From Gaiellaceae bacterium (lineage in GTDB: Bacteria; Actinomycetota; Thermoleophilia; Gaiellales; Gaiellaceae), in assembly GCA_026002995.1 (NCBI GenBank), contig BPGK01000001.1, positions 1,922,001-1,986,000 on the forward strand: a stretch of 64,000 nucleotides of DNA, in the 5' to 3' direction. The position numbers and the translations under genes are program-made. Position 1 is the first letter of the stretch. Each line of letters starts with the position of its first letter. Shown here piece after piece: positions 1 through 64,000 of this stretch. The notes under the pieces are model-generated. The model worked only from the letters and a program-made list of their open reading frames with translations, was not told where the DNA came from and ran no database searches.

Positions 1-237
1 GAGCCGAACGACCTCGTGCTCTACGTCGCCAGCCGCCGCGCGGTCGTCGTCGGCGACACGCTGATCGACCGCGGCGACGGGCTGCGCATCCATCCCGACT
101 GGCCCGTGGACGCCGTCACGCCCGGCGACGTCGCACGGCGGCTGCGCCCGCTGCTCGACCTGCCGGTGGACGTCGTGCTACCGACCCACGCGGAGCCCGC
201 CGACCGCGCCGCGCTCGAGCGGGCGCTGGCGGCGTAG
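1..237 (+). CDS. Metallo-beta-lactamase-fold-like protein, C-terminal fragment (cut by window edge)
   Basis: The reading frame is open from the first base and stops with TAG at 235-237, so the N-terminal part lies outside the window. The 78 visible residues include VVVGDTLID and PGDVARRLRPLLDLPVDVV followed by LPTHAE, the usual end of an MBL-type hydrolase (a late His/Asp loop before the last helix). The tail closely resembles the end of the complete gene at 20229-20861 (PGDLARALRPLLDLPVERI), so the two are paralogues. The metal-binding HxHxDH region cannot be seen here, so activity cannot be judged. A GTG at 16 is internal and unlikely to be the start. Confidence 0.7.
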   Translation, partial: EPNDLVLYVASRRAVVVGDTLIDRGDGLRIHPDWPVDAVTPGDVARRLRPLLDLPVDVVLPTHAEPADRAALERALAA

Positions 238-258
238 GACGGCCTCGCTTCGACGAGC

Positions 259-1326
259 GTGAGCCTGATGGGACGCTCCGACGCGATCGAGACCCACACG
301 CTCACGGACGGTGGCCAGCGGTCGGCCGACGTCGCGCGCGCGATCGCGGAGTTCCTCGCTGCCGGCGAGCGCTCGCTCGATATCGCGATGTACGACGTGC
401 GCTTCGAGACCGACGCCGGCGGGCTTGTCCTCGCGTCGCTCCTCGCCGCGCGACAACGAGGCGTCACGATCCGCTTCCTCTACGACGTCGAGCACCCCGG
501 GCCGATTCCGGTGCCGCCCCCTCCGCGGACGGTTCCAGAGGCCCTCGAGGCGCTCCCGATCTCGACCCGGGGCATCGCCGGCATCCCGGACCTCATGCAC
601 CACAAGTTCGTCGTCTTGGATGGGCACACGGTCTGGACGGGATCGACGAACTGGACGGACGACTCGTGGGAGCGCCAGGAGAACGTCGTCGCGGTCGTGC
701 GCTCGCGCGAGATCGCGTACGCGTACACGCTCGCCTTCGACGAACTCTGGGGGGCGGGAACCGTCGAGGGGACGGGAACCGTCGAGCCGCGCCCCGTCGA
801 TGTCGACGGCGCCCGTATGCGCGCCTGGTTTTGCCCCGGGCACGGTGAGGCACTCGCCCACCGGATCGCGAAGCACATCGGGAAAGCGCGCGAGCGCGTC
901 CGGATCGCGTCCCCCGTCATCACGTCGGGGCCGATCCTCGGAACGCTCGTGGAGTGCGTCAACGAGCGCCGCTGCGATCTCGCTGGCGTGATCGACGACA
1001 CGCAGGTCGACGAGGTGTTCGGCCAATGGCGCGCGAACGGGGTCAGCGCATGGAAGATCCCGCTCTTGCGGCGCGTCCTCGAAGACGCGCCGTTCAGCGG
1101 GAAGCGCTCGACGCCGTGGACGCCCGAGGCCGTGCACGACGTCATGCACGCCAAGGTCGTGGTCACCGACGACACGGCCTTCGTCGGCAGCTTCAACCTC
1201 TCTCGCTCGGGCGAGCGGAACGCCGAGAACGTGCTCGAGATCCGCGACCGCCGGGTCGCGGACCGGCTCGCGTCCTTCGTGGACGACATCCGCGACCGCT
1301 ATCCCCCGGCAACGCCTCCGGGATAA
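259..1326 (+). CDS. Phospholipase-D-like (HKD superfamily) protein
   Basis: The 355-residue protein has two HKD half-sites, the mark of the PLD superfamily, where one His from each half forms the phosphodiester-cleaving site. The first is HHKFVVLDGHTVWTGSTNW near residue 114. The second is MHAKVVVTDDTAFVGSFN near residue 295. Each is followed by an Asn-rich stretch (RQENV, RNAENV). There is no signal peptide or membrane segment, so it is probably cytoplasmic. Members of this family act on phospholipids, nucleic acids or other phosphodiesters, and the sequence alone does not decide which. GTG at 259 is taken as start, with an in-frame ATG at 268 as alternative. The agmatinase-like gene follows 7 bases downstream. 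Confidence 0.8.
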   Translation: MSLMGRSDAIETHTLTDGGQRSADVARAIAEFLAAGERSLDIAMYDVRFETDAGGLVLASLLAARQRGVTIRFLYDVEHPGPIPVPPPPRTVPEALEALPISTRGIAGIPDLMHHKFVVLDGHTVWTGSTNWTDDSWERQENVVAVVRSREIAYAYTLAFDELWGAGTVEGTGTVEPRPVDVDGARMRAWFCPGHGEALAHRIAKHIGKARERVRIASPVITSGPILGTLVECVNERRCDLAGVIDDTQVDEVFGQWRANGVSAWKIPLLRRVLEDAPFSGKRSTPWTPEAVHDVMHAKVVVTDDTAFVGSFNLSRSGERNAENVLEIRDRRVADRLASFVDDIRDRYPPATPPG

Positions 1327-1333
1327 TCCTCGC

Positions 1334-2317
1334 GTGATCGACCCGCTCGAGCGCTGGCGCGCACTCGGCCTCCCGGACAAGCCGGACTACGCCGGGCTCC
1401 TCACCTTCGCGGGCATGCCGTACACGCAGGATCCGGCGGAGCTCGCCGGCGTCGACGTCGCGGTCGTCGGCGCGCCGACGGACGACCTCGTCTCCGACCG
1501 CCCCGGCACACGCTTCGGTCCACGGGCGATCCGCGCCGCGAGCTGCCCGCCCGGGCCGCATCTGGAAGCGAAGGTCGACGCGTTCGCGAAGCTCCGGGTC
1601 GTGGACTTCGGCGACGCGGCCGTGCTCCCGGCCGATCCCGTCCGGACGCACGAGCAGATCGAGTCGACGGTCTCGCAGGTCGTCGAGGCGGGCGCAATCC
1701 CGGTCGTCCTCGGCGGCGACCACTCGATCACCGAGCCGAACGTGCGCGCCGCCGCGGCGCGACACGGCCCGGTCGGGCTCGTCCACTTCGACACGCACAC
1801 CGACACGGGCACGGAGGTCTTCGGCGTCGAGCACTCACACGGGACGCCGATGTACCGACTCGTGCGCGACGGCCACGTCGATCCCGCCCGCTACGTCCAG
1901 ATCGGCCTGCGTGGCTACTGGCCCGGCGAGGCAGAGTTCTCCTGGCAGCGCGATCGAGGGATCACGTCCTTCTTCATGCATGACGTGCGCGACCTCGGGA
2001 TCCGCGAGGTCGTCGAGCGGACGGTGGCAACCGTCGGCGATGGCCCCGTGTTCCTGAGCGTGGACGTGGACGTGCTCGACCCTTCGATCGCGCCGGGCAC
2101 AGGAACGCCCGAGCCCGGCGGGATGACATCGGCGGATCTGTTGTGGGCGTGCCGCGAGCTCTCGCGCCGCTGCGAGCTCGTCGGGATAGACGTGGTCGAG
2201 GTGCTGCCGACCGCCGTGGGCTCGGCGGACGTCACGGCACTCGTCGCCGACCGCGTCGTCCGCGAGGCGCTGACGGGGATCGCGCTACGGCGCCGCGAGG
2301 CGGATGGCCGTACCTGA
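1334..2317 (+). CDS. Agmatinase/arginase family ureohydrolase
   Basis: The product (327 residues) is a binuclear-manganese ureohydrolase that would hydrolyse a guanidino group to release urea. All metal-binding motifs are visible: GGDHSIT near residue 130, DTHTDTG near 155 (the DxHxD motif) and SVDVDVLDP near 236 (DxD). The family covers agmatinase, guanidinobutyrase, proclavaminate amidinohydrolase and arginase. The overall layout is closest to SpeB-type agmatinases, but substrate cannot be assigned. A GATAAT box at 1322-1327, overlapping the previous gene's stop, lies 6 bases before the GTG start and suggests a leaderless transcript. It converges on the CHRD gene, with a hairpin between them. 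Confidence 0.85.
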   Translation: MIDPLERWRALGLPDKPDYAGLLTFAGMPYTQDPAELAGVDVAVVGAPTDDLVSDRPGTRFGPRAIRAASCPPGPHLEAKVDAFAKLRVVDFGDAAVLPADPVRTHEQIESTVSQVVEAGAIPVVLGGDHSITEPNVRAAAARHGPVGLVHFDTHTDTGTEVFGVEHSHGTPMYRLVRDGHVDPARYVQIGLRGYWPGEAEFSWQRDRGITSFFMHDVRDLGIREVVERTVATVGDGPVFLSVDVDVLDPSIAPGTGTPEPGGMTSADLLWACRELSRRCELVGIDVVEVLPTAVGSADVTALVADRVVREALTGIALRRREADGRT

Positions 2318-2350
2318 GATCCGGGGAGAGCGGACGCCCTCCCCGGGATC
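2318..2350. terminator. Hairpin between convergent genes
   Basis: GATCCGGGGAG (2318-2328) pairs with CTCCCCGGGATC (2339-2350), with one bulged G and a loop of about 10 bases. It begins at the agmatinase stop and ends 8 bases before the CHRD gene stop, so it could end transcription from both sides. No T-tract is present, as is common in GC-rich actinobacteria. Confidence 0.55.
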
Positions 2351-2358
2351 GTGACGAA

Positions 2359-2922
2359 CTACCGCTTCCTCGGGTTGTGCAGCTGGTCGCGAAGCGCGCC
2401 GCTCGGGTTCGCGCTCGTGTGCAGGTTGACGTAGTAGCCGCGCGGGCTGTCGAGGATCGCCTGTAGCGTCGTGGGCGAGACGCCCGTGACGACGGTCGTG
2501 ACGTTGCCCTGGCCGTCCGCGTCAGTGAACGACGTCACCCCGGAGTCGATGACGACCGGGCCATTCGTCCCCTTTGCTCCTTGGTGGACGTGGAGGCCGG
2601 TGATCGTCACCGAGCTCGGGAACGCGTAGTTGACGTAGAAGACGACCTCGCCGGAGATGATCGCGCCCGTCGTCGAGCGCTCGAGGTCGAAGGTCACGCT
2701 CCCGACCGCGTCCGCCCGCAGGCCTGTGACCGGCGGAACCTCCTGGCTCGGCTTGAGCCGGAGCTTGAACACAGGCGTCGCCGAGAGCTTGGGCGCGCCT
2801 CTGAGCGTCGGTGGCTCGGGCTTGCCCTTGCTGACGGTCGCCGGCGCTGCGCCGACGACAACGAGCGACACTGCGCCGAGGAGCGCGAGCGCCGCGGTAG
2901 CAACTCTGGTCTTCACCGTCAT
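2359..2922 (-). CDS. Secreted CHRD-domain protein
   Basis: This 187-residue protein starts with a clear signal peptide (basic MTVKTR, then a hydrophobic stretch to about residue 30 ending VVVGAAPA). The mature part is a CHRD domain, first described in chordin. Typical features are LKPSQEVPPV near residue 57, GEVVFYVNY, the ITGLHVHQG motif near 108, and YYVNLHTSANPSGALRDQ at the end. In bacteria such domains are found in exported proteins of unknown role. The ATG is preceded by GGGAGG at good distance, so this gene looks leadered, unlike many neighbours. No partner gene is obvious. Confidence 0.85.
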   Translation of the reverse strand: MTVKTRVATAALALLGAVSLVVVGAAPATVSKGKPEPPTLRGAPKLSATPVFKLRLKPSQEVPPVTGLRADAVGSVTFDLERSTTGAIISGEVVFYVNYAFPSSVTITGLHVHQGAKGTNGPVVIDSGVTSFTDADGQGNVTTVVTGVSPTTLQAILDSPRGYYVNLHTSANPSGALRDQLHNPRKR

Positions 2923-3067
2923 CGTTAGTTCCCTCCCTGGAGTCGTGGACTCGCTCTCAGGATTCCACGCTGTCTCGCCTCCGGGGACGAGCGTGAGGGC
3001 TTCCGTACCGAATCCTTACGTGCGCTCCGCACGGAGACACGCTTACGCCCGCCAAACACGACGTCGC

Positions 3068-3073
3068 TACCCT
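3068..3073 (+). promoter_or_regulatory. TACCCT box, probable -10 of a leaderless promoter
   Basis: TACCCT lies 8 bases before the GTG at 3082, which has no Shine-Dalgarno sequence. Transcription would start at or next to the start codon. Confidence 0.45.
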
Positions 3074-3081
3074 GGCTCGCC

Positions 3082-5277
3082 GTGCGCTCTCTCGGGCTCG
3101 TCCTCCCGCTCGCGTTCGCGCTCGCCCTCTCAGCAGCCTCGGCTGCGAGTCCAGGCAGCACAGGGAGCGGTGCCATCCCCGAGCCCGCGGTCGTCGCCTC
3201 GCTCGAGCCGGAGAAGACAGAGACGCTCTGGTCGAGCCTCGTCCGGCGGCAGATGCGCGCCCGCCAGGCGGCCCCGACCGACGACTGTCGGCCGATGCGG
3301 CTCGTCTTCTACGCGGCGACCGATTGGCTCCGGCTCGCGACGACGCTGGCAGCGAACGCCTCCCCGTGCGCCGAGTACTACATCTCGATCCCCGCCATCG
3401 TCGGAAACCGGACGCAGATGCGTCGCGACGCCGCCTGGCGTATCCGCGCGCTCGGGCCGAACTTCCACCCGATGGCCGAGTTCCACTTCTCGACCTGGAG
3501 CCGCTTCGTCGCTGAGTCCGGGATCTCCTGGTACCAGGCAGGAGTGCTCTGGCGCCAGCGGATGGACGAGGCCGGCTTCGACGTCGCCGCCGGCGACACC
3601 TGGGTCGTGAACGAGCTGAGCACGGCTGTGCGCCTGGGCAGCGGCAACGCCAGAGCGAACATCCGCGAGCTCCTGCGCGGGCTCTACGAGGGAGACGGCA
3701 CGCGACCGACGCGGGGCGCGGTGCTCGTCGTCGGTGTCGGTCAGCGGACCGGCAACCTCTCCGTCTACCAGAACACCCTCCAGACCTGGCTCGAGGACAC
3801 GGAGTTCTGGACGGACGTGGCGAGGTACGTCGCCGACTGGGCGCAAGAGGCGTACGGCGACATCCGGGCGCACGCGGTGCCCGGCGCCTCGATCCCCGCC
3901 CGCCGCGAGCTCCTGAACGACTACCTCCAGCACGCGCTCGTGCTCGCGAACGCGGGGCCGGAGTCCGTCGCCGTCGCTCGCGCGTACCTCCGCGATGCGC
4001 ACACGCCGCTCGGCAACGCGGCGTGGGAGCGCAGCGAGGGCTACGGCTGGACGATGGTGCCCGCAGAGCAGATGGCGGCGTACGTGTCGGCGCAGGTCCA
4101 CGCCATGCGCCACTTCGGCGCCACCTCGGGAGCGGAGCGCGACCGCGGCGGGTTCGCGTGGGCGCCGAGAAACGCGAGCGGGCTGTCGGCCGAGCAGTTC
4201 GCCGAGCAGACCGGGCTCATCCTCGACCGCCTCGCGAGCGCGATCCGCGACAGCGGCGAGCGGCTCGACCCAAACGAGCCGGGAATCGCGGCCTGCGGGC
4301 CGCCCGGCATCGACGCCCTGTGCGCACTCGATCTCGAAGGCGCGCGATTCAACGAGGCGTGGAGGTCGTTCCGCACCTGGACTGCGGCCTCCTTGGCGCT
4401 CGCCGCTCCCCCTCGTCGTCTCCCGGCAGGAGAGCCATCACCGCCGCTCGAGCTCTCCCTGGTGACGAGCTCCGGCACGCCCGTCGCCAGCAAGACTCCC
4501 GTCGCCGTCACGCTGCGCACGAGCTCCCCGCAGGGGGCCTTCGCGACGAGTCCCGACGGGCCGTGGACGAGGACGCTCTCCCTCACGGTCGCGGGTGGTG
4601 CGAACGCCGTCTTCTACTACCGGGACACCCGTGCCGGGGAGCACACGCTGACTGCCACCTCGAGCGCTACCCGGCCGGGCTCGCAAACCGTCCGGATCGC
4701 TCCCGGGCCGGTGGTCGCCGTCACGATCGAGCCCGCCTCCGTCACGATCAGAGCAAACGGAGCCACGCAGTTCGAGGCGTCCGCCGTCGACGCCTTCGGC
4801 AACGACGTCCCGACGATCTTCCTCTGGCGTGTCGCACCCGCGAGGCTCGGACGCATCGGCCGCAGCCCAGACGGCACCGCGACGCTCGCGGTCGGCCGCC
4901 TGCTCGGTAGCGGGACGGTGACCGCGACGGCACCCGGTGGCGCGGGGCCGATCTCGGCCAGCGCGCGGATCGCCGTGACGCCGGCCGACCTCCGGCTCTC
5001 GCCGGTGGCCTTCCGAGAGGGCGGCACGCGCCTGCGCGTCGTCGTCCGTGCGCTCGACGAGGCTCGTAAGCCGGTGTCGAGAGCGCGCGTCGCCGTGCTC
5101 GTCAAGCGGGACGGGAAGCGCCACGCGCTCGTGCGAGCGACGACCGGCCCCGCCGGCAAGGCCATCGCTCTCGTCCCGGCGGCCACGGGCTGCTTCACCG
5201 TGGAGGTCACGCGCGCGCGGGCGCAGGGCTTCCGCTGGGACGGCCGCACGCCGCGCAACCGCTTCTGCCGCCGCTGA
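3082..5277 (+). CDS. Large secreted protein with C-terminal Ig-like domains, function unknown
   Basis: The 731-residue product begins with a signal peptide (MRSLGLVLPLAFALALSAASA). Residues about 60-440 form a helical-looking domain rich in Trp and Tyr (TWSRFVAESGISWYQAGVLW, WLEDTEFWTDVARYVADW) that I cannot place in a family. From about residue 450 there are beta-rich repeats. A first Ig-like unit contains TPVAVTLRTSSPQG. A second, bacterial-Ig-like unit contains VTIEPASVTIRANGATQFEASAVDAFGND, seen in many adhesins and surface proteins. A third contains RVVVRALDEARKPVSRARVAVLVK. A cell-surface or extracellular role is likely. No sortase motif or C-terminal membrane anchor is visible, so it may be fully released. 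Confidence 0.7.
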   Translation: MRSLGLVLPLAFALALSAASAASPGSTGSGAIPEPAVVASLEPEKTETLWSSLVRRQMRARQAAPTDDCRPMRLVFYAATDWLRLATTLAANASPCAEYYISIPAIVGNRTQMRRDAAWRIRALGPNFHPMAEFHFSTWSRFVAESGISWYQAGVLWRQRMDEAGFDVAAGDTWVVNELSTAVRLGSGNARANIRELLRGLYEGDGTRPTRGAVLVVGVGQRTGNLSVYQNTLQTWLEDTEFWTDVARYVADWAQEAYGDIRAHAVPGASIPARRELLNDYLQHALVLANAGPESVAVARAYLRDAHTPLGNAAWERSEGYGWTMVPAEQMAAYVSAQVHAMRHFGATSGAERDRGGFAWAPRNASGLSAEQFAEQTGLILDRLASAIRDSGERLDPNEPGIAACGPPGIDALCALDLEGARFNEAWRSFRTWTAASLALAAPPRRLPAGEPSPPLELSLVTSSGTPVASKTPVAVTLRTSSPQGAFATSPDGPWTRTLSLTVAGGANAVFYYRDTRAGEHTLTATSSATRPGSQTVRIAPGPVVAVTIEPASVTIRANGATQFEASAVDAFGNDVPTIFLWRVAPARLGRIGRSPDGTATLAVGRLLGSGTVTATAPGGAGPISASARIAVTPADLRLSPVAFREGGTRLRVVVRALDEARKPVSRARVAVLVKRDGKRHALVRATTGPAGKAIALVPAATGCFTVEVTRARAQGFRWDGRTPRNRFCRR

Positions 5278-5350
5278 GACTCCGGGCGCCGCTTGCGGAG
5301 AGCCCCTCCTTCATCAGGCGAGGCCCGCGAGGAGGAAGGCGCGAGAGACC

Positions 5351-5375
5351 GCGGGGGAACCCACGCTTCCCCCGC
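5351..5375 (-). terminator. Hairpin in the distal repeat spacer
   Basis: GCGGGGGAA (5351-5359) pairs perfectly with TTCCCCCGC (5367-5375) around a 7-base loop. It lies downstream of the acyl-CoA dehydrogenase and repeats the role of the hairpin at 5431-5451. Confidence 0.5.
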
Positions 5376-5430
5376 GAGCCCCCTCCTTCATCAGGCGAGG
5401 CCCGCGAGGAGGAAGGCGCGAGAGAGCGCG

Positions 5431-5451
5431 GGGGGAACCCATGGTTCCCCC
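5431..5451 (-). terminator. Hairpin directly downstream of the acyl-CoA dehydrogenase
   Basis: GGGGGAACC and GGTTCCCCC flank a 3-base loop, 18 bases after the dehydrogenase stop. The stem is a little longer if the flanking CGC/GCG pairs are included. This is a likely intrinsic terminator without a T-tract. Confidence 0.55.
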
Positions 5452-5468
5452 GCGAGCCCCCTCCTTCA

Positions 5469-6650
5469 TCAGGCGAGGCCCGCGAGGAGGAAGGCGCGCG
5501 ACTCGCGCAGCATCTCGCGCGCGATCACGAGCCGTTGAATCTCGTTCGTGCCCTCGTAGATCTGCGTGATCTTCGCGTCGCGCATCATGCGCTCGACCGG
5601 GTACTCCTTGATGTACCCGTAGCCACCGAGGATTTGCACCGCCTCGGTCGTGACCGCCATCGCCGTGTCCGTGCAGAAGAGCTTCGCCATCGCCGAGGCC
5701 TTCGTCAGCTCTGCGTCGGGGGCGCCCTCGTCGACCATGCGCCCGAAGCGGTAGAGGAGGCCGCGGGCGGCCTCGCAGCGTGTCTCCATGTCGGCGAGCT
5801 TCGCCGCGATGAGCTGGTGCTGCGCGATCGGCTTGCCCATCGTCTCGCGCGTCCTCGCGTACTCGAGCGCGTAGTCGGTCGCGCCCTGCGCGATCCCGAG
5901 GCCCTGGGCGGCGACGCCGGGACGGGAGCGGTCGAGGATGCGCATCGCGATCCGGAACCCCTCGCCCTCCTCGCCGAGCCGGTTCGCAGCAGGGACGCGC
6001 GCGCCCTCGAACAGGAGCTCGCCCGTCGTCGAGCCCGCGATCCCCATCTTCGGCTCGAGGCGTGCGACCTCGAACCCGGGCGTGCCCGCCTCGACCACGA
6101 ACGCGGAGATCCCGGCGTGGCCGGCGTCGGGATCCGTCTTCGCGAAGACCGTGTACAGGCCCGCGACCCCCGCGTTCGTGATGAAGCGCTTCGAGCCGTC
6201 GAGGACGTACTCGTCGCCCTCCCGCCTCGCGGTCGTGCGCATGGCGGCCGAGTCGGAGCCCGACCCCGCTTCGGTGAGCGCGTACGCGGCGAGCGTCTCG
6301 CCCGCGGCGAGTGAGGGGAGGTAGCGCGCCTTCTGCTCCTCCGAGCCAGCGAGCTTGAGCCCGAGCGAGCCGAGCTCCTGCACGGCGAGGATGAGCCCGC
6401 TCGTCGCGCACACCTTCGAGACCTCCTCGATCGCGACGAGCGAGAGGAGCGTCCCCGTGCCGGTCCCTCCCCACTCCTCGCCGAAGAAGAGGCCGAAGAG
6501 GCCGTGCTCGCGGAAGAGCTCGACGACGTCCCAGGGGAACTCGTGCGAGGCGTCGATCTCGGCCGCGCGCGGCGCGATCCGCTCGCGCGCGAGCGTCCGC
6601 ACGAGCTCGCGGACCTCGAGCTGCTCGTCGGTCAGCGGCTCCCAGGGCAC
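5469..6650 (-). CDS. Acyl-CoA dehydrogenase
   Basis: This 393-residue flavoprotein is a full-length acyl-CoA dehydrogenase, which introduces the alpha,beta double bond in acyl-CoA and passes electrons to ETF. The N-terminal helical domain starts with LTDEQLEVRELVRTLAR. The middle domain carries YALTEAGSGSD (FAD-binding signature). The C-terminal domain has QILGGYGYIKEYPVERMMRD and IYEGTNEIQRL, where the Glu after IY is the usual catalytic base. Chain-length preference cannot be read from sequence. The start is GTG (VPWEPL). The 3' end is duplicated twice downstream, a local tandem duplication described separately. No electron-transfer or other beta-oxidation genes are adjacent. Confidence 0.92.
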   Translation of the reverse strand: MPWEPLTDEQLEVRELVRTLARERIAPRAAEIDASHEFPWDVVELFREHGLFGLFFGEEWGGTGTGTLLSLVAIEEVSKVCATSGLILAVQELGSLGLKLAGSEEQKARYLPSLAAGETLAAYALTEAGSGSDSAAMRTTARREGDEYVLDGSKRFITNAGVAGLYTVFAKTDPDAGHAGISAFVVEAGTPGFEVARLEPKMGIAGSTTGELLFEGARVPAANRLGEEGEGFRIAMRILDRSRPGVAAQGLGIAQGATDYALEYARTRETMGKPIAQHQLIAAKLADMETRCEAARGLLYRFGRMVDEGAPDAELTKASAMAKLFCTDTAMAVTTEAVQILGGYGYIKEYPVERMMRDAKITQIYEGTNEIQRLVIAREMLRESRAFLLAGLA

Positions 6651-6967
6651 GGGCGCATTCTGACAGGCAGCAGCCGTGAAAAGGGGAGACGACCGGAAGC
6701 ACGATCGACGCCCGCTGGTGGGACGTCCCGAAAGGCCTTACGCGTCGCGTGAACAAGGGCACGGTCGTGCTCGAGTGGGCCGACCGGGGTGCGCGCTTGG
6801 TGCGGAGATCGGGCGCGGATCTCGGCCCCGACGCCCGGCAGTCCACGACCGCCAACGGGATCCAGTGGCCCTCCAGGCGGGTCGCGGCTTCCAGTCACCG
6901 AGCGCGAACAACCTGAACGGCGCGTTCGCGGGGGACGACCTCAGCCGCTACGTACATCAGATACGAC
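6651..6967 (+). other. Non-coding or decayed stretch before the serine hydrolase
   Basis: No complete gene is visible. Two stretches look like protein-coding sequence in different frames: about 6749-6913 (frame of the hydrolase, ended by TGA at 6914-6916) and about 6885-6950 (next frame, reading SPSANNLNGAFAGDDLS). If a base were removed near 6950, the second stretch would join the hydrolase frame. This may be the damaged 5' end of that gene. Confidence 0.3.
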
Positions 6968-8264
6968 GTGCTCTCGGACACGGTCGTGTGGGCGGCCGCG
7001 AAGGAGAGCCAGCCGGGGGAGCGGCCCGGTTGGGTCTCGGTCTTCGTCGGGACTCGAATCCGGAAGTACGTCGGCGGCACCTTTGCCGACGTGAGGAAGG
7101 GCGTCACCGCCGGCGAGTCCGGAACGGCGACGATCGAGATCGCGGGAAACCGGACCTTGAAGGTCGTTGACGGCATCCTCAGGACGAAGACGCTCACTCC
7201 CGACTACGCGCTCGACTTCGACGTCTTCGGCTCGAGGGTCGAGCAGGCGCTCGGCGGTGGCGCGTCGTTCGGCTACTCCTGGGCGATCGCTCAGAACGGC
7301 GTCGTCGTCCGCAGGGGGGCTGGCGGAACCGCCCGTGTGCTTGCCAGCGGCAAGAGCGTGCCCTTCACTCCGGCGACCATGAGCCAGGCAGCGAGCACGT
7401 CGAAGACCCTCAGCGCGGTGCTGTTGATGAAGGTGCTCCGGGACCGCGGGCTCTCCGTCGATGCGAAGGTCGGTCCATACCTCCCGTCGTGCTGGAGGAA
7501 GGGGCCGGGAGTGGCCCAGCTCACCTTCCGCGACCTGCTCGCACACCAGACCGGGTTCAAGGACGCGAACCAGAGCTGCAAGGAGGACCCGCTCGGCTGC
7601 CTGCGCGAGGCCGTCGAGCGGGGCGGCTGGCCTCCGACCGGCTACCAGAACATCAACTACGCGCTCCTTCTCGCGGTCGTCCCGCTCGTCGACAAGCCCG
7701 CGGAGACCCGCGGCGTCTTCGAGTCGCGCGACTGCGCGGACACGAACGGTGCGATCAACCTCGCTATCTCGCAGCGGTTCCTGCTCCGCCTCACGCGCAT
7801 GCTCGAGCCCTTCGACATCGACCTCGCGTTCAACCCGGTTGGCAGGCCCTTCGCCTGCGTGTACGACAACCGCAACCGCCGGAAGAAGGGGATCTGCCCG
7901 CGCGCCGACTTCTTCACACGAGGGGGGGCCGGCTACGTCTCCATCTCGGCGGTCGACTTCGTTCGGTTCCTCAGCGTCTTCGAAGGCCAGACCGTCAACA
8001 AGGCCACGGTGGAGATGATGAAGACCGGCCCGCTCGAGCTCGGGGTTCGACGGCGTGGCGCCCGGCGCGGCCGGCTCGTACGCCTGGAAGAACGGCTCCT
8101 GCCCCGGCTCGGCCACGGGCAGCGGCTGCTCGGCGCTGGCGATCATCTTCGCAGGGGACGTCCAGGCGTACGCGATGACGAACTCCGGCCGGAACGCCTT
8201 CGGGGCGACGGCGGCGACGCTCGACAACACGCTCCAGGCCGCGTTCGACGCCGCGCTCAGGTAG
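6968..8264 (+). pseudogene. Beta-lactamase-type serine hydrolase, frameshifted
   Basis: The frame from 6968 encodes a class-C beta-lactamase/esterase-like serine hydrolase up to about residue 357, then fails. The C-terminus (PGAAGSYAWKNGSC, AIIFAGDVQAYAMTNSGRN) continues in the next frame to TAG ending at 8264. Removing one G from the GGGG at 8042-8045 restores a single product of about 431 residues. The SxxK nucleophile motif is visible as STSK in AASTSKTLSAVL near residue 140. LTFRDLLAHQTGF and YQNINYALL (YxN-like) follow, as expected for the fold. There is no clear signal peptide, and the 5' end may also be damaged. It may be a genuine pseudogene or a homopolymer error. Confidence 0.7.
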
Positions 8265-8270
8265 CCGACC

Positions 8271-8642
8271 CTACCCCGGCTGGTGGCAGACGGCCTCGAT
8301 GTTGTTGCCGTCCGGATCGAGCACGAAGGCGGCGTAGTAGGTCGGGTGGTAGTGCACGCGGACGCCGGGGGCCCCGTTGTCGGCGCCTCCAGCAGCGAGC
8401 GCCGCCGCGTGGAAGGCGTCGACCGTCCCGCGCTCGGAGACCTCGAAGGCCACATGCGTCCCCGTCCCGCGGGGATCGCGCGCCATGATCCAGAAGTCGG
8501 GGCTGCTTCCGGTTCCGAAGCCCGCTCCACCGAACTCCGGGAAGTCCATGACGACGCGGTAGCCCAGAGGCTCGAGCGCCTGCTCGAAGAAGCGCTTGCT
8601 GGTCTCGTAGTCCGTGACGTTCAGCCCCACGTGGTCGATCAT
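8271..8642 (-). CDS. VOC family (glyoxalase/bleomycin-resistance-like) protein
   Basis: The 123-residue protein is a single vicinal-oxygen-chelate module pair: MIDHVGLNVTDYETSKRFF at the start and YYAAFVLDPDGNNIEAVCH at the end. It resembles small glyoxalase-like proteins whose His and Glu ligands bind a divalent metal: His4 in the first strand, and the Glu in NIEAV. Substrate is unknown. The ATG at 8642 is chosen because it has GGGGAGG about 7 bases upstream. Longer in-frame extensions lack conserved sequence and would overlap the divergent amidohydrolase gene. The stop lies only 6 bases from the end of the convergent serine hydrolase. Confidence 0.85.
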   Translation of the reverse strand: MIDHVGLNVTDYETSKRFFEQALEPLGYRVVMDFPEFGGAGFGTGSSPDFWIMARDPRGTGTHVAFEVSERGTVDAFHAAALAAGGADNGAPGVRVHYHPTYYAAFVLDPDGNNIEAVCHQPG

Positions 8643-8660
8643 CGCCGCCTCCCCACTCGT

Positions 8661-8666
8661 TAGTGT
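8661..8666 (+). promoter_or_regulatory. TAGTGT box before the amidohydrolase
   Basis: TAGTGT lies 7 bases before the ATG at 8674, with no Shine-Dalgarno motif for that start. This supports a leaderless start at 8674 rather than an upstream start overlapping the VOC gene. Confidence 0.4.
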
Positions 8667-8673
8667 CGGCGGG

Positions 8674-10200
8674 ATGATCCTGGAAAACGGCGTCGTCCGC
8701 ACGATGGACCCCTCGCTCCCGGTCGCGCGGGCGCTCGCGATCGCGGGCGACCGCATCGCGGGTGGCGTCGGGACGCACGAGACGGCGCTCCCGACTCCCG
8801 AGGTCGTCGACCTCGGAGGGCGCTGCGTCGTCCCCGGCTTCACCGACTCGCACGTCCACTTCCCGACGTGGTCGCTCACGCAGCGCGACGTTCGCCTCGA
8901 TGGCGCCTCGAGCCTCGCTGAGGCTCTCGAACGTGTGCGGAACCACCCGCGCCGCGGTGGCTGGATCCGCGGCACGGGTTGGCGCTCGGCCGAGTGGGCC
9001 GAGAAGCCGACCGCCGCGGCTCTGGACGAGGTCACGGGCGCGGTACCGGCGATGCTCTGGTCGAAGGACTACCACGCGCTCTGGCTCAACTCCGCAGCGC
9101 TCGCCCGGGCGGGCGGCGAGCTCGAGGCCGAGGGCGGCGTGGTCGAGCGCGACGCGTCCGGCAACCCGACCGGAGTCCTGCTCGAGGAAGCGGCGTGGCA
9201 GTTCCGGGCCCGTTTCGCGATGCCCGACGAGGACGAGCTCGTCGACGCCACGCGCGCGGGCCTCCGCCTGGCTGCGAGCCGCGGGGTCACCGCGATCCAC
9301 GACAAGGACGGCTGGCTCGGCGCGGCGGGGATTTTCCAGCGAATCGCGGAGCGGGACGGGCTCGCGCTGCGCGTGTGGCAGTCCCTGCCCTTCGAGCGGC
9401 TCGCCGAGCTCGAGGCCCTCGGCCTCCGCTCCCCGATCGGGGACGACTTCTTGCGAATCGGCTACCTCAAGGGCTTCATGGACGGTACCCTCGGTTCGCA
9501 GACCGCGTGGATGCTCGACGGCTCCGGCGTGCGGATCACGAGCGGCGAGGAGCTCGCCGAGGTCGTGCAACGGGCGGCGAGGGCGGGCTGGCCCGTGGCC
9601 GTGCACGCGATCGGTGACCGCGCCAACCGCGAGGCGCTCGACGCGTTCGAGGCCACGCGCGCGGAGTGGGCGCCCCGTGGGCTGCGGCAGCGGATCGAGC
9701 ACGCGCAGTGCCTCGCCCCTGAGGACGTGGGACGCTTCGCCGAGCTGGGCGTCGCCTGCTCGGTTCAGTTCTCGCACGCGCCCTCCGACCGAGATCTCGC
9801 GGAGCGGTTCTGGCGCGACCGCCTCGCTGGAACGTACGCCCATCGCGCGCTGATCGAATCCGGAGCGGTCGTCGCGAACGGCTCGGACGCGCCGGTCGAG
9901 GAACTCGACCCGCTGGCAGGGATCCGCGCGGGAGTCCTGAGGACGCTCGACGAGCGCCCCCCGTGGCGCCCGGAGCAGGCGGTCTCGACCGAGCAGGCGC
10001 TCCACGCGACGACCGTCGCGCCGGCGTGGCTCACCGGCGACGAGCGTCGGCGGGGCAAGCTCCTCCCCGGGTTCCTCGCCGACCTCGTCGTCCTCTCGCG
10101 CGATCCGCTCGCGTGCCCGCCCGAGGAGCTCGGATCGGTCGAGGTCGTGGCGACCATGGTTGGAGGCCGCTGGACGCACAACCCCCCGCCCTGGGACTGA
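8674..10200 (+). CDS. YtcJ-like amidohydrolase (amidohydrolase family 3)
   Basis: The 508-residue protein is a metal-dependent hydrolase of the amidohydrolase superfamily. It opens with the beta-sandwich strand (VRTMDPSLPVARALAIAGDRI) and then PGFTDSHVHFP, the first HxH metal motif near residue 60. Later ligands appear in AVHAIGDRANREAL, RIEHAQ and the Asp in ANGSDAPVEELDP. The GTLGSQTAWM segment is typical of the YtcJ group. These enzymes probably hydrolyse amide or ester bonds, but most members have no known substrate. The product has no signal peptide and is likely cytoplasmic. The HxlR-type regulator directly downstream in the same direction could control it. Confidence 0.87.
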   Translation: MILENGVVRTMDPSLPVARALAIAGDRIAGGVGTHETALPTPEVVDLGGRCVVPGFTDSHVHFPTWSLTQRDVRLDGASSLAEALERVRNHPRRGGWIRGTGWRSAEWAEKPTAAALDEVTGAVPAMLWSKDYHALWLNSAALARAGGELEAEGGVVERDASGNPTGVLLEEAAWQFRARFAMPDEDELVDATRAGLRLAASRGVTAIHDKDGWLGAAGIFQRIAERDGLALRVWQSLPFERLAELEALGLRSPIGDDFLRIGYLKGFMDGTLGSQTAWMLDGSGVRITSGEELAEVVQRAARAGWPVAVHAIGDRANREALDAFEATRAEWAPRGLRQRIEHAQCLAPEDVGRFAELGVACSVQFSHAPSDRDLAERFWRDRLAGTYAHRALIESGAVVANGSDAPVEELDPLAGIRAGVLRTLDERPPWRPEQAVSTEQALHATTVAPAWLTGDERRRGKLLPGFLADLVVLSRDPLACPPEELGSVEVVATMVGGRWTHNPPPWD

Positions 10201-10263
10201 GTCCGCGGGTGATCCGTCACCGCTGATCCTGACTCCAGGGAGCTCGGGTCGTACAATCGGATC

Positions 10264-10614
10264 GTGCCCCCTCGCACGATGCTCCCCGTCCACGAGGCGC
10301 CGACCTGCTCGGTCGCCGGCGCAGCCGAGATCGTCGGGTCGAAGTGGACCGTCCTCATCGTCCACGACCTCTCGGAGGGCCCACGTCGCTTCACCGAGCT
10401 CGAGCGCTCGTGCGCCGGGATCAGCCCGCGCACGCTCGCCGAGCGACTCCGCTGGCTCGAAGCCGAGGAGATCGTCGTGCGCCGGAGCTACCCCGAGTCG
10501 CCGCCGCGCGTCGAGTACGAGCTGACGGAGAAGGGCAAGGCGCTCCTGCCCGTGATCGCGGAGATGCGCCGGTTCGGGCACGACTGGCTCGGCTGCGGCG
10601 TCCACGACACCTGA
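10264..10614 (+). CDS. HxlR-family winged-helix transcriptional regulator
   Basis: This 116-residue protein is a HxlR-type (MarR-like) DNA-binding regulator. The family pattern is clear: VGSKWTVLIVHDLSEGPRRFTEL near residue 22, then SPRTLAERLRWLEAEEIVVRRSYPESPPRVEYELTEKGKALLPV, which spans the recognition helix and the wing. A Cys near residue 15 (APTCSV) sits where redox- or electrophile-sensing members often carry a conserved cysteine. TACAAT at 10252-10257 lies 6 bases before the GTG start, so the transcript is probably leaderless. It follows the amidohydrolase by 63 bases. A perfect hairpin follows the stop. Confidence 0.88.
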   Translation: MPPRTMLPVHEAPTCSVAGAAEIVGSKWTVLIVHDLSEGPRRFTELERSCAGISPRTLAERLRWLEAEEIVVRRSYPESPPRVEYELTEKGKALLPVIAEMRRFGHDWLGCGVHDT

Positions 10615-10620
10615 GCCAGT

Positions 10621-10637
10621 CGCCCGACCCTCGGGCG
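10621..10637. terminator. Hairpin between hxlR-type gene and SDR gene
   Basis: CGCCCGA and TCGGGCG pair perfectly around CCC. It sits between two convergent genes, 6 bases after the regulator stop and 11 bases before the SDR stop, so it can serve both directions. Confidence 0.5.
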
Positions 10638-10648
10638 GCAGCTCCGCC

Positions 10649-11466
10649 TTACTCCGTCAGCGCCCGCTCCAACACCCGATCCCGAAGCCGCGTCGGCAGA
10701 CGCTCGATCCAGGCGCGGAGGTGCGCGTCGCGGCCGACGAGGTAGCGCGCCCTCGGCCGCGTGGCGGTGAGCGCGCGCTCGACGGCTCGCGCGACGGCAT
10801 CGGGATCGGCCCCGGGGCCACGTGCGAGCGCGATCTCGCGAAACCGGGCAACCCGCGCGGCGTAGAGCTCCCGTCGCTCCGGCGCGACGAGTTCAGCGAG
10901 CTCCTCGGCGCGCGCCGCGCCCTTCTCCCAGATCGCCGTCGCGATGCTCGCGGGCTCGACGATCGAGACCTCGACACCCCACGGGCGAAGCTCGACCCGC
11001 AGCGCGTCGGCGATCGCCTCGAGGGCGTGCTTCGAGGCCGCATACGGGCCGAGGAACGGAAGCGCGCTGCGCCCGCCGATCGAGCCCATGAGGACGATGC
11101 GCCCCCGGGCGGCGCGAAGGGCGGGCAGGAACGCTTGCGTGACCGCGACTTGACCGACGACGTTCACCTCGAGCTGGCGGCGCAGCTCCTCGAGCGGAAC
11201 GAGCTCGAGGGGCGCTGCAATCGCGATGCCCGCGTTCGCGACGAGCCCGTGCAGCGTCGAGCCGACGCGCTCCGCCGCGGCGGCGATCTCCTCGGCATCG
11301 GTGACATCGAGCCGAAGCGGCTCGACCCCGCGCTCGCGAAGACGCTCCGCCGCCTCGTCGTCGCGCACGCCGCCGTACACGCGCCAGCCGGCTCGCACGA
11401 GCCGGAAGGCGCACGCCTTGCCGATCCCGGAGGAGGCGCCGGTCACGACGACGGCGCGGTCCGCCA

Positions 11467-11467
<1 letters not shown>
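10649..11467 (-). CDS. Short-chain dehydrogenase/reductase (classical SDR)
   Basis: The 272-residue product is a classical NAD(P)-dependent SDR. TGASSGIG near residue 10 binds the cofactor, VANAGIA near 82 is the structural NAG motif, MGSIGG holds the catalytic Ser, and YAASKHALE near 147 the Tyr and Lys. An Arg just after the second strand (VYGGVRDD) hints at NADPH. The C-terminal region beyond residue 190 resembles members acting on lipophilic alcohols or ketones, but the substrate is unknown. The start codon overlaps the pepT stop by one base (TGATG), so it is the last gene of the M20 peptidase-pepT-SDR operon. Confidence 0.9.
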
Positions 11468-12745
<1,278 letters not shown>

Positions 12746-12756
<11 letters not shown>

Positions 12757-14095
12757 GCGCTCCGAGGCGTCGGAAGGTCTCGCACATCGTCGCGACCCCG
12801 AGCTCGATGGCCTCGACGGGGACGTTCTCGTTCGGCGCGTGAACGTTGCACTCGCTCTCGATGCCGAACCCGGTCGCGAAGGTGGGCAGGCCACGGGCCA
12901 CGAGGCTCGCGTACACGGGGAGCGTGCCGCCCGAGCGGACGAAGGAGGGACGGGCGCCGACGACGTGCTCGAACGCGTCGGCGGCGAGTCGGAGCGCATC
13001 GGCGTCGGTCGGAGTCAGAGCCGGTCGTGCGCTGTTCTCGAGCTCGATCTCGAGCTCGGCCCCCGCCGGCAGCGCCTCGCGGACGAGCCGCTCGAAGGCT
13101 GCGCGCACCGTCTCGGGATCCTGCTCTGGAGCGAGGCGGAGAGACACGTTCGCACGCGCCTCGACGGGCAGGACGGTCTTTACGAGATCGGGCGAGCCGC
13201 CGGCGATGCCATTCACGTCGAGCGACGTGTCGGCGAAGGTGCGCACGTAGAAGTCGCCCTCCGCGCCCGGGACGATCGGGCTCGCGCCCTGGAGCGCGAG
13301 CTGCTCGGCTCCGGGGGGAAGCGCCGCCCACGCGGCGAGCTCCTCCGCGGACGGAGGGACGACCCCGGCGCGGAGAGGCTCCGGCAGGCGCCCGTCCGCG
13401 CCGGGCAGGACGCCTTGCAGCGCCGTCATGAGCGCATGGATCGCGTTCAGCGCGGCTCCGCCGAACATGCCCGAGTGCATGTCGACCCTCCCGGTCCGCG
13501 CGCGGAGGTGGAGGTAGACCATGCCCCGTACGCCGACCATGAACGCCGGCTGACCGCGCCGGATCATCGCGCCGTCGAGGATCACCGCGGCGTCCGCCGG
13601 GCCGTCGTCCTGCTCGACCCACTCGACGATGGAGGTGCCGCCGATCTCCTCCTCCCCGTCGAAGGCGAAGCGCACGTTCACCGGCAAGGCGCCGTCGGAA
13701 GCGAGCCGACGCACGGCCTCGACGAGCAGGAACAGGTTCCCCTTGTCGTCGGCGACGCCGCGCGCGTAGAGACGGCCATTGCGTTCCGTCAACGCGAACG
13801 GCGGCGACTCCCAGAGCTCGAGCGGGTCGGGCGGCTGGACGTCGAAGTGCGCGTAGCAGAGGATCGTCGGCGCCGACTCCGGCGACTCGGACGCCGCGAC
13901 CGACCCGATCACGAGTGGGCGCGAGGCAGGCCCCCAGGGGATCAGCTCGACCGCCCCTCCGGCTCGACGGATGCGCTCGGCGACCCACTCGGCGGCGGCG
14001 GCGACGTCGGGAGCGTGGGCCTGATCGGCGCTCACCGAGGGGATGGCGATGAGCTCGGCGAGCTCGGCGTGGAGCTCCTCGCGAGAGGGAGTCAC
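12746..14095 (-). CDS. M20 family dipeptidase (CNDP/DUG1-like)
   Basis: This 449-residue zinc peptidase has the M20 pattern: CYAHFDVQPPD near residue 90 (His/Asp), RGVADDKGN near 123 (bridging Asp), FDGEEEIGG near 157 (catalytic Glu and zinc ligand), and a lid domain with GRVDMHSGMFGG. RSGGTLPVY and the closing HAPNENV complete the site. This layout is that of cytosolic non-specific dipeptidases. It heads the operon followed by pepT and the SDR gene. TACACT lies 8 bases upstream of the GTG start on the minus strand, so a leaderless message is likely. The product is expected in the cytoplasm. Confidence 0.9.
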
Positions 14096-14154
14096 GGTCG
14101 CGGAGTGTAGACGGAGCGCGCTCGAGGCCGCGCCGGCGGAGTCCGGCGCGGAGT

Positions 14155-14661
14155 ATGGTGCTGTTCCGTGGAGGAACCGGAGCCCTCCTGAGCACGCCGA
14201 CCGACGACCCGATCGAGGAAGCGACCCACCGTCGCCTCGCGGTCACGCTGTTCAACCGGAGCTGGCGCCTCCTCGAGCTCGAGCGCCGCACCCCCGAGCA
14301 GGACGACGAGCTCGTCCATGCCACCCACGCCTCTCGGCACCACTGGGGGGAGGTTGGCACCGTCGCCAACGTCGCCCGCGGCGAAAACCAGTGTGCGCGC
14401 GTCTACGCTGCGCTCGGGCGCGGCGAGGCCGCTCTCCATCACGCAGGCCGGGCGCTCGCGATCGTCCAGGCCGGCGGGGAGGGCCTCGAGGACTGGGACC
14501 GCGCCTCCGCGCTCGAGGTGATGGCCCGCGCACACCTCGCAGCCGGGAACCGCGTCGCCGCGGAGCGCTACGCAGCACAGGCCCGAGCCGAGCTCACGAC
14601 GATCGCCGACCCCGCCGACCGGAAGGTGATCGAGAGCCAGCTCGACGAGCTCGCGCTCTGA
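14155..14661 (+). CDS. Conserved-looking helical (TPR-like) protein of unknown function
   Basis: The 168-residue product has no recognised enzyme motif. After residue 20 it is almost wholly helical, with pairs of helices of the TPR type (AARVYAALGRGEAALHHAGRALAIV-like pattern split over residues 83-110, then SALEVMARAHLAAGNRVAAERYA at 120-145). It may be a small scaffold or a protein of unknown binding role. It stands alone between the divergent peptidase operon and the convergent sigma factor gene. ATG at 14155 is used; no good ribosome-binding site is seen, so the exact start is uncertain. Confidence 0.6.
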   Translation: MVLFRGGTGALLSTPTDDPIEEATHRRLAVTLFNRSWRLLELERRTPEQDDELVHATHASRHHWGEVGTVANVARGENQCARVYAALGRGEAALHHAGRALAIVQAGGEGLEDWDRASALEVMARAHLAAGNRVAAERYAAQARAELTTIADPADRKVIESQLDELAL

Positions 14662-14742
14662 CGGGTCGGGCGCGCGCCGGAAGTCCGAATCAACGCGCTG
14701 TCCCTCGGCTCCGCCGGCCCGAGCAGAGCCCGGGACCGGGGG

Positions 14743-15870
14743 TCAGGCGACGTCGCGGACCCGTTGGGCGTCTGCGAGGGCGCGCAGCTTCTTCAGCCCC
14801 TGGTGCTCGATCTGACGGATCCGCTCCCGCGTCACGTTGAACGCGCGCCCGACCTCGTCGAGCGTTCTCGGCCGCTGCCCGTCGAGCCCGTAGCGCATCT
14901 CGAGGACGAGCCGCTCCCGCTCGGAGAGAGCGCCGAGGATCGCCCGGAGCGCCTCCCGTTGGAGCGCGTCCTCGGCGAGCTCGTCCGGCAGCGGCGCCGT
15001 CTCGTCGGCGAGGAAGTGCCCGAACTCCGACTCGTCGTCGTCTCCCACGGGACGCTCGAGCGAGACCGGCACCTGCGCGCTCCGGCGGATGTGCTCGACC
15101 TCGTCCACCGACATCTCGACGTCGCGTGCGATCTCCTCGATCGTCGGCTCGCGCCCGAGCTCGGCGCGGAGCTTGCGCTCCGAGCGGACGATCCGGTTCA
15201 GCTTCTCGACGACGTGGACGGGCATGCGGATCGTCCGCCCCTTGTCGGCGATCGCCCGTGCGACGGCCTGACGGATCCACCACGTCGCGTACGTCGAGAA
15301 CTTGAACCCCTTGCGGTAGTCGAACTTCTCGACCGCGCGCACGAGCCCGATCGTCCCCTCCTGGATGAGGTCGAGGAAGGGGAGGCCCTGATTGCGGTAG
15401 CGCTTCGCGATCGAGACGACGAGCCGGAGGTTCGCTTCGATCATCGCCCGCTTCGCCTCCTGATCGCCCCGCTCGATCCGCTTCGCCAGCTCGACCTCCT
15501 GCGCGGCCGTCAGGAGCGGCACGCGGCCGATGTCCTTGAGGAAGAGCTGGAGCGAGTCGGTCGAGATCTCGCCCGCGGCCGCGACGTCCGTTTCTCCGTC
15601 CCCCGTCTCGCCGAGCTCGTCGTCATCGCCGTGCACGACCGAGATCTGCGCGTCCTCGAGGGCGGCGTAGAACTCGTCGAGCTGCGCCGGCTCGAGCTCG
15701 AGCTCGTCGAGCGCGAGCGCGACCTCGTCGGCGTGGAGGCTGCCTGTCCGCAGGCCGCTCTCGAACAGACGCTGCGCCTCGTCCGTCGCGAGCACGTCAT
15801 CGATCGGCGCTCGAGTCGTGCCCTCGGCATCTCGTGCGGTCAACGCGCCCCCTTCCTCGTCGGCCGACAC
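14743..15870 (-). CDS. rpoD: RNA polymerase sigma factor, sigma-70 group 1/2 (RpoD/SigA-like)
   Basis: The 375-residue protein is a sigma-70 factor of the principal type. Region 1.2 starts with [18 protein letters not shown] near residue 93. Region 2 has [39 protein letters not shown] and [13 protein letters not shown]. Region 3 has [14 protein letters not shown]. Region 4.2 has [21 protein letters not shown]. The preceding 90 residues are acidic and only loosely like region 1.1. It could be the housekeeping factor or a close group 2 relative, and a single window cannot decide this. The GTG at 15870 is chosen because the sequence upstream shows no conserved features. The TPR gene ends 55 bases upstream. 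Confidence 0.88.
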
Positions 15871-15925
15871 ACGGTAGTCGCGCGGACGGCGGACGTCAAA
15901 GTGAAAGGCAGCGCGCGCCGGCGGC

Positions 15926-16894
15926 TCATGAGCGAGCCGTGCGGATCGCCTCGAGGTAGCGCGTGGCCTCCCGAGCGAGCGGCGATCGGGGCTTCGTCTT
16001 CGCCGCGAGGCGGAACTGGCGCTCCGCCACCTGCACGCGGCCCGTCCAGAGCAGCAGCACGCCGAGGTGGAAGCGGACGGTCGGCTCGTCCGGGTACCGG
16101 CGCGAGAGCGGCCCGAGACGGCCGAAGGCGAGCTCCGGCGCGTCCTTGTCGAACCGTCCGACCGCGTCCGCGACGAGGGCTTCGACCTCATCCGGGTACC
16201 GCTGCGCCGCCCGTTCGAAGACGCGAGCCGCGGACACCGGACGCCCGACGCGCTGGAGGCCGACGCCGTAGAGGAGGAGGTCTCGCACGCCGCCGCTCGC
16301 CGCCCGAGCGCGGAGCGCCGCGAGCTGCCGCGAGGGCGGCAGCGCGACGACCGACGCCGCGGCCGAGAACGAGGGGACGAAGGTCGGCAGCCCCCGCGGG
16401 AGGTGTGGGTGCAGGAGGTTCCCGGCGAGGACGGCGTACGGCGTGTCCGGCTCGGCCTCGAGGGCGGCCCGCCAGGCCGCGACCGGGTCACCGCGGTTCG
16501 CCCACAGCCGAACGAGGCCCGTATGGAGCTGGACGAGCGCGCTCTCCGGGTAGAGCTTCGCGAGCTGCTCGAGGCGGTCGTACGTCCCCTCGGGCCACGA
16601 CGCGACCGCCGCACCGACCTTGGCCTCGAGCGAGTCGTAGCGGCGGAAGACCGCGACCGCATCGCGCCCCCGCCCACTCGCATAGAGGCGCGAAGCCCGC
16701 CGCAGATCCCGCGCCTCCGCGTCGGTGCGAAACCCGAGCGAGAGGGAGAGCGGCGGACGCCCGGGGCGGGGGTCGGGCAGGCCCGCGGTCGTCCTCGAGC
16801 CGCCGTCGGACGCGACCACCGCAACAGCGGCGACGCCTGCGGCGAACGCCGCGGCGAGGGCGACGAGGAGCACGACTCTGCGACGGGCGCTCAC
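15926..16894 (-). CDS. Membrane-anchored TPR protein
   Basis: The 322-residue protein has one N-terminal membrane segment ([22 protein letters not shown], residues about 7-28) with basic residues before it, giving a cytoplasm-in, outside-facing body. The rest is a series of tetratricopeptide-like helix pairs, for example [20 protein letters not shown] near 105, [20 protein letters not shown] near 225 and [20 protein letters not shown] near 290. It is probably a protein-interaction scaffold, with partners unknown. TATCGT lies 7 bases before the GTG start (minus strand), suggesting a leaderless message. It is transcribed divergently from the moeZ-like gene. Confidence 0.75.
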
Positions 16895-16976
16895 GGCGCC
16901 GACGATAGCCGTACCGGCGTTCGACCCCCCGCAACCTTCACGGCTCAGCGCCTCCGTCGCTATAGTTCGGAAAGTA

Positions 16977-18155
16977 ATGGCGAGCTACCGCGAGCTCTTG
17001 GCACGGGTGAAGGAGGAGATCGAGGAGATCTCGACGATCGAGGCGCACGAGCGCTTCTCCTCGCCGACCCCGCCGCTCTTCGTCGACGTCCGCGAGCCCG
17101 ACGAGTGGGAAGAAGGGCACATCCCCGGAGCGGTGTACGTGTCCCGCGGCCGCCTCGAGTCCCGCATCGAGGGGCTGATCCCGGACAAGACGCGACCGCT
17201 CGTCGTCTACTGCTCCGTCGGTGCGCGGTCTGCGTTCGCGACGAAGGTGCTCGAGGAGATGGGATACACGGACGTCGTCAACCTCGCCGGCGGGTTCAGC
17301 GACTGGAAGCGGAACGGCTTCGAGATCACCATCCCGCGGGTGCTGTCCGCCGAGCAGCGCGCCCGCTACAGCAGGCACCTGCTCATCCCCGAGGTCGGCG
17401 AGGAGGGCCAGCAGCGTCTCCTCGACGCCCGCGTCCTGCTCGTCGGCGCAGGTGGCCTCGGCTCGCCTGCGTCGCTCTACCTCGCCGCCGCCGGCGTCGG
17501 GACGCTCGGGATCGTGGATGCCGACGTCGTGGACGAGTCGAACCTCCAGCGCCAGATCGTCCACTCGACCGAGCGGCTCGGGGAGCCGAAGGTGCTCTCC
17601 GCCAAGCGCACGCTCGAGGCCCTGAACCCCGACGTCCGCGTGCTCCCGTTCCAGGAACGCCTGACCTCGGAGAACGTCGACCGCATCCTCGGCGAGGGGT
17701 GGGACGTGATCGTGGACGGCGCCGACAACTTCCCCACCCGCTACCTCGTGAACGACGCCTCGGTCTGGCACGGGATTCCCGTCGTCCACGGGTCGATCTT
17801 CCGCTTCGAGGGCCAGGTCACGGTCTTCCGACCCGGGGTCGGGCCGTGCTACCGCTGCCTCTTCCCCGCCCCACCGCCTCCTGAGCTCGCCCCGAGTTGC
17901 GCGGAGGGCGGCGTGCTCGGCGTGCTGCCCGGGATCATCGGCTCGCTCCAGGCTAACGAGACGCTGAAGCTGATCCTCGAGCGCGGCGACACGCTCGTCG
18001 GACGCCTGCTTCTCTTCGACGCGCTCGGGACGACGCTCGACGAGGTCTCGATCCCGCGCGACCCGGCCTGCCCGGTCTGCGGGGAGAGCCCGACGATCAC
18101 GGAGTACGTGGACTACGTCGAGTTCTGCAACGCGCCGGTGGGAGGAGCGCGATGA
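16977..18155 (+). CDS. moeZ: Rhodanese-MoeB/ThiF fusion, sulfur-carrier adenylyltransferase (MoeZ-like, domains swapped)
   Basis: This 392-residue protein would adenylate the C-terminus of a ubiquitin-like sulfur carrier and then sulfurate it. Residues about 30-115 are a rhodanese domain with the catalytic Cys in VVYCSVGARS. From about 125 comes the E1-like domain: YSRHLLIPEVGEEGQ, GAGGLGSPASLYLAAAG (ATP loop), DESNLQRQIVH, DGADNFPTRYL, and two zinc CxxC pairs (CYRC, CPVC). In mycobacterial MoeZ the rhodanese domain is C-terminal, so the order here is reversed. The next gene is the cysO carrier, overlapping by 4 bases, so CysO is its likely substrate. TATAGT lies 10 bases before the ATG. Confidence 0.9.
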   Translation: MASYRELLARVKEEIEEISTIEAHERFSSPTPPLFVDVREPDEWEEGHIPGAVYVSRGRLESRIEGLIPDKTRPLVVYCSVGARSAFATKVLEEMGYTDVVNLAGGFSDWKRNGFEITIPRVLSAEQRARYSRHLLIPEVGEEGQQRLLDARVLLVGAGGLGSPASLYLAAAGVGTLGIVDADVVDESNLQRQIVHSTERLGEPKVLSAKRTLEALNPDVRVLPFQERLTSENVDRILGEGWDVIVDGADNFPTRYLVNDASVWHGIPVVHGSIFRFEGQVTVFRPGVGPCYRCLFPAPPPPELAPSCAEGGVLGVLPGIIGSLQANETLKLILERGDTLVGRLLLFDALGTTLDEVSIPRDPACPVCGESPTITEYVDYVEFCNAPVGGAR

Positions 18156-18430
18156 CGCGCGTCCGCATCCCGCCCACGCTGCGCGCCGAGGTGGGAGGCG
18201 CGCGCGAGATCGTCGTCGAAGGCTCGACGGTAGCCGAGATCCTCGAGGACCTCGCTGCCCGCTACCCGGCGCTCGGCTCGCAGCTCCTCCGCGACGGCGA
18301 GCTCGGGCCGTTCGTCAACGTGTACGTCGGAGGCGAGGACATCCGGACGCTCGACGGCCTCGACACGCGCGTCGACGGCAAGCCCGTGATCCTCCTGCCG
18401 GCGATGGCGGGAGGAGCCGGTGGCCGCTGA
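18152..18430 (+). CDS. cysO: CysO-like ubiquitin-fold sulfur carrier protein
   Basis: The 92-residue protein has the MoaD/ThiS beta-grasp fold: VRIPPTLRAEVGG at the start, FVNVYVGGEDIRTL in the middle and ILLPAMAGG near the end. In mycobacterial CysO the chain ends in Gly-Gly, which is thiocarboxylated by MoeZ, carries sulfur to O-phosphoserine on CysM, and is released by Mec. Here four further residues (AGGR) follow the AGG. Thus either the chain must be trimmed, or the second GG with one extra Arg is used. The extension falls where the cysM start overlaps, by 11 bases. The four-gene context makes the CysO role nearly certain. Confidence 0.88.
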   Translation: MTRVRIPPTLRAEVGGAREIVVEGSTVAEILEDLAARYPALGSQLLRDGELGPFVNVYVGGEDIRTLDGLDTRVDGKPVILLPAMAGGAGGR

Positions 18431-19376
18431 TCGCCTCGCGACCGCCGCCGTCGGCTCGTCGCTCCTCGACCTCGTCGGGTCGACTCCGCTCGTCGAGCTG
18501 ACCCGCCTCGCGCCGAGTCCGTCGGTGCGGCTATTCGCGAAGCTCGAAGGGCAGAACCCGAGCGGCTCGATCAAGGACCGCGTCGCCAAGGCCATGCTCG
18601 ACGCCGCGGCGGCCGCCGGCGAGCTCGCGCCCGGACGGCGGCTGCTCGAGCCGACGAGCGGCAACACGGGCATCGCCCTCGCGCTCGCCGCGAAGCTGCG
18701 CGGCCACCCGCTGACCGTCGTCCTCCCGGCGAGCGTGACCGAGGAGCGCCGCAAGCTGTTGCGCCTGTACGGCGCGGAGATCGTCGAGTCGCCCGCCGAG
18801 GAGGGATCGAACGGGGCGGTTCGGATGGCGCTCGAGCTCGCCGAGCGCGATCCCTCCTTCTTCATGCCCTTCCAGTACGCGAACGCGGCGAACCCGCGCG
18901 CTCACTACGAGGGAACCGGCGCGGAGATCGCAGAAGCCCTCGACCGAGTCGACGTCTTCGTCGCCGGGCTCGGGACGGGCGGCACGCTGATGGGCGCGGG
19001 CGAGCGGCTGCGCGAGACCTTCCCGGACGTCATCGTCGCCGCAGCCGAGCCTCTGCCCGGCGACGAGGTGATGGGCCTTCGCTCGCTCGCCGACGGGTAC
19101 GTGCCACCGATCCTCGACGTGACCAAGCTCGACCGCAAGCTCCTCGTCTCGAACGAGGACTCCGTCCGCGGGCTGCGCCTCCTCCTCGAGCGGGAGGGGA
19201 TCTTCGCCGGCGTCTCGTCCGGCGCCGTCGTGCATGCCGCCCTGCGGATGGCTGAGGAGCTCGACGAGGGCGTCGTCGTCTGCGTCCTCGCGGACGGCGG
19301 CTGGAAGTACCTCTCCGCCGGGTTCTGGGATCGCGACGACGTCGAGCGGGAGATGGGGCGCGCGGTGTGGTGGTAG
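18420..19376 (+). CDS. cysM: CysM-type cysteine synthase (CysO-dependent, O-phosphoserine sulfhydrylase-like)
   Basis: The 318-residue PLP enzyme belongs to the cysteine synthase family. The PLP lysine is in SGSIKDRVA near residue 46, the substrate loop in EPTSGNTGIAL near 79, and the phosphate-binding loop in GLGTGGTLMG near 181. The C-terminus is long and ends GRAVWW, fitting the mycobacterial CysM type, where the C-terminal tail closes the active site. With the adjacent cysO and mec it should make cysteine from O-phosphoserine and CysO thiocarboxylate, a route useful under oxidative stress. The GTG start overlaps cysO by 11 bases, and the end overlaps mec by 10. Confidence 0.9.
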   Translation: MAADRLATAAVGSSLLDLVGSTPLVELTRLAPSPSVRLFAKLEGQNPSGSIKDRVAKAMLDAAAAAGELAPGRRLLEPTSGNTGIALALAAKLRGHPLTVVLPASVTEERRKLLRLYGAEIVESPAEEGSNGAVRMALELAERDPSFFMPFQYANAANPRAHYEGTGAEIAEALDRVDVFVAGLGTGGTLMGAGERLRETFPDVIVAAAEPLPGDEVMGLRSLADGYVPPILDVTKLDRKLLVSNEDSVRGLRLLLEREGIFAGVSSGAVVHAALRMAEELDEGVVVCVLADGGWKYLSAGFWDRDDVEREMGRAVWW

Positions 19377-19765
19377 TGCCGGCCGAGGTCAGGCGCGAGC
19401 TCGTCGAGCACGCGCGCGCGGAGTCGCCGAACGAGGCCTGCGGCCTCGTGGTGCTGGAGGCCGGAGTCGCGCGCCGCTACGTGCCCGGCCGGAACGCGGC
19501 GGCATCGCCCTACCGCTTCGAGCTCGAGGTCGAGCCCGAGACGTGGTTCCTCGAGGACGAGGGCTGCGAGCTCGCGGTCTTCCACTCGCACCTCTCCTCC
19601 CCACCCCGCCCGTCGAAGACCGACGTCGAGAACATCGGGCTCTGGGAGGGACGCCCGTACCTCATCTACACGGTACGCACCGACGAGCTCGCGGCCTGGC
19701 GGATCACGAGCGGGGTGATCGAGCCCCTGCCGCTCGCCGACGGGGAGCCCGCGAGCCGGCTCTAG
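19367..19765 (+). CDS. mec: Mec-type JAMM zinc peptidase, releases cysteine from CysO
   Basis: The 132-residue product is a JAMM/MPN+ metallopeptidase. The catalytic Glu is in PNEACGLV near residue 22. The zinc motif HSHLSSPPRPSKTD near 71 fits HxHx7SxxD exactly. Mec in mycobacteria hydrolyses the CysO-cysteine adduct to free cysteine and regenerate CysO. Here it may also remove the four-residue extension of CysO (inference). It is the last gene of the operon, starting with GTG inside cysM. Its stop overlaps the stop of the convergent cupredoxin gene in the palindrome CTAG (19762-19765). Confidence 0.9.
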   Translation: MVVVPAEVRRELVEHARAESPNEACGLVVLEAGVARRYVPGRNAAASPYRFELEVEPETWFLEDEGCELAVFHSHLSSPPRPSKTDVENIGLWEGRPYLIYTVRTDELAAWRITSGVIEPLPLADGEPASRL

Positions 19766-20172
19766 CCCGTCACCTCGAAGTCGCCCCGCATGGAGCTCGC
19801 GTGCGGGTCGCACTGGTAGTGGTACGAACCGGGCTCGAAGGTCACCGTCCACGTCGAGGTGCCGGTCTCGGCGACACCCGAGTCCTCGTCGACTCCGGGC
19901 CCCGTCAGGTGGAAGTTGTGGATCTCGGCCTGGTCGTCCACCTCGATCGTGTACTCGCCCGCCGGAAGCGAGGTCACGTTCTCGCCGTCGGCCGTCTTCA
20001 GGCTGATCTCGAAGCCGGGCCCGACGGAGGCTTCGAGGGTTGCGCCCGCTTCGACGGGCTCGCCCGTCGTGGGCGCTGTCGTGGCCTCCGTCCCTCCGTC
20101 GCTTCCGCCGCCGCAGCCGGCAACCAGGAGCGCCGCGCCGAGCGCGAGGACGATGCCCACCCGGAGTCTCAT
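19762..20172 (-). CDS. Cupredoxin-like copper lipoprotein
   Basis: The 136-residue protein has a lipoprotein signal (MRLRVGIVLALGAALLVAGCG, lipobox VAGC near residue 20) and a Thr/Gly-rich linker. It then has a plastocyanin/azurin-like beta barrel. Type-1 copper ligands are plausible: His in IHNFHLTG, then the cluster YQCDPHASSM giving Cys, His and Met. It would be an outside-facing electron carrier or copper-binding protein. The domain is short (about 90 residues), as in other small bacterial cupredoxins. Partner oxidase genes are not nearby. It is convergent with mec and shares the CTAG stop palindrome. Confidence 0.82.
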   Translation of the reverse strand: MRLRVGIVLALGAALLVAGCGGGSDGGTEATTAPTTGEPVEAGATLEASVGPGFEISLKTADGENVTSLPAGEYTIEVDDQAEIHNFHLTGPGVDEDSGVAETGTSTWTVTFEPGSYHYQCDPHASSMRGDFEVTG

Positions 20173-20215
20173 ACTCGACCTCCTTTCGAACGAGGCTCAC
20201 GAGGCTCGTCCGGCA

Positions 20216-20221
20216 TAGGAT
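20216..20221 (+). promoter_or_regulatory. TAGGAT box before the MBL-like gene
   Basis: TAGGAT lies 7 bases before the GTG at 20229 and overlaps the in-frame ATG at 20220. This spacing favours GTG 20229 as the first codon of a leaderless message. Confidence 0.4.
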
Positions 20222-20228
20222 GCCGCGC

Positions 20229-20861
20229 GTGGAGGTGTCGCGCATCGACTCCGGCCTGTGGCGCTGGACCGCGTACCACGAGGAGTGGAAGGAAGACGTC
20301 GGCTCCGTCTACTGCGAGACCCCTGACGGCGTCGTCCTGATCGACCCCCTCGTGCCGGCCGACGAGCCCGACCGCTTCTGGCGTGCGCTCGACCGCGACG
20401 TCGAGCGGACGGGCGGCGCCGTGCACGTCCTCGTGACCGTCTTCTGGCATACCCGCAGCGCGGCGGCGATGGTCGAACGCTACCGCGCGCGCGTGTGGGC
20501 GCCCTCGCGCGGGAAGCAGGCGATCGCCCGCCGAGCCGGGGTCGTCACGGACGTCTATCGACCCGGCGACCGGCTCCCGGGGGGAGTCGAGGCGCGCCCG
20601 AGCGGACGAGCCGCCGAGGTCGTCTTCTGGCTCCCCGCACACGCCGCGCTCGTCCCGGGCGACGCGCTCCTCGGCACGGACGACGGGGGAATTCGGCTCT
20701 GCCCGGCCTCGTGGCTGCCCGCCGGGACGACCCCCGGTGACCTCGCGCGCGCCCTCCGCCCGCTGCTCGACCTGCCTGTCGAGCGCATCCTCGTCTCCCA
20801 CGGCGAGTCGGTGCTCTCGGGCGCGCGCGAGGCGCTCGCAGCCGCCCTGAGCGTCGAGTAG
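20229..20861 (+). CDS. Metallo-beta-lactamase-fold-like protein without the metal motif
   Basis: The product (about 210 residues) follows the MBL fold: an N-terminal strand (VEVSRIDSGLWRWTAYHE), GVVLIDPLVP near residue 35, a middle region, then WLPAHAALVPGDALLG and a closing ILVSHGESV. The position of the HxHxDH zinc motif reads VFWHTRSAAAMVERY, so only one His remains and the metal site is probably lost or altered. It is a paralogue of the fragment at 1-237. It may be a non-hydrolytic relative. Expression is likely from its own leaderless promoter. LemA follows after 9 bases. Confidence 0.7.
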   Translation: MEVSRIDSGLWRWTAYHEEWKEDVGSVYCETPDGVVLIDPLVPADEPDRFWRALDRDVERTGGAVHVLVTVFWHTRSAAAMVERYRARVWAPSRGKQAIARRAGVVTDVYRPGDRLPGGVEARPSGRAAEVVFWLPAHAALVPGDALLGTDDGGIRLCPASWLPAGTTPGDLARALRPLLDLPVERILVSHGESVLSGAREALAAALSVE

Positions 20862-20864
20862 GTT
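20859..20864 (+). promoter_or_regulatory. TAGGTT box formed on the upstream stop codon
   Basis: The TAG stop of the MBL-like gene is the first half of TAGGTT, which lies 6 bases before the lemA ATG. The stop codon may thus double as part of a -10 element for an internal leaderless promoter. Confidence 0.35.
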
Positions 20865-20870
20865 CCGCCC

Positions 20871-21434
20871 ATGCCGTGGAGCTGGATCGCGCTCGGAGCC
20901 TTCGTGCTCCTCGTCCTGCTCGCCGTACTCGGGTACAACCGGCTCGTCCGGCTGCGGAACGAGGTCGACACGGGGTGGGCGAACATCGACGTCCAGCTCC
21001 AGCGGCGGGGCGACCTCATCCCGAACCTCGTCGAGGCAGTCCGCGGGTACGCGGCGCACGAGCGCTCCGTCTTCGAGGAGATCACACGGGCGCGCGCCGC
21101 GCTCCGCGAAGCCGCCACTCCCGGGCGAGCAGCGGAGGCGAACGACGTGCTCTCGGCCGCCCTCGGACGACTGTTCGCGGTCGCCGAGGCGTACCCCGAG
21201 CTGCGGGCGTCCGAGAACTTCCTGCGGCTCCAGGACGACCTCACCGACACCGAGGACAAGATCGCCGCCGCGCGTCGCTACTACAACGCGACGGTCCTGC
21301 GCTTCAACACGGCTATCCAGAGCCTCCCCTGGGCGCTCGTCGCCCGTGCGCTCGGTTTCCGTCCGCGCGAGTTCTTCTCCGCGGAGGGCGATACCGAGGC
21401 CCCGCAGGTCGCGTTCCCGGCGACCCGCCCATGA
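20871..21434 (+). CDS. lemA: LemA family membrane protein
   Basis: The 187-residue protein has one N-terminal membrane helix (WIALGAFVLLVLLAVLGY, residues 4-21). The LemA hallmark follows: YNRLVRLRNEVDTGWANIDVQLQRRGDLIPNLVEAVRGY, then VFEEITRARAAL, AYPELRASENFLRLQDDL and YYNATVLRFNTAIQSLPW. LemA proteins are long coiled helices attached to the membrane, of unclear role, often beside M48 peptidases. That is the case here: the HtpX-like gene overlaps its end by 4 bases (ATGA), so the two are certainly co-expressed. Confidence 0.93.
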   Translation: MPWSWIALGAFVLLVLLAVLGYNRLVRLRNEVDTGWANIDVQLQRRGDLIPNLVEAVRGYAAHERSVFEEITRARAALREAATPGRAAEANDVLSAALGRLFAVAEAYPELRASENFLRLQDDLTDTEDKIAAARRYYNATVLRFNTAIQSLPWALVARALGFRPREFFSAEGDTEAPQVAFPATRP

Positions 21435-22387
21435 CGCTCCAGGAGCAGATCCGCGCGAACCGGCTGCGGAGCGCGATCGTCGTCATCGGCTTCGTGCTCC
21501 TCCTGCTCGTCCTCGCCGGGCTCGTGGGCGTCGTGCTCGACGTCTCACTCGGCGTCGCCGCGCTCGTCGTCGCCTCGGTGTACGCGCTCGTGGCGATCGT
21601 CCGCGCGCGGAGCATGGTCGCCCGGATGACGGGCGCCCACGAGGCGAGCGACGAGGAGATCCGCCCCCTGCGGCGCTTGGTGGAGAACGTGTCGATCGCG
21701 GCCGGGCTCCCGGTAACACCGGACGTTCGGATCGTGGACGACCCGGCGCCGAACGCCTTCGCCGCCGGGCTTCGCCCCGAGACGAGCTACGTGGGCGTGA
21801 CGACGGGACTCCTGGAGACGATGCCCAAGCGCGAGCTCGAAGCCGTCATCGCACACGAGGTTGCCCACATCCGCCAGCGGGACACGTACCTGATGACGAT
21901 GGCCGTCGTCTTCGCAGGCGTCATCGCGCTCATCGCCGACATCGGCTTCCGGGCCATCGCCTACGGAGGACGCTCCCGAAAGGGCGGCGCGCTCGTCCTC
22001 GTCGCAGCCGTCGTCGGCTTCGTCTTGGCGCCGTACGCGGCGCTCCTCCTCCGCATGAGCCTCTCCCGCCGACGCGAGTTCCTCGCCGACGCGGGCGCGG
22101 CCGAGATCCTGAACGACCCGGAGGCGATGGCGCTCGCGCTGCGCCGGCTCGAGCTCGATCCGACGACGATCCGCTACGCGGACGCCTCGACCGCCCACCT
22201 CTGGGTCGAGAGCCCGACGGATCGCGTCGACTCCGACCGGCCCGGCATCTCGGCGCTCACCCGCTGGTTCGACACGCACCCGCCGCTCCCCGCGCGGATC
22301 GCGGCCCTGGAGGAGGCGGGCGGGTTCCGCCTCCCGGATCCGCTTCCCCGGGATGAGCCGTTCGCCGTCACGCTCCGTCGCCGGTAG
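21431..22387 (+). CDS. htpX: M48 family membrane metalloprotease (HtpX-like)
   Basis: The 318-residue protease has two N-terminal membrane segments (AIVVIGFVLLLLVLAGLVGVV and the next stretch SLGVAALVVASVYALVAIV). The zinc motif HEVAH is in EAVIAHEVAHIRQRDTYLM near residue 140. Two more hydrophobic segments lie near 150-215. The third zinc ligand is the Glu in SRRREFLADAGAAE near 218. HtpX-type enzymes cleave damaged membrane proteins on the cytoplasmic side. It overlaps lemA by 4 bases. Length and topology fit the family, although the FtsH-linked E. coli HtpX is slightly shorter. The C-terminal part (RWFDTHPPLPARIAAL) is typical. Confidence 0.9.
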   Translation: MTLQEQIRANRLRSAIVVIGFVLLLLVLAGLVGVVLDVSLGVAALVVASVYALVAIVRARSMVARMTGAHEASDEEIRPLRRLVENVSIAAGLPVTPDVRIVDDPAPNAFAAGLRPETSYVGVTTGLLETMPKRELEAVIAHEVAHIRQRDTYLMTMAVVFAGVIALIADIGFRAIAYGGRSRKGGALVLVAAVVGFVLAPYAALLLRMSLSRRREFLADAGAAEILNDPEAMALALRRLELDPTTIRYADASTAHLWVESPTDRVDSDRPGISALTRWFDTHPPLPARIAALEEAGGFRLPDPLPRDEPFAVTLRRR

Positions 22388-22444
22388 CCCGACCTCCCGA
22401 ACAGGGGTTCAGGGGATCGCAGATGCGGCCGAAGAGGGTCGATA

Positions 22445-25255
22445 ATGGGCGTTGTCGTGAAGAGGCTCCGCATCGGCCGCCGCCGGGCACAGGTCGCGAC
22501 GAGCTCTCCGCTCGAGCTCGCGCTGGCGCCCGCGCTCGTCGACGGGAGCTGGCGGATCCCCGACCGCTTCAACGTGACGAGGGACTTCGTCGAGGTGCTC
22601 GGGCGCGACCCGAAGCGCCCGGCGCTCATGATCCTCGGGCTCGACGGGATCATCGAGCCGCGCACCTTCCGGCAGCTCTCGGAGGGCGCCGCCCGCTGGG
22701 CTCACATCCTGCGCTCCAAGGGGATCGAGCCGGGAGATCGAGTCCTCGTGCTCTCGCGCCTGAACGAGGATTGGATCGACATCGCGCTCGGCTGCATCAA
22801 GGTGGGAGCGATCTTCGCGCCCGCTCCTCCCACGCTCTCGCCGCACGCGCTCGAGTCGCGCGTCGCCCTGACCGACGCGGCGCTCGTCGTCGCCGGCGAG
22901 GAGTCGGAAGACGCCATCGCACGCATGTCGTTCACTCCCGAGGTCCACCACGTGCGCAGCGGACGGATGCGGCGCGCGTCGGACGTGCCCGACGACGAGC
23001 CGACCGCTGACACGTCCGCGCGAGACGTTGCGTTCCTTGCCTGGACCTGCGGCACCGAGGGCGACCCGAAGCCCGTCGCGCACACGCACGGGTCGCTCTT
23101 CGCCGCCCGTGCGACCACGGAGCGGTGGCTCGAGCCCGAGCGCGGCGCCCTCGTCTGGTGCGCGACAGGGCCGGGCTCCGCGCTCACGCTCCCGACCATC
23201 GTCGGGGCCTGGGCGCACGGCGCCGAGGTCGTTCTCCACGAGGGGGACTTTCACCCCGACGAGCGGCTCGACCTCGTCCGCCGCATCGGCCCGACCGTGC
23301 TCTGCCAGTCTCCCACCGAGTACCGTGCGCTCGCCACGCTCCGCCAGCTCGCGCGCGCTCGCCCTCCGCGGCTCCACCGCCTGCTCGCGACCGGCGACTA
23401 CCTCGAGCCCGAGGTCGTCGAGACATTCCGCGAGCAGTGGGGGCTCGAGCTCGAGAGCGCGTACGGGCAGGCGGAGACCGGCATCGTCTCCGTGAGCCGC
23501 CGTGCCGAGGAGCACGAGCGCGAGTCGGGCGAGATCGGCCAGGCGCTCCCCGGTCACCACCTCGCCGTCGTCGACGAGCACGGCGCCGAGCTGCCGCCTG
23601 GAGTCGAAGGCCTCCTCGCGATCCGAGGGAGGCCGCCCACGCTCTTCGCCGGCTACTGGGACTCGCCCGAAGAGACGAAGCGGGTGTTCCGCGGCGACTG
23701 GTACCTGACGGGCGACGTCGCCGTCGCGATCCGCCCCGGCGTCTTCCGGTTCCTCGCGCGGTCGGGCGAGCTGATCACGACGCGCGGGCGCACGTTCGGC
23801 CCGTACGAGGTCGAGCGCGCGCTCGCCGAGCACCCGGCGGTCGCCTCCTGCGCGGTCGTCGGCGTTCGCGACCTCGAGCGAGGCGGACAGTTCGTGCGCG
23901 CGTTCGTCGTCCTCGAGGACGGCAACGAGGGCTCCGAGCAGCTCGAGGCGGAGCTCCGGCAGTTCGTGGGCGAGTCGCTCCCCGAGCAGCAGGTGCCGCG
24001 AGAGATCGAGTTCGTCGACGGCCTGCCGCGGTCGCCGAGCGGCGCCGTCCGCCGCGTGGAGCTCCGCGAGCGTCCGCTCTCGGGCAGACCTCTCTGGGAG
24101 GCCCCTCCGACGACCGAGCCGGATCCCGAGCCGCCCGCGACAGCCGAGCCTCCGGCCACCCATGCGCCCGTCGTCGAACCGGCGCAACCGCCGGAGGCGC
24201 GTGCCGTCCAGGTGGAGCCTCCCGCGCCGCCTCCCCCGGCGGAGGAGGTCGTCGCGCCGACAGCCGGGGAGGCTACACCATCGCCTGCGGAGCACCCGGC
24301 GCCGAGCCCCGAGCCCCTCGACGAGCCGATGCACGCCTCGGTCGTCGAAGAGGTGGTCGAGGACGTGGTCGAGGAGGTGGGCGAGCACCTCCTCGCGACA
24401 CCTCTGCCCGAGGAGCCCGCCGCGGCGCTCACGGTCGACCCGACCGAAGCCTGGAGCGAGCCTGCGCCGGAGCCCGCTTCCGACCCGGAGCACGTCCCCG
24501 AGCCGCCGGTCGCGGCGGAGCGGCCGGCGAGCGGGAGCGCCGACCACGAGCCCTTGTCGACCGACGAGCCGATCGCGCTCGTCGAGCCCGAGCCGCCCGC
24601 GTTCGTCGAGCCCGAGCCGCCCGCACCTGCGCCGGCTGTCGAGCCGGAGCCGGAGTCCCCGCCGACCAATGAGGCCGGGGCCCCCGAGGCGAGCGTCGAG
24701 AGAACTCGCGTCGGTGCCGTGACTCCGACTCCACTCCGCGGGTCGGAGCCGCTTCCGGACTACATCGCAGCCTCGGCCGACGAGTACGCGACGAGGACGC
24801 CGCCGCTCGAGCCCGCCCCTCCTCCGCAGGCAGAGCCCCCGGACACGGAGCCGCTCCCCGAGTACATCGTCGATCCGAGCCGCCGCCTCGAGGTCGTGCC
24901 CGAGCCGCCGGCGGGTCGGGCGGCGCCGAGCGCCGAGCCGCCTACCCCGGACCCGCTCCGGGATCACCCGCTCGCGGGACTCGCGCGCCCCCCGGTGTCG
25001 ATCCCGATCCCGAGCGACGACGAGCCGCGGCCGGAGCGCCGTCGATCGTGGCGACGCGCCCGTGCGACGCCGCCCTCGGCGACACCTCCGAAGCGCGGCC
25101 GCTCGGAGGGCGAGCCGGGCGACGAAGGGCTCGAGACCGGGTGGATGCACCGGCTGTCGACGCGCCTGCACGCCTACGGCATGTCCGAGACCTCCAGCGA
25201 GCGCCGACAGGCCGAAGAACCCGCCCCCGAACAGGAAGACGAGACGCCCAGGTAG
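22445..25255 (+). CDS. AMP-binding-enzyme-like protein with altered catalytic motifs and a long Pro/Glu-rich tail
   Basis: Residues about 30-545 follow the acyl-CoA synthetase/adenylation fold: RWAHILRSKGIEPGDRVLVL, the A3-like AWTCGTEGDPKPVAHTH, SAYGQAETG and WYLTGDVA. However, several key positions differ. A3 reads TCGTEGDPKP where TSGTTGxPKG is usual. The hinge reads ARSGELITTRGRTFGPYEVE. The catalytic lysine of the final motif is Ala (PRSPSGAVRRVELR). Adenylation is therefore doubtful. Residues about 550-936 are a low-complexity tail rich in Pro, Glu and Ala, then a basic stretch. The tail suggests a scaffold or regulated protein. A GATAAT box overlaps the ATG, so GTG at 22457 is an alternative start. 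Confidence 0.7.
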   Translation: MGVVVKRLRIGRRRAQVATSSPLELALAPALVDGSWRIPDRFNVTRDFVEVLGRDPKRPALMILGLDGIIEPRTFRQLSEGAARWAHILRSKGIEPGDRVLVLSRLNEDWIDIALGCIKVGAIFAPAPPTLSPHALESRVALTDAALVVAGEESEDAIARMSFTPEVHHVRSGRMRRASDVPDDEPTADTSARDVAFLAWTCGTEGDPKPVAHTHGSLFAARATTERWLEPERGALVWCATGPGSALTLPTIVGAWAHGAEVVLHEGDFHPDERLDLVRRIGPTVLCQSPTEYRALATLRQLARARPPRLHRLLATGDYLEPEVVETFREQWGLELESAYGQAETGIVSVSRRAEEHERESGEIGQALPGHHLAVVDEHGAELPPGVEGLLAIRGRPPTLFAGYWDSPEETKRVFRGDWYLTGDVAVAIRPGVFRFLARSGELITTRGRTFGPYEVERALAEHPAVASCAVVGVRDLERGGQFVRAFVVLEDGNEGSEQLEAELRQFVGESLPEQQVPREIEFVDGLPRSPSGAVRRVELRERPLSGRPLWEAPPTTEPDPEPPATAEPPATHAPVVEPAQPPEARAVQVEPPAPPPPAEEVVAPTAGEATPSPAEHPAPSPEPLDEPMHASVVEEVVEDVVEEVGEHLLATPLPEEPAAALTVDPTEAWSEPAPEPASDPEHVPEPPVAAERPASGSADHEPLSTDEPIALVEPEPPAFVEPEPPAPAPAVEPEPESPPTNEAGAPEASVERTRVGAVTPTPLRGSEPLPDYIAASADEYATRTPPLEPAPPPQAEPPDTEPLPEYIVDPSRRLEVVPEPPAGRAAPSAEPPTPDPLRDHPLAGLARPPVSIPIPSDDEPRPERRRSWRRARATPPSATPPKRGRSEGEPGDEGLETGWMHRLSTRLHAYGMSETSSERRQAEEPAPEQEDETPR

Positions 25256-25297
25256 AACGGCGGCGCTCCGCCCGGGGCTGTACTACGGTCCCTCTCG

Positions 25298-25507
25298 ATG
25301 GACCCGGAGACCGTGAGCCTGCTCCGCTGGCTGCGCCGTCAGCTCCGGCAGCCGACGCCCGCGCGCGAGCGTCTCGAGGCGGCGGTCCTGTACGACGACT
25401 CGGAGGAGGTCCGTCGCCTCGTCGCCCTCGCTCCGTTCTCCGACGCGCAGCGTCATCACGTGGAGGAGCTCCTCGACGCCTGGGAGGCTCGGCATGGCCG
25501 CCGCTGA
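25298..25507 (+). CDS. Small hypothetical protein
   Basis: The 69-residue product is charged and helical (SLLRWLRRQLRQ, REVRRLVALAP-like SEEVRRLVALAPFSDAQ, HHVEELLDAWEARH) with no recognised family. TACGGT at 25284-25289 lies 8 bases before the ATG. The end overlaps the SnoaL-like gene by 14 bases, so the two are coupled. Its codon usage resembles its neighbours, which supports real coding. No function can be proposed. Confidence 0.6.
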   Translation: MDPETVSLLRWLRRQLRQPTPARERLEAAVLYDDSEEVRRLVALAPFSDAQRHHVEELLDAWEARHGRR

Positions 25508-25886
25508 GAATGCCGAGATCGTCCGCCGGATCTTCGCCGCGTTCGCGCGCAGGGAGGGATTCGCGCTCCGTGGCCTCTTCGCCGAGGACGCGACGTGGGT
25601 CGTCCCGGGGCGGGGAGCGATGGCGGGCACCTACCGCGGCCGCGACGAGATCTTCCGCTTCCTCGGCCGCCTCCCCAAGGAGACAGACGGAACGTACGCC
25701 TCGGAGCTCCTCGACGTGCTCGCGAGCGACACGCGCGCTGCCGCCCTGTACCGAGCGCGCGGGATGCGCCACGGTCGGACGCTCGAGCTCGAGCAGGTGC
25801 TCCTGTTCCGGATCGAGGGCGGGCTCGTGCGGGACGTGCTCGCGCTCCCGAGCGATCCCGACGCGTTCGAAGCGTTCTGGGCGTAG
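25494..25886 (+). CDS. SnoaL/NTF2-like protein
   Basis: The 130-residue protein has the NTF2-like cone fold of the SnoaL group: ENAEIVRRIFAAFARREGFALRGLFAEDATWVVPGRG at the start, GTYRGRDEIFRFLGRL in the middle and LEQVLLFRIEGGLVRDVLALPSDPDAFEAFWA at the end. Such proteins bind small molecules as cyclases, isomerases or dehydratases, or bind without catalysis. Specific catalytic residues cannot be picked out. The ATG start lies inside the small upstream gene. The stop TAG at 25884 is also the start of a TAGGCT box for the next gene. Confidence 0.8.
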   Translation: MAAAENAEIVRRIFAAFARREGFALRGLFAEDATWVVPGRGAMAGTYRGRDEIFRFLGRLPKETDGTYASELLDVLASDTRAAALYRARGMRHGRTLELEQVLLFRIEGGLVRDVLALPSDPDAFEAFWA

Positions 25887-25889
25887 GCT
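25884..25889 (+). promoter_or_regulatory. TAGGCT box overlapping the SnoaL-like stop codon
   Basis: TAGGCT, formed by the stop codon TAG plus GCT, lies 7 bases before the GTG at 25897. This parallels the TAGGTT before lemA. Confidence 0.35.
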
Positions 25890-25896
25890 CCGACGC

Positions 25897-26760
25897 GTGA
25901 GCGAGGCGCGCTTCGCCGACGGCCTTCGGTACCGGATCGAGATCCCCTCGGTCGAGGGACCGGCTGTGCTCCGAGCCGTGCTCGAGGAGGCCGAGCGGCG
26001 AGGCGTCCCCGTGCGCCGGGTCTCGCAGGGAAGCGGCGTCATGATGCTCACCGACGACGAGATCCGTGAGCTCGCGGAGCTGGGAGCGGCGAGCGGGATC
26101 GAGGTCTCGCTCTTCCTCGGACCGCGGGGAGCCTGGGACGCCGGCGGCCAGTCGCTCGTCACTGCCGCCGTCGCTGGTGTCGCCCGCGGGGCGGCAGGGG
26201 TGGAGGCATGCCTGGCCGAGGTTCGCCGCGGCGTCCGCCTCGGGATCCGCTCGTTCCTCGTCGCCGACCTCGGAGCGCTCGCGGAGCTCGGGCGCCTGAA
26301 GCGCGCCGGGGAGCTCCCGGCGAGCCTCGTGCTGAAGACCTCCGTGCTCCTGCCCTGCGCGAACCCGCAGACGGCGCAGACGCTCGAGGCGCTCGGCGCG
26401 ACGACGATCAACGTCGCGACCGACCTCTCTCCGCGAGAGCTCGGCGAGCTCCGCGCCGCGACCCGCTGCCCGCTCGACGTGTACGTGGAGGCACCCGACG
26501 ACCAGGGCGGGTTCGTCCGGTACTACGATGTCCCCGAGATGATCAGGCGGGCAGCGCCCCTGTACGTGAAGCTCGGCCTCCGCAACGCGCCGAACATCTA
26601 CCCATCGGGCTTGCACCTGGAGGAGCTGGCCGTGAAGCTCGCCCGCGAGCGCGTGCGTCGCGCCGAGCTCGTTCTCCGCCTGCTCGCCGAGCTCGCGCCC
26701 GACCTCGTCGAGGGTCGCGGGGGCGACCGCCCGGCCGACCTCGGGATCCCGGAGCCGTGA
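25897..26760 (+). CDS. Probable TIM-barrel protein of unknown function (possibly U32-peptidase-like)
   Basis: The 287-residue protein shows alternating beta strands and helices as in a TIM barrel: LRYRIEIPSVEG, GIEVSLFLGPRG, GIRSFLVADLGAL, LPASLVLKTSVLLPCANPQT, TTINVATDLSP, CPLDVYVEAPDDQGGFVRYYDVPEM and LYVKLGLRNAPNIYPSG. The layout is reminiscent of U32-type or related barrel proteins, but I do not recognise a firm family signature. The GTG start is set by a TAGGCT box 7 bases upstream. It overlaps the RraA-type gene by 4 bases (GTGA), so the two products probably act in one pathway, perhaps on an oxo-acid (inference). Confidence 0.65.
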   Translation: MSEARFADGLRYRIEIPSVEGPAVLRAVLEEAERRGVPVRRVSQGSGVMMLTDDEIRELAELGAASGIEVSLFLGPRGAWDAGGQSLVTAAVAGVARGAAGVEACLAEVRRGVRLGIRSFLVADLGALAELGRLKRAGELPASLVLKTSVLLPCANPQTAQTLEALGATTINVATDLSPRELGELRAATRCPLDVYVEAPDDQGGFVRYYDVPEMIRRAAPLYVKLGLRNAPNIYPSGLHLEELAVKLARERVRRAELVLRLLAELAPDLVEGRGGDRPADLGIPEP

Positions 26761-27404
26761 GAGAGCGCTTCGAGACGATCTACACGGCCGCGCTCGCGGA
26801 CATCCTCGACGCACGCGGGCTCCACGAGCAGACCCTCCCACCCGCGATCCGCTCGCTCGAGCCGGGCACGCGGATCGCCGGCGAGGCGTACACGGTACGC
26901 GGGCGGCCGGCCCGCAACCTCGGCGAGGGCGACTACGACCGCGCGATCCGCAAAGTGCTCGCCATGCTCGGTGACGTCCCGGCCGGTCACGTCGCCGTCT
27001 ACGCCTGCGAGCAGGACGTCTCCGCCCATCTGGGAGAGCTCTCGGTGACCTCGTTGAAGTCGCGCGGCGTCGTCGGCTGCGTGCTCGACGGAGGCTGCCG
27101 CGACGTCCGGTTCATCCGCGACGAGGGCTTCCCCGTCTTCTGCCGCTTCGTGACCCCCGAAGACTCCACCTGGCGCTGGGAGCTGGAGGCGACGCAGGCG
27201 CCGATCACGATCGGAGCGGTCGTGATCGAGCCGGGAGACTGGATCGTCGGCGACGACGACGGCGTCGTGGTCGTCCCGTCCGCGATCGCCGAGGACGTCC
27301 TCCGCGAGGCGGAGGCGAAGGCGGCCACGGAGAGCGAGATCAGACGAGCGGTTCGCGCCGGCACGCCGCCGCTCGAGGCGTACGAGCGCTACGGCACGTT
27401 CTGA
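26757..27404 (+). CDS. RraA/HMG-aldolase family protein
   Basis: The 215-residue protein has the RraA-like swivelling fold. TIYTAALADILDARG at the start, GVVGCVLDGGCRDVRFIRDEGFPVFCR near residue 100 and IVGDDDGVVVVPSAIAEDVL near 165 are typical. The GGCRD segment carries the Arg and Asp that in HMG/CHA aldolases bind pyruvate and metal. Members either cleave 4-hydroxy-4-methyl-2-oxoglutarate and related acids, decarboxylate oxaloacetate, or (in E. coli RraA) regulate RNase E. An enzymatic role is more likely here because the catalytic residues are kept. It overlaps the preceding barrel-protein gene and converges on the propeller lipoprotein gene. Confidence 0.87.
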   Translation: MRERFETIYTAALADILDARGLHEQTLPPAIRSLEPGTRIAGEAYTVRGRPARNLGEGDYDRAIRKVLAMLGDVPAGHVAVYACEQDVSAHLGELSVTSLKSRGVVGCVLDGGCRDVRFIRDEGFPVFCRFVTPEDSTWRWELEATQAPITIGAVVIEPGDWIVGDDDGVVVVPSAIAEDVLREAEAKAATESEIRRAVRAGTPPLEAYERYGTF

Positions 27405-27440
27405 CGAGCGGTTTCGGTGCCCTCAGCGCCCCGGGGAGCC

Positions 27441-28355
27441 TCACTCGCGGGGGCGCGGCACGGGGTTCCACACGGGGCTCGAGTCGTTGTCCTCCGGGTC
27501 GGTGAGGACGCGGAGCTCGTCAGTCGCGAGGTCGAGAACGACGATCGCGCCGTCCTGCGAGAGGGCGATCGAGCTCCCGTCCGGCGACCACGCCGGCTCG
27601 AACGCGGCCTCGGTCGAGCGCGTGAGCCGTCGGAGTCCCGTTCCGTCGACCCCGATGACGTAGACGTCGAAGCGGTCTCCCCGGTCGTTGCTCGCGAACG
27701 CGATCCGCTCGCCGTCCGGAGACCACGCCGGCCCGTCGACGGTCGCCCCGAGCGTCGTCAGGGGGTGTCGCTCGGAGCCGTCCGGGCGCACGAGCCAGAC
27801 CTCCCGGATCTCCGTGCCGGGCGTGCGCCGGACGTAGGCGATCCAGCGGCCGTCCGGCGACCACGCCGGCTGAGTCTCGGGCGCCGGGTCGTCGGTCACG
27901 CGTCGTACGCTCGACCCGTCCGCGTCCATGATGTACAGGTGGGACGGATCGCCGCGTTGGAAGACGATGCGCTCCCCGTCCGGAGACCAGGAAGGATGGG
28001 CGTCGTTCTCGCGGGTCGAGGTGAGCTGCTTCGTCCCGGTTCCGTCGGCTCTCATCGCGAAGAGATCGAAGCTCGACCCCCGGCGCGAGGCGAACGCGAT
28101 CAGCCTGCCGTTCGGGGAGTACGCCGGCTCGATCTGGAAGTAGAGCGCGTCGTGCGCTTCGGAGTCGTCGGCGGGCGTGAGGCGCTTCTCGCGCGACCCG
28201 TCGGCATCCATCGCGAAGATCGCGTAGTCGCCGTCGCGCGTCGAGACGAACACGAGGTCCGGACGCGGCTCTCCCCCACCCCCGCCGCAGCCGGAGCTGC
28301 CGAGCAGCAACGCCACGCAGGCGACGAGCGCCCAGAGCCCGGGCCGACTTCTCAC
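27441..28355 (-). CDS. TolB-like beta-propeller lipoprotein (PD40 repeats)
   Basis: This 304-residue protein has a lipoprotein signal (LWALVACVALLLGSSGCG, lipobox SSGC near residue 23). Six PD40-type propeller blades follow, each with the core PxWSPDGxxIxF: PAYSPNGRLIAF, PSWSPDGERIVF, PAWSPDGRWIAY, PAWSPDGERIAF, PAWSPDGSSIAL, plus the closing SSPVWNP. Between blades lie MDADGSxxxRLT motifs. It resembles the TolB C-terminal domain and actinobacterial extracytoplasmic propellers, which serve in protein contacts or ligand sensing. It follows livF by 10 bases and may be the last gene of the transporter operon. Confidence 0.85.
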   Translation of the reverse strand: MRSRPGLWALVACVALLLGSSGCGGGGGEPRPDLVFVSTRDGDYAIFAMDADGSREKRLTPADDSEAHDALYFQIEPAYSPNGRLIAFASRRGSSFDLFAMRADGTGTKQLTSTRENDAHPSWSPDGERIVFQRGDPSHLYIMDADGSSVRRVTDDPAPETQPAWSPDGRWIAYVRRTPGTEIREVWLVRPDGSERHPLTTLGATVDGPAWSPDGERIAFASNDRGDRFDVYVIGVDGTGLRRLTRSTEAAFEPAWSPDGSSIALSQDGAIVVLDLATDELRVLTDPEDNDSSPVWNPVPRPRE

Positions 28356-28365
28356 GGCTGCGCCC

Positions 28366-29094
28366 TCACGCGGTCTCGCGCGCGACGGGCTCGACGCCGA
28401 GGAAGCGCCGCTGCAGCTCCTGGTCTCGCGCGAGCTCGTCGGCCGTCGTCTCGAGCGCGATCTCGCCCCCGACCATGACGAGCTGGCGCTCGGCGAGCGA
28501 GGTGGCGACGCCGAGGTTCTGCTCGACGAGCAGGATCGCGAGCCCCTCCTGCTCGAGCCGCTGGAACGTCTCGATGAGTACCTCGATGATCGTGGGCGCG
28601 AGACCTTCCGACGGCTCGTCCATGACGAGGAGCTTCGGGTTGCCGAGGAGCGCGCGGCCGATGGCCAGCATCTGCTGCTCTCCGCCGGAGAGCTCGGCGC
28701 CCCCGTTGCGCTTCCGCTCCCCGAGACGTGGGAAGAGGTCGTACACCCGCTCGATCGTCCACCCCCCGTCCCCCCCGCGGGCCGCGATCTTGAGGTGCTC
28801 GTGAACGGTCAACGAGGGAAACAGGCGGCGGCCCTGCGGCACGTACCCGAGCCCCGCGCGAGCGATCGCGTGCGACGGCTTGCCGTGGAGCTCTCTCCCC
28901 TCGAAGCGGATCGAGCCCGTCGTGGAGGGAGGAGTGAAGCCCATCAGGGCGGCGCACAACGTCGTCTTGCCCATGCCGTTCCGGCCCACGATCGCGACCG
29001 ACTCGGCCCCCATTGCGAAGGTAACGTCGTGGAGGATCTGAGCGCGCCCGTAGAAGGCGCAGAGCCCTTCGACCGCAAGGAGCGGCTCACTCAT
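28366..29094 (-). CDS. livF: Branched-chain amino-acid-type ABC transporter ATP-binding protein LivF
   Basis: The 242-residue ATPase has Walker A GRNGMGKTT near residue 38, the LivF-specific GLGYVPQGRRLFPSLTVHEHL, the signature LSGGEQQMLAIGRALL and Walker B LLVMDEPSEGLAP. The H-loop is hidden in ILLVEQNLG, where LivF proteins carry Gln instead of His. It powers the two LivHM permeases. Its start overlaps livG by 8 bases. Substrate of this subfamily may be leucine/isoleucine/valine, other amino acids, urea or amides. The neighbouring amidase gene suggests an amide or its product. Confidence 0.93.
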   Translation of the reverse strand: MSEPLLAVEGLCAFYGRAQILHDVTFAMGAESVAIVGRNGMGKTTLCAALMGFTPPSTTGSIRFEGRELHGKPSHAIARAGLGYVPQGRRLFPSLTVHEHLKIAARGGDGGWTIERVYDLFPRLGERKRNGGAELSGGEQQMLAIGRALLGNPKLLVMDEPSEGLAPTIIEVLIETFQRLEQEGLAILLVEQNLGVATSLAERQLVMVGGEIALETTADELARDQELQRRFLGVEPVARETA

Positions 29095-29878
29095 CGGCGG
29101 CGTAGTGGTGTCGGCCGAGGTACAGGTCGTGGACGAGCTGGTTGGCGCGGATCTCCTCCGGCGTGCCTTCGACCACGACGCGGCCGTCGTGCATCATCGT
29201 CACGCGCTCGGCGACACGGAGCGCGATGTCCATGTCGTGCTCGATCACGACGAGCGTGATCTCGGGATCGAGCCCGAGCAGGAGATCGGTGAGGAGCTGG
29301 CGCTCGCCACGCGAGAGGCCGGACGCGGGCTCATCCAGCATGAGGAGCTTCGGCTCGGAGGCGAGCGCCATCGCGACAGCGACCTGGCGGTGCTCGCCGT
29401 GCGAGAGGTTGCCGACGAGCTCGGAGAGCTTGTGGTCGATCGCGGCTCGACGGGCGGCCTCGCGCGCCCGCTCGCGCAGCTCTCGGTCCTTGCGCGGGAG
29501 CGTGACCGGACGGAGGTGCCCGTCGCCCACGCCGAGGATGGAGAGGTAGATACTGTCCTCGACGCTGAGGCCGAGGAGCATGCGGGACTGCTGGTAGGTG
29601 CGAGCCAGGCCGAGCCGAGCTCGCTTCCGCGCCGGCATCCGTGTCACGTCGCGGCCGAACAGCTCCACCGTTCCGGTCGATACCGAGAGGTCGCCGGCGA
29701 TCACGTTGAACAGGGTCGTCTTGCCGGCCCCGTTGGGGCCGAGGATGGCTCGGCGCTCGCCGTGCGCGACGTCGAGGTCGACGTCGCGCACGGCGACGAG
29801 CCCGCCGAAGCGCCGGCCGACCCCCCGCAAGCGGAGGGTCGGCGCGGCGTGCTCGACGGGCGTCGGCGCTTCGGTCAC
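29087..29878 (-). CDS. livG: ABC transporter ATP-binding protein LivG
   Basis: The 263-residue ATPase carries Walker A GPNGAGKTT near residue 48, the LivG-type ARTYQQSRMLLGLSVEDS, the signature NLSHGEHRQVAVAMAL and Walker B LLMLDEPASGLSRGE, then the switch His in VVIEHDMDIAL. Note that the signature has SHGEH where LSHGEQ is usual. The C-terminal segment VVEGTPEEIRANQLVHDLYLG is diagnostic for LivG. It starts with GTG 4 bases after the binding-protein stop and overlaps livF, fitting a single transcript. Confidence 0.93.
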   Translation of the reverse strand: MTEAPTPVEHAAPTLRLRGVGRRFGGLVAVRDVDLDVAHGERRAILGPNGAGKTTLFNVIAGDLSVSTGTVELFGRDVTRMPARKRARLGLARTYQQSRMLLGLSVEDSIYLSILGVGDGHLRPVTLPRKDRELRERAREAARRAAIDHKLSELVGNLSHGEHRQVAVAMALASEPKLLMLDEPASGLSRGERQLLTDLLLGLDPEITLVVIEHDMDIALRVAERVTMMHDGRVVVEGTPEEIRANQLVHDLYLGRHHYAADE

Positions 29879-29882
29879 TGCC

Positions 29883-31277
29883 CTACCTGATCGTCTGGTT
29901 CGTGATGACGCCGTTCCGGACGACCTTGATCTTGCCCTGCCACGGCAGCTTCTTCTTCACGCACTTCGGCTGCGCACGGCCGGGAGGCGGGCTCGACGGC
30001 TTGAAGAGGCCACCGAACGACTGGTCGACGTTCGGCACGTAGCCGACGACTTGAGTCACGATCGAGTTGCCCTGCTTCACGATCTGGAGCGGGTACTGAT
30101 CCTGGATCGCCTGCCGGCGCGAGTCGAGCCGGATCTGGCCGTTGTCCGAGACCTCGTAGCCGCCCTTGAGGGCACGCGGCATCGCGGCCTGGAGCGCGGC
30201 TCCCACGCGACCGCCCGACTTCTGGAGGCCCAGCACCAACGCCCACGCGGCGTTGTAGTAGTTGTGCACGAAGCCGTCCGCAGCCGGGAGGTCCGGGTAC
30301 CACTTCTTGATCACGGCCTCGTAGGCCCGCGCCTGCTTCGTCTTCAGGCCCGGCGCGGTGCCGAACCCGCCGACGTACGCGCCGACGACCTTCGGCGCCA
30401 CTTCCTTGTCGGCCCCGAGGAACGCGAAGAAGAGGTTGCCCGCGTGCTGCTTGGGATCGAGTCGACCGTACGCCTGCTCGAACGCCTTCAGGCTGGCGCC
30501 CGTGCCCGTCCCACCGACGACCCAGAAGTAGCCGTCGACGGTGCCCGGCCGCGGGAGCTGCCGGATGTACGGTGCGTAGTCGGTCGTGTTGAGCGGCGGG
30601 AACACGCGCTTCGTGATCTGCCCGCCGATGGCGCAGAAGTCGGCGATGATGCCCGCGCCGGACGTCCAGCCGAAGCTGTAGTCGTCCATGATGATCGCAG
30701 CACGGCGCCAGCCGAGCCGCTTGTAGACGATCTCGCCGAGGCCCGCGTTCCACTGGGCGCCGTCGCCGTGGTAGCGGAACATGTTCTTCGGCGCGATCTG
30801 CATCGTCGGATCCTGGGATCCGGCGGTGCCGATGATGAACGTCTTCGTCGGCTTGCCCTTCGCGTAGTTCGCGACGGCGACCGCCTCGTCGCCGGAGAGC
30901 GGCCCGACCATGACGTCGGCCCGGAGCTGCTCCATGAGGCGGCGGGTCTCCTTGATCGCGGTCGGAGCGGTGTCGTCGCCGCACCCGTAGCCGACGATGT
31001 TCACCGGCGTGTTGCCGACCCTGATGCCGGTCATCCCGGCGGAAGGCTTCTTGCGGTTCTTCGGCTTACCGCCCGCGTACTGGGCGAACGCCGCCTGCGC
31101 GCCGCCGATGTCGAGCTCGTAGCCGAAGGCGAACGCGCCCTTGCAGTCGGTCATGATCGCGACCCGGACCTCGCTCGCCTGCGAAGAAGCGGCGAGCGAG
31201 CCGGACACCGAGACCGAGCCGACCGCGACGAGCGCAGCGAGCGGAAGCAGGAGCTTCCAGCTACGCAGTCTCCTCAT
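29883..31277 (-). CDS. ABC transporter substrate-binding protein (Leu/Ile/Val-binding type)
   Basis: The 464-residue protein has a signal peptide (MRRLRSWKLLLPLAALVAVGSVSVSGSLAA) and the type-1 periplasmic-binding fold: VRVAIMTDCKGAF, ADVMVGPLSGDEAVAVANYA, KTFIIGTAGSQDPT, RYHGDGAQWNAGLGEIV and ADGFVHNYYNAAWALVLGLQ. No lipobox Cys is seen, so membrane attachment is unclear. A basic 50-residue tail (QPKCVKKKLPWQGKIKVV) follows the fold and is unusual. Two longer in-frame starts exist. ATG at 31277 is chosen because of the strong AAGGAGG just upstream. Ligand identity cannot be told from sequence. Confidence 0.9.
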   Translation of the reverse strand: MRRLRSWKLLLPLAALVAVGSVSVSGSLAASSQASEVRVAIMTDCKGAFAFGYELDIGGAQAAFAQYAGGKPKNRKKPSAGMTGIRVGNTPVNIVGYGCGDDTAPTAIKETRRLMEQLRADVMVGPLSGDEAVAVANYAKGKPTKTFIIGTAGSQDPTMQIAPKNMFRYHGDGAQWNAGLGEIVYKRLGWRRAAIIMDDYSFGWTSGAGIIADFCAIGGQITKRVFPPLNTTDYAPYIRQLPRPGTVDGYFWVVGGTGTGASLKAFEQAYGRLDPKQHAGNLFFAFLGADKEVAPKVVGAYVGGFGTAPGLKTKQARAYEAVIKKWYPDLPAADGFVHNYYNAAWALVLGLQKSGGRVGAALQAAMPRALKGGYEVSDNGQIRLDSRRQAIQDQYPLQIVKQGNSIVTQVVGYVPNVDQSFGGLFKPSSPPPGRAQPKCVKKKLPWQGKIKVVRNGVITNQTIR

Positions 31278-31373
31278 TTCCTTCCTCCTTTGCCTGCCGA
31301 CACAGATGCTTGCACCTGCCGACACGTTGCGAGCAGGAGCCTACCGACGGTGTACGTCCTGTCCAACCCCCTT

Positions 31374-32456
31374 TCACGAGGACCCCGCCTCTCTAGCCGT
31401 TGATGCCCCGACGGCGGCCGGCTCGGGCCTGCCGCCGCCGCCTCCCCGCCGGATAGCGCCCCACAGACGATCCCAGATGCCCATGAGCCCATCCGGAGAC
31501 ACGAGGACGATGACGAGGAAGATGAGCCCGATGATCGTGTTGAAGCTGCCGCCGACGACGGGCAGCTCCACGTCTCGGACGTAGTTGTTGATAACGATGA
31601 ACGCGAAGGCGCCGAGCCAGGCGCCCTCGATGCGCGCGAGGCCGCCGATCACGCACATGACGAGAAGCTCGATCGTGGCGCCGATGCCGATGTTCCCGGG
31701 CGCGATCTGGCCGTCCCACCACACGAGCAGGATCCCCGCGAGCGAGGCGACGAAGGCCGCGTACCCGAAGGCGAGGGTGCGGTGGAGCGGGACCGTGTAC
31801 CCCAGGGACGTCATGCGAACCGGGTCGTCACGGATGCCCTGGAGCGAGAGGCCGAAGGGCGTGCGCGCGAGGTAGCGCGTGACGACGTACACGCAGAGCG
31901 CGGTCCCGAGAGCGATGTAGTAGAGCTTGTCCGGGTGGTCGATGAGGTCGCCGACGAAGCCCGGCGTGTACTGGTTGATCCCGGCGATGGGGGAGAAGCC
32001 GCCGAACTGCGTGACCTGCCCGAAGAAGTAGTTCGCGATGACGGCGTAGGTCAGCGTCAGCATCAGGAAGTAGATCCCGAGGCTCCGGGAGGCGACCGCG
32101 CCGAAGACGAGCCCGATCAGCGTCGTGATCACGATCGCGAGCACGAGCGCGAGCGTTGGATCCCACCCGAGCGTGAGACCCTTCGTCTCACCGCCCGGGA
32201 CGCGCTGCGTGACCATGTTCCCGAGCAGGTAAGCCGAGATGCCCATGAGCGCGGTCTGCGCCAGAGAGATCATCCCGCCGTACGCGTAGAGGAAGACGAG
32301 GCTCGAGGCGGCGATCCCGAAGAAGAGCGTCTGCGTGAGGATCGTCGAGATCCAGTAGTCGTTGAAGACCGCCGGCCCGGCGGCGAGCAGCACGAGCACG
32401 CCGACCCCGACGACGCGCTCGACTGCGACCTTCGGATCGAGAGCGAGCGAGCTCAT
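31374..32456 (-). CDS. livM: ABC transporter permease LivM
   Basis: The 360-residue permease has about nine hydrophobic segments, with the family motifs FLYAYGGMISLAQTALMGISAY, LGIYFLMLTLTYAVI, RTPFGLSLQGIRDDPVRMTSLGY and GGLARIEGAWLGAFAFIVINNYVRD. The EAA-type loop contacts the ATPases. It starts with an ATG that overlaps the livH stop by 4 bases (ATGA). The C-terminus is rich in Gly, Arg and Ala and not conserved. It works with LivH to form the channel. Confidence 0.92.
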   Translation of the reverse strand: MSSLALDPKVAVERVVGVGVLVLLAAGPAVFNDYWISTILTQTLFFGIAASSLVFLYAYGGMISLAQTALMGISAYLLGNMVTQRVPGGETKGLTLGWDPTLALVLAIVITTLIGLVFGAVASRSLGIYFLMLTLTYAVIANYFFGQVTQFGGFSPIAGINQYTPGFVGDLIDHPDKLYYIALGTALCVYVVTRYLARTPFGLSLQGIRDDPVRMTSLGYTVPLHRTLAFGYAAFVASLAGILLVWWDGQIAPGNIGIGATIELLVMCVIGGLARIEGAWLGAFAFIVINNYVRDVELPVVGGSFNTIIGLIFLVIVLVSPDGLMGIWDRLWGAIRRGGGGGRPEPAAVGASTAREAGSS

Positions 32457-33592
32457 CCGGCCCTCCCGAAGAGCCCCTGCGGGCGGAAGGCGAGGACGAT
32501 CGCGAGCAGCGCGAACGTGATCACGATCGAGTAGTTCGTGCAGCACTCGGTTCCGATAATCGGCAGGTACGAGGCCGAGAAGGTGAGGACGAGCGCGTAC
32601 AGGAGCGAGCCTGCGGCCGCCCCGAGCAGCGACCCCATGCCGCCGATGATCACGACGATGAGCGAGTTCAGGAGCCATTGGGTGTCCTGCCCGGAGGCGA
32701 TGTTCCCCTGGGAGGAGCCGACGACCGCCCCGACGCCGGCGAGCGCGGCCCCGACCACGAAGGCGATGGCGAATGTCTTCTGGATGTTGATCCCGAGCGC
32801 CGAGGTCATCTGCCGGTCATCCACGCCGGCGCGGATGACCATGCCCGTCTTCGTCCGGTACAGCCAGAGGTAGAGGAGGATCCCGACGACGACCCCGAGC
32901 GCGAGCATGACGAGACGGGCGAGGGAGTACTGCACTCCCCAGAGGCGGAGATCGACGAAGCGCTCCGTCCACCCGGGCCACGTCATGCTGACCGCGTTCC
33001 CTCCTCCCACCTCGAAGACCCCGGTGCGCGGGAAGTGGGCGATCACCTGGTCGGCGATGATGACGGACACGGCGATCGTGATGAGCGCCTGCCGGAGGTC
33101 CTCTCCCTGGTTCCAGCTCAAGAGCAGCTGCTGGACGATGAGCCCGAGGAGCGCAACGCAAGCGGCGGCCACGATCATGGGGAAGACCCACTCCCAGGTG
33201 TTCACCTCGGAGCCCGGGATCGAGAAGCCCTCGCCCGTCATCGACTGCTGCACCTCGTAGGCGATGTAGCCGGCGAGGAGGTAGAAGGAGCCGTGGGCCA
33301 TGTTCACGACGCGCATGAGGCCGAAGATGAGCGAGAAACCGCTCGCGACGATGAAGAGGAGGCCCGCGAAGGTGAGGGCGTCGAGGAGCACCTGGAGGAA
33401 GCCCCCCGGGTCGTCGAGCGCCGAGCCGAAGTTCGTCGTCCGCCAGCCGCCGCCCGTTCCGTCGTCGGGCTCGGCGATGACGAGGACGTAGAGGATCGCG
33501 AACACGACGAGCCCTCCCGCGACGATGCTGGGCAGGAGTCGTCCGAACCCTCCTTGACGGAGCCTCTCCACCACGCGCGGCGAACGTACCAA
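32453..33592 (-). CDS. livH: ABC transporter permease LivH
   Basis: The 379-residue membrane protein carries the LivH pattern: ALTFAGLLFIVASGFSLIFGLMRVVNMAHGSFYLLAGYIAY near residue 70, RTKTGMVIRAGVDDRQMTSALGINIQKTFAIAFVVGAALAG near 230 and IVVIIGGMGSLLGAAAGSLL near 300. It ends FRPQGLFGR, typical for the family. An N-terminal extra hydrophobic segment (SIVAGGLVVFAILYVLVIA) precedes the core. TTG at 33592 is taken as start, with GGGAG 4 bases upstream. It lies 51 bases after the amidase gene on the same strand, so amidase and transporter may be one transcript. Confidence 0.92.
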   Translation of the reverse strand: MVRSPRVVERLRQGGFGRLLPSIVAGGLVVFAILYVLVIAEPDDGTGGGWRTTNFGSALDDPGGFLQVLLDALTFAGLLFIVASGFSLIFGLMRVVNMAHGSFYLLAGYIAYEVQQSMTGEGFSIPGSEVNTWEWVFPMIVAAACVALLGLIVQQLLLSWNQGEDLRQALITIAVSVIIADQVIAHFPRTGVFEVGGGNAVSMTWPGWTERFVDLRLWGVQYSLARLVMLALGVVVGILLYLWLYRTKTGMVIRAGVDDRQMTSALGINIQKTFAIAFVVGAALAGVGAVVGSSQGNIASGQDTQWLLNSLIVVIIGGMGSLLGAAAGSLLYALVLTFSASYLPIIGTECCTNYSIVITFALLAIVLAFRPQGLFGRAG

Positions 33593-33643
33593 GCTCCCGA
33601 GCGACTTTCAACGGGAACTACTCGATAATCGATTATGCGAGCG

Positions 33644-34759
33644 CTACCTGCGCTCCCAGGCGAGTCCCGCCGCGAGCACGACCTCGTCGTTCGGCGCGAC
33701 GAGCTGCATGTTCCCGATCGCGAGACCGGCCCAGCCGACGAGGTTCACCCAGCGCAGGAAGGAAGAGAGCGGGAGCCGGATCTCGAGCTCGTCCGCATCC
33801 TCGGGGGGGAGCTCGATGCCGACGCAGGGGCTGACGTAGAGGTCGACGTCCGGTCGGTAGCGACGCCACTCCGCAATCGCGCGGTACGCAGCCTCGATCT
33901 CCTCGGGCGTGGCCCGCTGCGCCGCCTCGAGCTTCGTGCGCATCACTTCCGAGTACTCGTGCGCGCGGCTCGGGAACGTCGGCGCGTGCGACCGCAGCGC
34001 CTCGTACTGGAACTGCGGCCACGTGTTGGCAGAGGGCTCGGGAACGCGCGCCTCGACGACCCGTGCTCCCAGCCGCTCGAGGTCGGCGACCCATGCCTCG
34101 GCCGCATCGCTCCGCTCCGTCTCGCGCCCGTCGCCGATCCCCGGCGGCTGCCGGAGGAGCCCGACCGTGAGCCCGGCGAGACGGGGCTCCGGCACCGGTC
34201 GCTCGGTGAGCACCGACCACATGAGCGCGACGTCCTCGACACTCCGCGCCATCGGCCCGACGGTGTCGAGGGTCGGGCAGAGCGGGAAGACGCCGTCGAG
34301 CGAGATGAGCCCCCACTGCGACTTGAGCCCCACGACCTCGCAGGCGGCCGCGGGGAGGCGGATTGAGCAGCCCGTGTCCGTTCCGAGCGCGAGCTCGCAG
34401 AGCCCGGCCGCGAGCGCCGCGGCCGAGCCGCTCGACGAGCCCCCGGTCGTCTTTCCCGGGTGCACGGGGTTGTGGCAGATGCCGTACCACGGGCTCTGAC
34501 CGAGCACGCTCCACGCGAACTCCGGGAGGTGCGTCTTACCGACGAGCACGGCGCCCGCGTCGAGCACCCGCTGGACGGACAGCGCCGTCCGGTACGGGAC
34601 GTGCTCCCCGTAGATCCGAGAGCCGTACGTCGTGCGGATCCCGGCCGTGTCGAAGAGGTCCTTCACGGCCAGCGTCCGGCCCGCGAGCGGTCCGGCGAGG
34701 ACGGCATCCGGGTCGGGCTCAACCCTCGTGATGAACGCGTTCCAGGGGTCGAGGCTCAC
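33644..34759 (-). CDS. Amidase signature family hydrolase
   Basis: The 371-residue enzyme has the amidase signature Ser-Ser-Lys triad: Lys in TLAVKDLFDTAG near residue 33, the Gly-Ser-rich TTGGSSSGSAAALAAG near 104 (structural Ser) and the nucleophile Ser in GTDTGCSIRLPAA near 132. It is shorter than typical family members (about 450-480), mainly in the C-terminal half. It hydrolyses an amide to acid plus ammonia; GatA activity is unlikely as gatB and gatC are absent. The start overlaps rlmB by 4 bases. Its position in front of livH suggests it acts on a compound taken up by that transporter (inference). Confidence 0.88.
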   Translation of the reverse strand: MSLDPWNAFITRVEPDPDAVLAGPLAGRTLAVKDLFDTAGIRTTYGSRIYGEHVPYRTALSVQRVLDAGAVLVGKTHLPEFAWSVLGQSPWYGICHNPVHPGKTTGGSSSGSAAALAAGLCELALGTDTGCSIRLPAAACEVVGLKSQWGLISLDGVFPLCPTLDTVGPMARSVEDVALMWSVLTERPVPEPRLAGLTVGLLRQPPGIGDGRETERSDAAEAWVADLERLGARVVEARVPEPSANTWPQFQYEALRSHAPTFPSRAHEYSEVMRTKLEAAQRATPEEIEAAYRAIAEWRRYRPDVDLYVSPCVGIELPPEDADELEIRLPLSSFLRWVNLVGWAGLAIGNMQLVAPNDEVVLAAGLAWERR

Positions 34760-35471
34760 GAGCGCACGCTAGCCGAGCGGCGCTGGCGGAGCGCCTCGAA
34801 GAGGAGGACGCCGGTGGCGACGGCGACGTTGAGCGAGCCGACTCTCCCGACGAGCGGGATCGCGATCGTCGCGTCGCAGGTTCGGCGGACGAGCGGGCGA
34901 ACGCCCCTCCCCTCCGCGCCGAGCACGAGCGCGACTCCGTCGGCCAGGTCGGCGTCCCACACCGCGAGTGTCCCCTCCGCGTCGGTGGCGTACGCCCACA
35001 GGTGCGGACCCTTCACCTCCGCCAGGTAGCGGGCGAGATTCGACACGATCGCCACCGGCAGGTGCTCCACCGCCCCCGCCGAGGCTCGGCACACCGCGGG
35101 CGTGACCGTCGCCGAGCCGTGCGCGGGAACGACGAGCCCCGTCGCCCCGGCCGCCTCGGCGCTGCGGGCGATGGCGCCGAGGTTCCGCGGATCGGTGACC
35201 TGGTCGAGGCAGACGAGGAGCGGCCGCTCCCCCGCGGCGAGCTCATCGGCGTCCGCATAACGGAACGGCTCGCACCACGCGACGACCCCCTGGTGATCGC
35301 GCGTCCCCGCCGCCTCGGTCAGTGCCCGCTCGGGCCGCATGCGGGGGCGCGGTCCGGCTTCGAGCCAGGGCAGCTGGCGCGCGGCCCGCTCGGTCACCCA
35401 CGTCTCGAGGACCTCGCGGCGGCCGCGGTAGAGCTCGCGCACCGCGTTTCGCCCGTAGACGAGATCGCGCG

Positions 35472-35475
<4 letters not shown>
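34756..35475 (-). CDS. rlmB: 23S rRNA 2'-O-ribose methyltransferase, RlmB/TrmH family
   Basis: The 239-residue SpoU/TrmH-type methyltransferase carries the three knot motifs: DQVTDPRNLGAIARSAEAAG near residue 93 (motif 1), VALVLGAEGRGVRPLVRRTCD near 180 (motif 2) and IAIPLVGRVGSLNVAVATGVLLFE near 207 (motif 3). The short N-terminal domain LVYGRNAVRELYRG is that of the substrate-binding unit of RlmB, which methylates a guanosine in the 23S rRNA P loop. Its start overlaps the cysS stop by 4 bases, as is usual for the cysS-rlmB pair in actinobacteria. Confidence 0.92.
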
Positions 35476-36743
<1,268 letters not shown>

Positions 36744-36756
36744 CGGACGATCGTAG

Positions 36757-37824
36757 TCAGGGGCCGCCGAGCGCGGTCGCAACACGGGCGAGCGCTTCGT
36801 CGCGCGGCACGGCGACGAGGACGGCGGCGAGCTCCGGGCCTCGGGTGGCTCCGGTGAGCGCGAGGCGAAGGGCGCGCAGGTCTCCTCCGACGGCCTTGAG
36901 CTCGCGCACGATCGCGCGCGCCTCCTCCAGCGAGAGGCGCTCGGGAGCCCGCTCGCGGAGCTCCGCGAAGCGCTCGAGCGTCGCCCGCGCCTCGGCTGGG
37001 ACGTCGGCGGGAAGCGGCTGGAGCACGAGCTGCGCGTACTCTCGCGCCTCGACGAGCGAGCGGGCGCCCCGCATCGCCGCGACCGCCTCGACCGGCGCAC
37101 CGGCGGACTCCGCAAGCTCCTCGTCGGACATGGCGGCGATCGCGTCCGTCGCGAGACGTCGGAGCCTCGCGAGATCGAGCCGCACGTCGTGCTCGGGGAG
37201 ATCGAGCTCCTCGAGGTACGCGCGCACGGCCTGCGCCGGGAAGCCCTCGTCGCGGAGGTCGGCGAGCGAAGCGTGGCCGTGCCGCTTGGAGAGCTTGCGC
37301 CCGTCCGGCCCGAGGAGAAGCCCGTGGTGGACGACCTCGGGCAGCTCGCCGCCGAGCGCGCGCGCGATCGCGCGCTGGAGCTCGAGGTTGGGACGGTGGT
37401 CGGAGCCCCGGATGACGTGGGTGATGCGCAGATCGAGGTCGTCGACGACCGAGGCGAGCTGGTAGGTGGCCGTCCCGTCCGCGCGCAGGAGCGTCGTCCC
37501 CTCGCGCACGAGGCGGACTGCCCCCTCGTCGTCGCGCGTCGCCGCCCCGCTCGCGAGGGCGCGCTCGGCAGCCGCGCGGTAGAGGTCGCCGCGCTCGCTC
37601 TGACGCACGGGCCCCTCGTCCCAGTCGACGCCGAGCCACGCGAGATCGGCGAGGATCGCCTCCTCCCCGCCCGCGACCGTCCGCGACGGGTCGGTGTCGT
37701 CGATCCGGAGCACGAGCGCGCCACCATGCGCGTCGGCGAAGCGCCTGTTCACGACCGCCGTCAGCGCGTTGCCGAGGTGGAGCGAGCCGGTCGGGCTGGG
37801 GGCGAAGCGCACGCGGACGCTCAC
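36757..37824 (-). CDS. gltX: Compact glutamyl-tRNA synthetase lacking the zinc-region insert
   Basis: The 355-residue protein is much shorter than normal GluRS (about 470-490). The HIGH region RFAPSPTGSLHLGNALTAVVN, LVLRIDDTDPSR, YQLASVVDDLDLRITHVIRGSDH and the KMSKS counterpart DGRKLSKRHGHASL near 175 are intact. The C-terminal helices with LRLALTGATRGPELAAVLV are also present, so it is not GluQ-RS, which lacks them. Missing are about 70 residues between RALASGAATRD and LLRADGTATYQ, which in other GluRS hold the acceptor-stem/zinc insert. TACCGT lies 7 bases before the GTG start. The gene is followed by cysS. Confidence 0.88.
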   Translation of the reverse strand: MSVRVRFAPSPTGSLHLGNALTAVVNRRFADAHGGALVLRIDDTDPSRTVAGGEEAILADLAWLGVDWDEGPVRQSERGDLYRAAAERALASGAATRDDEGAVRLVREGTTLLRADGTATYQLASVVDDLDLRITHVIRGSDHRPNLELQRAIARALGGELPEVVHHGLLLGPDGRKLSKRHGHASLADLRDEGFPAQAVRAYLEELDLPEHDVRLDLARLRRLATDAIAAMSDEELAESAGAPVEAVAAMRGARSLVEAREYAQLVLQPLPADVPAEARATLERFAELRERAPERLSLEEARAIVRELKAVGGDLRALRLALTGATRGPELAAVLVAVPRDEALARVATALGGP

Positions 37825-37859
37825 GCGCTCGACGGTACCCGACGAGCGACGACGCTGGC

Positions 37860-38114
37860 GTGTGCTCGTCGATCCGAGACGTCATCTCGGACGGGATGAC
37901 GACGTACCCTGGGCTGCCCGGCCCCGTGATCTGCGACTTCCTCTCGCGAGAGGAGAGTCGCGCCCACTACGCGGAGGGCACGGAGCCGATCTGCGAGCGC
38001 CTCACCGGTCTCGACGCTCTTCCGCCGTCCGGCGCGCGCTTCTTCGCCGTCCCTCCCCGGTTGCGCGGCGCGGGCACGTTCCCGGTCCGGGCCTGCGTGG
38101 AGCTCCGGTCGTAG
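37860..38114 (+). pseudogene. Cyclase-family (kynurenine formamidase-like) remnant with the middle deleted
   Basis: The 84-residue frame joins two ends of a cyclase-family protein. The first 40 residues (IRDVISDGMTTYPGLPGPVICDFLSREESRAHYAEGTE) match the N-terminus with the DGMTTYPG start. The last 40 (RLTGLDALPPSGARFFAVPPRLRGAGTFPVRACV) match the C-terminus. The roughly 110-130 residues between, which hold the metal-binding HxxTHxDxPxH motif, are missing. The junction is at about residue 44 (TEPICE). The frame is kept across the junction, so a short protein could still be made, but it cannot be an active hydrolase. Confidence 0.7.
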
Positions 38115-38204
38115 GTCGGACGGCGAGCGCCCGTGCCGCGCCGCGCCCGGAGAGCGTTGCGCCCGCGAGCCGTCCAGCGGCCGCCCGTGCGAACCGCCGC
38201 GTCC

Positions 38205-38210
38205 TAGGAT
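38205..38210 (+). promoter_or_regulatory. TAGGAT box before the P-type ATPase
   Basis: TAGGAT lies 7 bases before the ATG at 38218, and no Shine-Dalgarno sequence is present. Confidence 0.45.
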
Positions 38211-38217
38211 CGCCGGC

Positions 38218-40890
38218 ATGACTCCGCGCTCGAGCGGGGAGAGCGCGCACCCACCGGCTGCCCCGCCCGCTCTCCCGAGCAGCCTCGACCTGGCTCGAGC
38301 GGCGACGCTCGACCCAGTCGCCTGCCTCGAGGAGCTCGGGGTCGGAGAGGAGGGCCTGACGACGACGGAGGCGCGCGCCCGACTGGACGCGATCGGAGCG
38401 AACGTCCTCCGTAGCCACGGGACCCGCCCGCTCGCGATCCTCGTCCGCCAGCTCCGCAGCTACCTGCTCCTGCTCCTCGTCGCAGCCGCGCTCGTGTCGG
38501 CTTTCCTCGGCGAGCGCACTGACGCCCTGATCATCATCGGGATCCTCGGTCTCAGCGTCGGGCTCGGCTTCTTCAACGAGTACCGCTCGGAGAGAGCGAT
38601 CGAGGAGCTGCACGAGAGCATTCGGCGGCACGCGCTCGCGCTACGCGACGGCCGGCTCACGCGCGTCGACGTCGTCGAGCTCGTCCCGGGAGACATCGTC
38701 GCACTTCGCGTCGGCGACGTCGTTCCCGCCGATCTCCGCCTCCTCGAGGCAGTCGATCTCGAGTGCGACGAGTCGGTGCTCACGGGCGAGTCAGCGCCGG
38801 TGAGAAAGCAGGTCGCCGCCGTGCGCGAGAGCGATTCGCCGCTCGATCTTCCCTCGTGCGCGTTCATGGGCACGGTGGTGCGGAGCGGGAGCGGACGTGG
38901 GGTCGTCGTCGCAACGGGCTCGCACACCGTCTTCGGGCGGATCGCGCTCCGGCTCGGCGAGCGGCACGAGGAGACGTCCTTCCAGCGCGGGCTCCGCGAC
39001 TACTCACGGCTGCTCGTCGTCGTCACTGGGCTCCTGGCGGGCTCGATCGTCTTCCTCAACTCGCTGCTCGGCCGCCCGCTTCTCGAGTCCCTCCTGTTCG
39101 CGCTCGCCATCGCGGTCGGACTCACTCCGCAACTCCTCCCCGCGATCGTCACGGTGAGCCTCGCGACGGGCTCCCGACGATTGGCGCAACGACAGGTGGT
39201 GGTCAAACGACTCGTCGCGATCGAGGACCTCGGCAACATCGACCTCCTGCTCACCGACAAAACCGGAACCCTGACCGAGGGGCGCACGACGTTTGCGTCC
39301 TCGCTCGATCCCTTGGGAGCCCCGAACGCGAGCGTGCTCGCGCTCGCGCTCGCCGCCTCCGAGGCGGTCGTGGAGGACGGCGAGGTCGTGGGCGGCAACG
39401 ACCTCGACCGGGCGCTCCAGGCCGCTCCGCCATCATCCCGGGCGGCTCCCACCGGCTGGAGAGTGGTCGCCCGCGTGCCATTCGATCACGACCGTCAGAT
39501 CGGCTCCGCCCTCGTCGAGACGCCCTCGGGCGAACGTATGCTCGTGAGCAAAGGAGCGCCGGAGGCGATTCTCGCCCGCTGCGCCCGCGTTCCCGAAGCG
39601 GCGAGCGCGACCCTCGATCGGCTGTTCGTGGACGGATGGCGCGTCGTCGCCGTTGCGACTCGGCCGGCAGAGGGGTTCGCCTCGGTCGATGCCGGCGACG
39701 AGCGCGACCTCGAGCTCAGGGGATTCCTCACCTTCTCGGATCCCCCGAAGGCAGGCGCGGCCGAGTCGCTCGCTCGACTGCGTCGGCTCGGAGTGACGGT
39801 CAAGATCGTGACCGGGGACAACGGGACGGTGGCGGAGGCGCTCTGCCGACGGCTCGGGCTCGAGGTCGCGGGGACACTGACCGGCCGAGAGCTCGAAGCG
39901 ATGAACGACGCCGAGCTCGAGACGGCTCTCGGGCGGATCACGATCTTCGCTCGCGTCACCCCCGAACAGAAGGCGCGGATCATCCGCGCGCACCGAGATA
40001 CGGGGTCGGACGTCGGCTTCCTGGGCGACGGCGTGAACGACGCGATCGCGCTCCACGACGCCGACGTCGGGATCTCGGTCGACACGGCCTCGGAGGTCGC
40101 CAAGGACGCAGCGGACATCGTTCTGCTCACCAAGGATCTCGGCATCCTCGCCGACGGCGTCGTCGAGGGACGCCACATCTTCACGAACACGATCAAGTAC
40201 GTCCTGATGGGGACGTCCTCGAACTTCGGGAACATGTTCTCCGCGGCCGGGGCGTCGCTCTGGCTCTCGTTCCTGCCGATGCTCCCGACGCAGATCCTGC
40301 TCAACAACCTCCTGTACGACGTCAGCGAGCTCACGATCCCCACCGACAACGTCGACGAGGAACTCGTCGCCAGGCCGGCACAGTGGGACATCGGCTTCAT
40401 CCGCCGCTTCATGGTCGTCTTCGGGCCGATCAGCTCGCTCTACGACTTCCTCACCTTCGGCGTGCTTCTCTACGCCTTCCACGCAAGCGAGACGCTCTTC
40501 CGGACCGGCTGGTTCGTCGAGTCGCTCGCGACCCAGACGCTCGTCATCTTCGTCGTCCGCACCCGGCGTGTCCCCTTCTTCCGCAGCCGTCCGAGCCGAC
40601 CGCTCATCGCGACGACGCTCGCCTGCGCGACACTCGGGGCCGCGCTCCCGTACTCGCCCGCGGCCGGCCTCCTCGGCTTCGAGCCCCTGCCTGCGACGCT
40701 TCTCGGCACGCTCGCGGTCATGGTCGCCACCTACCTCGCGCTCGTGGAGGTCGGTAAGCGCGCCTTCTTCCGGGCCGAGCGCCGTCCGGCCGGGCCGCTT
40801 GCGCGCCGGCGACCCCCACGGGAGCGACGTCTGCATCGGCTCGCGGCGCGCTGGAGCAGCGCTCGGCGACGGCCGCTCGCAGAGATCTGA
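38218..40890 (+). CDS. mgtA: Magnesium-type P-type ATPase (MgtA/MgtB-like)
   Basis: This 890-residue pump has every P-ATPase element: the actuator loop DESVLTGESAPVRKQ near residue 185, the phosphorylated Asp in LLTDKTGTLTEG near 346, VSKGAPEAIL in the nucleotide domain and LGDGVNDAIALHDADVGISV near 602. Around ten membrane segments are visible. LTPQLLPAIVTVSLATGSRRL in the fourth segment and the C-terminal SSNFGNMFSAAGASLWLSFLPMLPTQILLNNLLYD are typical of type IIIB Mg2+-importing pumps. It would import magnesium at low external concentration. No Mg2+-sensing leader is seen; a leaderless promoter is likely. It stands alone between the cyclase remnant and the HD-GYP gene. Confidence 0.92.
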   Translation: MTPRSSGESAHPPAAPPALPSSLDLARAATLDPVACLEELGVGEEGLTTTEARARLDAIGANVLRSHGTRPLAILVRQLRSYLLLLLVAAALVSAFLGERTDALIIIGILGLSVGLGFFNEYRSERAIEELHESIRRHALALRDGRLTRVDVVELVPGDIVALRVGDVVPADLRLLEAVDLECDESVLTGESAPVRKQVAAVRESDSPLDLPSCAFMGTVVRSGSGRGVVVATGSHTVFGRIALRLGERHEETSFQRGLRDYSRLLVVVTGLLAGSIVFLNSLLGRPLLESLLFALAIAVGLTPQLLPAIVTVSLATGSRRLAQRQVVVKRLVAIEDLGNIDLLLTDKTGTLTEGRTTFASSLDPLGAPNASVLALALAASEAVVEDGEVVGGNDLDRALQAAPPSSRAAPTGWRVVARVPFDHDRQIGSALVETPSGERMLVSKGAPEAILARCARVPEAASATLDRLFVDGWRVVAVATRPAEGFASVDAGDERDLELRGFLTFSDPPKAGAAESLARLRRLGVTVKIVTGDNGTVAEALCRRLGLEVAGTLTGRELEAMNDAELETALGRITIFARVTPEQKARIIRAHRDTGSDVGFLGDGVNDAIALHDADVGISVDTASEVAKDAADIVLLTKDLGILADGVVEGRHIFTNTIKYVLMGTSSNFGNMFSAAGASLWLSFLPMLPTQILLNNLLYDVSELTIPTDNVDEELVARPAQWDIGFIRRFMVVFGPISSLYDFLTFGVLLYAFHASETLFRTGWFVESLATQTLVIFVVRTRRVPFFRSRPSRPLIATTLACATLGAALPYSPAAGLLGFEPLPATLLGTLAVMVATYLALVEVGKRAFFRAERRPAGPLARRRPPRERRLHRLAARWSSARRRPLAEI

Positions 40891-40909
40891 CCCGCGCTCG
40901 GACGCGGTC
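40889..40909. terminator. Weak hairpin between mgtA and the HD-GYP gene
   Basis: GACC(C)GCG and CGCGGTC can pair around CTCGGA with one bulge. It starts within the mgtA stop codon and ends 12 bases before the convergent gene's stop. It is only a weak candidate. Confidence 0.3.
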
Positions 40910-40920
40910 GCCCCGCTCCT

Positions 40921-42315
40921 CTACGCGACCTGCTTGTGCACGTCGTCGATGGCCGCGAGGCGGTAGGGATCGAGTCGACAGAAGGCGTCGACGACACGCG
41001 GGTCGAACTGGCGGCCGGAGAGCCTGCGGATCTCCGCAACCGCCTCCTCGACCGACCAGGCCGGCTTGTACGGCCGCGCATGGGTGAGCGCATCGAAGAC
41101 GTCGGCGACGGCGACGATGCGGGCGCAGAGCGGTATCTCCTCGCCGCGGAGCCCGTGCGGGTAGCCGGAGCCGTCCCACCACTCGTGGTGGCCGCGGGCG
41201 ATCTCCTCTGCGAGCTGGAGGACGCGGGAGGAGCTACCCGAGAGCAGTCGAGCGCCGAGGACGGTGTGCGCGCGCATGTGCGCGACCTCCTCGGAGGAGA
41301 GAGTGCCCGGCTTCAGGAGCACGGTGTCCGAGACTCCGAGCTTGCCGATGTCGTGGAGTGGAGCGGCTTCTCTCAGCAGCGCCACCTCCTCGTCGGGAAG
41401 GCCGAGCTCGTGCGCCAGGAGAGCGACCGACACGCGAATGCGCTCGGTGTGCGCAAACGTGTCGTCGTCGCGGTACTCGGCGGCGAGCGCGAGCCGGTGG
41501 AGGAGCTCTCGCCGGGCCTCCTCGAGCTCGGCGTTCCGTAACTCGAGCTCGCTTGTGCGCTCCGCGACCTCGCGCTCGAGGCGCTCGTAGTAGGCATGCT
41601 CGTGCTCCTCGAGCCGCTTGCGGTCGGTGACGTCCCGGGCGACTGCGATGAGCTCCCGAGCCGCCAGGTCGGGCTTCGTGCGCCACTCGAGCCAGCGGTA
41701 GCTCCCGTCTTTCGTTCGGTAGCGGTTCCGGAAGTCGAGGACGTCGCGGCCCTCCTGGGTCAGCTCGGCGACGGCGGCGAGCGTCGCCTCGACGTCGTCG
41801 GGATGAACGAAGTCGAGGAACGGCCTCGAGAGGAGCTCCTCGGCGCTGTAGCCGAGCGTCCGGGTGAAGGCGGGGTTCACGCTCGTGAAGTAGCCGTCGA
41901 AGCTCGCAGTCGCGATCAGGTCGAGGGAGTGCTCGCGGAGGTGCTCCAGGGCGCGGCCGAGACGCAGACGCGACTCGACGATCCCGCCTAGGAGAGCCCC
42001 GACGAGCAGACAAGCGAGGACGTGGGAGGCAAGCCAGGCCCCGTCTTCGGGGTAGGCTCGCTCGAGCCACCACGCCCCCGCGAGCACCGAGCAGAGGAGG
42101 CCGAGCGCAATCCCGCCGCGAAGCCCGGACGCCATCGCTCCGAGTGCGAGTGGGAGAGCGAGCAGGAACAGGAGTGCGTCCCCGAGCTCCGCGAGCGCGA
42201 GCGCGAGCGCGAAGATCCCCGCGGCGAGGAGGCACGCGAGCCCGAAGAGCGCACGCTGATCGACCTTGGATGCGCCGGAACCGAGACGAAGCCGCAGCGC
42301 TCGGAGTGGTGACAT
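40921..42315 (-). CDS. Membrane PAS/HD-GYP cyclic-di-GMP phosphodiesterase
   Basis: The 464-residue protein has an N-terminal membrane domain of about four helices (residues 20-110), then a PAS domain (HSLDLIATASFDGYFTSVNPAFTRTLGYSAEELL near 130, closing WRTKPDLAARELIAVARDVTDRK). A coiled coil (RLEREVAERTSELELRNAELEEARR) and an HD-GYP domain follow. The HD part reads AAPLHDIGKLGVSD, and the GYP part HHEWWDGSGYPHGLRGEEIPLCARI. These residues bind the metal cluster that opens cyclic-di-GMP. The last residues include DPRVVDAF. It probably senses a membrane or small-molecule signal. ATG at 42315 is preferred; upstream in-frame sequence shows no conserved features. Confidence 0.88.
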   Translation of the reverse strand: MSPLRALRLRLGSGASKVDQRALFGLACLLAAGIFALALALAELGDALLFLLALPLALGAMASGLRGGIALGLLCSVLAGAWWLERAYPEDGAWLASHVLACLLVGALLGGIVESRLRLGRALEHLREHSLDLIATASFDGYFTSVNPAFTRTLGYSAEELLSRPFLDFVHPDDVEATLAAVAELTQEGRDVLDFRNRYRTKDGSYRWLEWRTKPDLAARELIAVARDVTDRKRLEEHEHAYYERLEREVAERTSELELRNAELEEARRELLHRLALAAEYRDDDTFAHTERIRVSVALLAHELGLPDEEVALLREAAPLHDIGKLGVSDTVLLKPGTLSSEEVAHMRAHTVLGARLLSGSSSRVLQLAEEIARGHHEWWDGSGYPHGLRGEEIPLCARIVAVADVFDALTHARPYKPAWSVEEAVAEIRRLSGRQFDPRVVDAFCRLDPYRLAAIDDVHKQVA

Positions 42316-42515
42316 CGGTTGCGAGATCGGTTGGATGTCGTGGCGCCTCGATCCCTCGGACGGGCAGCGTGCCCGCCACTCGCGTTGTCCTCCTTGCGTC
42401 GCGCCCGGCCGTACGCTCCGGGGCGTGGAGAAGCTCGTGCTCGTATGACTCGACGAGCGAGGCCGCAACCTTCCCTGGTCGAGGTCGAGTCGCGAGCAGC
42501 GACCTCGCCGAACGA

Positions 42516-42548
42516 CGCAGGGCCTGCCGGCAAGCAGCAGGCCCTGCG
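42516..42548 (-). terminator. Strong hairpin downstream of the collagen-like gene
   Basis: CGCAGGGCCTGC (42516-42527) and GCAGGCCCTGCG (42537-42548) form a perfect 12-base-pair stem with a 9-base loop, 10 bases after the stop of the collagen-like gene. No T-tract follows. The remaining bases between this and the HD-GYP gene show nothing recognisable. Confidence 0.7.
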
Positions 42549-42558
42549 TCTCTTCCGC

Positions 42559-43269
42559 CTACGGTCGGACGATGATCAACTCGCCTTCGAACTCTTCTTC
42601 GCTTGCTTCGTCGTCGGCGGGAGCGGGCTCGTCTTCGTCGCCACGGACCGGATCGTCCGAGCTCGAGGGACCGGACGGGCCAGGCGGTCCCTCTGGGCCT
42701 CGCGGGCCAGGCGGGCCGGGCGGGCCCTCCGGGCCAGGCGGGCCGGGCGGGCCTTCCGGGCCAGGCGGGCCGGGCGGGCCGGCGGGCCCTTCCGGTCCCG
42801 CGGGGCCGTCCGCCCCGGGCGCCCCGTCGGCGCCAGCCGGACCGGGCGGGCCAGGAGGACCCTGCGGCCCAGGCTCGCCGTCAGCTCCGGGCGGACCAGG
42901 AGGACCGGCGGGTGCGGTGACGGGGGACGCCGGCGACCAGCTGCTCCACGAGGTCGTCTGCGAGCGTCCGGGAGCGAGGACGAGGTGCCACTCGTGCACC
43001 GGATCGCAGGCGGCGTGGTTGGGTACGACCCGTGCTGTGCCGTTTCTCTTCGGCTTCGCGATGCAGAAATGGATCTCTCCGTCCGGGCCGACGTACGGGT
43101 ACGAGAGAGCGAGGCGCCTCTCCACCCGAGCTTCCTGCGCTTCCTTCGCCGCTGCCGCGGCCTCGGTGCGTGCTTTGCCCGGCTCACTCAGCGCAGCCGC
43201 CGCAAGGGCCACGCAGCCTGCTCCGACGACGATCAGGATCCGTCGACGGTGTCGGACGATCGCGGTCAT
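42559..43269 (-). CDS. Secreted or membrane-anchored collagen-like protein
   Basis: This 236-residue protein has an N-terminal hydrophobic segment ([17 protein letters not shown]) that serves as signal or anchor, then a short coil, a small globular part with two Cys ([33 protein letters not shown]) and a collagen region of 27 unbroken Gly-X-Y triplets. Pro is frequent in X and Y. The tail is very acidic ([27 protein letters not shown]) with an RGD sequence. It probably forms a surface trimer. AGAGGTGA lies 9 bases before the ATG at 43269, which supports that start over the upstream GTG at 43293. Confidence 0.82.
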
Positions 43270-43531
43270 GCGTTCATTCACCTCTCTCCGCACTTCGATT
43301 CGAACGGATGCCGCGAAGAGATCGTCGGACCACGACCTCGTCTCTTCACCCGATCGGGGGATCGGAGAGCCTGCGAGCGCAGCGCGCCAAAGTCACGACC
43401 TCGAACGCGGACCGCCCGAGTCCGATCAGCCGAGAGCACGCGAGCGCGAAGCAGTGGAAGCGGGTCGGCTCGTAGGCCGCGATCGCCGGCCCCGTGACGA
43501 AGCCACGACGCCCCACCCGACGCACCTTGCC

Positions 43532-43537
43532 TACGCT
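43532..43537 (+). promoter_or_regulatory. TACGCT box before mutY
   Basis: TACGCT lies 7 bases before the in-frame GTG at 43545. This favours 43545 as the mutY start over the earlier GTG-type starts. Confidence 0.45.
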
Positions 43538-43544
43538 CCCGCCC

Positions 43545-44330
43545 GTGGAGAAGCTCTTGCTCACGTGGTTCGCCGAGCACGGACGCGACCTCCCCTGGCG
43601 CTCGACTCGAGACCCGTACGCGATCCTCGTGTCGGAGATCATGCTCCAGCAGACACAGGTCGAGCGCGTCGTCCCGCGCTACCTCGCCTGGCTCGAGCGC
43701 TGGCCGACGGTAGAGTCGCTCGCCGCCGCCTCGCCCGCCGACGTCATCCGCGCCTGGCAGGGGCTCGGCTACAACCGGCGCGCGCTGAACCTCCACGGCG
43801 CCGCCCGGCTTATCGCCGCCGAGGGCTGGCCCGCCGACCTGACGGCGCTGCCGGGAGTGGGGAGGTACACGGCCGCCGCGCTTCGCCGCTTCGCCTTCGC
43901 CGAGGACGTGCTCCCGGTGGACGTGAACGTCGAGCGCGTCCTGCGCCGGACGGGCGCGACGTTCGGCCCTGTCGCCGCGCACGCGCTCATGGATCTCGGC
44001 GCCACGGTCTGCATCGCGCGCATCCCCCGCTGCAGGGTATGCCCACTCGCGGCGCACTGTCCGTCGCGTGGGATCCGGGAGGCGCCGGCGCGCAAGCAGG
44101 GACCGTTCGAGGGCTCGTTCCGTCAGCGCCGGGCCGCCGCCTTGCGTGCGGTCGCCGAGGGGCCCCGACCGCTCGCCGAGCTCGACGGTGAGGCCGTCAG
44201 CGCGCTCGAGCGCGACGGCCTCGTGAGGGTGGCCGGAGACCTCGTCTCGCTTCCGGGGGACGCGACGCCGCCTACGCTCGTCGCAGGAGTGCGACCGCGT
44301 ACGCCGCGAGTCCCTCACCGCGCCCGGTGA
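43545..44330 (+). CDS. mutY: A/G-specific adenine glycosylase MutY, short form
   Basis: The product (about 261 residues) removes adenine mispaired with 8-oxoguanine. Visible are the catalytic Glu in [14 protein letters not shown] near residue 26, the HhH motif [17 protein letters not shown] with the Asp in [10 protein letters not shown], and the iron-sulfur cluster [17 protein letters not shown], which fits Cx6Cx2Cx5C exactly. The C-terminal NUDIX-like 8-oxoG-recognition domain of E. coli MutY is absent; only about 80 residues of low similarity follow. The short form is common in actinobacteria. The end overlaps ispF on the opposite strand by 59 bases. Confidence 0.93.
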
Positions 44331-44754
44331 AGCCGAGGCCGTCGGTCGTCGTCGCCCGCACGCTCACGCTCCCGACCCCGACTCCGAGGGCCCCGGCGAG
44401 TCGTTCCGACATCTCGCTACGGACCTCGCCGATCCGAGGCTCCTCGCCGACGAGGACGCAGTCCGCGTTCACGAGCTCCCATCCGGCGTCGCGCACCTCC
44501 CGATAGGCCTCCCAGAGGAGGTCGAGCGAGGAGGCGCCGCGGTACTCCTCGTCTCCCGAGGGGAAGAGCGTCCCGATATCCCCGAGGTTCGCCGCTCCGA
44601 GGAGGGCGTCGATGAGCGCGTGCGCGATCACGTCCCCGTCGGAGTGCCCGGCAAGGCCGCGCGGGTAGTCGATCGGGACGCCACCGAGCACGAGAGGAAC
44701 CCCCTCCTCGAGCGCGTGCGCGTCGACGCCGAGCCCGACCCGGACGTCGCTCAC
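44272..44754 (-). CDS. ispF: 2-C-methyl-D-erythritol 2,4-cyclodiphosphate synthase
   Basis: The 160-residue enzyme catalyses the fifth step of the MEP isoprenoid pathway, making the cyclic diphosphate. Zinc ligands are seen in GVDAHALEEG (Asp and His near residue 10) and GHSDGDVIAHALIDALLGAANLGDIGTLFP near 37. The C-terminal [23 protein letters not shown] is the substrate-binding segment. Length matches the family. The GTG start overlaps the ispD stop by 4 bases, so the two enzymes of steps 3 and 5 are co-translated. The 3' end runs into mutY on the other strand. Confidence 0.95.
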   Translation of the reverse strand: MSDVRVGLGVDAHALEEGVPLVLGGVPIDYPRGLAGHSDGDVIAHALIDALLGAANLGDIGTLFPSGDEEYRGASSLDLLWEAYREVRDAGWELVNADCVLVGEEPRIGEVRSEMSERLAGALGVGVGSVSVRATTTDGLGFTGRGEGLAAYAVALLRRA

Positions 44755-45449
44755 AGCCACGACTCCACGAGCTCGAGATCGGCGGCCGTCGTGATCTTGA
44801 CGAGCCGCGGATCGCCCTCGACGACGGCGACTCGACCTCCGCTGCGCTCGACGAGCGAGGCGCAGTCCGTCGCCCCCCGAAGCTCCCCCGTGAACGCCTT
44901 CCGCAGCACCGGGCGGAGGAACGCCTGCGGCGTCTGGGCGCGGACGAGACCCTCGCGCGCGACCGTCTCCACGACCTCGCGACCCTCGACGCGCTTGAGC
45001 GTATCGGCGACCTCGAGCGCGGGGACGGCGCCGTCGAACCCCTCCGAGAGCGGCGTGAGCACGCGCTCCACCACCGCGTCGCTCACGAGCGGTCGCGCGG
45101 CGTCGTGGACGAGGACGACGAGCGCCTCCTCGGGCACCTCCGCCAGCCCGGCGCGCGCGGACTCCGCACGCGTGGCGCCGCCCGTGACGCAGGCGACGAC
45201 CTTCGAGGCCGCGAGCTCCTCGGAGAGGAGAATCGCCGGCTCCTCCCACCCCGGAGGGGCGACGACGACGACCGAGTCGAGCCAGGGACAGCGATCGAGC
45301 CGCTCGAGGCTCTCGGCGAGCAGCGGCCTCCCGGCGAGCGCGGCGAACGCCTTCGGTCGGTCGAGCCCGAGACGGGCACCGGCGCCCGCCGCGAGGAGGA
45401 TCGCCCAGGTGCTTCCGGCGAAGCCGGCGCCGCGGGCGCTCTCACGCAC
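44751..45449 (-). CDS. ispD: 2-C-methyl-D-erythritol 4-phosphate cytidylyltransferase
   Basis: The 232-residue nucleotidyltransferase attaches CMP to MEP. The CTP-binding LLAAGAGARLGLDRPKAF near residue 18 and the later VVLVHDAARPLVSDAVVERV near 110 are typical, with RAQTPQAFLRPVLRKAF near 168 and DPRLVKITTAADLEL at the end. Its GTG start overlaps the carD stop by 8 bases, giving the carD-ispD-ispF order also found in mycobacteria, where CarD regulates transcription and IspDF supply isoprenoids. No internal promoter is evident between the three genes. Confidence 0.95.
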   Translation of the reverse strand: MRESARGAGFAGSTWAILLAAGAGARLGLDRPKAFAALAGRPLLAESLERLDRCPWLDSVVVVAPPGWEEPAILLSEELAASKVVACVTGGATRAESARAGLAEVPEEALVVLVHDAARPLVSDAVVERVLTPLSEGFDGAVPALEVADTLKRVEGREVVETVAREGLVRAQTPQAFLRPVLRKAFTGELRGATDCASLVERSGGRVAVVEGDPRLVKITTAADLELVESWL

Positions 45450-45984
45450 TCGCGGGCGCGGGCTTGGGCTTCGCCCTCGTCGACTCCTTCTTCTCCGGCT
45501 GCCCCGCTCGCGAGAGGATGTCGTCGAGCCACGCGGCAGCCTCCTCCTCGGTCATGTCCTTGGCGTACATGAGCTCGGAGGCGAGGATCTTCTTCGCCTT
45601 CACGAACATCTGCTTCTCGCCGGTGGAGAGGCCCTTCTCGTTGTTTCTGACCGCGAGGTTCCGCACGACCTCGGCGAGCTCGAAGATGTTGCCCGTCTTC
45701 ATCTTGTCGCGGTTGTGCTTGAAGCGGCGGTTCCAGTTCTTCGGCATCTCGGTAGAGCCGCCTGAGAGCGTCTTCACGACCATCGCCACCGTGCGCTGGT
45801 CGATGACCTGCCTGAGGCCGACGCGCTCGGCGTTCTCGCAGGGCACGTTGACCGTCATGTCGTTGTGCAGGATCTGGATCGTGAGGTACTCGCGAACCTC
45901 ACCGAGGACCTCCCGCTTCTCTCTCTTCACGACCGTCCCGGCGCCGTGATGCGGATAGACAACCTTGTCGCCGATCTCGAACAA
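45442..45984 (-). CDS. carD: CarD-family RNA polymerase-binding transcription regulator
   Basis: The 180-residue protein has an N-terminal CarD/TRCF domain that binds the RNA polymerase beta lobe (LFEIGDKVVYPHHGAGTVVKREKREVLG, VPCENAERVGLR). A C-terminal helical DNA-binding domain follows (WNRRFKHNRDKMKTGNIFELAEVVRNLAVRNNEKGLSTGEKQMF). This is the CarD that stabilises open complexes in actinobacteria. A basic Lys/Pro tail ends the chain. The TTG at 45984 is the start, with GGGGAGG 5 bases upstream, so this gene is leadered and probably strongly translated. ispD and ispF follow. Confidence 0.93.
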   Translation of the reverse strand: MFEIGDKVVYPHHGAGTVVKREKREVLGEVREYLTIQILHNDMTVNVPCENAERVGLRQVIDQRTVAMVVKTLSGGSTEMPKNWNRRFKHNRDKMKTGNIFELAEVVRNLAVRNNEKGLSTGEKQMFVKAKKILASELMYAKDMTEEEAAAWLDDILSRAGQPEKKESTRAKPKPAPASA

Positions 45985-46127
45985 GCGAGCCTCCCCGTGT
46001 CGAATACGCCCGATCAGAAAAGAGCGCCGGCAGAGAGTTCGCTGCCGGCCGCGACCGGATTGTAGCGCGTTTCGCAACGGGTCCTTAACGGAACCGCAAC
46101 GCCGCGCGAAGCGCGACCCGGAGCCGG

Positions 46128-47489
46128 CTACGCAGCGACGACCTCGGCCGCAGCCGCGGCAGCGAGGCCCAGTCGAACGGCCTCGGCGAGCGTCTCGGCT
46201 GCGAGCACCCTCGGCGCTTCCCGAGAGGTCGTGCCCGCTGGCGCGAGCACACGCTCGATGCCGAGCTTCGCGCACTCGTCCAACCGCCGTTCCGCTTGCG
46301 AGGCGGCGCGGAGCCTGCCCGTGAGCCCGATTTCGCCGAACGCGGCCGCTCGCTCGAGCACCGGCACCCCGCGGGCAGCGGAGGCGATCGCGAGCGCGAC
46401 GGGGAGGTCGGCGCCGGGCTCGTCGATGCGGACGCCGCCGGCGACGTTGACGAAGACGTCCGCGCTTCCGAGCGGAACCCGTGCGTGACGTCCGAGGACG
46501 GCGACGATCATCGCGAGCCGCTTGGGGTCGACCCCGGTACCGACTCTCCTCGGCATGGCGAGGTCGGTGGGCGCGACGAGGGCCTGCACCTCGAGGAGCA
46601 GCGGCCTCGTCCCCTCGAGCGCGCACGCGACGGCGGCCCCGACCTCGCCGGGGCGCGTGCGTCCGAACAGCTCCGAGGGGTCGGGGACGCCGACGAGCCC
46701 CGTGGAGCGCATCTCGAAGACGCCGAGCTCGTTCGTCGACCCGAAGCGGTTCTTCGTCGCGCGGAGCACGCGGTGCTCGTGGTAGCGATCGCCCTCGAAC
46801 TGGAGGACGCAGTCGACGAGATGCTCGAGGACCCGCGGCCCGGCGACGGCGCCGTCCTTCGTCACGTGCCCGACGAGAACGACCGTGACGCCGAGCTCCT
46901 TCGCAGTCCGCAGCAGCCGCCCGGCGGCCTCTCGAACCTGCGCCACGGAGCCGGGGGCCGAACCGAGCCCGGCAGCGTGGAGCGTCTGTACGGAGTCGAC
47001 CACACAGACGTCGGGGCGCTCGGCCTCGAGCGTCGCGCAGACCGCGTCGAGCTCCGTCTCGGCCACGATCCGGACCTCCCCCGCTCCGCCGAGCCGGCGC
47101 GCCCGCAGCGAGACCTGCGCCGTGGACTCCTCCCCGGTGACGAGGAGCGCCCGCCTCCCCGATCGCGCGATCGCCCCGAGCGCAGTCAGGAGCAGCGTCG
47201 ACTTCCCGACGCCCGGCTCGCCCCCGAGGAGGACGAGCGAGCCCGGAACGAGCCCACCGCCCAGGACGCGGTCGAGCTCGGAGACGCCGGTCGGGATCCG
47301 CTCGGCCTCGGCCGCGTCGACCTCGGCGATCGCGACGGGCTCGCGCGGCACCGCAGCCGAGACGTCGGACCCTGCGGCCCGCTCCTCGACGAGGGTGCCG
47401 AACGCGGCGCAACCCGGGCAACGACCGAGCCAGCGCGGGCTCGCGGTTCCGCACTCCGAACAGACGTACCTCGCAACGAGCTTCGCCAC
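46128..47489 (-). CDS. radA: DNA repair protein RadA
   Basis: The 453-residue protein has the RadA architecture: an N-terminal zinc finger (YVCSECGTASPRWLGRCPGC near residue 9), a RecA-like ATPase with Walker A LLGGEPGVGKSTLLL near 88 and the RadA-specific KNRFG motif near 244, then a Lon-protease-like C-terminal domain (VNVAGGVRIDEPGADLPVALAIASA, GEIGLTGRLR). It aids branch migration and processing of recombination intermediates. TACACT lies 6 bases before the GTG at 47489, so the transcript is probably leaderless and the start is well set. Confidence 0.95.
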   Translation of the reverse strand: MAKLVARYVCSECGTASPRWLGRCPGCAAFGTLVEERAAGSDVSAAVPREPVAIAEVDAAEAERIPTGVSELDRVLGGGLVPGSLVLLGGEPGVGKSTLLLTALGAIARSGRRALLVTGEESTAQVSLRARRLGGAGEVRIVAETELDAVCATLEAERPDVCVVDSVQTLHAAGLGSAPGSVAQVREAAGRLLRTAKELGVTVVLVGHVTKDGAVAGPRVLEHLVDCVLQFEGDRYHEHRVLRATKNRFGSTNELGVFEMRSTGLVGVPDPSELFGRTRPGEVGAAVACALEGTRPLLLEVQALVAPTDLAMPRRVGTGVDPKRLAMIVAVLGRHARVPLGSADVFVNVAGGVRIDEPGADLPVALAIASAARGVPVLERAAAFGEIGLTGRLRAASQAERRLDECAKLGIERVLAPAGTTSREAPRVLAAETLAEAVRLGLAAAAAAEVVAA

Positions 47490-47495
47490 CCGGCC

Positions 47496-47501
47496 AGTGT
47501 A
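47496..47501 (-). promoter_or_regulatory. TACACT box before radA
   Basis: On the minus strand TACACT lies 6 bases before the radA GTG. It fixes the start at 47489 rather than the longer open frame to 47597. Confidence 0.45.
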
Positions 47502-47614
47502 GGGACGGGGCCCGACGCCGTTCGTCACGAGAGCGCCACGAGACGGTTGCGGTTCTCTCCCGCGTGGGTCAGAGTCCACCACGACACCCGCCACCAATCA
47601 GAAAGGCAGGCCCG

Positions 47615-48208
47615 ATGCACCGCTTCACCGCACTCAGCCGTGGCTCGCAGCTCATGCTCGTCGGCAGCGTCCTCCTCCTCGTCGTCAGCTTCTTCCGCTG
47701 GCAGGAGGTGTCGGTCGACCTCGGTCCGCTCGGCGAGGCGAGCGGCGGCGTCAGCGCCTGGGACGACCTGGGAGGGATCCTCATGGGGGTGCTCACCATC
47801 GTCCTCGTCGCCCGCCTCGTCGCTCAGCTCGCTGCGGTCGAGATCCCGATTCCCGTCTCCTTCGCGCTGACGAGCGCGGTGCTCGCGTTCGCGATCCTCG
47901 TGATCGCCGTGCTCAAGAACCTCACCGACGACTACTCGACCTTCTGGAGCTACCTCGGCGTCGCGCTCGCAGCGGTCGTCGCCGTGGGCGCGTGGCTCGA
48001 GATCCAAGCCGCCGGAGGGATGGAGCATGTCCGGGGAGAGATGGCGTCGGCCGGGATCGGCGGCGCGGCAGAGTCGCCCGCCGGCGCGCCCGCCTCCGAG
48101 ACCGCCTCGAGCGCCGAGCCGTCCACGCCGGCCGATGCGCCTGCGGCGACGGAGCCCGGCGACGCCGGCGGGCCCGCTTCCGAGGGCGCCGGAGAGCGCG
48201 AGGGTTGA
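47615..48208 (+). CDS. Small integral membrane protein, paralogue 1, function unknown
   Basis: The 197-residue protein has four membrane helices: LMLVGSVLLLVVSFFRWQEV (13-32), GGILMGVLTIVLVARLVAQL (52-71), VSFALTSAVLAFAILVIAVL (79-98) and YLGVALAAVVAVGAWLEIQAA (108-128). An Ala/Pro/Glu-rich tail of about 65 residues follows. It is clearly related to the product of 48364-48795 in the order and sequence of its helices and in the shared loop AVLKNLTDDYSTFWSYLGV versus VVKNLLDDGSTIASYVGI. AAAGG 9 bases upstream of the ATG marks translation start. Role unknown; a hairpin follows the stop. Confidence 0.75.
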   Translation: MHRFTALSRGSQLMLVGSVLLLVVSFFRWQEVSVDLGPLGEASGGVSAWDDLGGILMGVLTIVLVARLVAQLAAVEIPIPVSFALTSAVLAFAILVIAVLKNLTDDYSTFWSYLGVALAAVVAVGAWLEIQAAGGMEHVRGEMASAGIGGAAESPAGAPASETASSAEPSTPADAPAATEPGDAGGPASEGAGEREG

Positions 48209-48213
48209 CGGCC

Positions 48214-48233
48214 GGGCCGCCCGCGGGCGGCCC
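48214..48233 (+). terminator. Perfect hairpin after the first small membrane protein gene
   Basis: GGGCCGCC and GGCGGCCC flank the tetraloop CGCG, six bases after the stop codon. The 8-base-pair G/C stem is a good intrinsic terminator candidate even without a T-tract. Confidence 0.6.
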
Positions 48234-48363
48234 ACGTCCCTCGATCGCCTCCCCGTCCGGAGGACGAGGAGGCGCGAGCGGGGTTGCGCTCCGCGCGCGA
48301 GCGAGTACCGTGTGGGCGAGCGGCGCGACACGGCTGCACCCTCGACCGCCCGAGAGGAACCGC

Positions 48364-48795
48364 ATGCAGAGCATCAAGAGCCTGACGATCGGCGCGAAGC
48401 TCGTGCTCGTCGCCGCGATCGCCTTCTTCCTCAACCTGTCGCTCACCTGGCAGAAGATCGAGATCGACTTCGGCCCGGCAGGCACCGCGGAGCAGCTGCT
48501 CGACGGGTGGGATGCCTGGGGACTTCTCCTCGGCGTCCTCTCGATCGCGATCGTCGTGCTCACCGTCCTCGTGCACCTCACCGACGTCGAGCTCCCGGAG
48601 CACGTCCGCTGGGATCGGATCGCGCTCGCGCTCGGCATCGCCCTGCTCGCGATCACCGTCGTGAAGAACCTCCTGGACGACGGATCGACCATCGCGAGCT
48701 ACGTCGGGATCGGCCTCGCCGCCCTCGTCGCCGGCGGGACGTTGCTCGACGTGCGGCGCGAGTCCGCGGCCGGCTCGTCTGCCGCTCGTGCGTAG
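48364..48795 (+). CDS. Small integral membrane protein, paralogue 2, function unknown
   Basis: The 143-residue protein repeats the plan of the preceding paralogue: ALTIGAKLVLVAAIAFFLNLSL-like start (residues 6-27), a loop with GWDAWG, then GLLLGVLSIAIVVLTVLVHL, ALALGIALLAITVVKNLL and YVGIGLAALVAGGTLLDV. It lacks the long acidic tail. A GAGAGGA motif precedes the ATG at 48364. A tandem duplication produced the pair. Proteins like this are found in actinobacterial genomes without a known role. It is convergent with the PLP enzyme gene, the stops being 8 bases apart. Confidence 0.75.
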   Translation: MQSIKSLTIGAKLVLVAAIAFFLNLSLTWQKIEIDFGPAGTAEQLLDGWDAWGLLLGVLSIAIVVLTVLVHLTDVELPEHVRWDRIALALGIALLAITVVKNLLDDGSTIASYVGIGLAALVAGGTLLDVRRESAAGSSAARA

Positions 48796-48803
48796 CGCCC
48801 GCT

Positions 48804-49964
48804 TCAGGCAGCGGCGCCGACGGGCACGGACGCGAGTGCCTGCACGAGATCGCCCCACAGGTCCTCGACGTCCTCGAGACCGACGGAGAGCCGCAAGAGT
48901 CCGTCCGTGATCCCGAGCTCCGCCTTCGCCTGGTCGTCAACCAGTCGGTGGGTCAGCCCGGCAGGGTGCTGAACGAGCGTGTCCGTCGCGCCGAGGCTCA
49001 CGGCTGGAGTCACGAGCTCGAGCGCCCGCAGCACGGCGGAGGCCGCCTCCCGCCCGCCGTCGACCTCGAACGCGAGGACGGAACCCGGCCCGCGGAGCTG
49101 CCGTCCGTCCGCCTCGGGGTAGAGGACCCGCGTCACCCTCGGATGCCGGGAGAGCCGCTCGGCGAGGATCGAGGCCGTCGCCTGCGCGACGCGCACGCGA
49201 GCCGGCAGGGTGGGAAGCGAACGGTGCAGGAGGTAGGCCGCAACGGGATGCAGCACCGCGCCCGTCAGGATCCGAACCTGCCGCAGCCGTGCAGCCCGCT
49301 CGGCGCTCGTCGCCACGACTCCGGCGAGAACGTCGCCGTGCCCGCCGAGGAACTTCGTCGCGCTGTGCAGGACGTACGCTGCCCCATGCAACGCGGGGTT
49401 CTGGAGGACGGGCGTCGCGAACGTGTTGTCGACGAGGACGGGAACGTCGCCGGCGGCGGACACGACGGCTTCGATGTCGATCGTGCCGAGGGTCGGGTTC
49501 TGCGGCGTCTCGAGGACGACGAGGCCCGTTTCCGGCCGAAGCGCGCTCGGGAGCTCGTCGGGCTCTCGCACCCAGCTGACATCGATCCCGAGGAGGTTCG
49601 AGGCGAGCAGGTGATCCGTGCCGCCGTAGAGTGGACGGAACGCGACGACATGTCGCGGCTGCTCGCAGGCCGCGAGAAGGGCGGCCGTCAGCGCAGCCAT
49701 CGCGGAGGCGAAGGCGACCGCCTCCTCCGTGTGCTCGAGCTCGGCGATCGCTTCTTCGAACCGCGCGACCGTCGGGTTGTGAAGCCTCGCGTAGATCGGG
49801 TTACGCGCGGCGCACGCTCCCGCGGCAAGCGCGTCGAGGTCACCGATCGCCTCCTCCAGATCGGAGATCGGGTAGGTCGTCGAGAGGTCGATGGGGGGCG
49901 CGTGCACGGTCAGCGCTCGGAAGTCGCTGCGACCCGCATGAACCGCCCTCGTATCGGTCTCCAT
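48804..49964 (-). CDS. Trans-sulfuration family PLP enzyme (cystathionine gamma-synthase or methionine gamma-lyase-like)
   Basis: The 386-residue PLP enzyme has the family marks: RAVHAGRSDFRA at the start, AARNPIYARLHNPTVARFEEAIAELE near 52, LVDNTFATPVLQNPALHGAAYVLHSATKFLGGHGDVLAG near 176 with the PLP Lys in SATKFLGGH, and VSLGATDTLVQHPAG near 335. These enzymes interconvert cystathionine, homocysteine, methionine and related thiols; exact reaction cannot be fixed. TACCGT lies 6 bases before the ATG on the minus strand. It is divergent from an Lrp/AsnC regulator gene across 61 bases, so it is probably controlled by it in response to an amino acid. Confidence 0.88.
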   Translation of the reverse strand: METDTRAVHAGRSDFRALTVHAPPIDLSTTYPISDLEEAIGDLDALAAGACAARNPIYARLHNPTVARFEEAIAELEHTEEAVAFASAMAALTAALLAACEQPRHVVAFRPLYGGTDHLLASNLLGIDVSWVREPDELPSALRPETGLVVLETPQNPTLGTIDIEAVVSAAGDVPVLVDNTFATPVLQNPALHGAAYVLHSATKFLGGHGDVLAGVVATSAERAARLRQVRILTGAVLHPVAAYLLHRSLPTLPARVRVAQATASILAERLSRHPRVTRVLYPEADGRQLRGPGSVLAFEVDGGREAASAVLRALELVTPAVSLGATDTLVQHPAGLTHRLVDDQAKAELGITDGLLRLSVGLEDVEDLWGDLVQALASVPVGAAA

Positions 49965-50006
49965 ACGCCTACGGTACCTCTTTGTTCGTGCTCAAGAGCT
50001 GCTTGG

Positions 50007-50019
50007 CGAATATCATTCG
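50007..50019 (+). promoter_or_regulatory. Palindrome in the divergent Lrp/PLP-enzyme promoter region
   Basis: CGAAT (50007-50011) and ATTCG (50015-50019) are perfect inverted repeats around ATC. TATCAT (50011-50016), the likely -10 of the Lrp gene, lies inside it, 9 bases before the ATG. This is a candidate operator for autoregulation. Confidence 0.5.
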
Positions 50020-50025
50020 GAATCG

Positions 50026-50499
50026 ATGCCAGAAGAGCAGTTGGACCGAACGGATCGCGCGATCGTCGAAGCCCTCCAGAACAACGCACGGCTGCCGAAC
50101 AAGAGGCTCGCCGAGCTCGTTGGCCTCGCTCCGTCGACCTGCCTCGAGCGCGTCCGCTCCCTCGTCGCCCGCGGCGTGATCACGGGCTTCCACGCCCACG
50201 TCGAGCGGCGGGCCCTCGGTCGCTCCCTGGAGGCGATCCACGCCGTCCGCATCCGTCCGCACTCACGCTCGCACGTGGACGCGTTCTGGGAGTACGTCCT
50301 CGGGCTGCCGGAGGTGATCGAGGTCTTCCACGTCACCGGCGCCGACGACTTCCTCGTACACGTGGGTGTCGCCGACATGGCTGCGCTCCGGAACTTCGTC
50401 CTCGACCGGCTCACCGTGCGCCCCGAGGTGGCGCACGTCGAGACACACCTCATCTTCGGGCAGGCGCGGCGGCCCGTCCTCGAGCCGCTCTACGACTGA
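50026..50499 (+). CDS. Lrp/AsnC family transcriptional regulator
   Basis: The 157-residue protein has an AsnC-type HTH (LDRTDRAIVEALQNNARLPNKRLAELVGLAPSTCLERVRSLVARGVITGFHAHVE) and a RAM ligand-binding domain with GLPEVIEVFHVTGADDFLVHVGV. The ending GQARRPVLEPLYD is usual. Lrp proteins act as octameric or dimeric regulators that sense amino acids. With the divergent trans-sulfuration enzyme it probably senses a sulfur or branched-chain amino acid. The ATG at 50026 lies 6 bases after the CGAAT-ATC-ATTCG palindrome, fitting autoregulation. The end overlaps the convergent acetyltransferase gene by 10 bases. Confidence 0.9.
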   Translation: MPEEQLDRTDRAIVEALQNNARLPNKRLAELVGLAPSTCLERVRSLVARGVITGFHAHVERRALGRSLEAIHAVRIRPHSRSHVDAFWEYVLGLPEVIEVFHVTGADDFLVHVGVADMAALRNFVLDRLTVRPEVAHVETHLIFGQARRPVLEPLYD

Positions 50500-50945
50500 T
50501 CGAGGCGCTTCACGAGCAGCACGCGGTCCTCGCCGGGGCCGTCGTAGTCCGGCACCGTGCGCTCGACCTCGAACCCGAGCGCCTCGTGGAACGCGAGCGA
50601 GTCCTCGTTCGTCGGCGAGGTGACGCAGCGGACGACCGAGCGTCCCTGCGAACGCACCTCTTCGAAGAAGCGCTCGTACAGCGCGCTCCCGATCCCCTGA
50701 CCGCGGCGCTCGGGAGAGACGCCGACGAAGTGGATGTACGCCTCGTCGGGGTTCGTCTGCGAGAGGAAGCCGACGAGGAAGCCGGCCAGGTCGCCGTCCT
50801 CGCCCTCGGCCACGAAGCTCGTCCCCTCGAAGTGGAGGAAGAAGAGCTGCGGCAGCACAGGCGCCATCTCGCGGCCGCCCCACCAGACGTTCACGCGGCC
50901 GATAACGCGCCCGTAGTCGGACGGGCGAGCGTGTCGGATCACCAT
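50490..50945 (-). CDS. GNAT-family N-acetyltransferase
   Basis: The 151-residue protein is a standard GNAT fold: HARPSDYGRVIGRVNVWWGG at the start, FVAEGEDGDLAGFLVGFLSQTNPDEAYIHFVGVSPERRGQGIGSALYERFFEEV with the RRGQGIGSA acetyl-CoA loop near residue 90, and LAFHEALGFEVERT near 124. Substrate unknown; the small size and extra aromatic residues early in the chain are common to many actinobacterial members. TAGACT lies 6 bases before the ATG on the minus strand. The end overlaps the Lrp-type regulator by 10 bases. Confidence 0.9.
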   Translation of the reverse strand: MVIRHARPSDYGRVIGRVNVWWGGREMAPVLPQLFFLHFEGTSFVAEGEDGDLAGFLVGFLSQTNPDEAYIHFVGVSPERRGQGIGSALYERFFEEVRSQGRSVVRCVTSPTNEDSLAFHEALGFEVERTVPDYDGPGEDRVLLVKRLDQS

Positions 50946-50982
50946 GATCGCAGTCTAGAGGCGACCCGAGGATCGCCCCGCG

Positions 50983-53517
50983 CTACTCCTCGGTCGAGGC
51001 GTCCGCGGGCTCCTCCGCAGCCCGCTCGTCCTCGGGCGCGCCGACCGCGGCCGGCACAGGCGTGCCTTCGACGAGCTTGATCACGACCGGCGGCTCGCCC
51101 TCCTCGGGGCTCTCGCGCTTGTCGACCACGATCGTGGAGCCCGGGATCAGCTCGCGGCTGAGGATGAAGTCCGCGAGCGGATCCTCGATCAGGCGCTGGA
51201 TCGCGCGGCGCAACGGCCGGGCCCCCATCGCCGGGTCGTAGCCCTGCTCGACGAGCAGCTCCTTCGCCTCGGGGGTCAGCTCGATGGTCGTCCCGTGCTT
51301 GGCCATCTCCTCGCGGACGCGGGCCATCATCAGGTCGACCACCTGGAGGATCTCCTCGCGCTCCAGCTTGTGGAAGACGATGACCTCGTCGATCCGGTTC
51401 AGGAGCTCGGGTCGGAACACCTTCTTGAGCTCCGACATGACGCGGTCCTTCATGTCGTCGTAGGAGAGCCCACCCTCGTCGCCGACCGAGAACCCGAGCG
51501 TCTGGTTCTTCGAGATCTGGGAAGCGCCGAGGTTCGAGGTCATGATCACGATCGTGTTGCGGAAGTCGACCTTCCGCCCCTGCGAGTCGGTGAGCTTCCC
51601 GTCCTCGAGGATCTGGAGGAGGATGTTGAAGACGTCCGGGTGCGCCTTCTCGATCTCGTCGAGCAAGACGACCGAGTACGGCTTGCGGCGGACGGCCTCG
51701 GTGAGCTGCCCGCCCTCGTCGTAGCCCACGTAGCCGGGCGGCGAGCCGACGAGCCGGGACACGGAGTGTTTCTCCATGTACTCCGACATGTCCACCTGGA
51801 TCATCGCGTCCTCGTCGCCGAAGAGGAACTCGGCGAGCGTGCGCGCGAGCTCGGTCTTCCCGACGCCCGAGGGCCCGAGGAAGATGAACGATCCCGTCGG
51901 CCGCTTCGGGTCCTTGATCCCGGCGCGGGCGCGGCGAATCGCCTTCGAGACGGCGACGATCGCCTGATCCTGGCCGATGACGCGCTTGTGCAGCTCCTCC
52001 TCCATCCGGATGAGCTTCTGGGACTCGGCCTCGGTGAGCTTGAAGACGGGGATGCCGGTCCACATGGAGACGATGTCGGCGATCTCGTCCTCGCCGATCT
52101 CCGGCTGCTCCTCGTCGGAGGCGTTGCGCCACTCCTCCTCGAGGTCCTTCTTCTTCTGCGTGAGCTTGCGCTCCTTGTCGCGGAGCTGGGCCGCCTTCTC
52201 GAACTCCTGGGCCTCGATGGCGGCCTCCTTGTCCGCGCGCACCTTCTCGATCTCCTCCTCGAGCTCGCGGTAGCGCGGAGGCGCCGACATCGTCGCGATG
52301 CGGACTCGGGAGCCGGCTTCGTCGATCAGGTCGATCGCCTTGTCGGGGAGGTGTCGATCCTGGATGTAGCGATCGGCGAGGACGGCGGCGGCACGCAGCG
52401 CCTCGTCGGTGATCTTGCAGCGGTGGTGCGCCTCGTAGCGGTCGCGCAGCCCGCGCAGGATCTCCACGGTGTCCTCGATCGACGGCTCGTCGACACGCAC
52501 CTGCTGGAAGCGACGCTCGAGCGCCGCGTCGCGCTCCAGGTACTTGCGGTACTCGTCGAGCGTCGTCGCCCCGATCGTCTGGAGTTCGCCGCGGGCGAGA
52601 GCCGGCTTCAGGATCGAGGCGGCGTCGATCGCGCCCTCCGCCGCCCCCGCACCGACGAGGTTATGGAGCTCGTCGATGAAGAGGATGATGTCGCCGCGCT
52701 GGGTGATCTCCTTCATCACCTTCTTCAAGCGCTCCTCGAACTCGCCGCGGTACTTCGAGCCGGCGACGAGCGCCGCGAGGTCGAGGGTGTAGATCTGCTT
52801 GCCCTTCAAGAGCTCGGGCACCTGGCTCGCGGAGATGCGGGCCGCGAGGCCCTCGACCACCGCCGTCTTGCCGACACCCGGCTCTCCGATGAGAACCGGG
52901 TTGTTCTTCTGGCGCCGCGAGAGGATCTGCATCACGCGCTCGATCTCCCTCTGGCGGCCGACGACCGGGTCGAGCTTCCCCTCGATCGCGGCCTTCGTCA
53001 AGTTGCGGCCGAACTGGTCGAGGAGCTTCGAGCTCTTCGTCTTCTCCCCCGCCGGCGCGCCCGCGCCCGCCTGGCGGCGGCCCGGGCCGGAGAGCATGCG
53101 GATGATCTCGTTGCGGATCTTCTCGGCGTCGGCGTCGAAGTCGAGCAGGATGCGGGCCGCGACCCCCTCGTTCTCGCGCACGAGGCCGAGCAGGATGTGC
53201 TCGGTGCCGATGTAGTTGTGGCCCAGCGAGAGCGCCTCGCGCAGCGCCAGCTCCAGCACCTTCTTGGCGCGCGGCGTGAACGGGATCTGGCCGGTGGTGA
53301 CCTCGTCGCCCTGCCCAACGATGCGGGCGACCTGGGCGCGAACCTCCTCTACGGTGATGTCGAGCGACTCGAGAACGCGCGCGGCAAGCCCTTCCTCCTC
53401 GCGCAGCAGCCCGAGCAGGATGTGCTCCGTGCCGATGTAGTTGTGCTTCAGCGCCCTCGCCTCGTCCTGGGCGAGAACGACGACCTGCCTGGCTCTCTCG
53501 GTGAATCGCTCGAACAA
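50983..53517 (-). CDS. clpC: ClpC AAA+ protease chaperone subunit
   Basis: The 844-residue unfoldase feeds substrates to ClpP. Two Clp-N repeats ([37 protein letters not shown] and the second copy) open the chain. The first AAA+ domain has Walker [15 protein letters not shown] near 213. A UVR-like middle segment ([18 protein letters not shown]) follows, and the second AAA+ domain has [17 protein letters not shown] near 546 and the LGFS loop ([20 protein letters not shown]) typical of ClpC. The tail is acidic. The start is TTG with AAAGGAGG about 10 bases upstream. ClpP is not in the window. The epimerase is divergent across about 150 bases. Confidence 0.96.
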
Positions 53518-53668
53518 CTCCTTCGACCCTCCTTTCCCCAGTGTTCTCCGGAGCCGACGGGATTGCCACGCTCCGGGTCGAAGGTTCGTACCTGATCGTA
53601 GCCGACGGGTCTCGGGGCGAGTCTCAGTCGGAGGGTTCGCCCGCCGCGCCTTGTACCCTTCTCAACCG

Positions 53669-54661
53669 TTGCGCAACAAGGCCCTGATCACCGGGGGCGC
53701 CGGCTTCATCGGGTCGCACCTCGCCGAGCGCCTCCTCGACGAGGGGTGGGAGGTCTGGGCGCTCGACGACCTCTCGACCGGCTCGCTCGAGAACATCGAG
53801 CACCTGCGAGACCGTCCGGAGTTCCACCTCGTCGTCGACTCGGTGCTCCACTGGTCGGCCGTCAACGAGCTCGTCTACAAGTGCGACGTCGTCTACCATC
53901 TCGCAGCTGCGGTAGGTGTCCGGCTCATCGTCGAGCAGCCGGTCCAGACACTCGTCACCAACCTCCGCGGAACCGAGATCGTCCTCGAGCACTGCCAGCG
54001 CTTCTCGAAGCGCGTGCTCGTCGCGTCCACCTCGGAGGTGTACGGCGATCATCGGGAGGAGCGGCCCCTCGTCGAGAGCGACAGGCGTATCTACGGTCCG
54101 ACGACGCAGAAGCGATGGGCGTACGCGGATTCGAAGGCGATGGACGAGTTCCTCGCGCTCGCGCACCACGTCGAGCACGGGCTCGACTGCGTGATCGTGC
54201 GCCTCTTCAACACCGTCGGCCCCAGGCAGAGCGGCCGCTACGGGATGGTCATCCCGACCTTCGTCCAGCGCGCCCTCGCGGGTGAGCCGCTCGAGATCCA
54301 CGGCACGGGAGAGCAGACGCGCTGCTTCTGTCACGTCGCCGACACGGTGGAGGCGCTCGTCGCGCTCATGGCGCGCGGCAAGCCGGGCGAGATCTACAAC
54401 GTCGGCTCGGAGGAGCGCATCTCGATCGGCGACCTCGCGCGGCGCGTCCTCGAGGCGACGGGGTCGTCCTCGGAGCTCGTGTACGTCCCCTACGAGGACG
54501 TGTACGGGATCGGGATCGAGGACATGCTCCACCGCATTCCCTCCACGGCGAAGGTCCGCGACGCCATCGGCTGGCAGCCGGAGCGGACGCTCGACGACAT
54601 CCTCGCCGACGTGCTCGCCTACGAGCGCGGTCGTGCCGAGGGAGCTGGGGTCCACCCGTAG
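53669..54661 (+). CDS. NAD-dependent nucleotide-sugar epimerase/dehydratase (extended SDR)
   Basis: The 330-residue enzyme has the extended-SDR layout: cofactor loop ALITGGAGFIGSHLAERLL near residue 5, DVVYHLAAAVGVRL near 73, the catalytic Ser in VASTSEVYGDH near 118 and Tyr/Lys in WAYADSKAMDEFLAL near 151, then LFNTVGPRQSGRYGMVIPTFV near 180. It is related to GalE and UDP-glucuronate epimerases/decarboxylases; substrate unproven. TTG at 53669 has TACCCT 9 bases upstream; TTG at 53651 is an alternative. Its stop TAG (54659-54661) comes from the first REP-like palindrome, which begins directly there. Confidence 0.88.
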   Translation: MRNKALITGGAGFIGSHLAERLLDEGWEVWALDDLSTGSLENIEHLRDRPEFHLVVDSVLHWSAVNELVYKCDVVYHLAAAVGVRLIVEQPVQTLVTNLRGTEIVLEHCQRFSKRVLVASTSEVYGDHREERPLVESDRRIYGPTTQKRWAYADSKAMDEFLALAHHVEHGLDCVIVRLFNTVGPRQSGRYGMVIPTFVQRALAGEPLEIHGTGEQTRCFCHVADTVEALVALMARGKPGEIYNVGSEERISIGDLARRVLEATGSSSELVYVPYEDVYGIGIEDMLHRIPSTAKVRDAIGWQPERTLDDILADVLAYERGRAEGAGVHP

Positions 54662-55859
54662 GGGCGACCCTCGGGTCGCCCTCGTTCCGGGAGGACGCGG
54701 GCGAGGGACGCGGGCGAGGGCGAGGGCGAGGCAAGCCTCGCCCCTACGAGGTGGTCGAGGGACGACGCGGGCGGTTGATGCACGCCGTAGGGGCGACCCT
54801 CGGGTCGCCCGCGTCTCGGAAGGCCACGGGCGGGGCGAGGGCGAGGGCGCGGGGCGAGGGCGAGGGCGAGGCAAGCCTCGCCCCTACGAACTACGCGGCG
54901 CCCGAGGGGGGCACCGCTCCGGGTTCTCCGGATCGAGCTCCCAGCGGATCGGGTTCGCGACGATGTACTCGCGGACGCGGGTGAGATCGCCTTCGTCACG
55001 GATGACGTGGTCGTAATACCCCCGCTGCCAGAGCGAGATCCCGGCCTCTCGCGAGCTTCCCGACTTCACCGCACCGACGACGTCTCCTAGCCGTAGGGGC
55101 GAGGCTTGCCTCGCCCTTGTTTCAAGCGCGACGATCACGTGCACATGGTTTGGCATGACGATGTACGCATCGACGTTGATCCCGGGCAACCGAGCGAGAC
55201 GCTCGAGCTGCGCCTCGACAACGCGGCCGAGGCGCGAAAGAACAACGCAGCCGTCCTCGACGCGCCCGAGTAGGCAGCGTCGGCCCCGCGTCGTGAACGT
55301 GACGAAGTAGAGGCCGTCCTGCGAGTAGTCGAAGCCGCGGAGTCGCAAGCTCACACGCCGACGCATGCGGACAGCGTCGCGGAACCTCGACGCCGGAGTG
55401 TGTCAAGTGTGTGAACTCGTCGCCGGGGCCGGGAGAGCGAAGACCGGGGCGCGGTGGGCGATGGCGAGGGCGAGGGCGAGGGCGAGGGACGCGGGCGGCG
55501 GGCGAGGCAAGCCTCGCCCCTACGAGGCGGCAGGAACATGCGCTTGTAGGGGCGACCCTCGGGTCGCCCGCGTCTCGGAAGGCCACGCGGGCGAGGGACG
55601 CTAGGGCGGCAGGCTGCGCGTACGAGGCGGCCGGAAGCAGGCGAGGGCGAGGCAAGCCTCGCCCCTACGAGGTGGTCAGGGACGACGCGGGCGGTGGCAC
55701 GCCTGGGCGCCCTCGTCTCGGAAGGCCAGCGGGCGAGGGCGAGGCAAGCCTCGCCCCTACGAGGCGGCAGGAACATGCGATTGTAGGGGCGACCCTCGGG
55801 TCGCCCGCGTCTCGGAAGGCCACGGGCGAGGGCGAGGGCGAGGCAAGCCTCGCCCCTAC
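54657..55859. repeat. Cluster of eleven GTAG-headed palindromes (REP-like) with GGCGAG-type short repeats
   Basis: Two related palindromes are repeated. Type A, GGGCGACC-CTCG-GGTCGCCC, is at 54662-54681, 54791-54810, 55550-55569 and 55787-55806. Type B, GGGCGAGGC-AA-GCCTCGCCC, is at 54724-54743, 54864-54883, 55500-55519, 55645-55664, 55737-55756 and 55836-55855, with one inverted copy at 55097-55116. All carry GTAGG at the outer foot: A reads GTAGGGGCGACC, B read on the other strand CGTAGGGGCGAGG. A and B mostly face each other. Spacers repeat too (CGTCTCGGAAGGCCA; GAGGCGGCAGGAACATGCG) and contain runs of GGCGAG. The stretch 55367-55855 has no gene. Confidence 0.92.
54884..55366 (-). CDS. RAYT: REP-associated tyrosine transposase (TnpA_REP, Y1 HUH family)
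   Basis: The 160-residue protein is a single-strand HUH transposase of the IS200/IS605 superfamily, REP-associated branch. The HUH motif is in YIVMPNHVHVIV near residue 68, preceded by YFVTFTTRGRRCLLG; the catalytic Tyr is in SLWQRGYYDHVIRDEGDLTRVREYIVANP near 117. RAYTs nick at GTAG-footed REP palindromes, which is exactly what surrounds it. A type B palindrome lies in-frame inside the gene (55097-55116, encoding ARQASPLR), and its TAG stop is provided by the B copy at 54864-54883. Start ATG at 55366. It is probably resident, not carried by terminal repeats. Confidence 0.9.
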   Translation of the reverse strand: MRRRVSLRLRGFDYSQDGLYFVTFTTRGRRCLLGRVEDGCVVLSRLGRVVEAQLERLARLPGINVDAYIVMPNHVHVIVALETRARQASPLRLGDVVGAVKSGSSREAGISLWQRGYYDHVIRDEGDLTRVREYIVANPIRWELDPENPERCPPRAPRSS

Positions 55860-57220
55860 GAGGCCTCCGGTCGCAGGGTCGGGAAGAGGATGACGTCGCG
55901 GATCGTCTCGCGGCCGGAGAGCAGCATCGCGAGACGGTCGATGCCGAGACCGAGGCCGCCGGTCGGCGGCATTCCGTACGAGAGCGCCTCGACGTAGTCG
56001 GGATCTCCGGGCTCGCCGCCGACGTGCTGTGACTGCATGTCGAAGCGCGCCTGCTGCTCGTCCGCGTCGTTGATCTCGGTGAAGGCATTGCCGAGCTCCA
56101 TCCCGCCAGCGAAGTACTCGAAGCGCTCGGTCAGGGTCGGATCGTCGTCCGTCGCGCGAGCGAACGGGGAGAGCTCGATCGGGTAGTCGTGGACGATCGT
56201 CGGCTGGACGAGTTCGGGCTCGACGACGTGCGAGAACGCGTGATCGACGAGCTGTGGCCAGTCCTTGTCCTGCGTCGTATCGACGCCGCGTCGCTCGAGC
56301 CGAGCCCGAAGCTCGTCGGCGTCGCGCGTCCAGAGCTCGTGCCGCTCGAGCGCCTCGACGAAGCGGATGCGCGCCCATGGTCGCCTCAAATCGACCTCAT
56401 GGCCACGGAAGCGCACGGTCGTCGTTCCGAGCGCCTCGAGCGCGACCCGCTCCAACAGCTCCTCGATGCGCGCCATCGTGTCGCGGTAGTCGGCGTACGC
56501 CTCGTACCACTCGAGCATCGTGAACTCGGGCTGGTGCTTGTAGGAGACGCCCTCGTTGCGGAAGTCCTTGCCGATCTCGTACACGCGCTCGAGCCCGCCG
56601 ACGATGAGGCGCTTGAGGTAGAGCTCGGTCGCGATCCGCAGGTAGAGGTCGGCGTCGAGCTCGTTCGAGTGCGTCACGAACGGGTGGGCGAACGCTCCGC
56701 CGTAGCGCGGCTGGAGGATCGGCGTCTCGACCTCGATGAATCCCTCCGCGTCGAGGTAGGAGCGGATCGACGTGACGATCCGCGTCCGCAGGAGGAACGT
56801 CTCGCGCGTCTCCTCGTTCATCAGCAGGTCGAGGTAGCGCTTCCGATATCGGATCTCGGGATCGGTGAGGCCGTGGAACGTGTCGGGCAGAGGGCTCCGG
56901 TTCTCGGAGAGGAGCTCGAGCGCGTCCACGGCCAGCGAGGGCTCGCCGCGGCGCGAGCGCGCCGGGGAGCCCGTGACGCCGACGACGTCGCCGAGGTTCA
57001 CGTCGATCGCGCCCACACGACTCTCGTCGCAGAGGAGCTGGATGCGCCCGGAGCGGTCGACGAGGTCGAGGAAGGTGAGCTTCCCGTGTCCGCGGCGCGC
57101 CATGACGCGACCAGCCAGGCGACGCTTCTCCGGGGACTCGGTGCCCGGCTCGAGGGCGGTCGCCTCCTCGCGGACCGCGGCGATCTCGTCCCGCTCCGGG
57201 AAGCGCTTGGGAGGGGCCAT
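55856..57220 (-). CDS. lysS: Lysyl-tRNA synthetase, class II
   Basis: The 454-residue class II synthetase has an N-terminal OB-fold anticodon domain (AGRVMARRGHGKLTFLDLVDRSGRIQLLCD). Motif 1 is TPEIRYRKRYLDLLMN-like DPEIRYRKRYLDLLMNEETRETF near 118. Motif 2 has YEIGKDFRNEGVSYKHQPEFTMLEWY near 218, and motif 3 GLGLGIDRLAMLLSG near 424. The usual order and length fit LysS. The chain ends shortly after the last conserved LRP, and its TAG stop is supplied by the REP-like B palindrome. TAGACT lies 8 bases before the ATG at 57220, so the message is probably leaderless. greA lies 26 bases upstream. Confidence 0.95.
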   Translation of the reverse strand: MAPPKRFPERDEIAAVREEATALEPGTESPEKRRLAGRVMARRGHGKLTFLDLVDRSGRIQLLCDESRVGAIDVNLGDVVGVTGSPARSRRGEPSLAVDALELLSENRSPLPDTFHGLTDPEIRYRKRYLDLLMNEETRETFLLRTRIVTSIRSYLDAEGFIEVETPILQPRYGGAFAHPFVTHSNELDADLYLRIATELYLKRLIVGGLERVYEIGKDFRNEGVSYKHQPEFTMLEWYEAYADYRDTMARIEELLERVALEALGTTTVRFRGHEVDLRRPWARIRFVEALERHELWTRDADELRARLERRGVDTTQDKDWPQLVDHAFSHVVEPELVQPTIVHDYPIELSPFARATDDDPTLTERFEYFAGGMELGNAFTEINDADEQQARFDMQSQHVGGEPGDPDYVEALSYGMPPTGGLGLGIDRLAMLLSGRETIRDVILFPTLRPEAS

Positions 57221-57246
57221 GGCCCGCGAGTCTAGGGCCGGCGGCT

Positions 57247-57723
57247 CTACGCCGCCTTGATCTCCATGATCTTGAACTTGATCTTGGAGCCGCGAGGCGT
57301 CGCGACCTCGACCGTCTCGCCCTTCTTGCGCCCCATGATCGCCTTGCCGACCGGAGACTCGTTCGAGAGCTTGTTCTCGGCGGGGTTCGCCTCGGCGGAG
57401 CCGACGATGTAGTACTCGGTCGTCTGCTTCGCGTCGACGTCGCGCAGCCGGACGATCGAGCCGATCGAGACCACGCTCGTGTCCACCTTCTTGCGGTCGA
57501 TCACCTGCGCGTTCGCGAGCCGCTCCTCGAGCTGTGCGATCCGATGCTCGAGCATCATCTGCTCGTTCTTCGCGTCGTCGTACTCGGCGTTCTCGGCGAT
57601 CTCGCCGAACTCCCGCGCGGCGGCGATGCGCTCGGCGATCTCGCGGCGCTTCTCCGTGCGCAGGACGTCGAGTTCGGCCTTCAACTGCTCGTAGCCCTCG
57701 GGGGTGAGGATCACGTCCTTCAC
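57247..57723 (-). CDS. greA: Transcription elongation factor GreA
   Basis: The 158-residue factor rescues backtracked RNA polymerase. The N-terminal coiled coil (YEQLKAELDVLRTEKRREIAERIAAAREFGEIAENAEYDDAKNEQMMLEHRIAQLEERLANA) carries the acidic tip (GEIAENAEYDD) that enters the polymerase channel. The C-terminal FKBP-like domain shows NKLSNESPVGKAIMGRKKGETVEV. Length is normal. The start is GTG with CTGGAGG some 8 bases upstream, so this gene is leadered. It is followed by lysS and divergent from the dus gene. Confidence 0.95.
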   Translation of the reverse strand: MKDVILTPEGYEQLKAELDVLRTEKRREIAERIAAAREFGEIAENAEYDDAKNEQMMLEHRIAQLEERLANAQVIDRKKVDTSVVSIGSIVRLRDVDAKQTTEYYIVGSAEANPAENKLSNESPVGKAIMGRKKGETVEVATPRGSKIKFKIMEIKAA

Positions 57724-57835
57724 GCAAGTGCCTCCAGAGACGGGGTGGCGGGGCCTCGCGGCCCCGGCGACGGGCGCGAATGGTAGCCGCGACGGAGAAC
57801 GCTCGTCAACAGCCTCCGACTACGATGCGAGGGCC

Positions 57836-58891
57836 GTGCCCGACCTTCGCGACTCTTGGTGGATCGACACCGTCGAGGTGCCGACGCGGGTCGTCCTCGC
57901 GCCGATGGCGGGCGTGAGCGTACAGGCGTTTCGGCGCCAGGGAAGGCGCTACGGCGCGGGCCTCGTCTGCTCGGAGATGGTGAGCTGCGCCGGCATCGAG
58001 CACGGCAACGAGCGCACGCTCGGCTACCTGCGCGTCGCGGCCGACGAGCACCCGCTCGCGATCCAGCTCTTCGGCTCCGACCCCCGCGCGATGGCGAACG
58101 CGGCGCGTATGGTCGAGGCCGTCGGCGCCGACATCGTCGACCTCAACTTCGGCTGCCCTGTGAAGAAGGTGACGCGCACCGGCGCGGGGGCGCACCTCCT
58201 CGAGGAGCCCGATCTCGCCTGCCGGCTCGTCGAGTCGGTCGCGAACGCGGTCGAGATCCCGGTCACGGTGAAGCTCCGCCGCGGGGTGCGCAACGGCTCG
58301 CGCGCATGCCTCGAGCTCGGGCCGCGGCTCGTCGAGGCGGGCGCCGCCGCGCTCACGCTCCACCCCCGCTCGGCGGAGCAGATGTACACGGGCGTCGCCG
58401 ACCACTCGCTGACCGCCGAGCTCGTGGAGCTCGTGGACGTCCCGGTGGTCGCCTCGGGAGACGTGACCTCGCGGGCGCGCGCGCAGAGCGTCCTCGCAAC
58501 GACGGGGGCGGCAGCGGTGATGGTCGGCCGCGGTGCCCAGGGCAACCCGTGGGCGCTACGGGAGATCCTCGAGGGTGACGTCTCCGAGCCCTCGCGAGAG
58601 GAGGTCGTGGCCGAGCTCGTCCTCTTCGTCCGCGAGGTCGTCCGCGAGCTCGGCGAGCGTCGGGCGACCGGGTTCCTGAAGAAGTTCTACGGCTGGTACC
58701 TCGGACGCGGACGCTTCCCGAAGCCCTTCAAGCAGGAGATCCTGCTCCTCGGCTCGACGGAGGAGGTCGTCCAGCGGCTGTTGGCGGCGGCACCGGGCGC
58801 GATCGAGCTCGTCGAGCGCCTCGAGGCCGAGCTCCCCTCCGGGGACGAGGTGACCCTCGAGCTCCCGGTGTCGATCTACGGCGGCGGTTGA
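57836..58891 (+). CDS. dus: tRNA-dihydrouridine synthase
   Basis: The 351-residue flavoenzyme reduces uridine to dihydrouridine in tRNA. The FMN barrel opens with RVVLAPMAGVSVQAFRRQGRRYGAGLVCSEMVS; the catalytic Cys is in DLNFGCPVKKVTRTGAGAHLLEEP near residue 103; VTVKLRRGVRNG, LTLHPRSAEQMYTGVADHSL and AVMVGRGAQGNPW follow. The C-terminal helical domain binds tRNA. The GTG at 57836 is preceded by TACGAT 9 bases upstream. It is close to DusB-type enzymes. It converges on coaX; 22 bases separate the stops. Which uridine position is modified cannot be told. Confidence 0.92.
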   Translation: MPDLRDSWWIDTVEVPTRVVLAPMAGVSVQAFRRQGRRYGAGLVCSEMVSCAGIEHGNERTLGYLRVAADEHPLAIQLFGSDPRAMANAARMVEAVGADIVDLNFGCPVKKVTRTGAGAHLLEEPDLACRLVESVANAVEIPVTVKLRRGVRNGSRACLELGPRLVEAGAAALTLHPRSAEQMYTGVADHSLTAELVELVDVPVVASGDVTSRARAQSVLATTGAAAVMVGRGAQGNPWALREILEGDVSEPSREEVVAELVLFVREVVRELGERRATGFLKKFYGWYLGRGRFPKPFKQEILLLGSTEEVVQRLLAAAPGAIELVERLEAELPSGDEVTLELPVSIYGGG

Positions 58892-58913
58892 GCGATCCCG
58901 ACGGCCGCCGGGA

Positions 58914-59664
58914 TCACGCGTTCAGCGCCCAGACGAGCCGCAGGCCATCGAGCGTGAGGAAGGGATCAACGCGCTCGATCACGGTCGAGTGCGGCGCGAC
59001 GAGCTCCGCGAGGCCACCGGTCGCGACGGCCGGCGCGTCCGCGCCGAGCTCGCCTCTGATCCGTCCCCACGATCCCGTCCACCTGTCCGGCGAAGCCGTA
59101 GACGAGCCCGGATTGGAGCCCTGCAACGGTCGTCTTCCCGATCACGGAGGCAGGCGGCGCGAAGTCGACGGTGACGAGACGGGCTGCCCGCGCGAACAGC
59201 GCCTCCATCGAGATCTCGATCCCCGGCGCCAGCACCCCGCCCACGTACTCGCCCTCCGGGGAGACGACGTCGAAGTTCGTCGACGTCCCGAAGTCGACGA
59301 CGACGACGGGCGCGCCGTAGCGCGCCTTCGCGGCGACGGCGTTCACGATCCGGTCGGGGCCGACCTCGCGGGGGTCGTCGTAGCGAATCGGGATCCCCGT
59401 CTTCACCCCCGGGCCGACGACGAGGAGCGGCGCCTGCGCCCACCTCGCTGCAAACGCCTCCCATTCGCGCACGAGCACCGGCACAGTCGAGGAGAGGCAG
59501 ATCCCGTCCACCGCGTCGAGGTCGAGGAGGCCCGAGAGGAGGACGCCGAGCTCGTCGGCGGTCGTCGACCGGTCGGTGGCGAGTCGCCAGTGCTCCGAGA
59601 GCTCGTCGCCCGGGTAGAGCCCGAGCGCGGTCTGCGTGTTGCCGACATCGACTGCGAGCAGCAC
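58914..59664 (-). pseudogene. coaX: Type III pantothenate kinase, disrupted by a one-base frameshift
   Basis: The gene encodes CoaX, which phosphorylates pantothenate in the first step of coenzyme A synthesis. The frame from 59664 gives LLAVDVGNTQTALGLYPG, GPDRIVNAVAAKARYGAPVVVVDFGTSTNFDVV and [13 protein letters not shown], then derails into a Arg-rich end. The proper end ([32 protein letters not shown]) lies in the next frame, ending at 58914. Removing one base from the CCCC run at 59065-59068 restores a 249-residue protein of normal length. An essential gene broken this simply makes a sequencing error likely. TACAAT lies 6 bases before the GTG start. Confidence 0.85.
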
Positions 59665-59673
59665 CGCGGCATT

Positions 59674-59703
59674 GTACGAGCGTCGTACTTGAACGTTCGT
59701 TCA
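59674..59703. promoter_or_regulatory. Two palindromes in the coaX/Rieske divergent promoter region (TetR operator candidate)
   Basis: GTACGA-GCG-TCGTAC (59674-59688) and TGAACG-TT-CGTTCA (59690-59703) are perfect inverted repeats side by side. The second overlaps a -35-like TTGAAC (59689-59694), which is 17 bases from TAGCAT. The first overlaps the coaX TACAAT box. A dimeric regulator such as the TetR protein of 60930-61511 is the natural candidate. Confidence 0.55.
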
Positions 59704-59711
59704 GGAACGCG

Positions 59712-59717
59712 TAGCAT
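59712..59717 (+). promoter_or_regulatory. TAGCAT -10 box of the Rieske oxygenase gene
   Basis: TAGCAT lies 7 bases before GTG 59725 and exactly 17 bases after TTGAAC. This gives a full sigma-70 type promoter for a leaderless message starting at GTG 59725 rather than ATG 59716. Confidence 0.5.
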
Positions 59718-59724
59718 GCAGCCC

Positions 59725-61119
59725 GTGGCATCGATCACCCGCGACGACGTCCGCCGGGTGGGAGCAGGCTTCCATCCGGATCCGGGCCGATCACTCTCGC
59801 TCCACGCAGATGCGTACACCGACCGCCGCTGGTTCGACGCGGACCTGGAGGCGATCTTCAGCCGTACCTGGCAGTGGGTCTGCCACATCGAGCAACTCCG
59901 GGAGCCGGGCTCCTTCGTCACAGCGGAGATCGCCCACCTGCCGATCGCAGTCGTTCGCGCCCGGGATGGGTCGCTGCGCGCCTTCTTCAACGTATGCAAG
60001 CACCGGGCCCACGAGTTGCTCTCGGGCGCCGGCAGAGTGCGTAGCATCGTCTGCCCGTACCACGCCTGGGTGTACGACCTCGACGGCAGGCTGCGCAGAG
60101 CCCGAGGCACGGGCCGGATGGCGGCGTTCGACACCTCCGAGATCTGCCTCGAACCAGTCCGCGTCGAAGAGTTCGGAGGGTTCGTGTACGTGAACCTCGA
60201 CCCGACCGCAGCCCCACTCGGGGAGCAGGCCGGCGATCTCGCACGCGAGATCGAGCGCTGGGCCCCCGACGTCGCCGACCTCACGCACGCGACACGCCTC
60301 ACGTACGACATCGCGGCGAACTGGAAGAGCGTCATCGACAACTTCCTCGAGTGCTACCACTGCCACGTCGCCCACAAGGAGTTCGTCGAGCTCGTCGACA
60401 TGGACACCTACAAGGTGCGAACCCACGGCATCTGGTCGAGCCACTTCGCCGAGGCCGGAAAGCGGGAGAACGCCGCCTACGACGTCTCGACCGCGACCGT
60501 CAACCAGCACGCGGTCTGGTGGCTGTGGCCGAACACCTGCCTGCTCCGTTACCCCGGCCGCGGGAACTTCATGGTGCTCCAGGTCGTCCCCGCTAGTACC
60601 GACCGCACGCTCGAGACGTGGGACTTCTACTTCGAGACGCCGGAGCCCAACGATGCGGAGCGGCAGGCGATCCGGTACATCGACGAGGTTCTGCAGCGGC
60701 AGGACATCGCCATCGTGGAGAGCGTCCACCGCGGCATGCAGACCCCCGCCTTCACGCAGGGCCGGATCGTCTACGACCCTGCCGGGTCAGGGCTGTCGGA
60801 GCACGCGGTGCACCACTTCCACGGACTCGTCCTGGAGGCGTACCGATCACTCCTCGCCGAGGAGGGAGAGCCACGCGCGCCCCAGCGTCGGCGCAGAGGC
60901 TCCCTCGCTCGCGGGGGCGTGAGCTCGGCTCACGGGGCGAGCGCGATCTCCTCCGTCCGCGCGACCGTTCTCTCGATCGAGGCGGGATCCAGCCCGAGCA
61001 ACGAGGTGAGCCACACGCCGTTCTGGAGGATGTCGATGTCCGTGGCACGTCGCTCGCACTCAGCGGGCGCGAGACTGGGTCTCGCTGCACGGATGAGACC
61101 CGCGAGACCGGATCGGTAG
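59725..61119 (+). CDS. Rieske-type oxygenase alpha subunit (betaine/carnitine-oxygenase-like), stop apparently lost
   Basis: The Rieske domain is complete (FFNVCKHRAHELLSG and IVCPYHAWVYDLDG give CxH...CxxH near residues 90-115). The mononuclear iron site is in VIDNFLECYHCHVAHKEF near 205. The protein resembles the alpha subunit of glycine-betaine, carnitine or stachydrine monooxygenases. The open frame runs 190 bases into the convergent TetR gene, giving a basic, unlikely C-terminus. If one G is removed from GGGGG at 60913-60917, the protein ends with TGA at 60920-60922 (about 398 residues), just before the TetR stop. I therefore suspect a base insertion. It likely needs a reductase partner not present here. 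Confidence 0.82.
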   Translation: MASITRDDVRRVGAGFHPDPGRSLSLHADAYTDRRWFDADLEAIFSRTWQWVCHIEQLREPGSFVTAEIAHLPIAVVRARDGSLRAFFNVCKHRAHELLSGAGRVRSIVCPYHAWVYDLDGRLRRARGTGRMAAFDTSEICLEPVRVEEFGGFVYVNLDPTAAPLGEQAGDLAREIERWAPDVADLTHATRLTYDIAANWKSVIDNFLECYHCHVAHKEFVELVDMDTYKVRTHGIWSSHFAEAGKRENAAYDVSTATVNQHAVWWLWPNTCLLRYPGRGNFMVLQVVPASTDRTLETWDFYFETPEPNDAERQAIRYIDEVLQRQDIAIVESVHRGMQTPAFTQGRIVYDPAGSGLSEHAVHHFHGLVLEAYRSLLAEEGEPRAPQRRRRGSLARGGVSSAHGASAISSVRATVLSIEAGSSPSNEVSHTPFWRMSMSVARRSHSAGARLGLAARMRPARPDR

Positions 61120-61511
61120 CGCTCTTGCGCCTCGGCGTTGATGCGCGCGTACGTCTCGTGCACACGCGCGAGCGCCCACAGCTCGAGCCGCAATGAGAGG
61201 TACTCGGTGGTGAGGAAGTCGGGGTCGACGACGCGGCGGAGAGCGGCGCGCACGCGCTCCTCCGGCGGGAGTGCGGGGTCGGGCTCGACGATGCTGAGGT
61301 CCTGCTCCTCGATACGGCGCAAGGCGGCGGCGACGAGGCTCGTCTTGTCCGGGAAGTAGTAGTTGACGAGGCCGAGCGCGACGTTCGCTTCGCGTGCGAC
61401 GGCCCGCATGCTCACGCCCGAGATGCCGCGTCGAGACAAGAGGGCGAGGGTTGCGTCGAGGATGGCGACTCTTCGGTTCCTCTTTCGGGCGTCAGCACTC
61501 GCTCGACCCAC
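60930..61511 (-). CDS. TetR family regulator, BetI-like
   Basis: The product (about 193 residues) has a TetR HTH (RRVAILDATLALLSRRGISGVSMRAVAREANVALGLVNYYFPDKTSLVAAAL) with the NYYF turn of the recognition helix, and a BetI-type ligand domain (DFLTTEYLSLRLELWALARVHETYARINAEAQERYRSGL). BetI relatives respond to choline or betaine. With the convergent Rieske oxygenase of the betaine type, it is the likely regulator of that gene. TACCCT lies 7 bases before GTG 61511 on the minus strand, which supports this start over the TTG at 61571. Confidence 0.87.
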   Translation of the reverse strand: MGRASADARKRNRRVAILDATLALLSRRGISGVSMRAVAREANVALGLVNYYFPDKTSLVAAALRRIEEQDLSIVEPDPALPPEERVRAALRRVVDPDFLTTEYLSLRLELWALARVHETYARINAEAQERYRSGLAGLIRAARPSLAPAECERRATDIDILQNGVWLTSLLGLDPASIERTVARTEEIALAP

Positions 61512-61518
61512 GCCGGCG

Positions 61519-61524
61519 AGGGTA
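61519..61524 (-). promoter_or_regulatory. TACCCT box before the TetR gene
   Basis: TACCCT lies 7 bases before GTG 61511 on the minus strand and sets the start of the TetR gene. Confidence 0.45.
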
Positions 61525-61641
61525 GCCGCCCGCGCTCGGGCCTGTCCGCACCTGCCACCGCTTTGCAGCAAAGGCTCGAGTGGTCAGCCGGCGAGGTTTC
61601 CAGGCGGAGCGCTCGAGCAGAGCACGCGCGGGATGCGATCC

Positions 61642-62013
61642 TCAGAAGGGCTCGGCGTCGTCGCCGGGGAGCTGTTGGCCGATCCGCTCCGCGAGGGCCT
61701 CCGCCGTCAGGCGCGGCTCCTCTCCCTCGCCGCGGAGCTCCTCGACCGTCACATCGCCCGAGGTGTAGACCTCCGCCCGCGGGATGATACGGGAGGGCCG
61801 GTTCTTGTCCCACACCCAGACGTCCTCCATCCGGATGTGGAAGTACGGGTAGCTCGCCTGCGGGAGCGCCTGGACCTCGAGGCTGTTGCACAAGTAGGTC
61901 GCATCCTGTGTCAGCACGCAGTAGCGGAAGAGCCCGAAGACCGCGGCGTACTCGCGCTTGAGCGCGAGCTCGAGCTCCGCCTCGTACTCGTCGAGCTCGT
62001 CGAGGTGCGACAT
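61642..62013 (-). CDS. DUF2469 family protein
   Basis: The 123-residue protein matches DUF2469, a small actinobacterial family found in mycobacteria and relatives. Typical are EYEAELELALKREYAAVFGLFRYCVLTQDATYLCNSLEV near residue 9, FHIRMEDVWVWDKNRPSRIIPRAEVYTSGDVTVEEL near 58. The function is not known. TAGACT lies 8 bases before the ATG on the minus strand, inside the end of the folK region. It lies downstream of folP-folB-folK on the same strand but probably has its own start of transcription. Confidence 0.85.
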   Translation of the reverse strand: MSHLDELDEYEAELELALKREYAAVFGLFRYCVLTQDATYLCNSLEVQALPQASYPYFHIRMEDVWVWDKNRPSRIIPRAEVYTSGDVTVEELRGEGEEPRLTAEALAERIGQQLPGDDAEPF

Positions 62014-62019
62014 CGCGTC

Positions 62020-62478
62020 TCAGTCTAGACGAGCGAGGAGGTCCGCCACCCGCCCGAGGCCAGGAACCTCGAGGTCGGGAGCGAGCTCCGCGAGAGGCTC
62101 GAGCGCGAACGCTCGCTCGTGCAGCCGCGGGTGCGGGACACGCAGTCCGGGCTCGGAGATCGTCTCCTGCCCGAAGACGAGGAGATCGAGGTCGATCGTC
62201 CGCGGACCCCAGCGCAGACCCGTGCGCTCGCGGCCGAGCGCGCGCTCGATCTCGAGCAGGAGCGCGAGCAGATCGCGCGGGTCGAGCGTCGTCTCGAGCT
62301 CCACGGCACCGTTGAGGAAGCGGGGCTGGTCGACGATGCCCACCGGGTCGGTCTCGCGGAGCGTCGACACGCGGCGGACCTCGACACCCTCCGCGGCCTG
62401 GAGCAGCTCGACGGCGCGCTCGATCGTCGCCCGCCGATCGCCGAGGTTCGCCCCGAGGCCGACGTACGCCAACGCCAT
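62020..62478 (-). CDS. folK: 2-amino-4-hydroxy-6-hydroxymethyldihydropteridine diphosphokinase
   Basis: The 152-residue kinase transfers diphosphate to the pterin alcohol in folate synthesis. Visible are ALAYVGLGANLGDRRATIERAVELLQ at the start, RETDPVGIVDQPRFLNGAVELET near 40, the loop GRERTGLRWGPRTIDLDLLVFG near 84 with the magnesium Asp pair in TIDLDLL, and RVPHPRLHERAFALEPLAELAPD near 115. Length is normal. The ATG overlaps the folB stop by one base (TGATG), giving the order folP-folB-folK. Confidence 0.95.
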   Translation of the reverse strand: MALAYVGLGANLGDRRATIERAVELLQAAEGVEVRRVSTLRETDPVGIVDQPRFLNGAVELETTLDPRDLLALLLEIERALGRERTGLRWGPRTIDLDLLVFGQETISEPGLRVPHPRLHERAFALEPLAELAPDLEVPGLGRVADLLARLD

Positions 62479-62831
62479 CAGCGTCGGCGCTCGATGACGA
62501 CCGCCGCATGGTCGACCGGAGGGTCGAGGACGACGTCCGGCTTCCGGACCCGGACGCGGACGCGCTCGACCTCTTCGAAGCGCCCGAGCACCTCGCCGGC
62601 GATCGCGCCCGCCAGCCCTTCGAGGAGCAAGCGCTCGGGCCCGGCGAAGACCTCGCGCACGAGCGCTGCCAGGCGACGGTAGTCGAGCGTGTCCTCGATC
62701 CGATCACTCGCGGCCGCGTCGTCTCGAACCTCCACCTCGAGATCGACGAGGAAGCGCTGGCCCAGACGGCGCTCCTCCTCGAGGTACCCGTGGCGGCCGA
62801 AGACCACCATCCCGGCGAGCTCGATCGTCAC
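62478..62831 (-). CDS. folB: Dihydroneopterin aldolase
   Basis: The 117-residue enzyme splits dihydroneopterin into the hydroxymethyl pterin and glycolaldehyde. ELAGMVVFGRHGYLEEERRLGQRFLVDLEVEV at the start carries the Glu of the HGYLEEER motif; DTLDYRRLAALVREVFAG and LLEGLAGAIAGEVL follow, and VERVRVRVRKPD holds the region with the catalytic Lys. GTG start overlaps the folP stop by 4 bases (GTGA). Product passes to FolK of the next gene. Confidence 0.93.
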   Translation of the reverse strand: MTIELAGMVVFGRHGYLEEERRLGQRFLVDLEVEVRDDAAASDRIEDTLDYRRLAALVREVFAGPERLLLEGLAGAIAGEVLGRFEEVERVRVRVRKPDVVLDPPVDHAAVVIERRR

Positions 62832-63667
62832 GCGGCAACCGTCCCTCGCTCGACGGCTGCGGCGACGGCGAGTGCCTCGACCGTCTCCCGCACGTCGTGC
62901 GCGCGGATCATCCACGCGCCGCGGTCGAAGGCAGCGACCGCGGCGCCGACCGACGCCGGCATCGACCCCTGCGTGGCCGAGGGGTCGCCGAGCACCTTCC
63001 CGAGCGTGCTCTTGCGCGAGATGCCGACGAGGACCGGGAACCCGAGCGCGACGAGCTCGTCGAGTCGCCGGAGGAGCTCGAGGTTCTGGTCGGGCGTCTT
63101 CCCGAAGCCGATGCCCGGATCGATGCAGATCCGCTCCTCGGGGATCCCGCGGGCCACGGCCTCGGCCACGCGCTCCTCGAGGAACGCCGCCACCTCGGAC
63201 ACGACGTCGTCGTAGCGGGGCGCGACCTGCATGGTGCGCGGCTCGCCCTGCATATGCATGAGGCAGACGTACGCCTCACGCTCGGCGATGAGCGGGGCGA
63301 GCTCTGGGTCGCCGCGCAGGGCGGTCACGTCGTTCACGAGCTCGGCTCCGAGCGAAAGGGCGGCTCGAGCGACCGCCGCTTTCGAGGTGTCGATGGAGAG
63401 CGGGAGCCCCGCGAGGCCTTCGAGCACGGGCAGGACGCGCCTGAGCTCCTCGTCGACCGAGACAGGTGCGGCCCCCGGCCGCGTGGACTCGCCCCCGACG
63501 TCGACGAGCGCGGCGCCCTCCGCGAGGAGCCGCTTGCCGTGCGCGATCGCCGCCTCGGGCTCGCGGAAGCGACCGCCGTCCGAGAAACTGTCCGGCGTGA
63601 CGTTGAGAACGCCCATCACCGCCGGCCGAGGCCAGCGCGTCGCGATCGGCGGTCGCTCGCTGGGCAC
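62828..63667 (-). CDS. folP: Dihydropteroate synthase
   Basis: The 279-residue TIM-barrel enzyme joins pterin diphosphate and p-aminobenzoate. The motifs are VMGVLNVTPDSFSDGGRF near residue 16, ALVDVGGESTRPGAAPVS near 53, SIDTSKAAVARAAL near 90, NDVTALRGD, CLMHMQGEPRTMQ near 135, ICIDPGIGFGKTPDQN near 182 and VGISRKSTLGK near 217. This is the target of sulfonamides. TACGCT lies 7 bases before GTG 63667, which sets this start over the ATG at 63710. It heads the folP-folB-folK operon. Confidence 0.95.
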   Translation of the reverse strand: MPSERPPIATRWPRPAVMGVLNVTPDSFSDGGRFREPEAAIAHGKRLLAEGAALVDVGGESTRPGAAPVSVDEELRRVLPVLEGLAGLPLSIDTSKAAVARAALSLGAELVNDVTALRGDPELAPLIAEREAYVCLMHMQGEPRTMQVAPRYDDVVSEVAAFLEERVAEAVARGIPEERICIDPGIGFGKTPDQNLELLRRLDELVALGFPVLVGISRKSTLGKVLGDPSATQGSMPASVGAAVAAFDRGAWMIRAHDVRETVEALAVAAAVERGTVAA

Positions 63668-63674
63668 GCTGCGG

Positions 63675-63680
63675 AGCGTA
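63675..63680 (-). promoter_or_regulatory. TACGCT box before folP
   Basis: TACGCT lies 7 bases before GTG 63667 on the minus strand, without a Shine-Dalgarno sequence, and so sets the folP start. Confidence 0.45.
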
Positions 63681-63714
63681 CCGTCGTCCGAGCCACCGAG
63701 CAGACTCATGCTCC

Positions 63715-64000
63715 ATGAGCACCACAACCGGCTCCTCGGGCCCTCTCGGCCACCCGCGCGGCATCGGGTTCGCAATCTTCCTCTTCGTCATCACCTTCGG
63801 GTTCTACGGCTGGTACTGGGTCTACAAGACGCAGGAGGAGATGCGTCAGCACACGGGGGACGGCCTGGGCGGCGTCCTCGGCCTCGTGGTGTGGATCCTC
63901 ATCGGCGCCGTCAGCGCGTTCGTCATCCCCTCCGAGGTCGGGAAGCTCTACACGCGCGACGGCCGAGAGGCGCCCATCACCGGCTGGACGGGCCTGTGGC
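63715..64000 (+). CDS. DUF4234-like membrane protein, N-terminal part (cut by window edge)
   Basis: The frame is open from ATG at 63715 to the last base and gives 95 residues. It begins with a short polar stretch (STTTGSSGPLGHPRG), then IGFAIFLFVITFGFYGWYWVYKTQEEMRQHTGDGLGG, the typical start of DUF4234 proteins (a helix ending YGWYW-YKTxEEM). Next come a second membrane segment VLGLVVWILIGAVSAFVIPSEVGKLY and a partial loop. Function of the family is not known. It is divergent from folP by 47 bases. The C-terminal half is outside the window. Confidence 0.75.
   Translation, partial: MSTTTGSSGPLGHPRGIGFAIFLFVITFGFYGWYWVYKTQEEMRQHTGDGLGGVLGLVVWILIGAVSAFVIPSEVGKLYTRDGREAPITGWTGLW

Follow-up and report, generated by a model that had tools for sequence, protein, structure and literature searches.

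The locus considered here raises the question of whether a protein with the fold of an acyl-CoA synthetase, an altered active site and a long low-complexity tail is still an enzyme, has become something else, or is the product of a gene in decay. It is encoded in a 64,000-nucleotide stretch (the window) of the genome of a Gaiellaceae bacterium (contig BPGK01000001.1, positions 1,922,001 to 1,986,000). This genome (G000) is a single contig of 2.62 Mb, and ten further members of the genus were searched for an orthologue. A preliminary description of the window had proposed a pseudo-enzyme rather than a decaying gene, and our comparisons support this: the tail is present in all ten genus proteins, the phosphate-handling sites are degraded across the genus, and the head has a dN/dS of about 0.10.

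The open reading frame on the + strand (22445-25255) runs over 936 codons with zero internal stops, as had been reported. Codon-position GC is 0.76/0.51/0.93 in the head and 0.82/0.61/0.86 in the tail; given that the neighbouring LemA and HtpX genes have similar values, the + strand is the coding strand through both parts. An antisense frame of 920 codons (22409-25171, - strand) spans nearly the whole gene and is, judged by its codon-position GC, a shadow ORF of GC-rich DNA. Translation more likely starts at GTG 22457 (932 aa) than at ATG 22445, because the ATG is overlapped by a GATAAT element shared by most orthologues, and a GTG or TTG stands at the later position in those inspected. A conserved GGTCGATAATGG lies about 10 nt before the GTG/TTG start, at 22441-22446 and at the orthologous sites, and TT(C/T)AG(C/T) is often present about 18 nt further upstream. 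The GATAAT element and this upstream hexamer are likely the promoter of a nearly leaderless mRNA, which suggests that the gene is transcribed from its own promoter, separately from lemA-htpX.

The head, approximately residues 36-543, is an ACSM/MbcS-like acyl-CoA synthetase of the ANL superfamily, with AMP-binding followed by AMP-binding_C, in that order and both above the curated Pfam cut-offs (Table 1). The top match among solved structures, by sequence, is the medium-chain acyl-CoA synthetase ACSM2A (PDB 2vze, 3c5e; E 1.5e-66). The top NCBIfam models are MbcS (NF047394, E 1.3e-95) and acetate-CoA ligase, all far under their cut-offs, and for the MbcS equivalog 321 bits were reached against a curated 850. 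Pfam profiles and PDB sequence matches together identify the fold as ANL. The likeness to ACSM2A and MbcS consists of the identical ANL domain set along the entire head; unlike them, the window protein lacks the A10 Lys, the A4 aromatic residue, the A5 Thr and the hinge Asp, and has an altered ATP loop and an additional tail of 392 residues. By these sequence comparisons, the protein is descended from an ordinary ACSM/MbcS-type acyl-CoA synthetase.

Table 1. Features of the gene, its product and its neighbours, in window positions
Feature	Position	Strand	Remarks
LemA family gene	20871..21434	+	conserved neighbour
M48 (HtpX-like) membrane peptidase gene	21428..22387	+	conserved immediate upstream neighbour
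GATAAT, -10-like element	22441..22446	+	10 nt ahead of GTG; conserved in 8/10 orthologues
Whole gene from likely GTG start	22457..25255	+	reported ORF opens at ATG 22445
ANL N-terminal domain (Pfam AMP-binding), residues 54-405	22604..23659	+	E 1.8e-58
A3 ATP loop TCGTEGDPKP, residues 201-210	23045..23074	+	differs from TSGTTGxPKG; variable within genus
Ser245 replacing A4 aromatic	23177..23179	+	Trp in 14/14 outgroups; Ser/Thr in 10/10 genus members
A5 YGQAE	23462..23476	+	Gln342, Glu344 kept 10/10; Thr343 -> Ala/Val 9/10
A7 YLTGD, ribose-binding Asp424	23702..23716	+	Asp424 kept 10/10
A8/hinge ARSGELITTRGRTFGPYEVE	23756..23815	+	Arg439 kept 10/10; Asp441 lost 10/10; Ile451 -> Phe 10/10
ANL C-terminal lid (Pfam AMP-binding_C), residues 455-533	23807..24043	+	E 6.7e-21
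A10 PSGAVRR, catalytic Lys position = Ala534	24035..24055	+	
Pro/Glu/Ala acidic tail, 392 residues	24077..25252	+	predicted disordered, pLDDT ~30
LPDYI, first copy of repeated LP[DE][YFH][VI]	24752..24766	+	
LPEYI, second copy of repeated LP[DE][YFH][VI]	24854..24868	+	
Basic stretch RRRSWRRARATPPSATPPKRGR	25037..25102	+	
Conserved C-terminal PGDE...WMHRLSTRLHAY	25115..25177	+	predicted helix, residues 895-910
SnoaL-like gene, downstream neighbour	25494..25886	+	conserved in several orthologues

Orthologues are present, in synteny, in nine of the ten other species of the genus; the genome without one is 63% complete. The gene order MBL-fold, LemA, M48 peptidase and window gene is conserved where contigs allow, and the question of whether the tail is conserved can be answered in the affirmative, since every genus protein has one, of about 360-555 residues. 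In the copy of one species (G001:C109) the reading frame shifts inside the tail and the end motif lies in another frame, from either an assembly error or a frameshift; this tail was translated in two frames for the statistics.

A sister genus was represented by five members, of which four have tails (159-443 residues) and the fifth lies on a contig that stops before the tail region. Three of them, G118, G116 and G052, are the nearest relatives outside the genus and have, like it, a long low-complexity tail with a terminal hydrophobic-x-RLxxY, whereas their catalytic motifs, unlike those of the genus, are essentially intact (the ATP-loop Lys of G052 is Arg). Their tails are of an Ala/Glu/Arg helical type in G052 and G118, as also in G117, and of a Pro/Glu type in G116. 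In G117 an in-frame loss has removed the whole C-terminal lid of the ANL fold, about 100 residues, and the protein retains a coiled-coil-like tail and a terminal RLxAY motif; this is the strongest single sign that selection keeps the tail end and not the chemistry. Homologues are common across the class, and the 13 that were checked, most of them chosen because of long open frames, stop 1-14 residues past the head, with no tail and with the A10 Lys intact. The maximum-likelihood tree recovers the genus (100/100) and the genus plus its sister (99/98), with the tail-less G037 and G030 next. Thus placed, the tail was probably gained once, in the ancestor common to both genera, before the catalytic residues were lost.

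The loss that first drew attention, that of the A10 Lys, is real in the window protein, where Ala534 (in PSGAVRR, residues 531-537) takes its place. The Ala itself is peculiar to this species: the other nine genus proteins have Lys (seven), Arg (one) or Thr (one). On the tree of these sequences, the Lys is lost independently on three branches (G000, G007 and G001), on top of a site change that is genus-wide. What the genus conserves is not Ala534 itself but a changed phosphate site and a terminal helix on a tether.

The ATP loop had also been described as altered, and the motif [ST]SG[ST]TGxPKG is complete in none of the ten genus members. In 4-chlorobenzoate:CoA ligase the first Thr, the first Gly and the Pro of this loop are the costliest positions to mutate (PMC8388817). 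Given that these are mostly kept in the genus (T201 in 8/10, G203 in 10/10 and P208 in 9/10), weak ATP use by the genus proteins is possible. In acetyl-CoA synthetase, the Trp equivalent to the A4 aromatic contacts the alpha-phosphate, and the Thr of YGQTE is a phosphate ligand (PMC8383264); the former is Ser245 in the window protein. The statement that YGQAETG is kept holds for Gln342 and Glu344 and fails for this Thr, which is Ala343. YLTGD (residues 420-424) is retained as stated, with its Asp in all ten proteins; the A7 Asp and the A8 Arg bind the ribose hydroxyls in known enzymes (PMC3438747, PMC8388817). The hinge is altered, as stated: the window protein has Gly441, and neither Asp nor Lys occupies the A8 hinge site in any of the ten. 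On the thioester-forming face of A8, Tyr449 is lost in all ten and Arg450 kept in four.

Certain replacements have themselves become fixed, or nearly so, in the genus (Phe for Ile451 and Val for Tyr517 in 10/10, Asp for Glu318 in 9/10), and this points to remodelling, not to mere decay. Of the head columns, 89 are conserved in 13 or more of the 14 outgroup sequences; several catalytic ones among them are lost in the genus, and most of those that it keeps look structural or ribose-side. Over the ten genus members, the ancestral residue is kept in 59 of 120 cells at phosphate-contacting or catalytic positions versus 59 of 60 at ribose-side positions, a comparison that is indicative only, as the positions were picked from the literature, the sequences share descent and the Fisher P of 6e-13 overstates independence. 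In a FadD-type paralogue, the lysine motif and the ATP-loop, A5, A7 and A8 motifs are intact in every one of the ten genomes that yielded it.

This FadD-type ligase served as the control for selection. A second MbcS-like ligase with intact motifs (G000:C1:2332158-2333690) was rejected for that role, as no counterpart appeared in the other ten genus members at E 1e-120; G000 may have acquired it. The head has dN/dS values (NG86) of 0.10 in the pair G006/G007 and 0.095 in G005/G009, similar to those of the intact control ligase (0.14 and 0.10), and this strong purifying selection argues that the gene is not decaying. The corresponding values for the tail are 0.33 and 0.21. Over longer times the head evolves faster than LemA, HtpX and SnoaL, given that the window protein and that of G007 are 60% identical in the head and these neighbours 76-81%.

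A tail of about 390 residues, rich in Pro, Glu and Ala and turning from acidic to basic, had been noted from the window, and the details agree: it spans residues 545-936, consists of Pro (23%), Glu (16%) and Ala (14%), has a net charge of -51 and is basic at about 865-886. Tail identity is 0.45-0.66 where head identity is 0.60-0.88. Pfam finds the two head domains in the whole protein and none in the tail, and the tail alone has no match among NCBIfam models and PDB sequences. AlphaFold gives the tail a pLDDT of about 30 and places a low-confidence helix at 895-910, in a model built from a shallow six-sequence alignment (mean pLDDT 49.9, head only moderate). The motif LP[DE][YFH][VI] occurs in 26 copies in the ten genus tails versus 0.03 in shuffles. 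At the end, the pattern hydrophobic-x-R-L-x-x-Y is present in 14 of 14 tails from both genera, where shuffles give an expected 0.001; the usual form of the end in the genus is PGDE...WMxGLSxRLSAYS, and most orthologues also have a basic cluster right ahead of it. The 34-residue tail end occurs once per genome, and a search of its own genome and of the genus gave no further copy. A conserved terminal motif thus lies past a fast-evolving, predicted-disordered linker, as in a tethered adaptor. Bacterial SSB and FtsZ likewise have a globular domain, a fast-evolving disordered linker and a conserved terminal docking peptide; the resemblance is one of working principle, as neither the head nor the motif of the window protein shows any sequence relation to them.

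Could the protein still be an unusual acyl-CoA synthetase? The changes in the ATP loop, A4, A5 and the hinge would then reflect a new substrate and slower chemistry, Ala534 would be tolerated or compensated, and the tail would localise the enzyme. The invariant D424, R439 and E344, the largely retained T201, G203 and P208, the purifying selection on the head, and the near-intact catalytic motifs of most sister-genus versions, which are tailed as well, are all in keeping with this. The A10 Lys of seven genus members also counts against a full loss of activity, and residual activity in the Lys-bearing orthologues is possible. However, the A4 aromatic, the A5 Thr and the hinge Asp are gone in nine or all ten of the proteins, the Lys has been lost on three separate branches, and G006 and G007, although 87% identical, differ at four ATP-loop positions and by the swap of the A10 Lys for Arg. 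We consider continued synthetase activity unlikely, if a serious competitor. An enzyme of one half-reaction seems more doubtful still: adenylation would be lost, and acyl-AMP (or acyl-CoA and AMP) would still be processed in the thioester-forming conformation, from an adenylate made elsewhere. The A10 Lys functions in the adenylation step (PMC8388817), and its loss together with the kept ribose-side residues would fit such an enzyme, whereas the changes at the thioester face (Tyr449 in all ten, Arg450 in six) and at the hinge Asp speak against it. That the gene is decaying or an assembly artefact, with a tail read through from non-coding DNA, is scarcely credible and is refuted by nine species whose orthologues are intact and share the end motif and the neighbours, by the dN/dS of head (0.10) and tail (0.21-0.33) and by a codon-position GC typical of genes, even if GC-rich DNA does yield long spurious ORFs such as the 920-aa antisense one and the G001 copy changes frame within its tail.

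The explanation that we favour, and hold to be probable without being secure, is an adenylation-deficient ANL pseudo-enzyme in which a disordered linker connects the head to a docking helix at the C-terminus; we infer its ligand, partner and location. Catalytic residues have been lost and the fold is under purifying selection, which is the pattern of a pseudo-enzyme. Pseudokinases, for example, have likewise lost active-site residues and kept their fold, which differs from that of ANL proteins (PMC9988210). Its present role is probably that of a sensor, adaptor or scaffold and no longer that of an enzyme, with binding and scaffold roles that we infer. Among the open-access papers that we searched, none described an acyl-CoA-synthetase or ANL pseudo-enzyme with such a tail.

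Judged by the sequences, the common ancestor of the two genera most likely gained a long C-terminal tail that ended in hydrophobic-x-R-L-x-x-Y. Within the genus, the positions known from other enzymes for ATP-phosphate contact, the hinge and adenylation changed or were freed from constraint, while Gln342, Glu344, Asp424 and Arg439 on the ribose side stayed fixed and the remaining fold stayed under purifying selection. On the reading favoured here, the head would no longer adenylate, or only very weakly, and may have turned to holding a protein partner or an adenosine-type ligand, perhaps in a sensing role. The tail, disordered, acidic and rich in proline, could be a flexible tether, its terminal basic patch and amphipathic helix could dock onto a partner protein or membrane, and the repeated LPDYV motifs may be secondary docking sites.

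From the perspective of enzyme evolution, a change from enzyme to adaptor has apparently been caught in stages within one bacterial family. Tail-less proteins with intact motifs coexist with tailed proteins with intact motifs and with tailed proteins that have lost catalytic residues, one of them without its lid. If the tail came first and the loss of catalysis later, this route to a pseudo-enzyme can be put to a direct test, and a concrete ligand prediction follows from the loss of phosphate contacts alongside retained ribose contacts.

The gene's conserved place next to LemA and an M48 membrane peptidase is a hint, no more, of a connection with quality control of membrane proteins; the argument from an operon with lemA-htpX is weakened by the conserved upstream -10-like element, which suggests separate transcription. 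One more specific possibility, conceivable though on balance unlikely in this form, is a lineage-specific family of ANL pseudo-enzymes whose retained ribose side senses a metabolite of the adenosine type (AMP, acyl-AMP or a CoA-like compound) and whose tether of about 400 residues and C-terminal helix relay the signal to a partner, in the membrane or in protein quality control, close to LemA and the M48 peptidase. The sister-genus genome G052 differs in its neighbours (L042, 11337-12188): ClpS and DUF2017 genes follow the tailed synthetase and an aldehyde dehydrogenase lies divergently upstream, in place of LemA-HtpX. Downstream of the window gene, an ORF of 69 aa (25298-25507, + strand) lies before the SnoaL gene, overlaps its start, and possibly encodes a real small protein.
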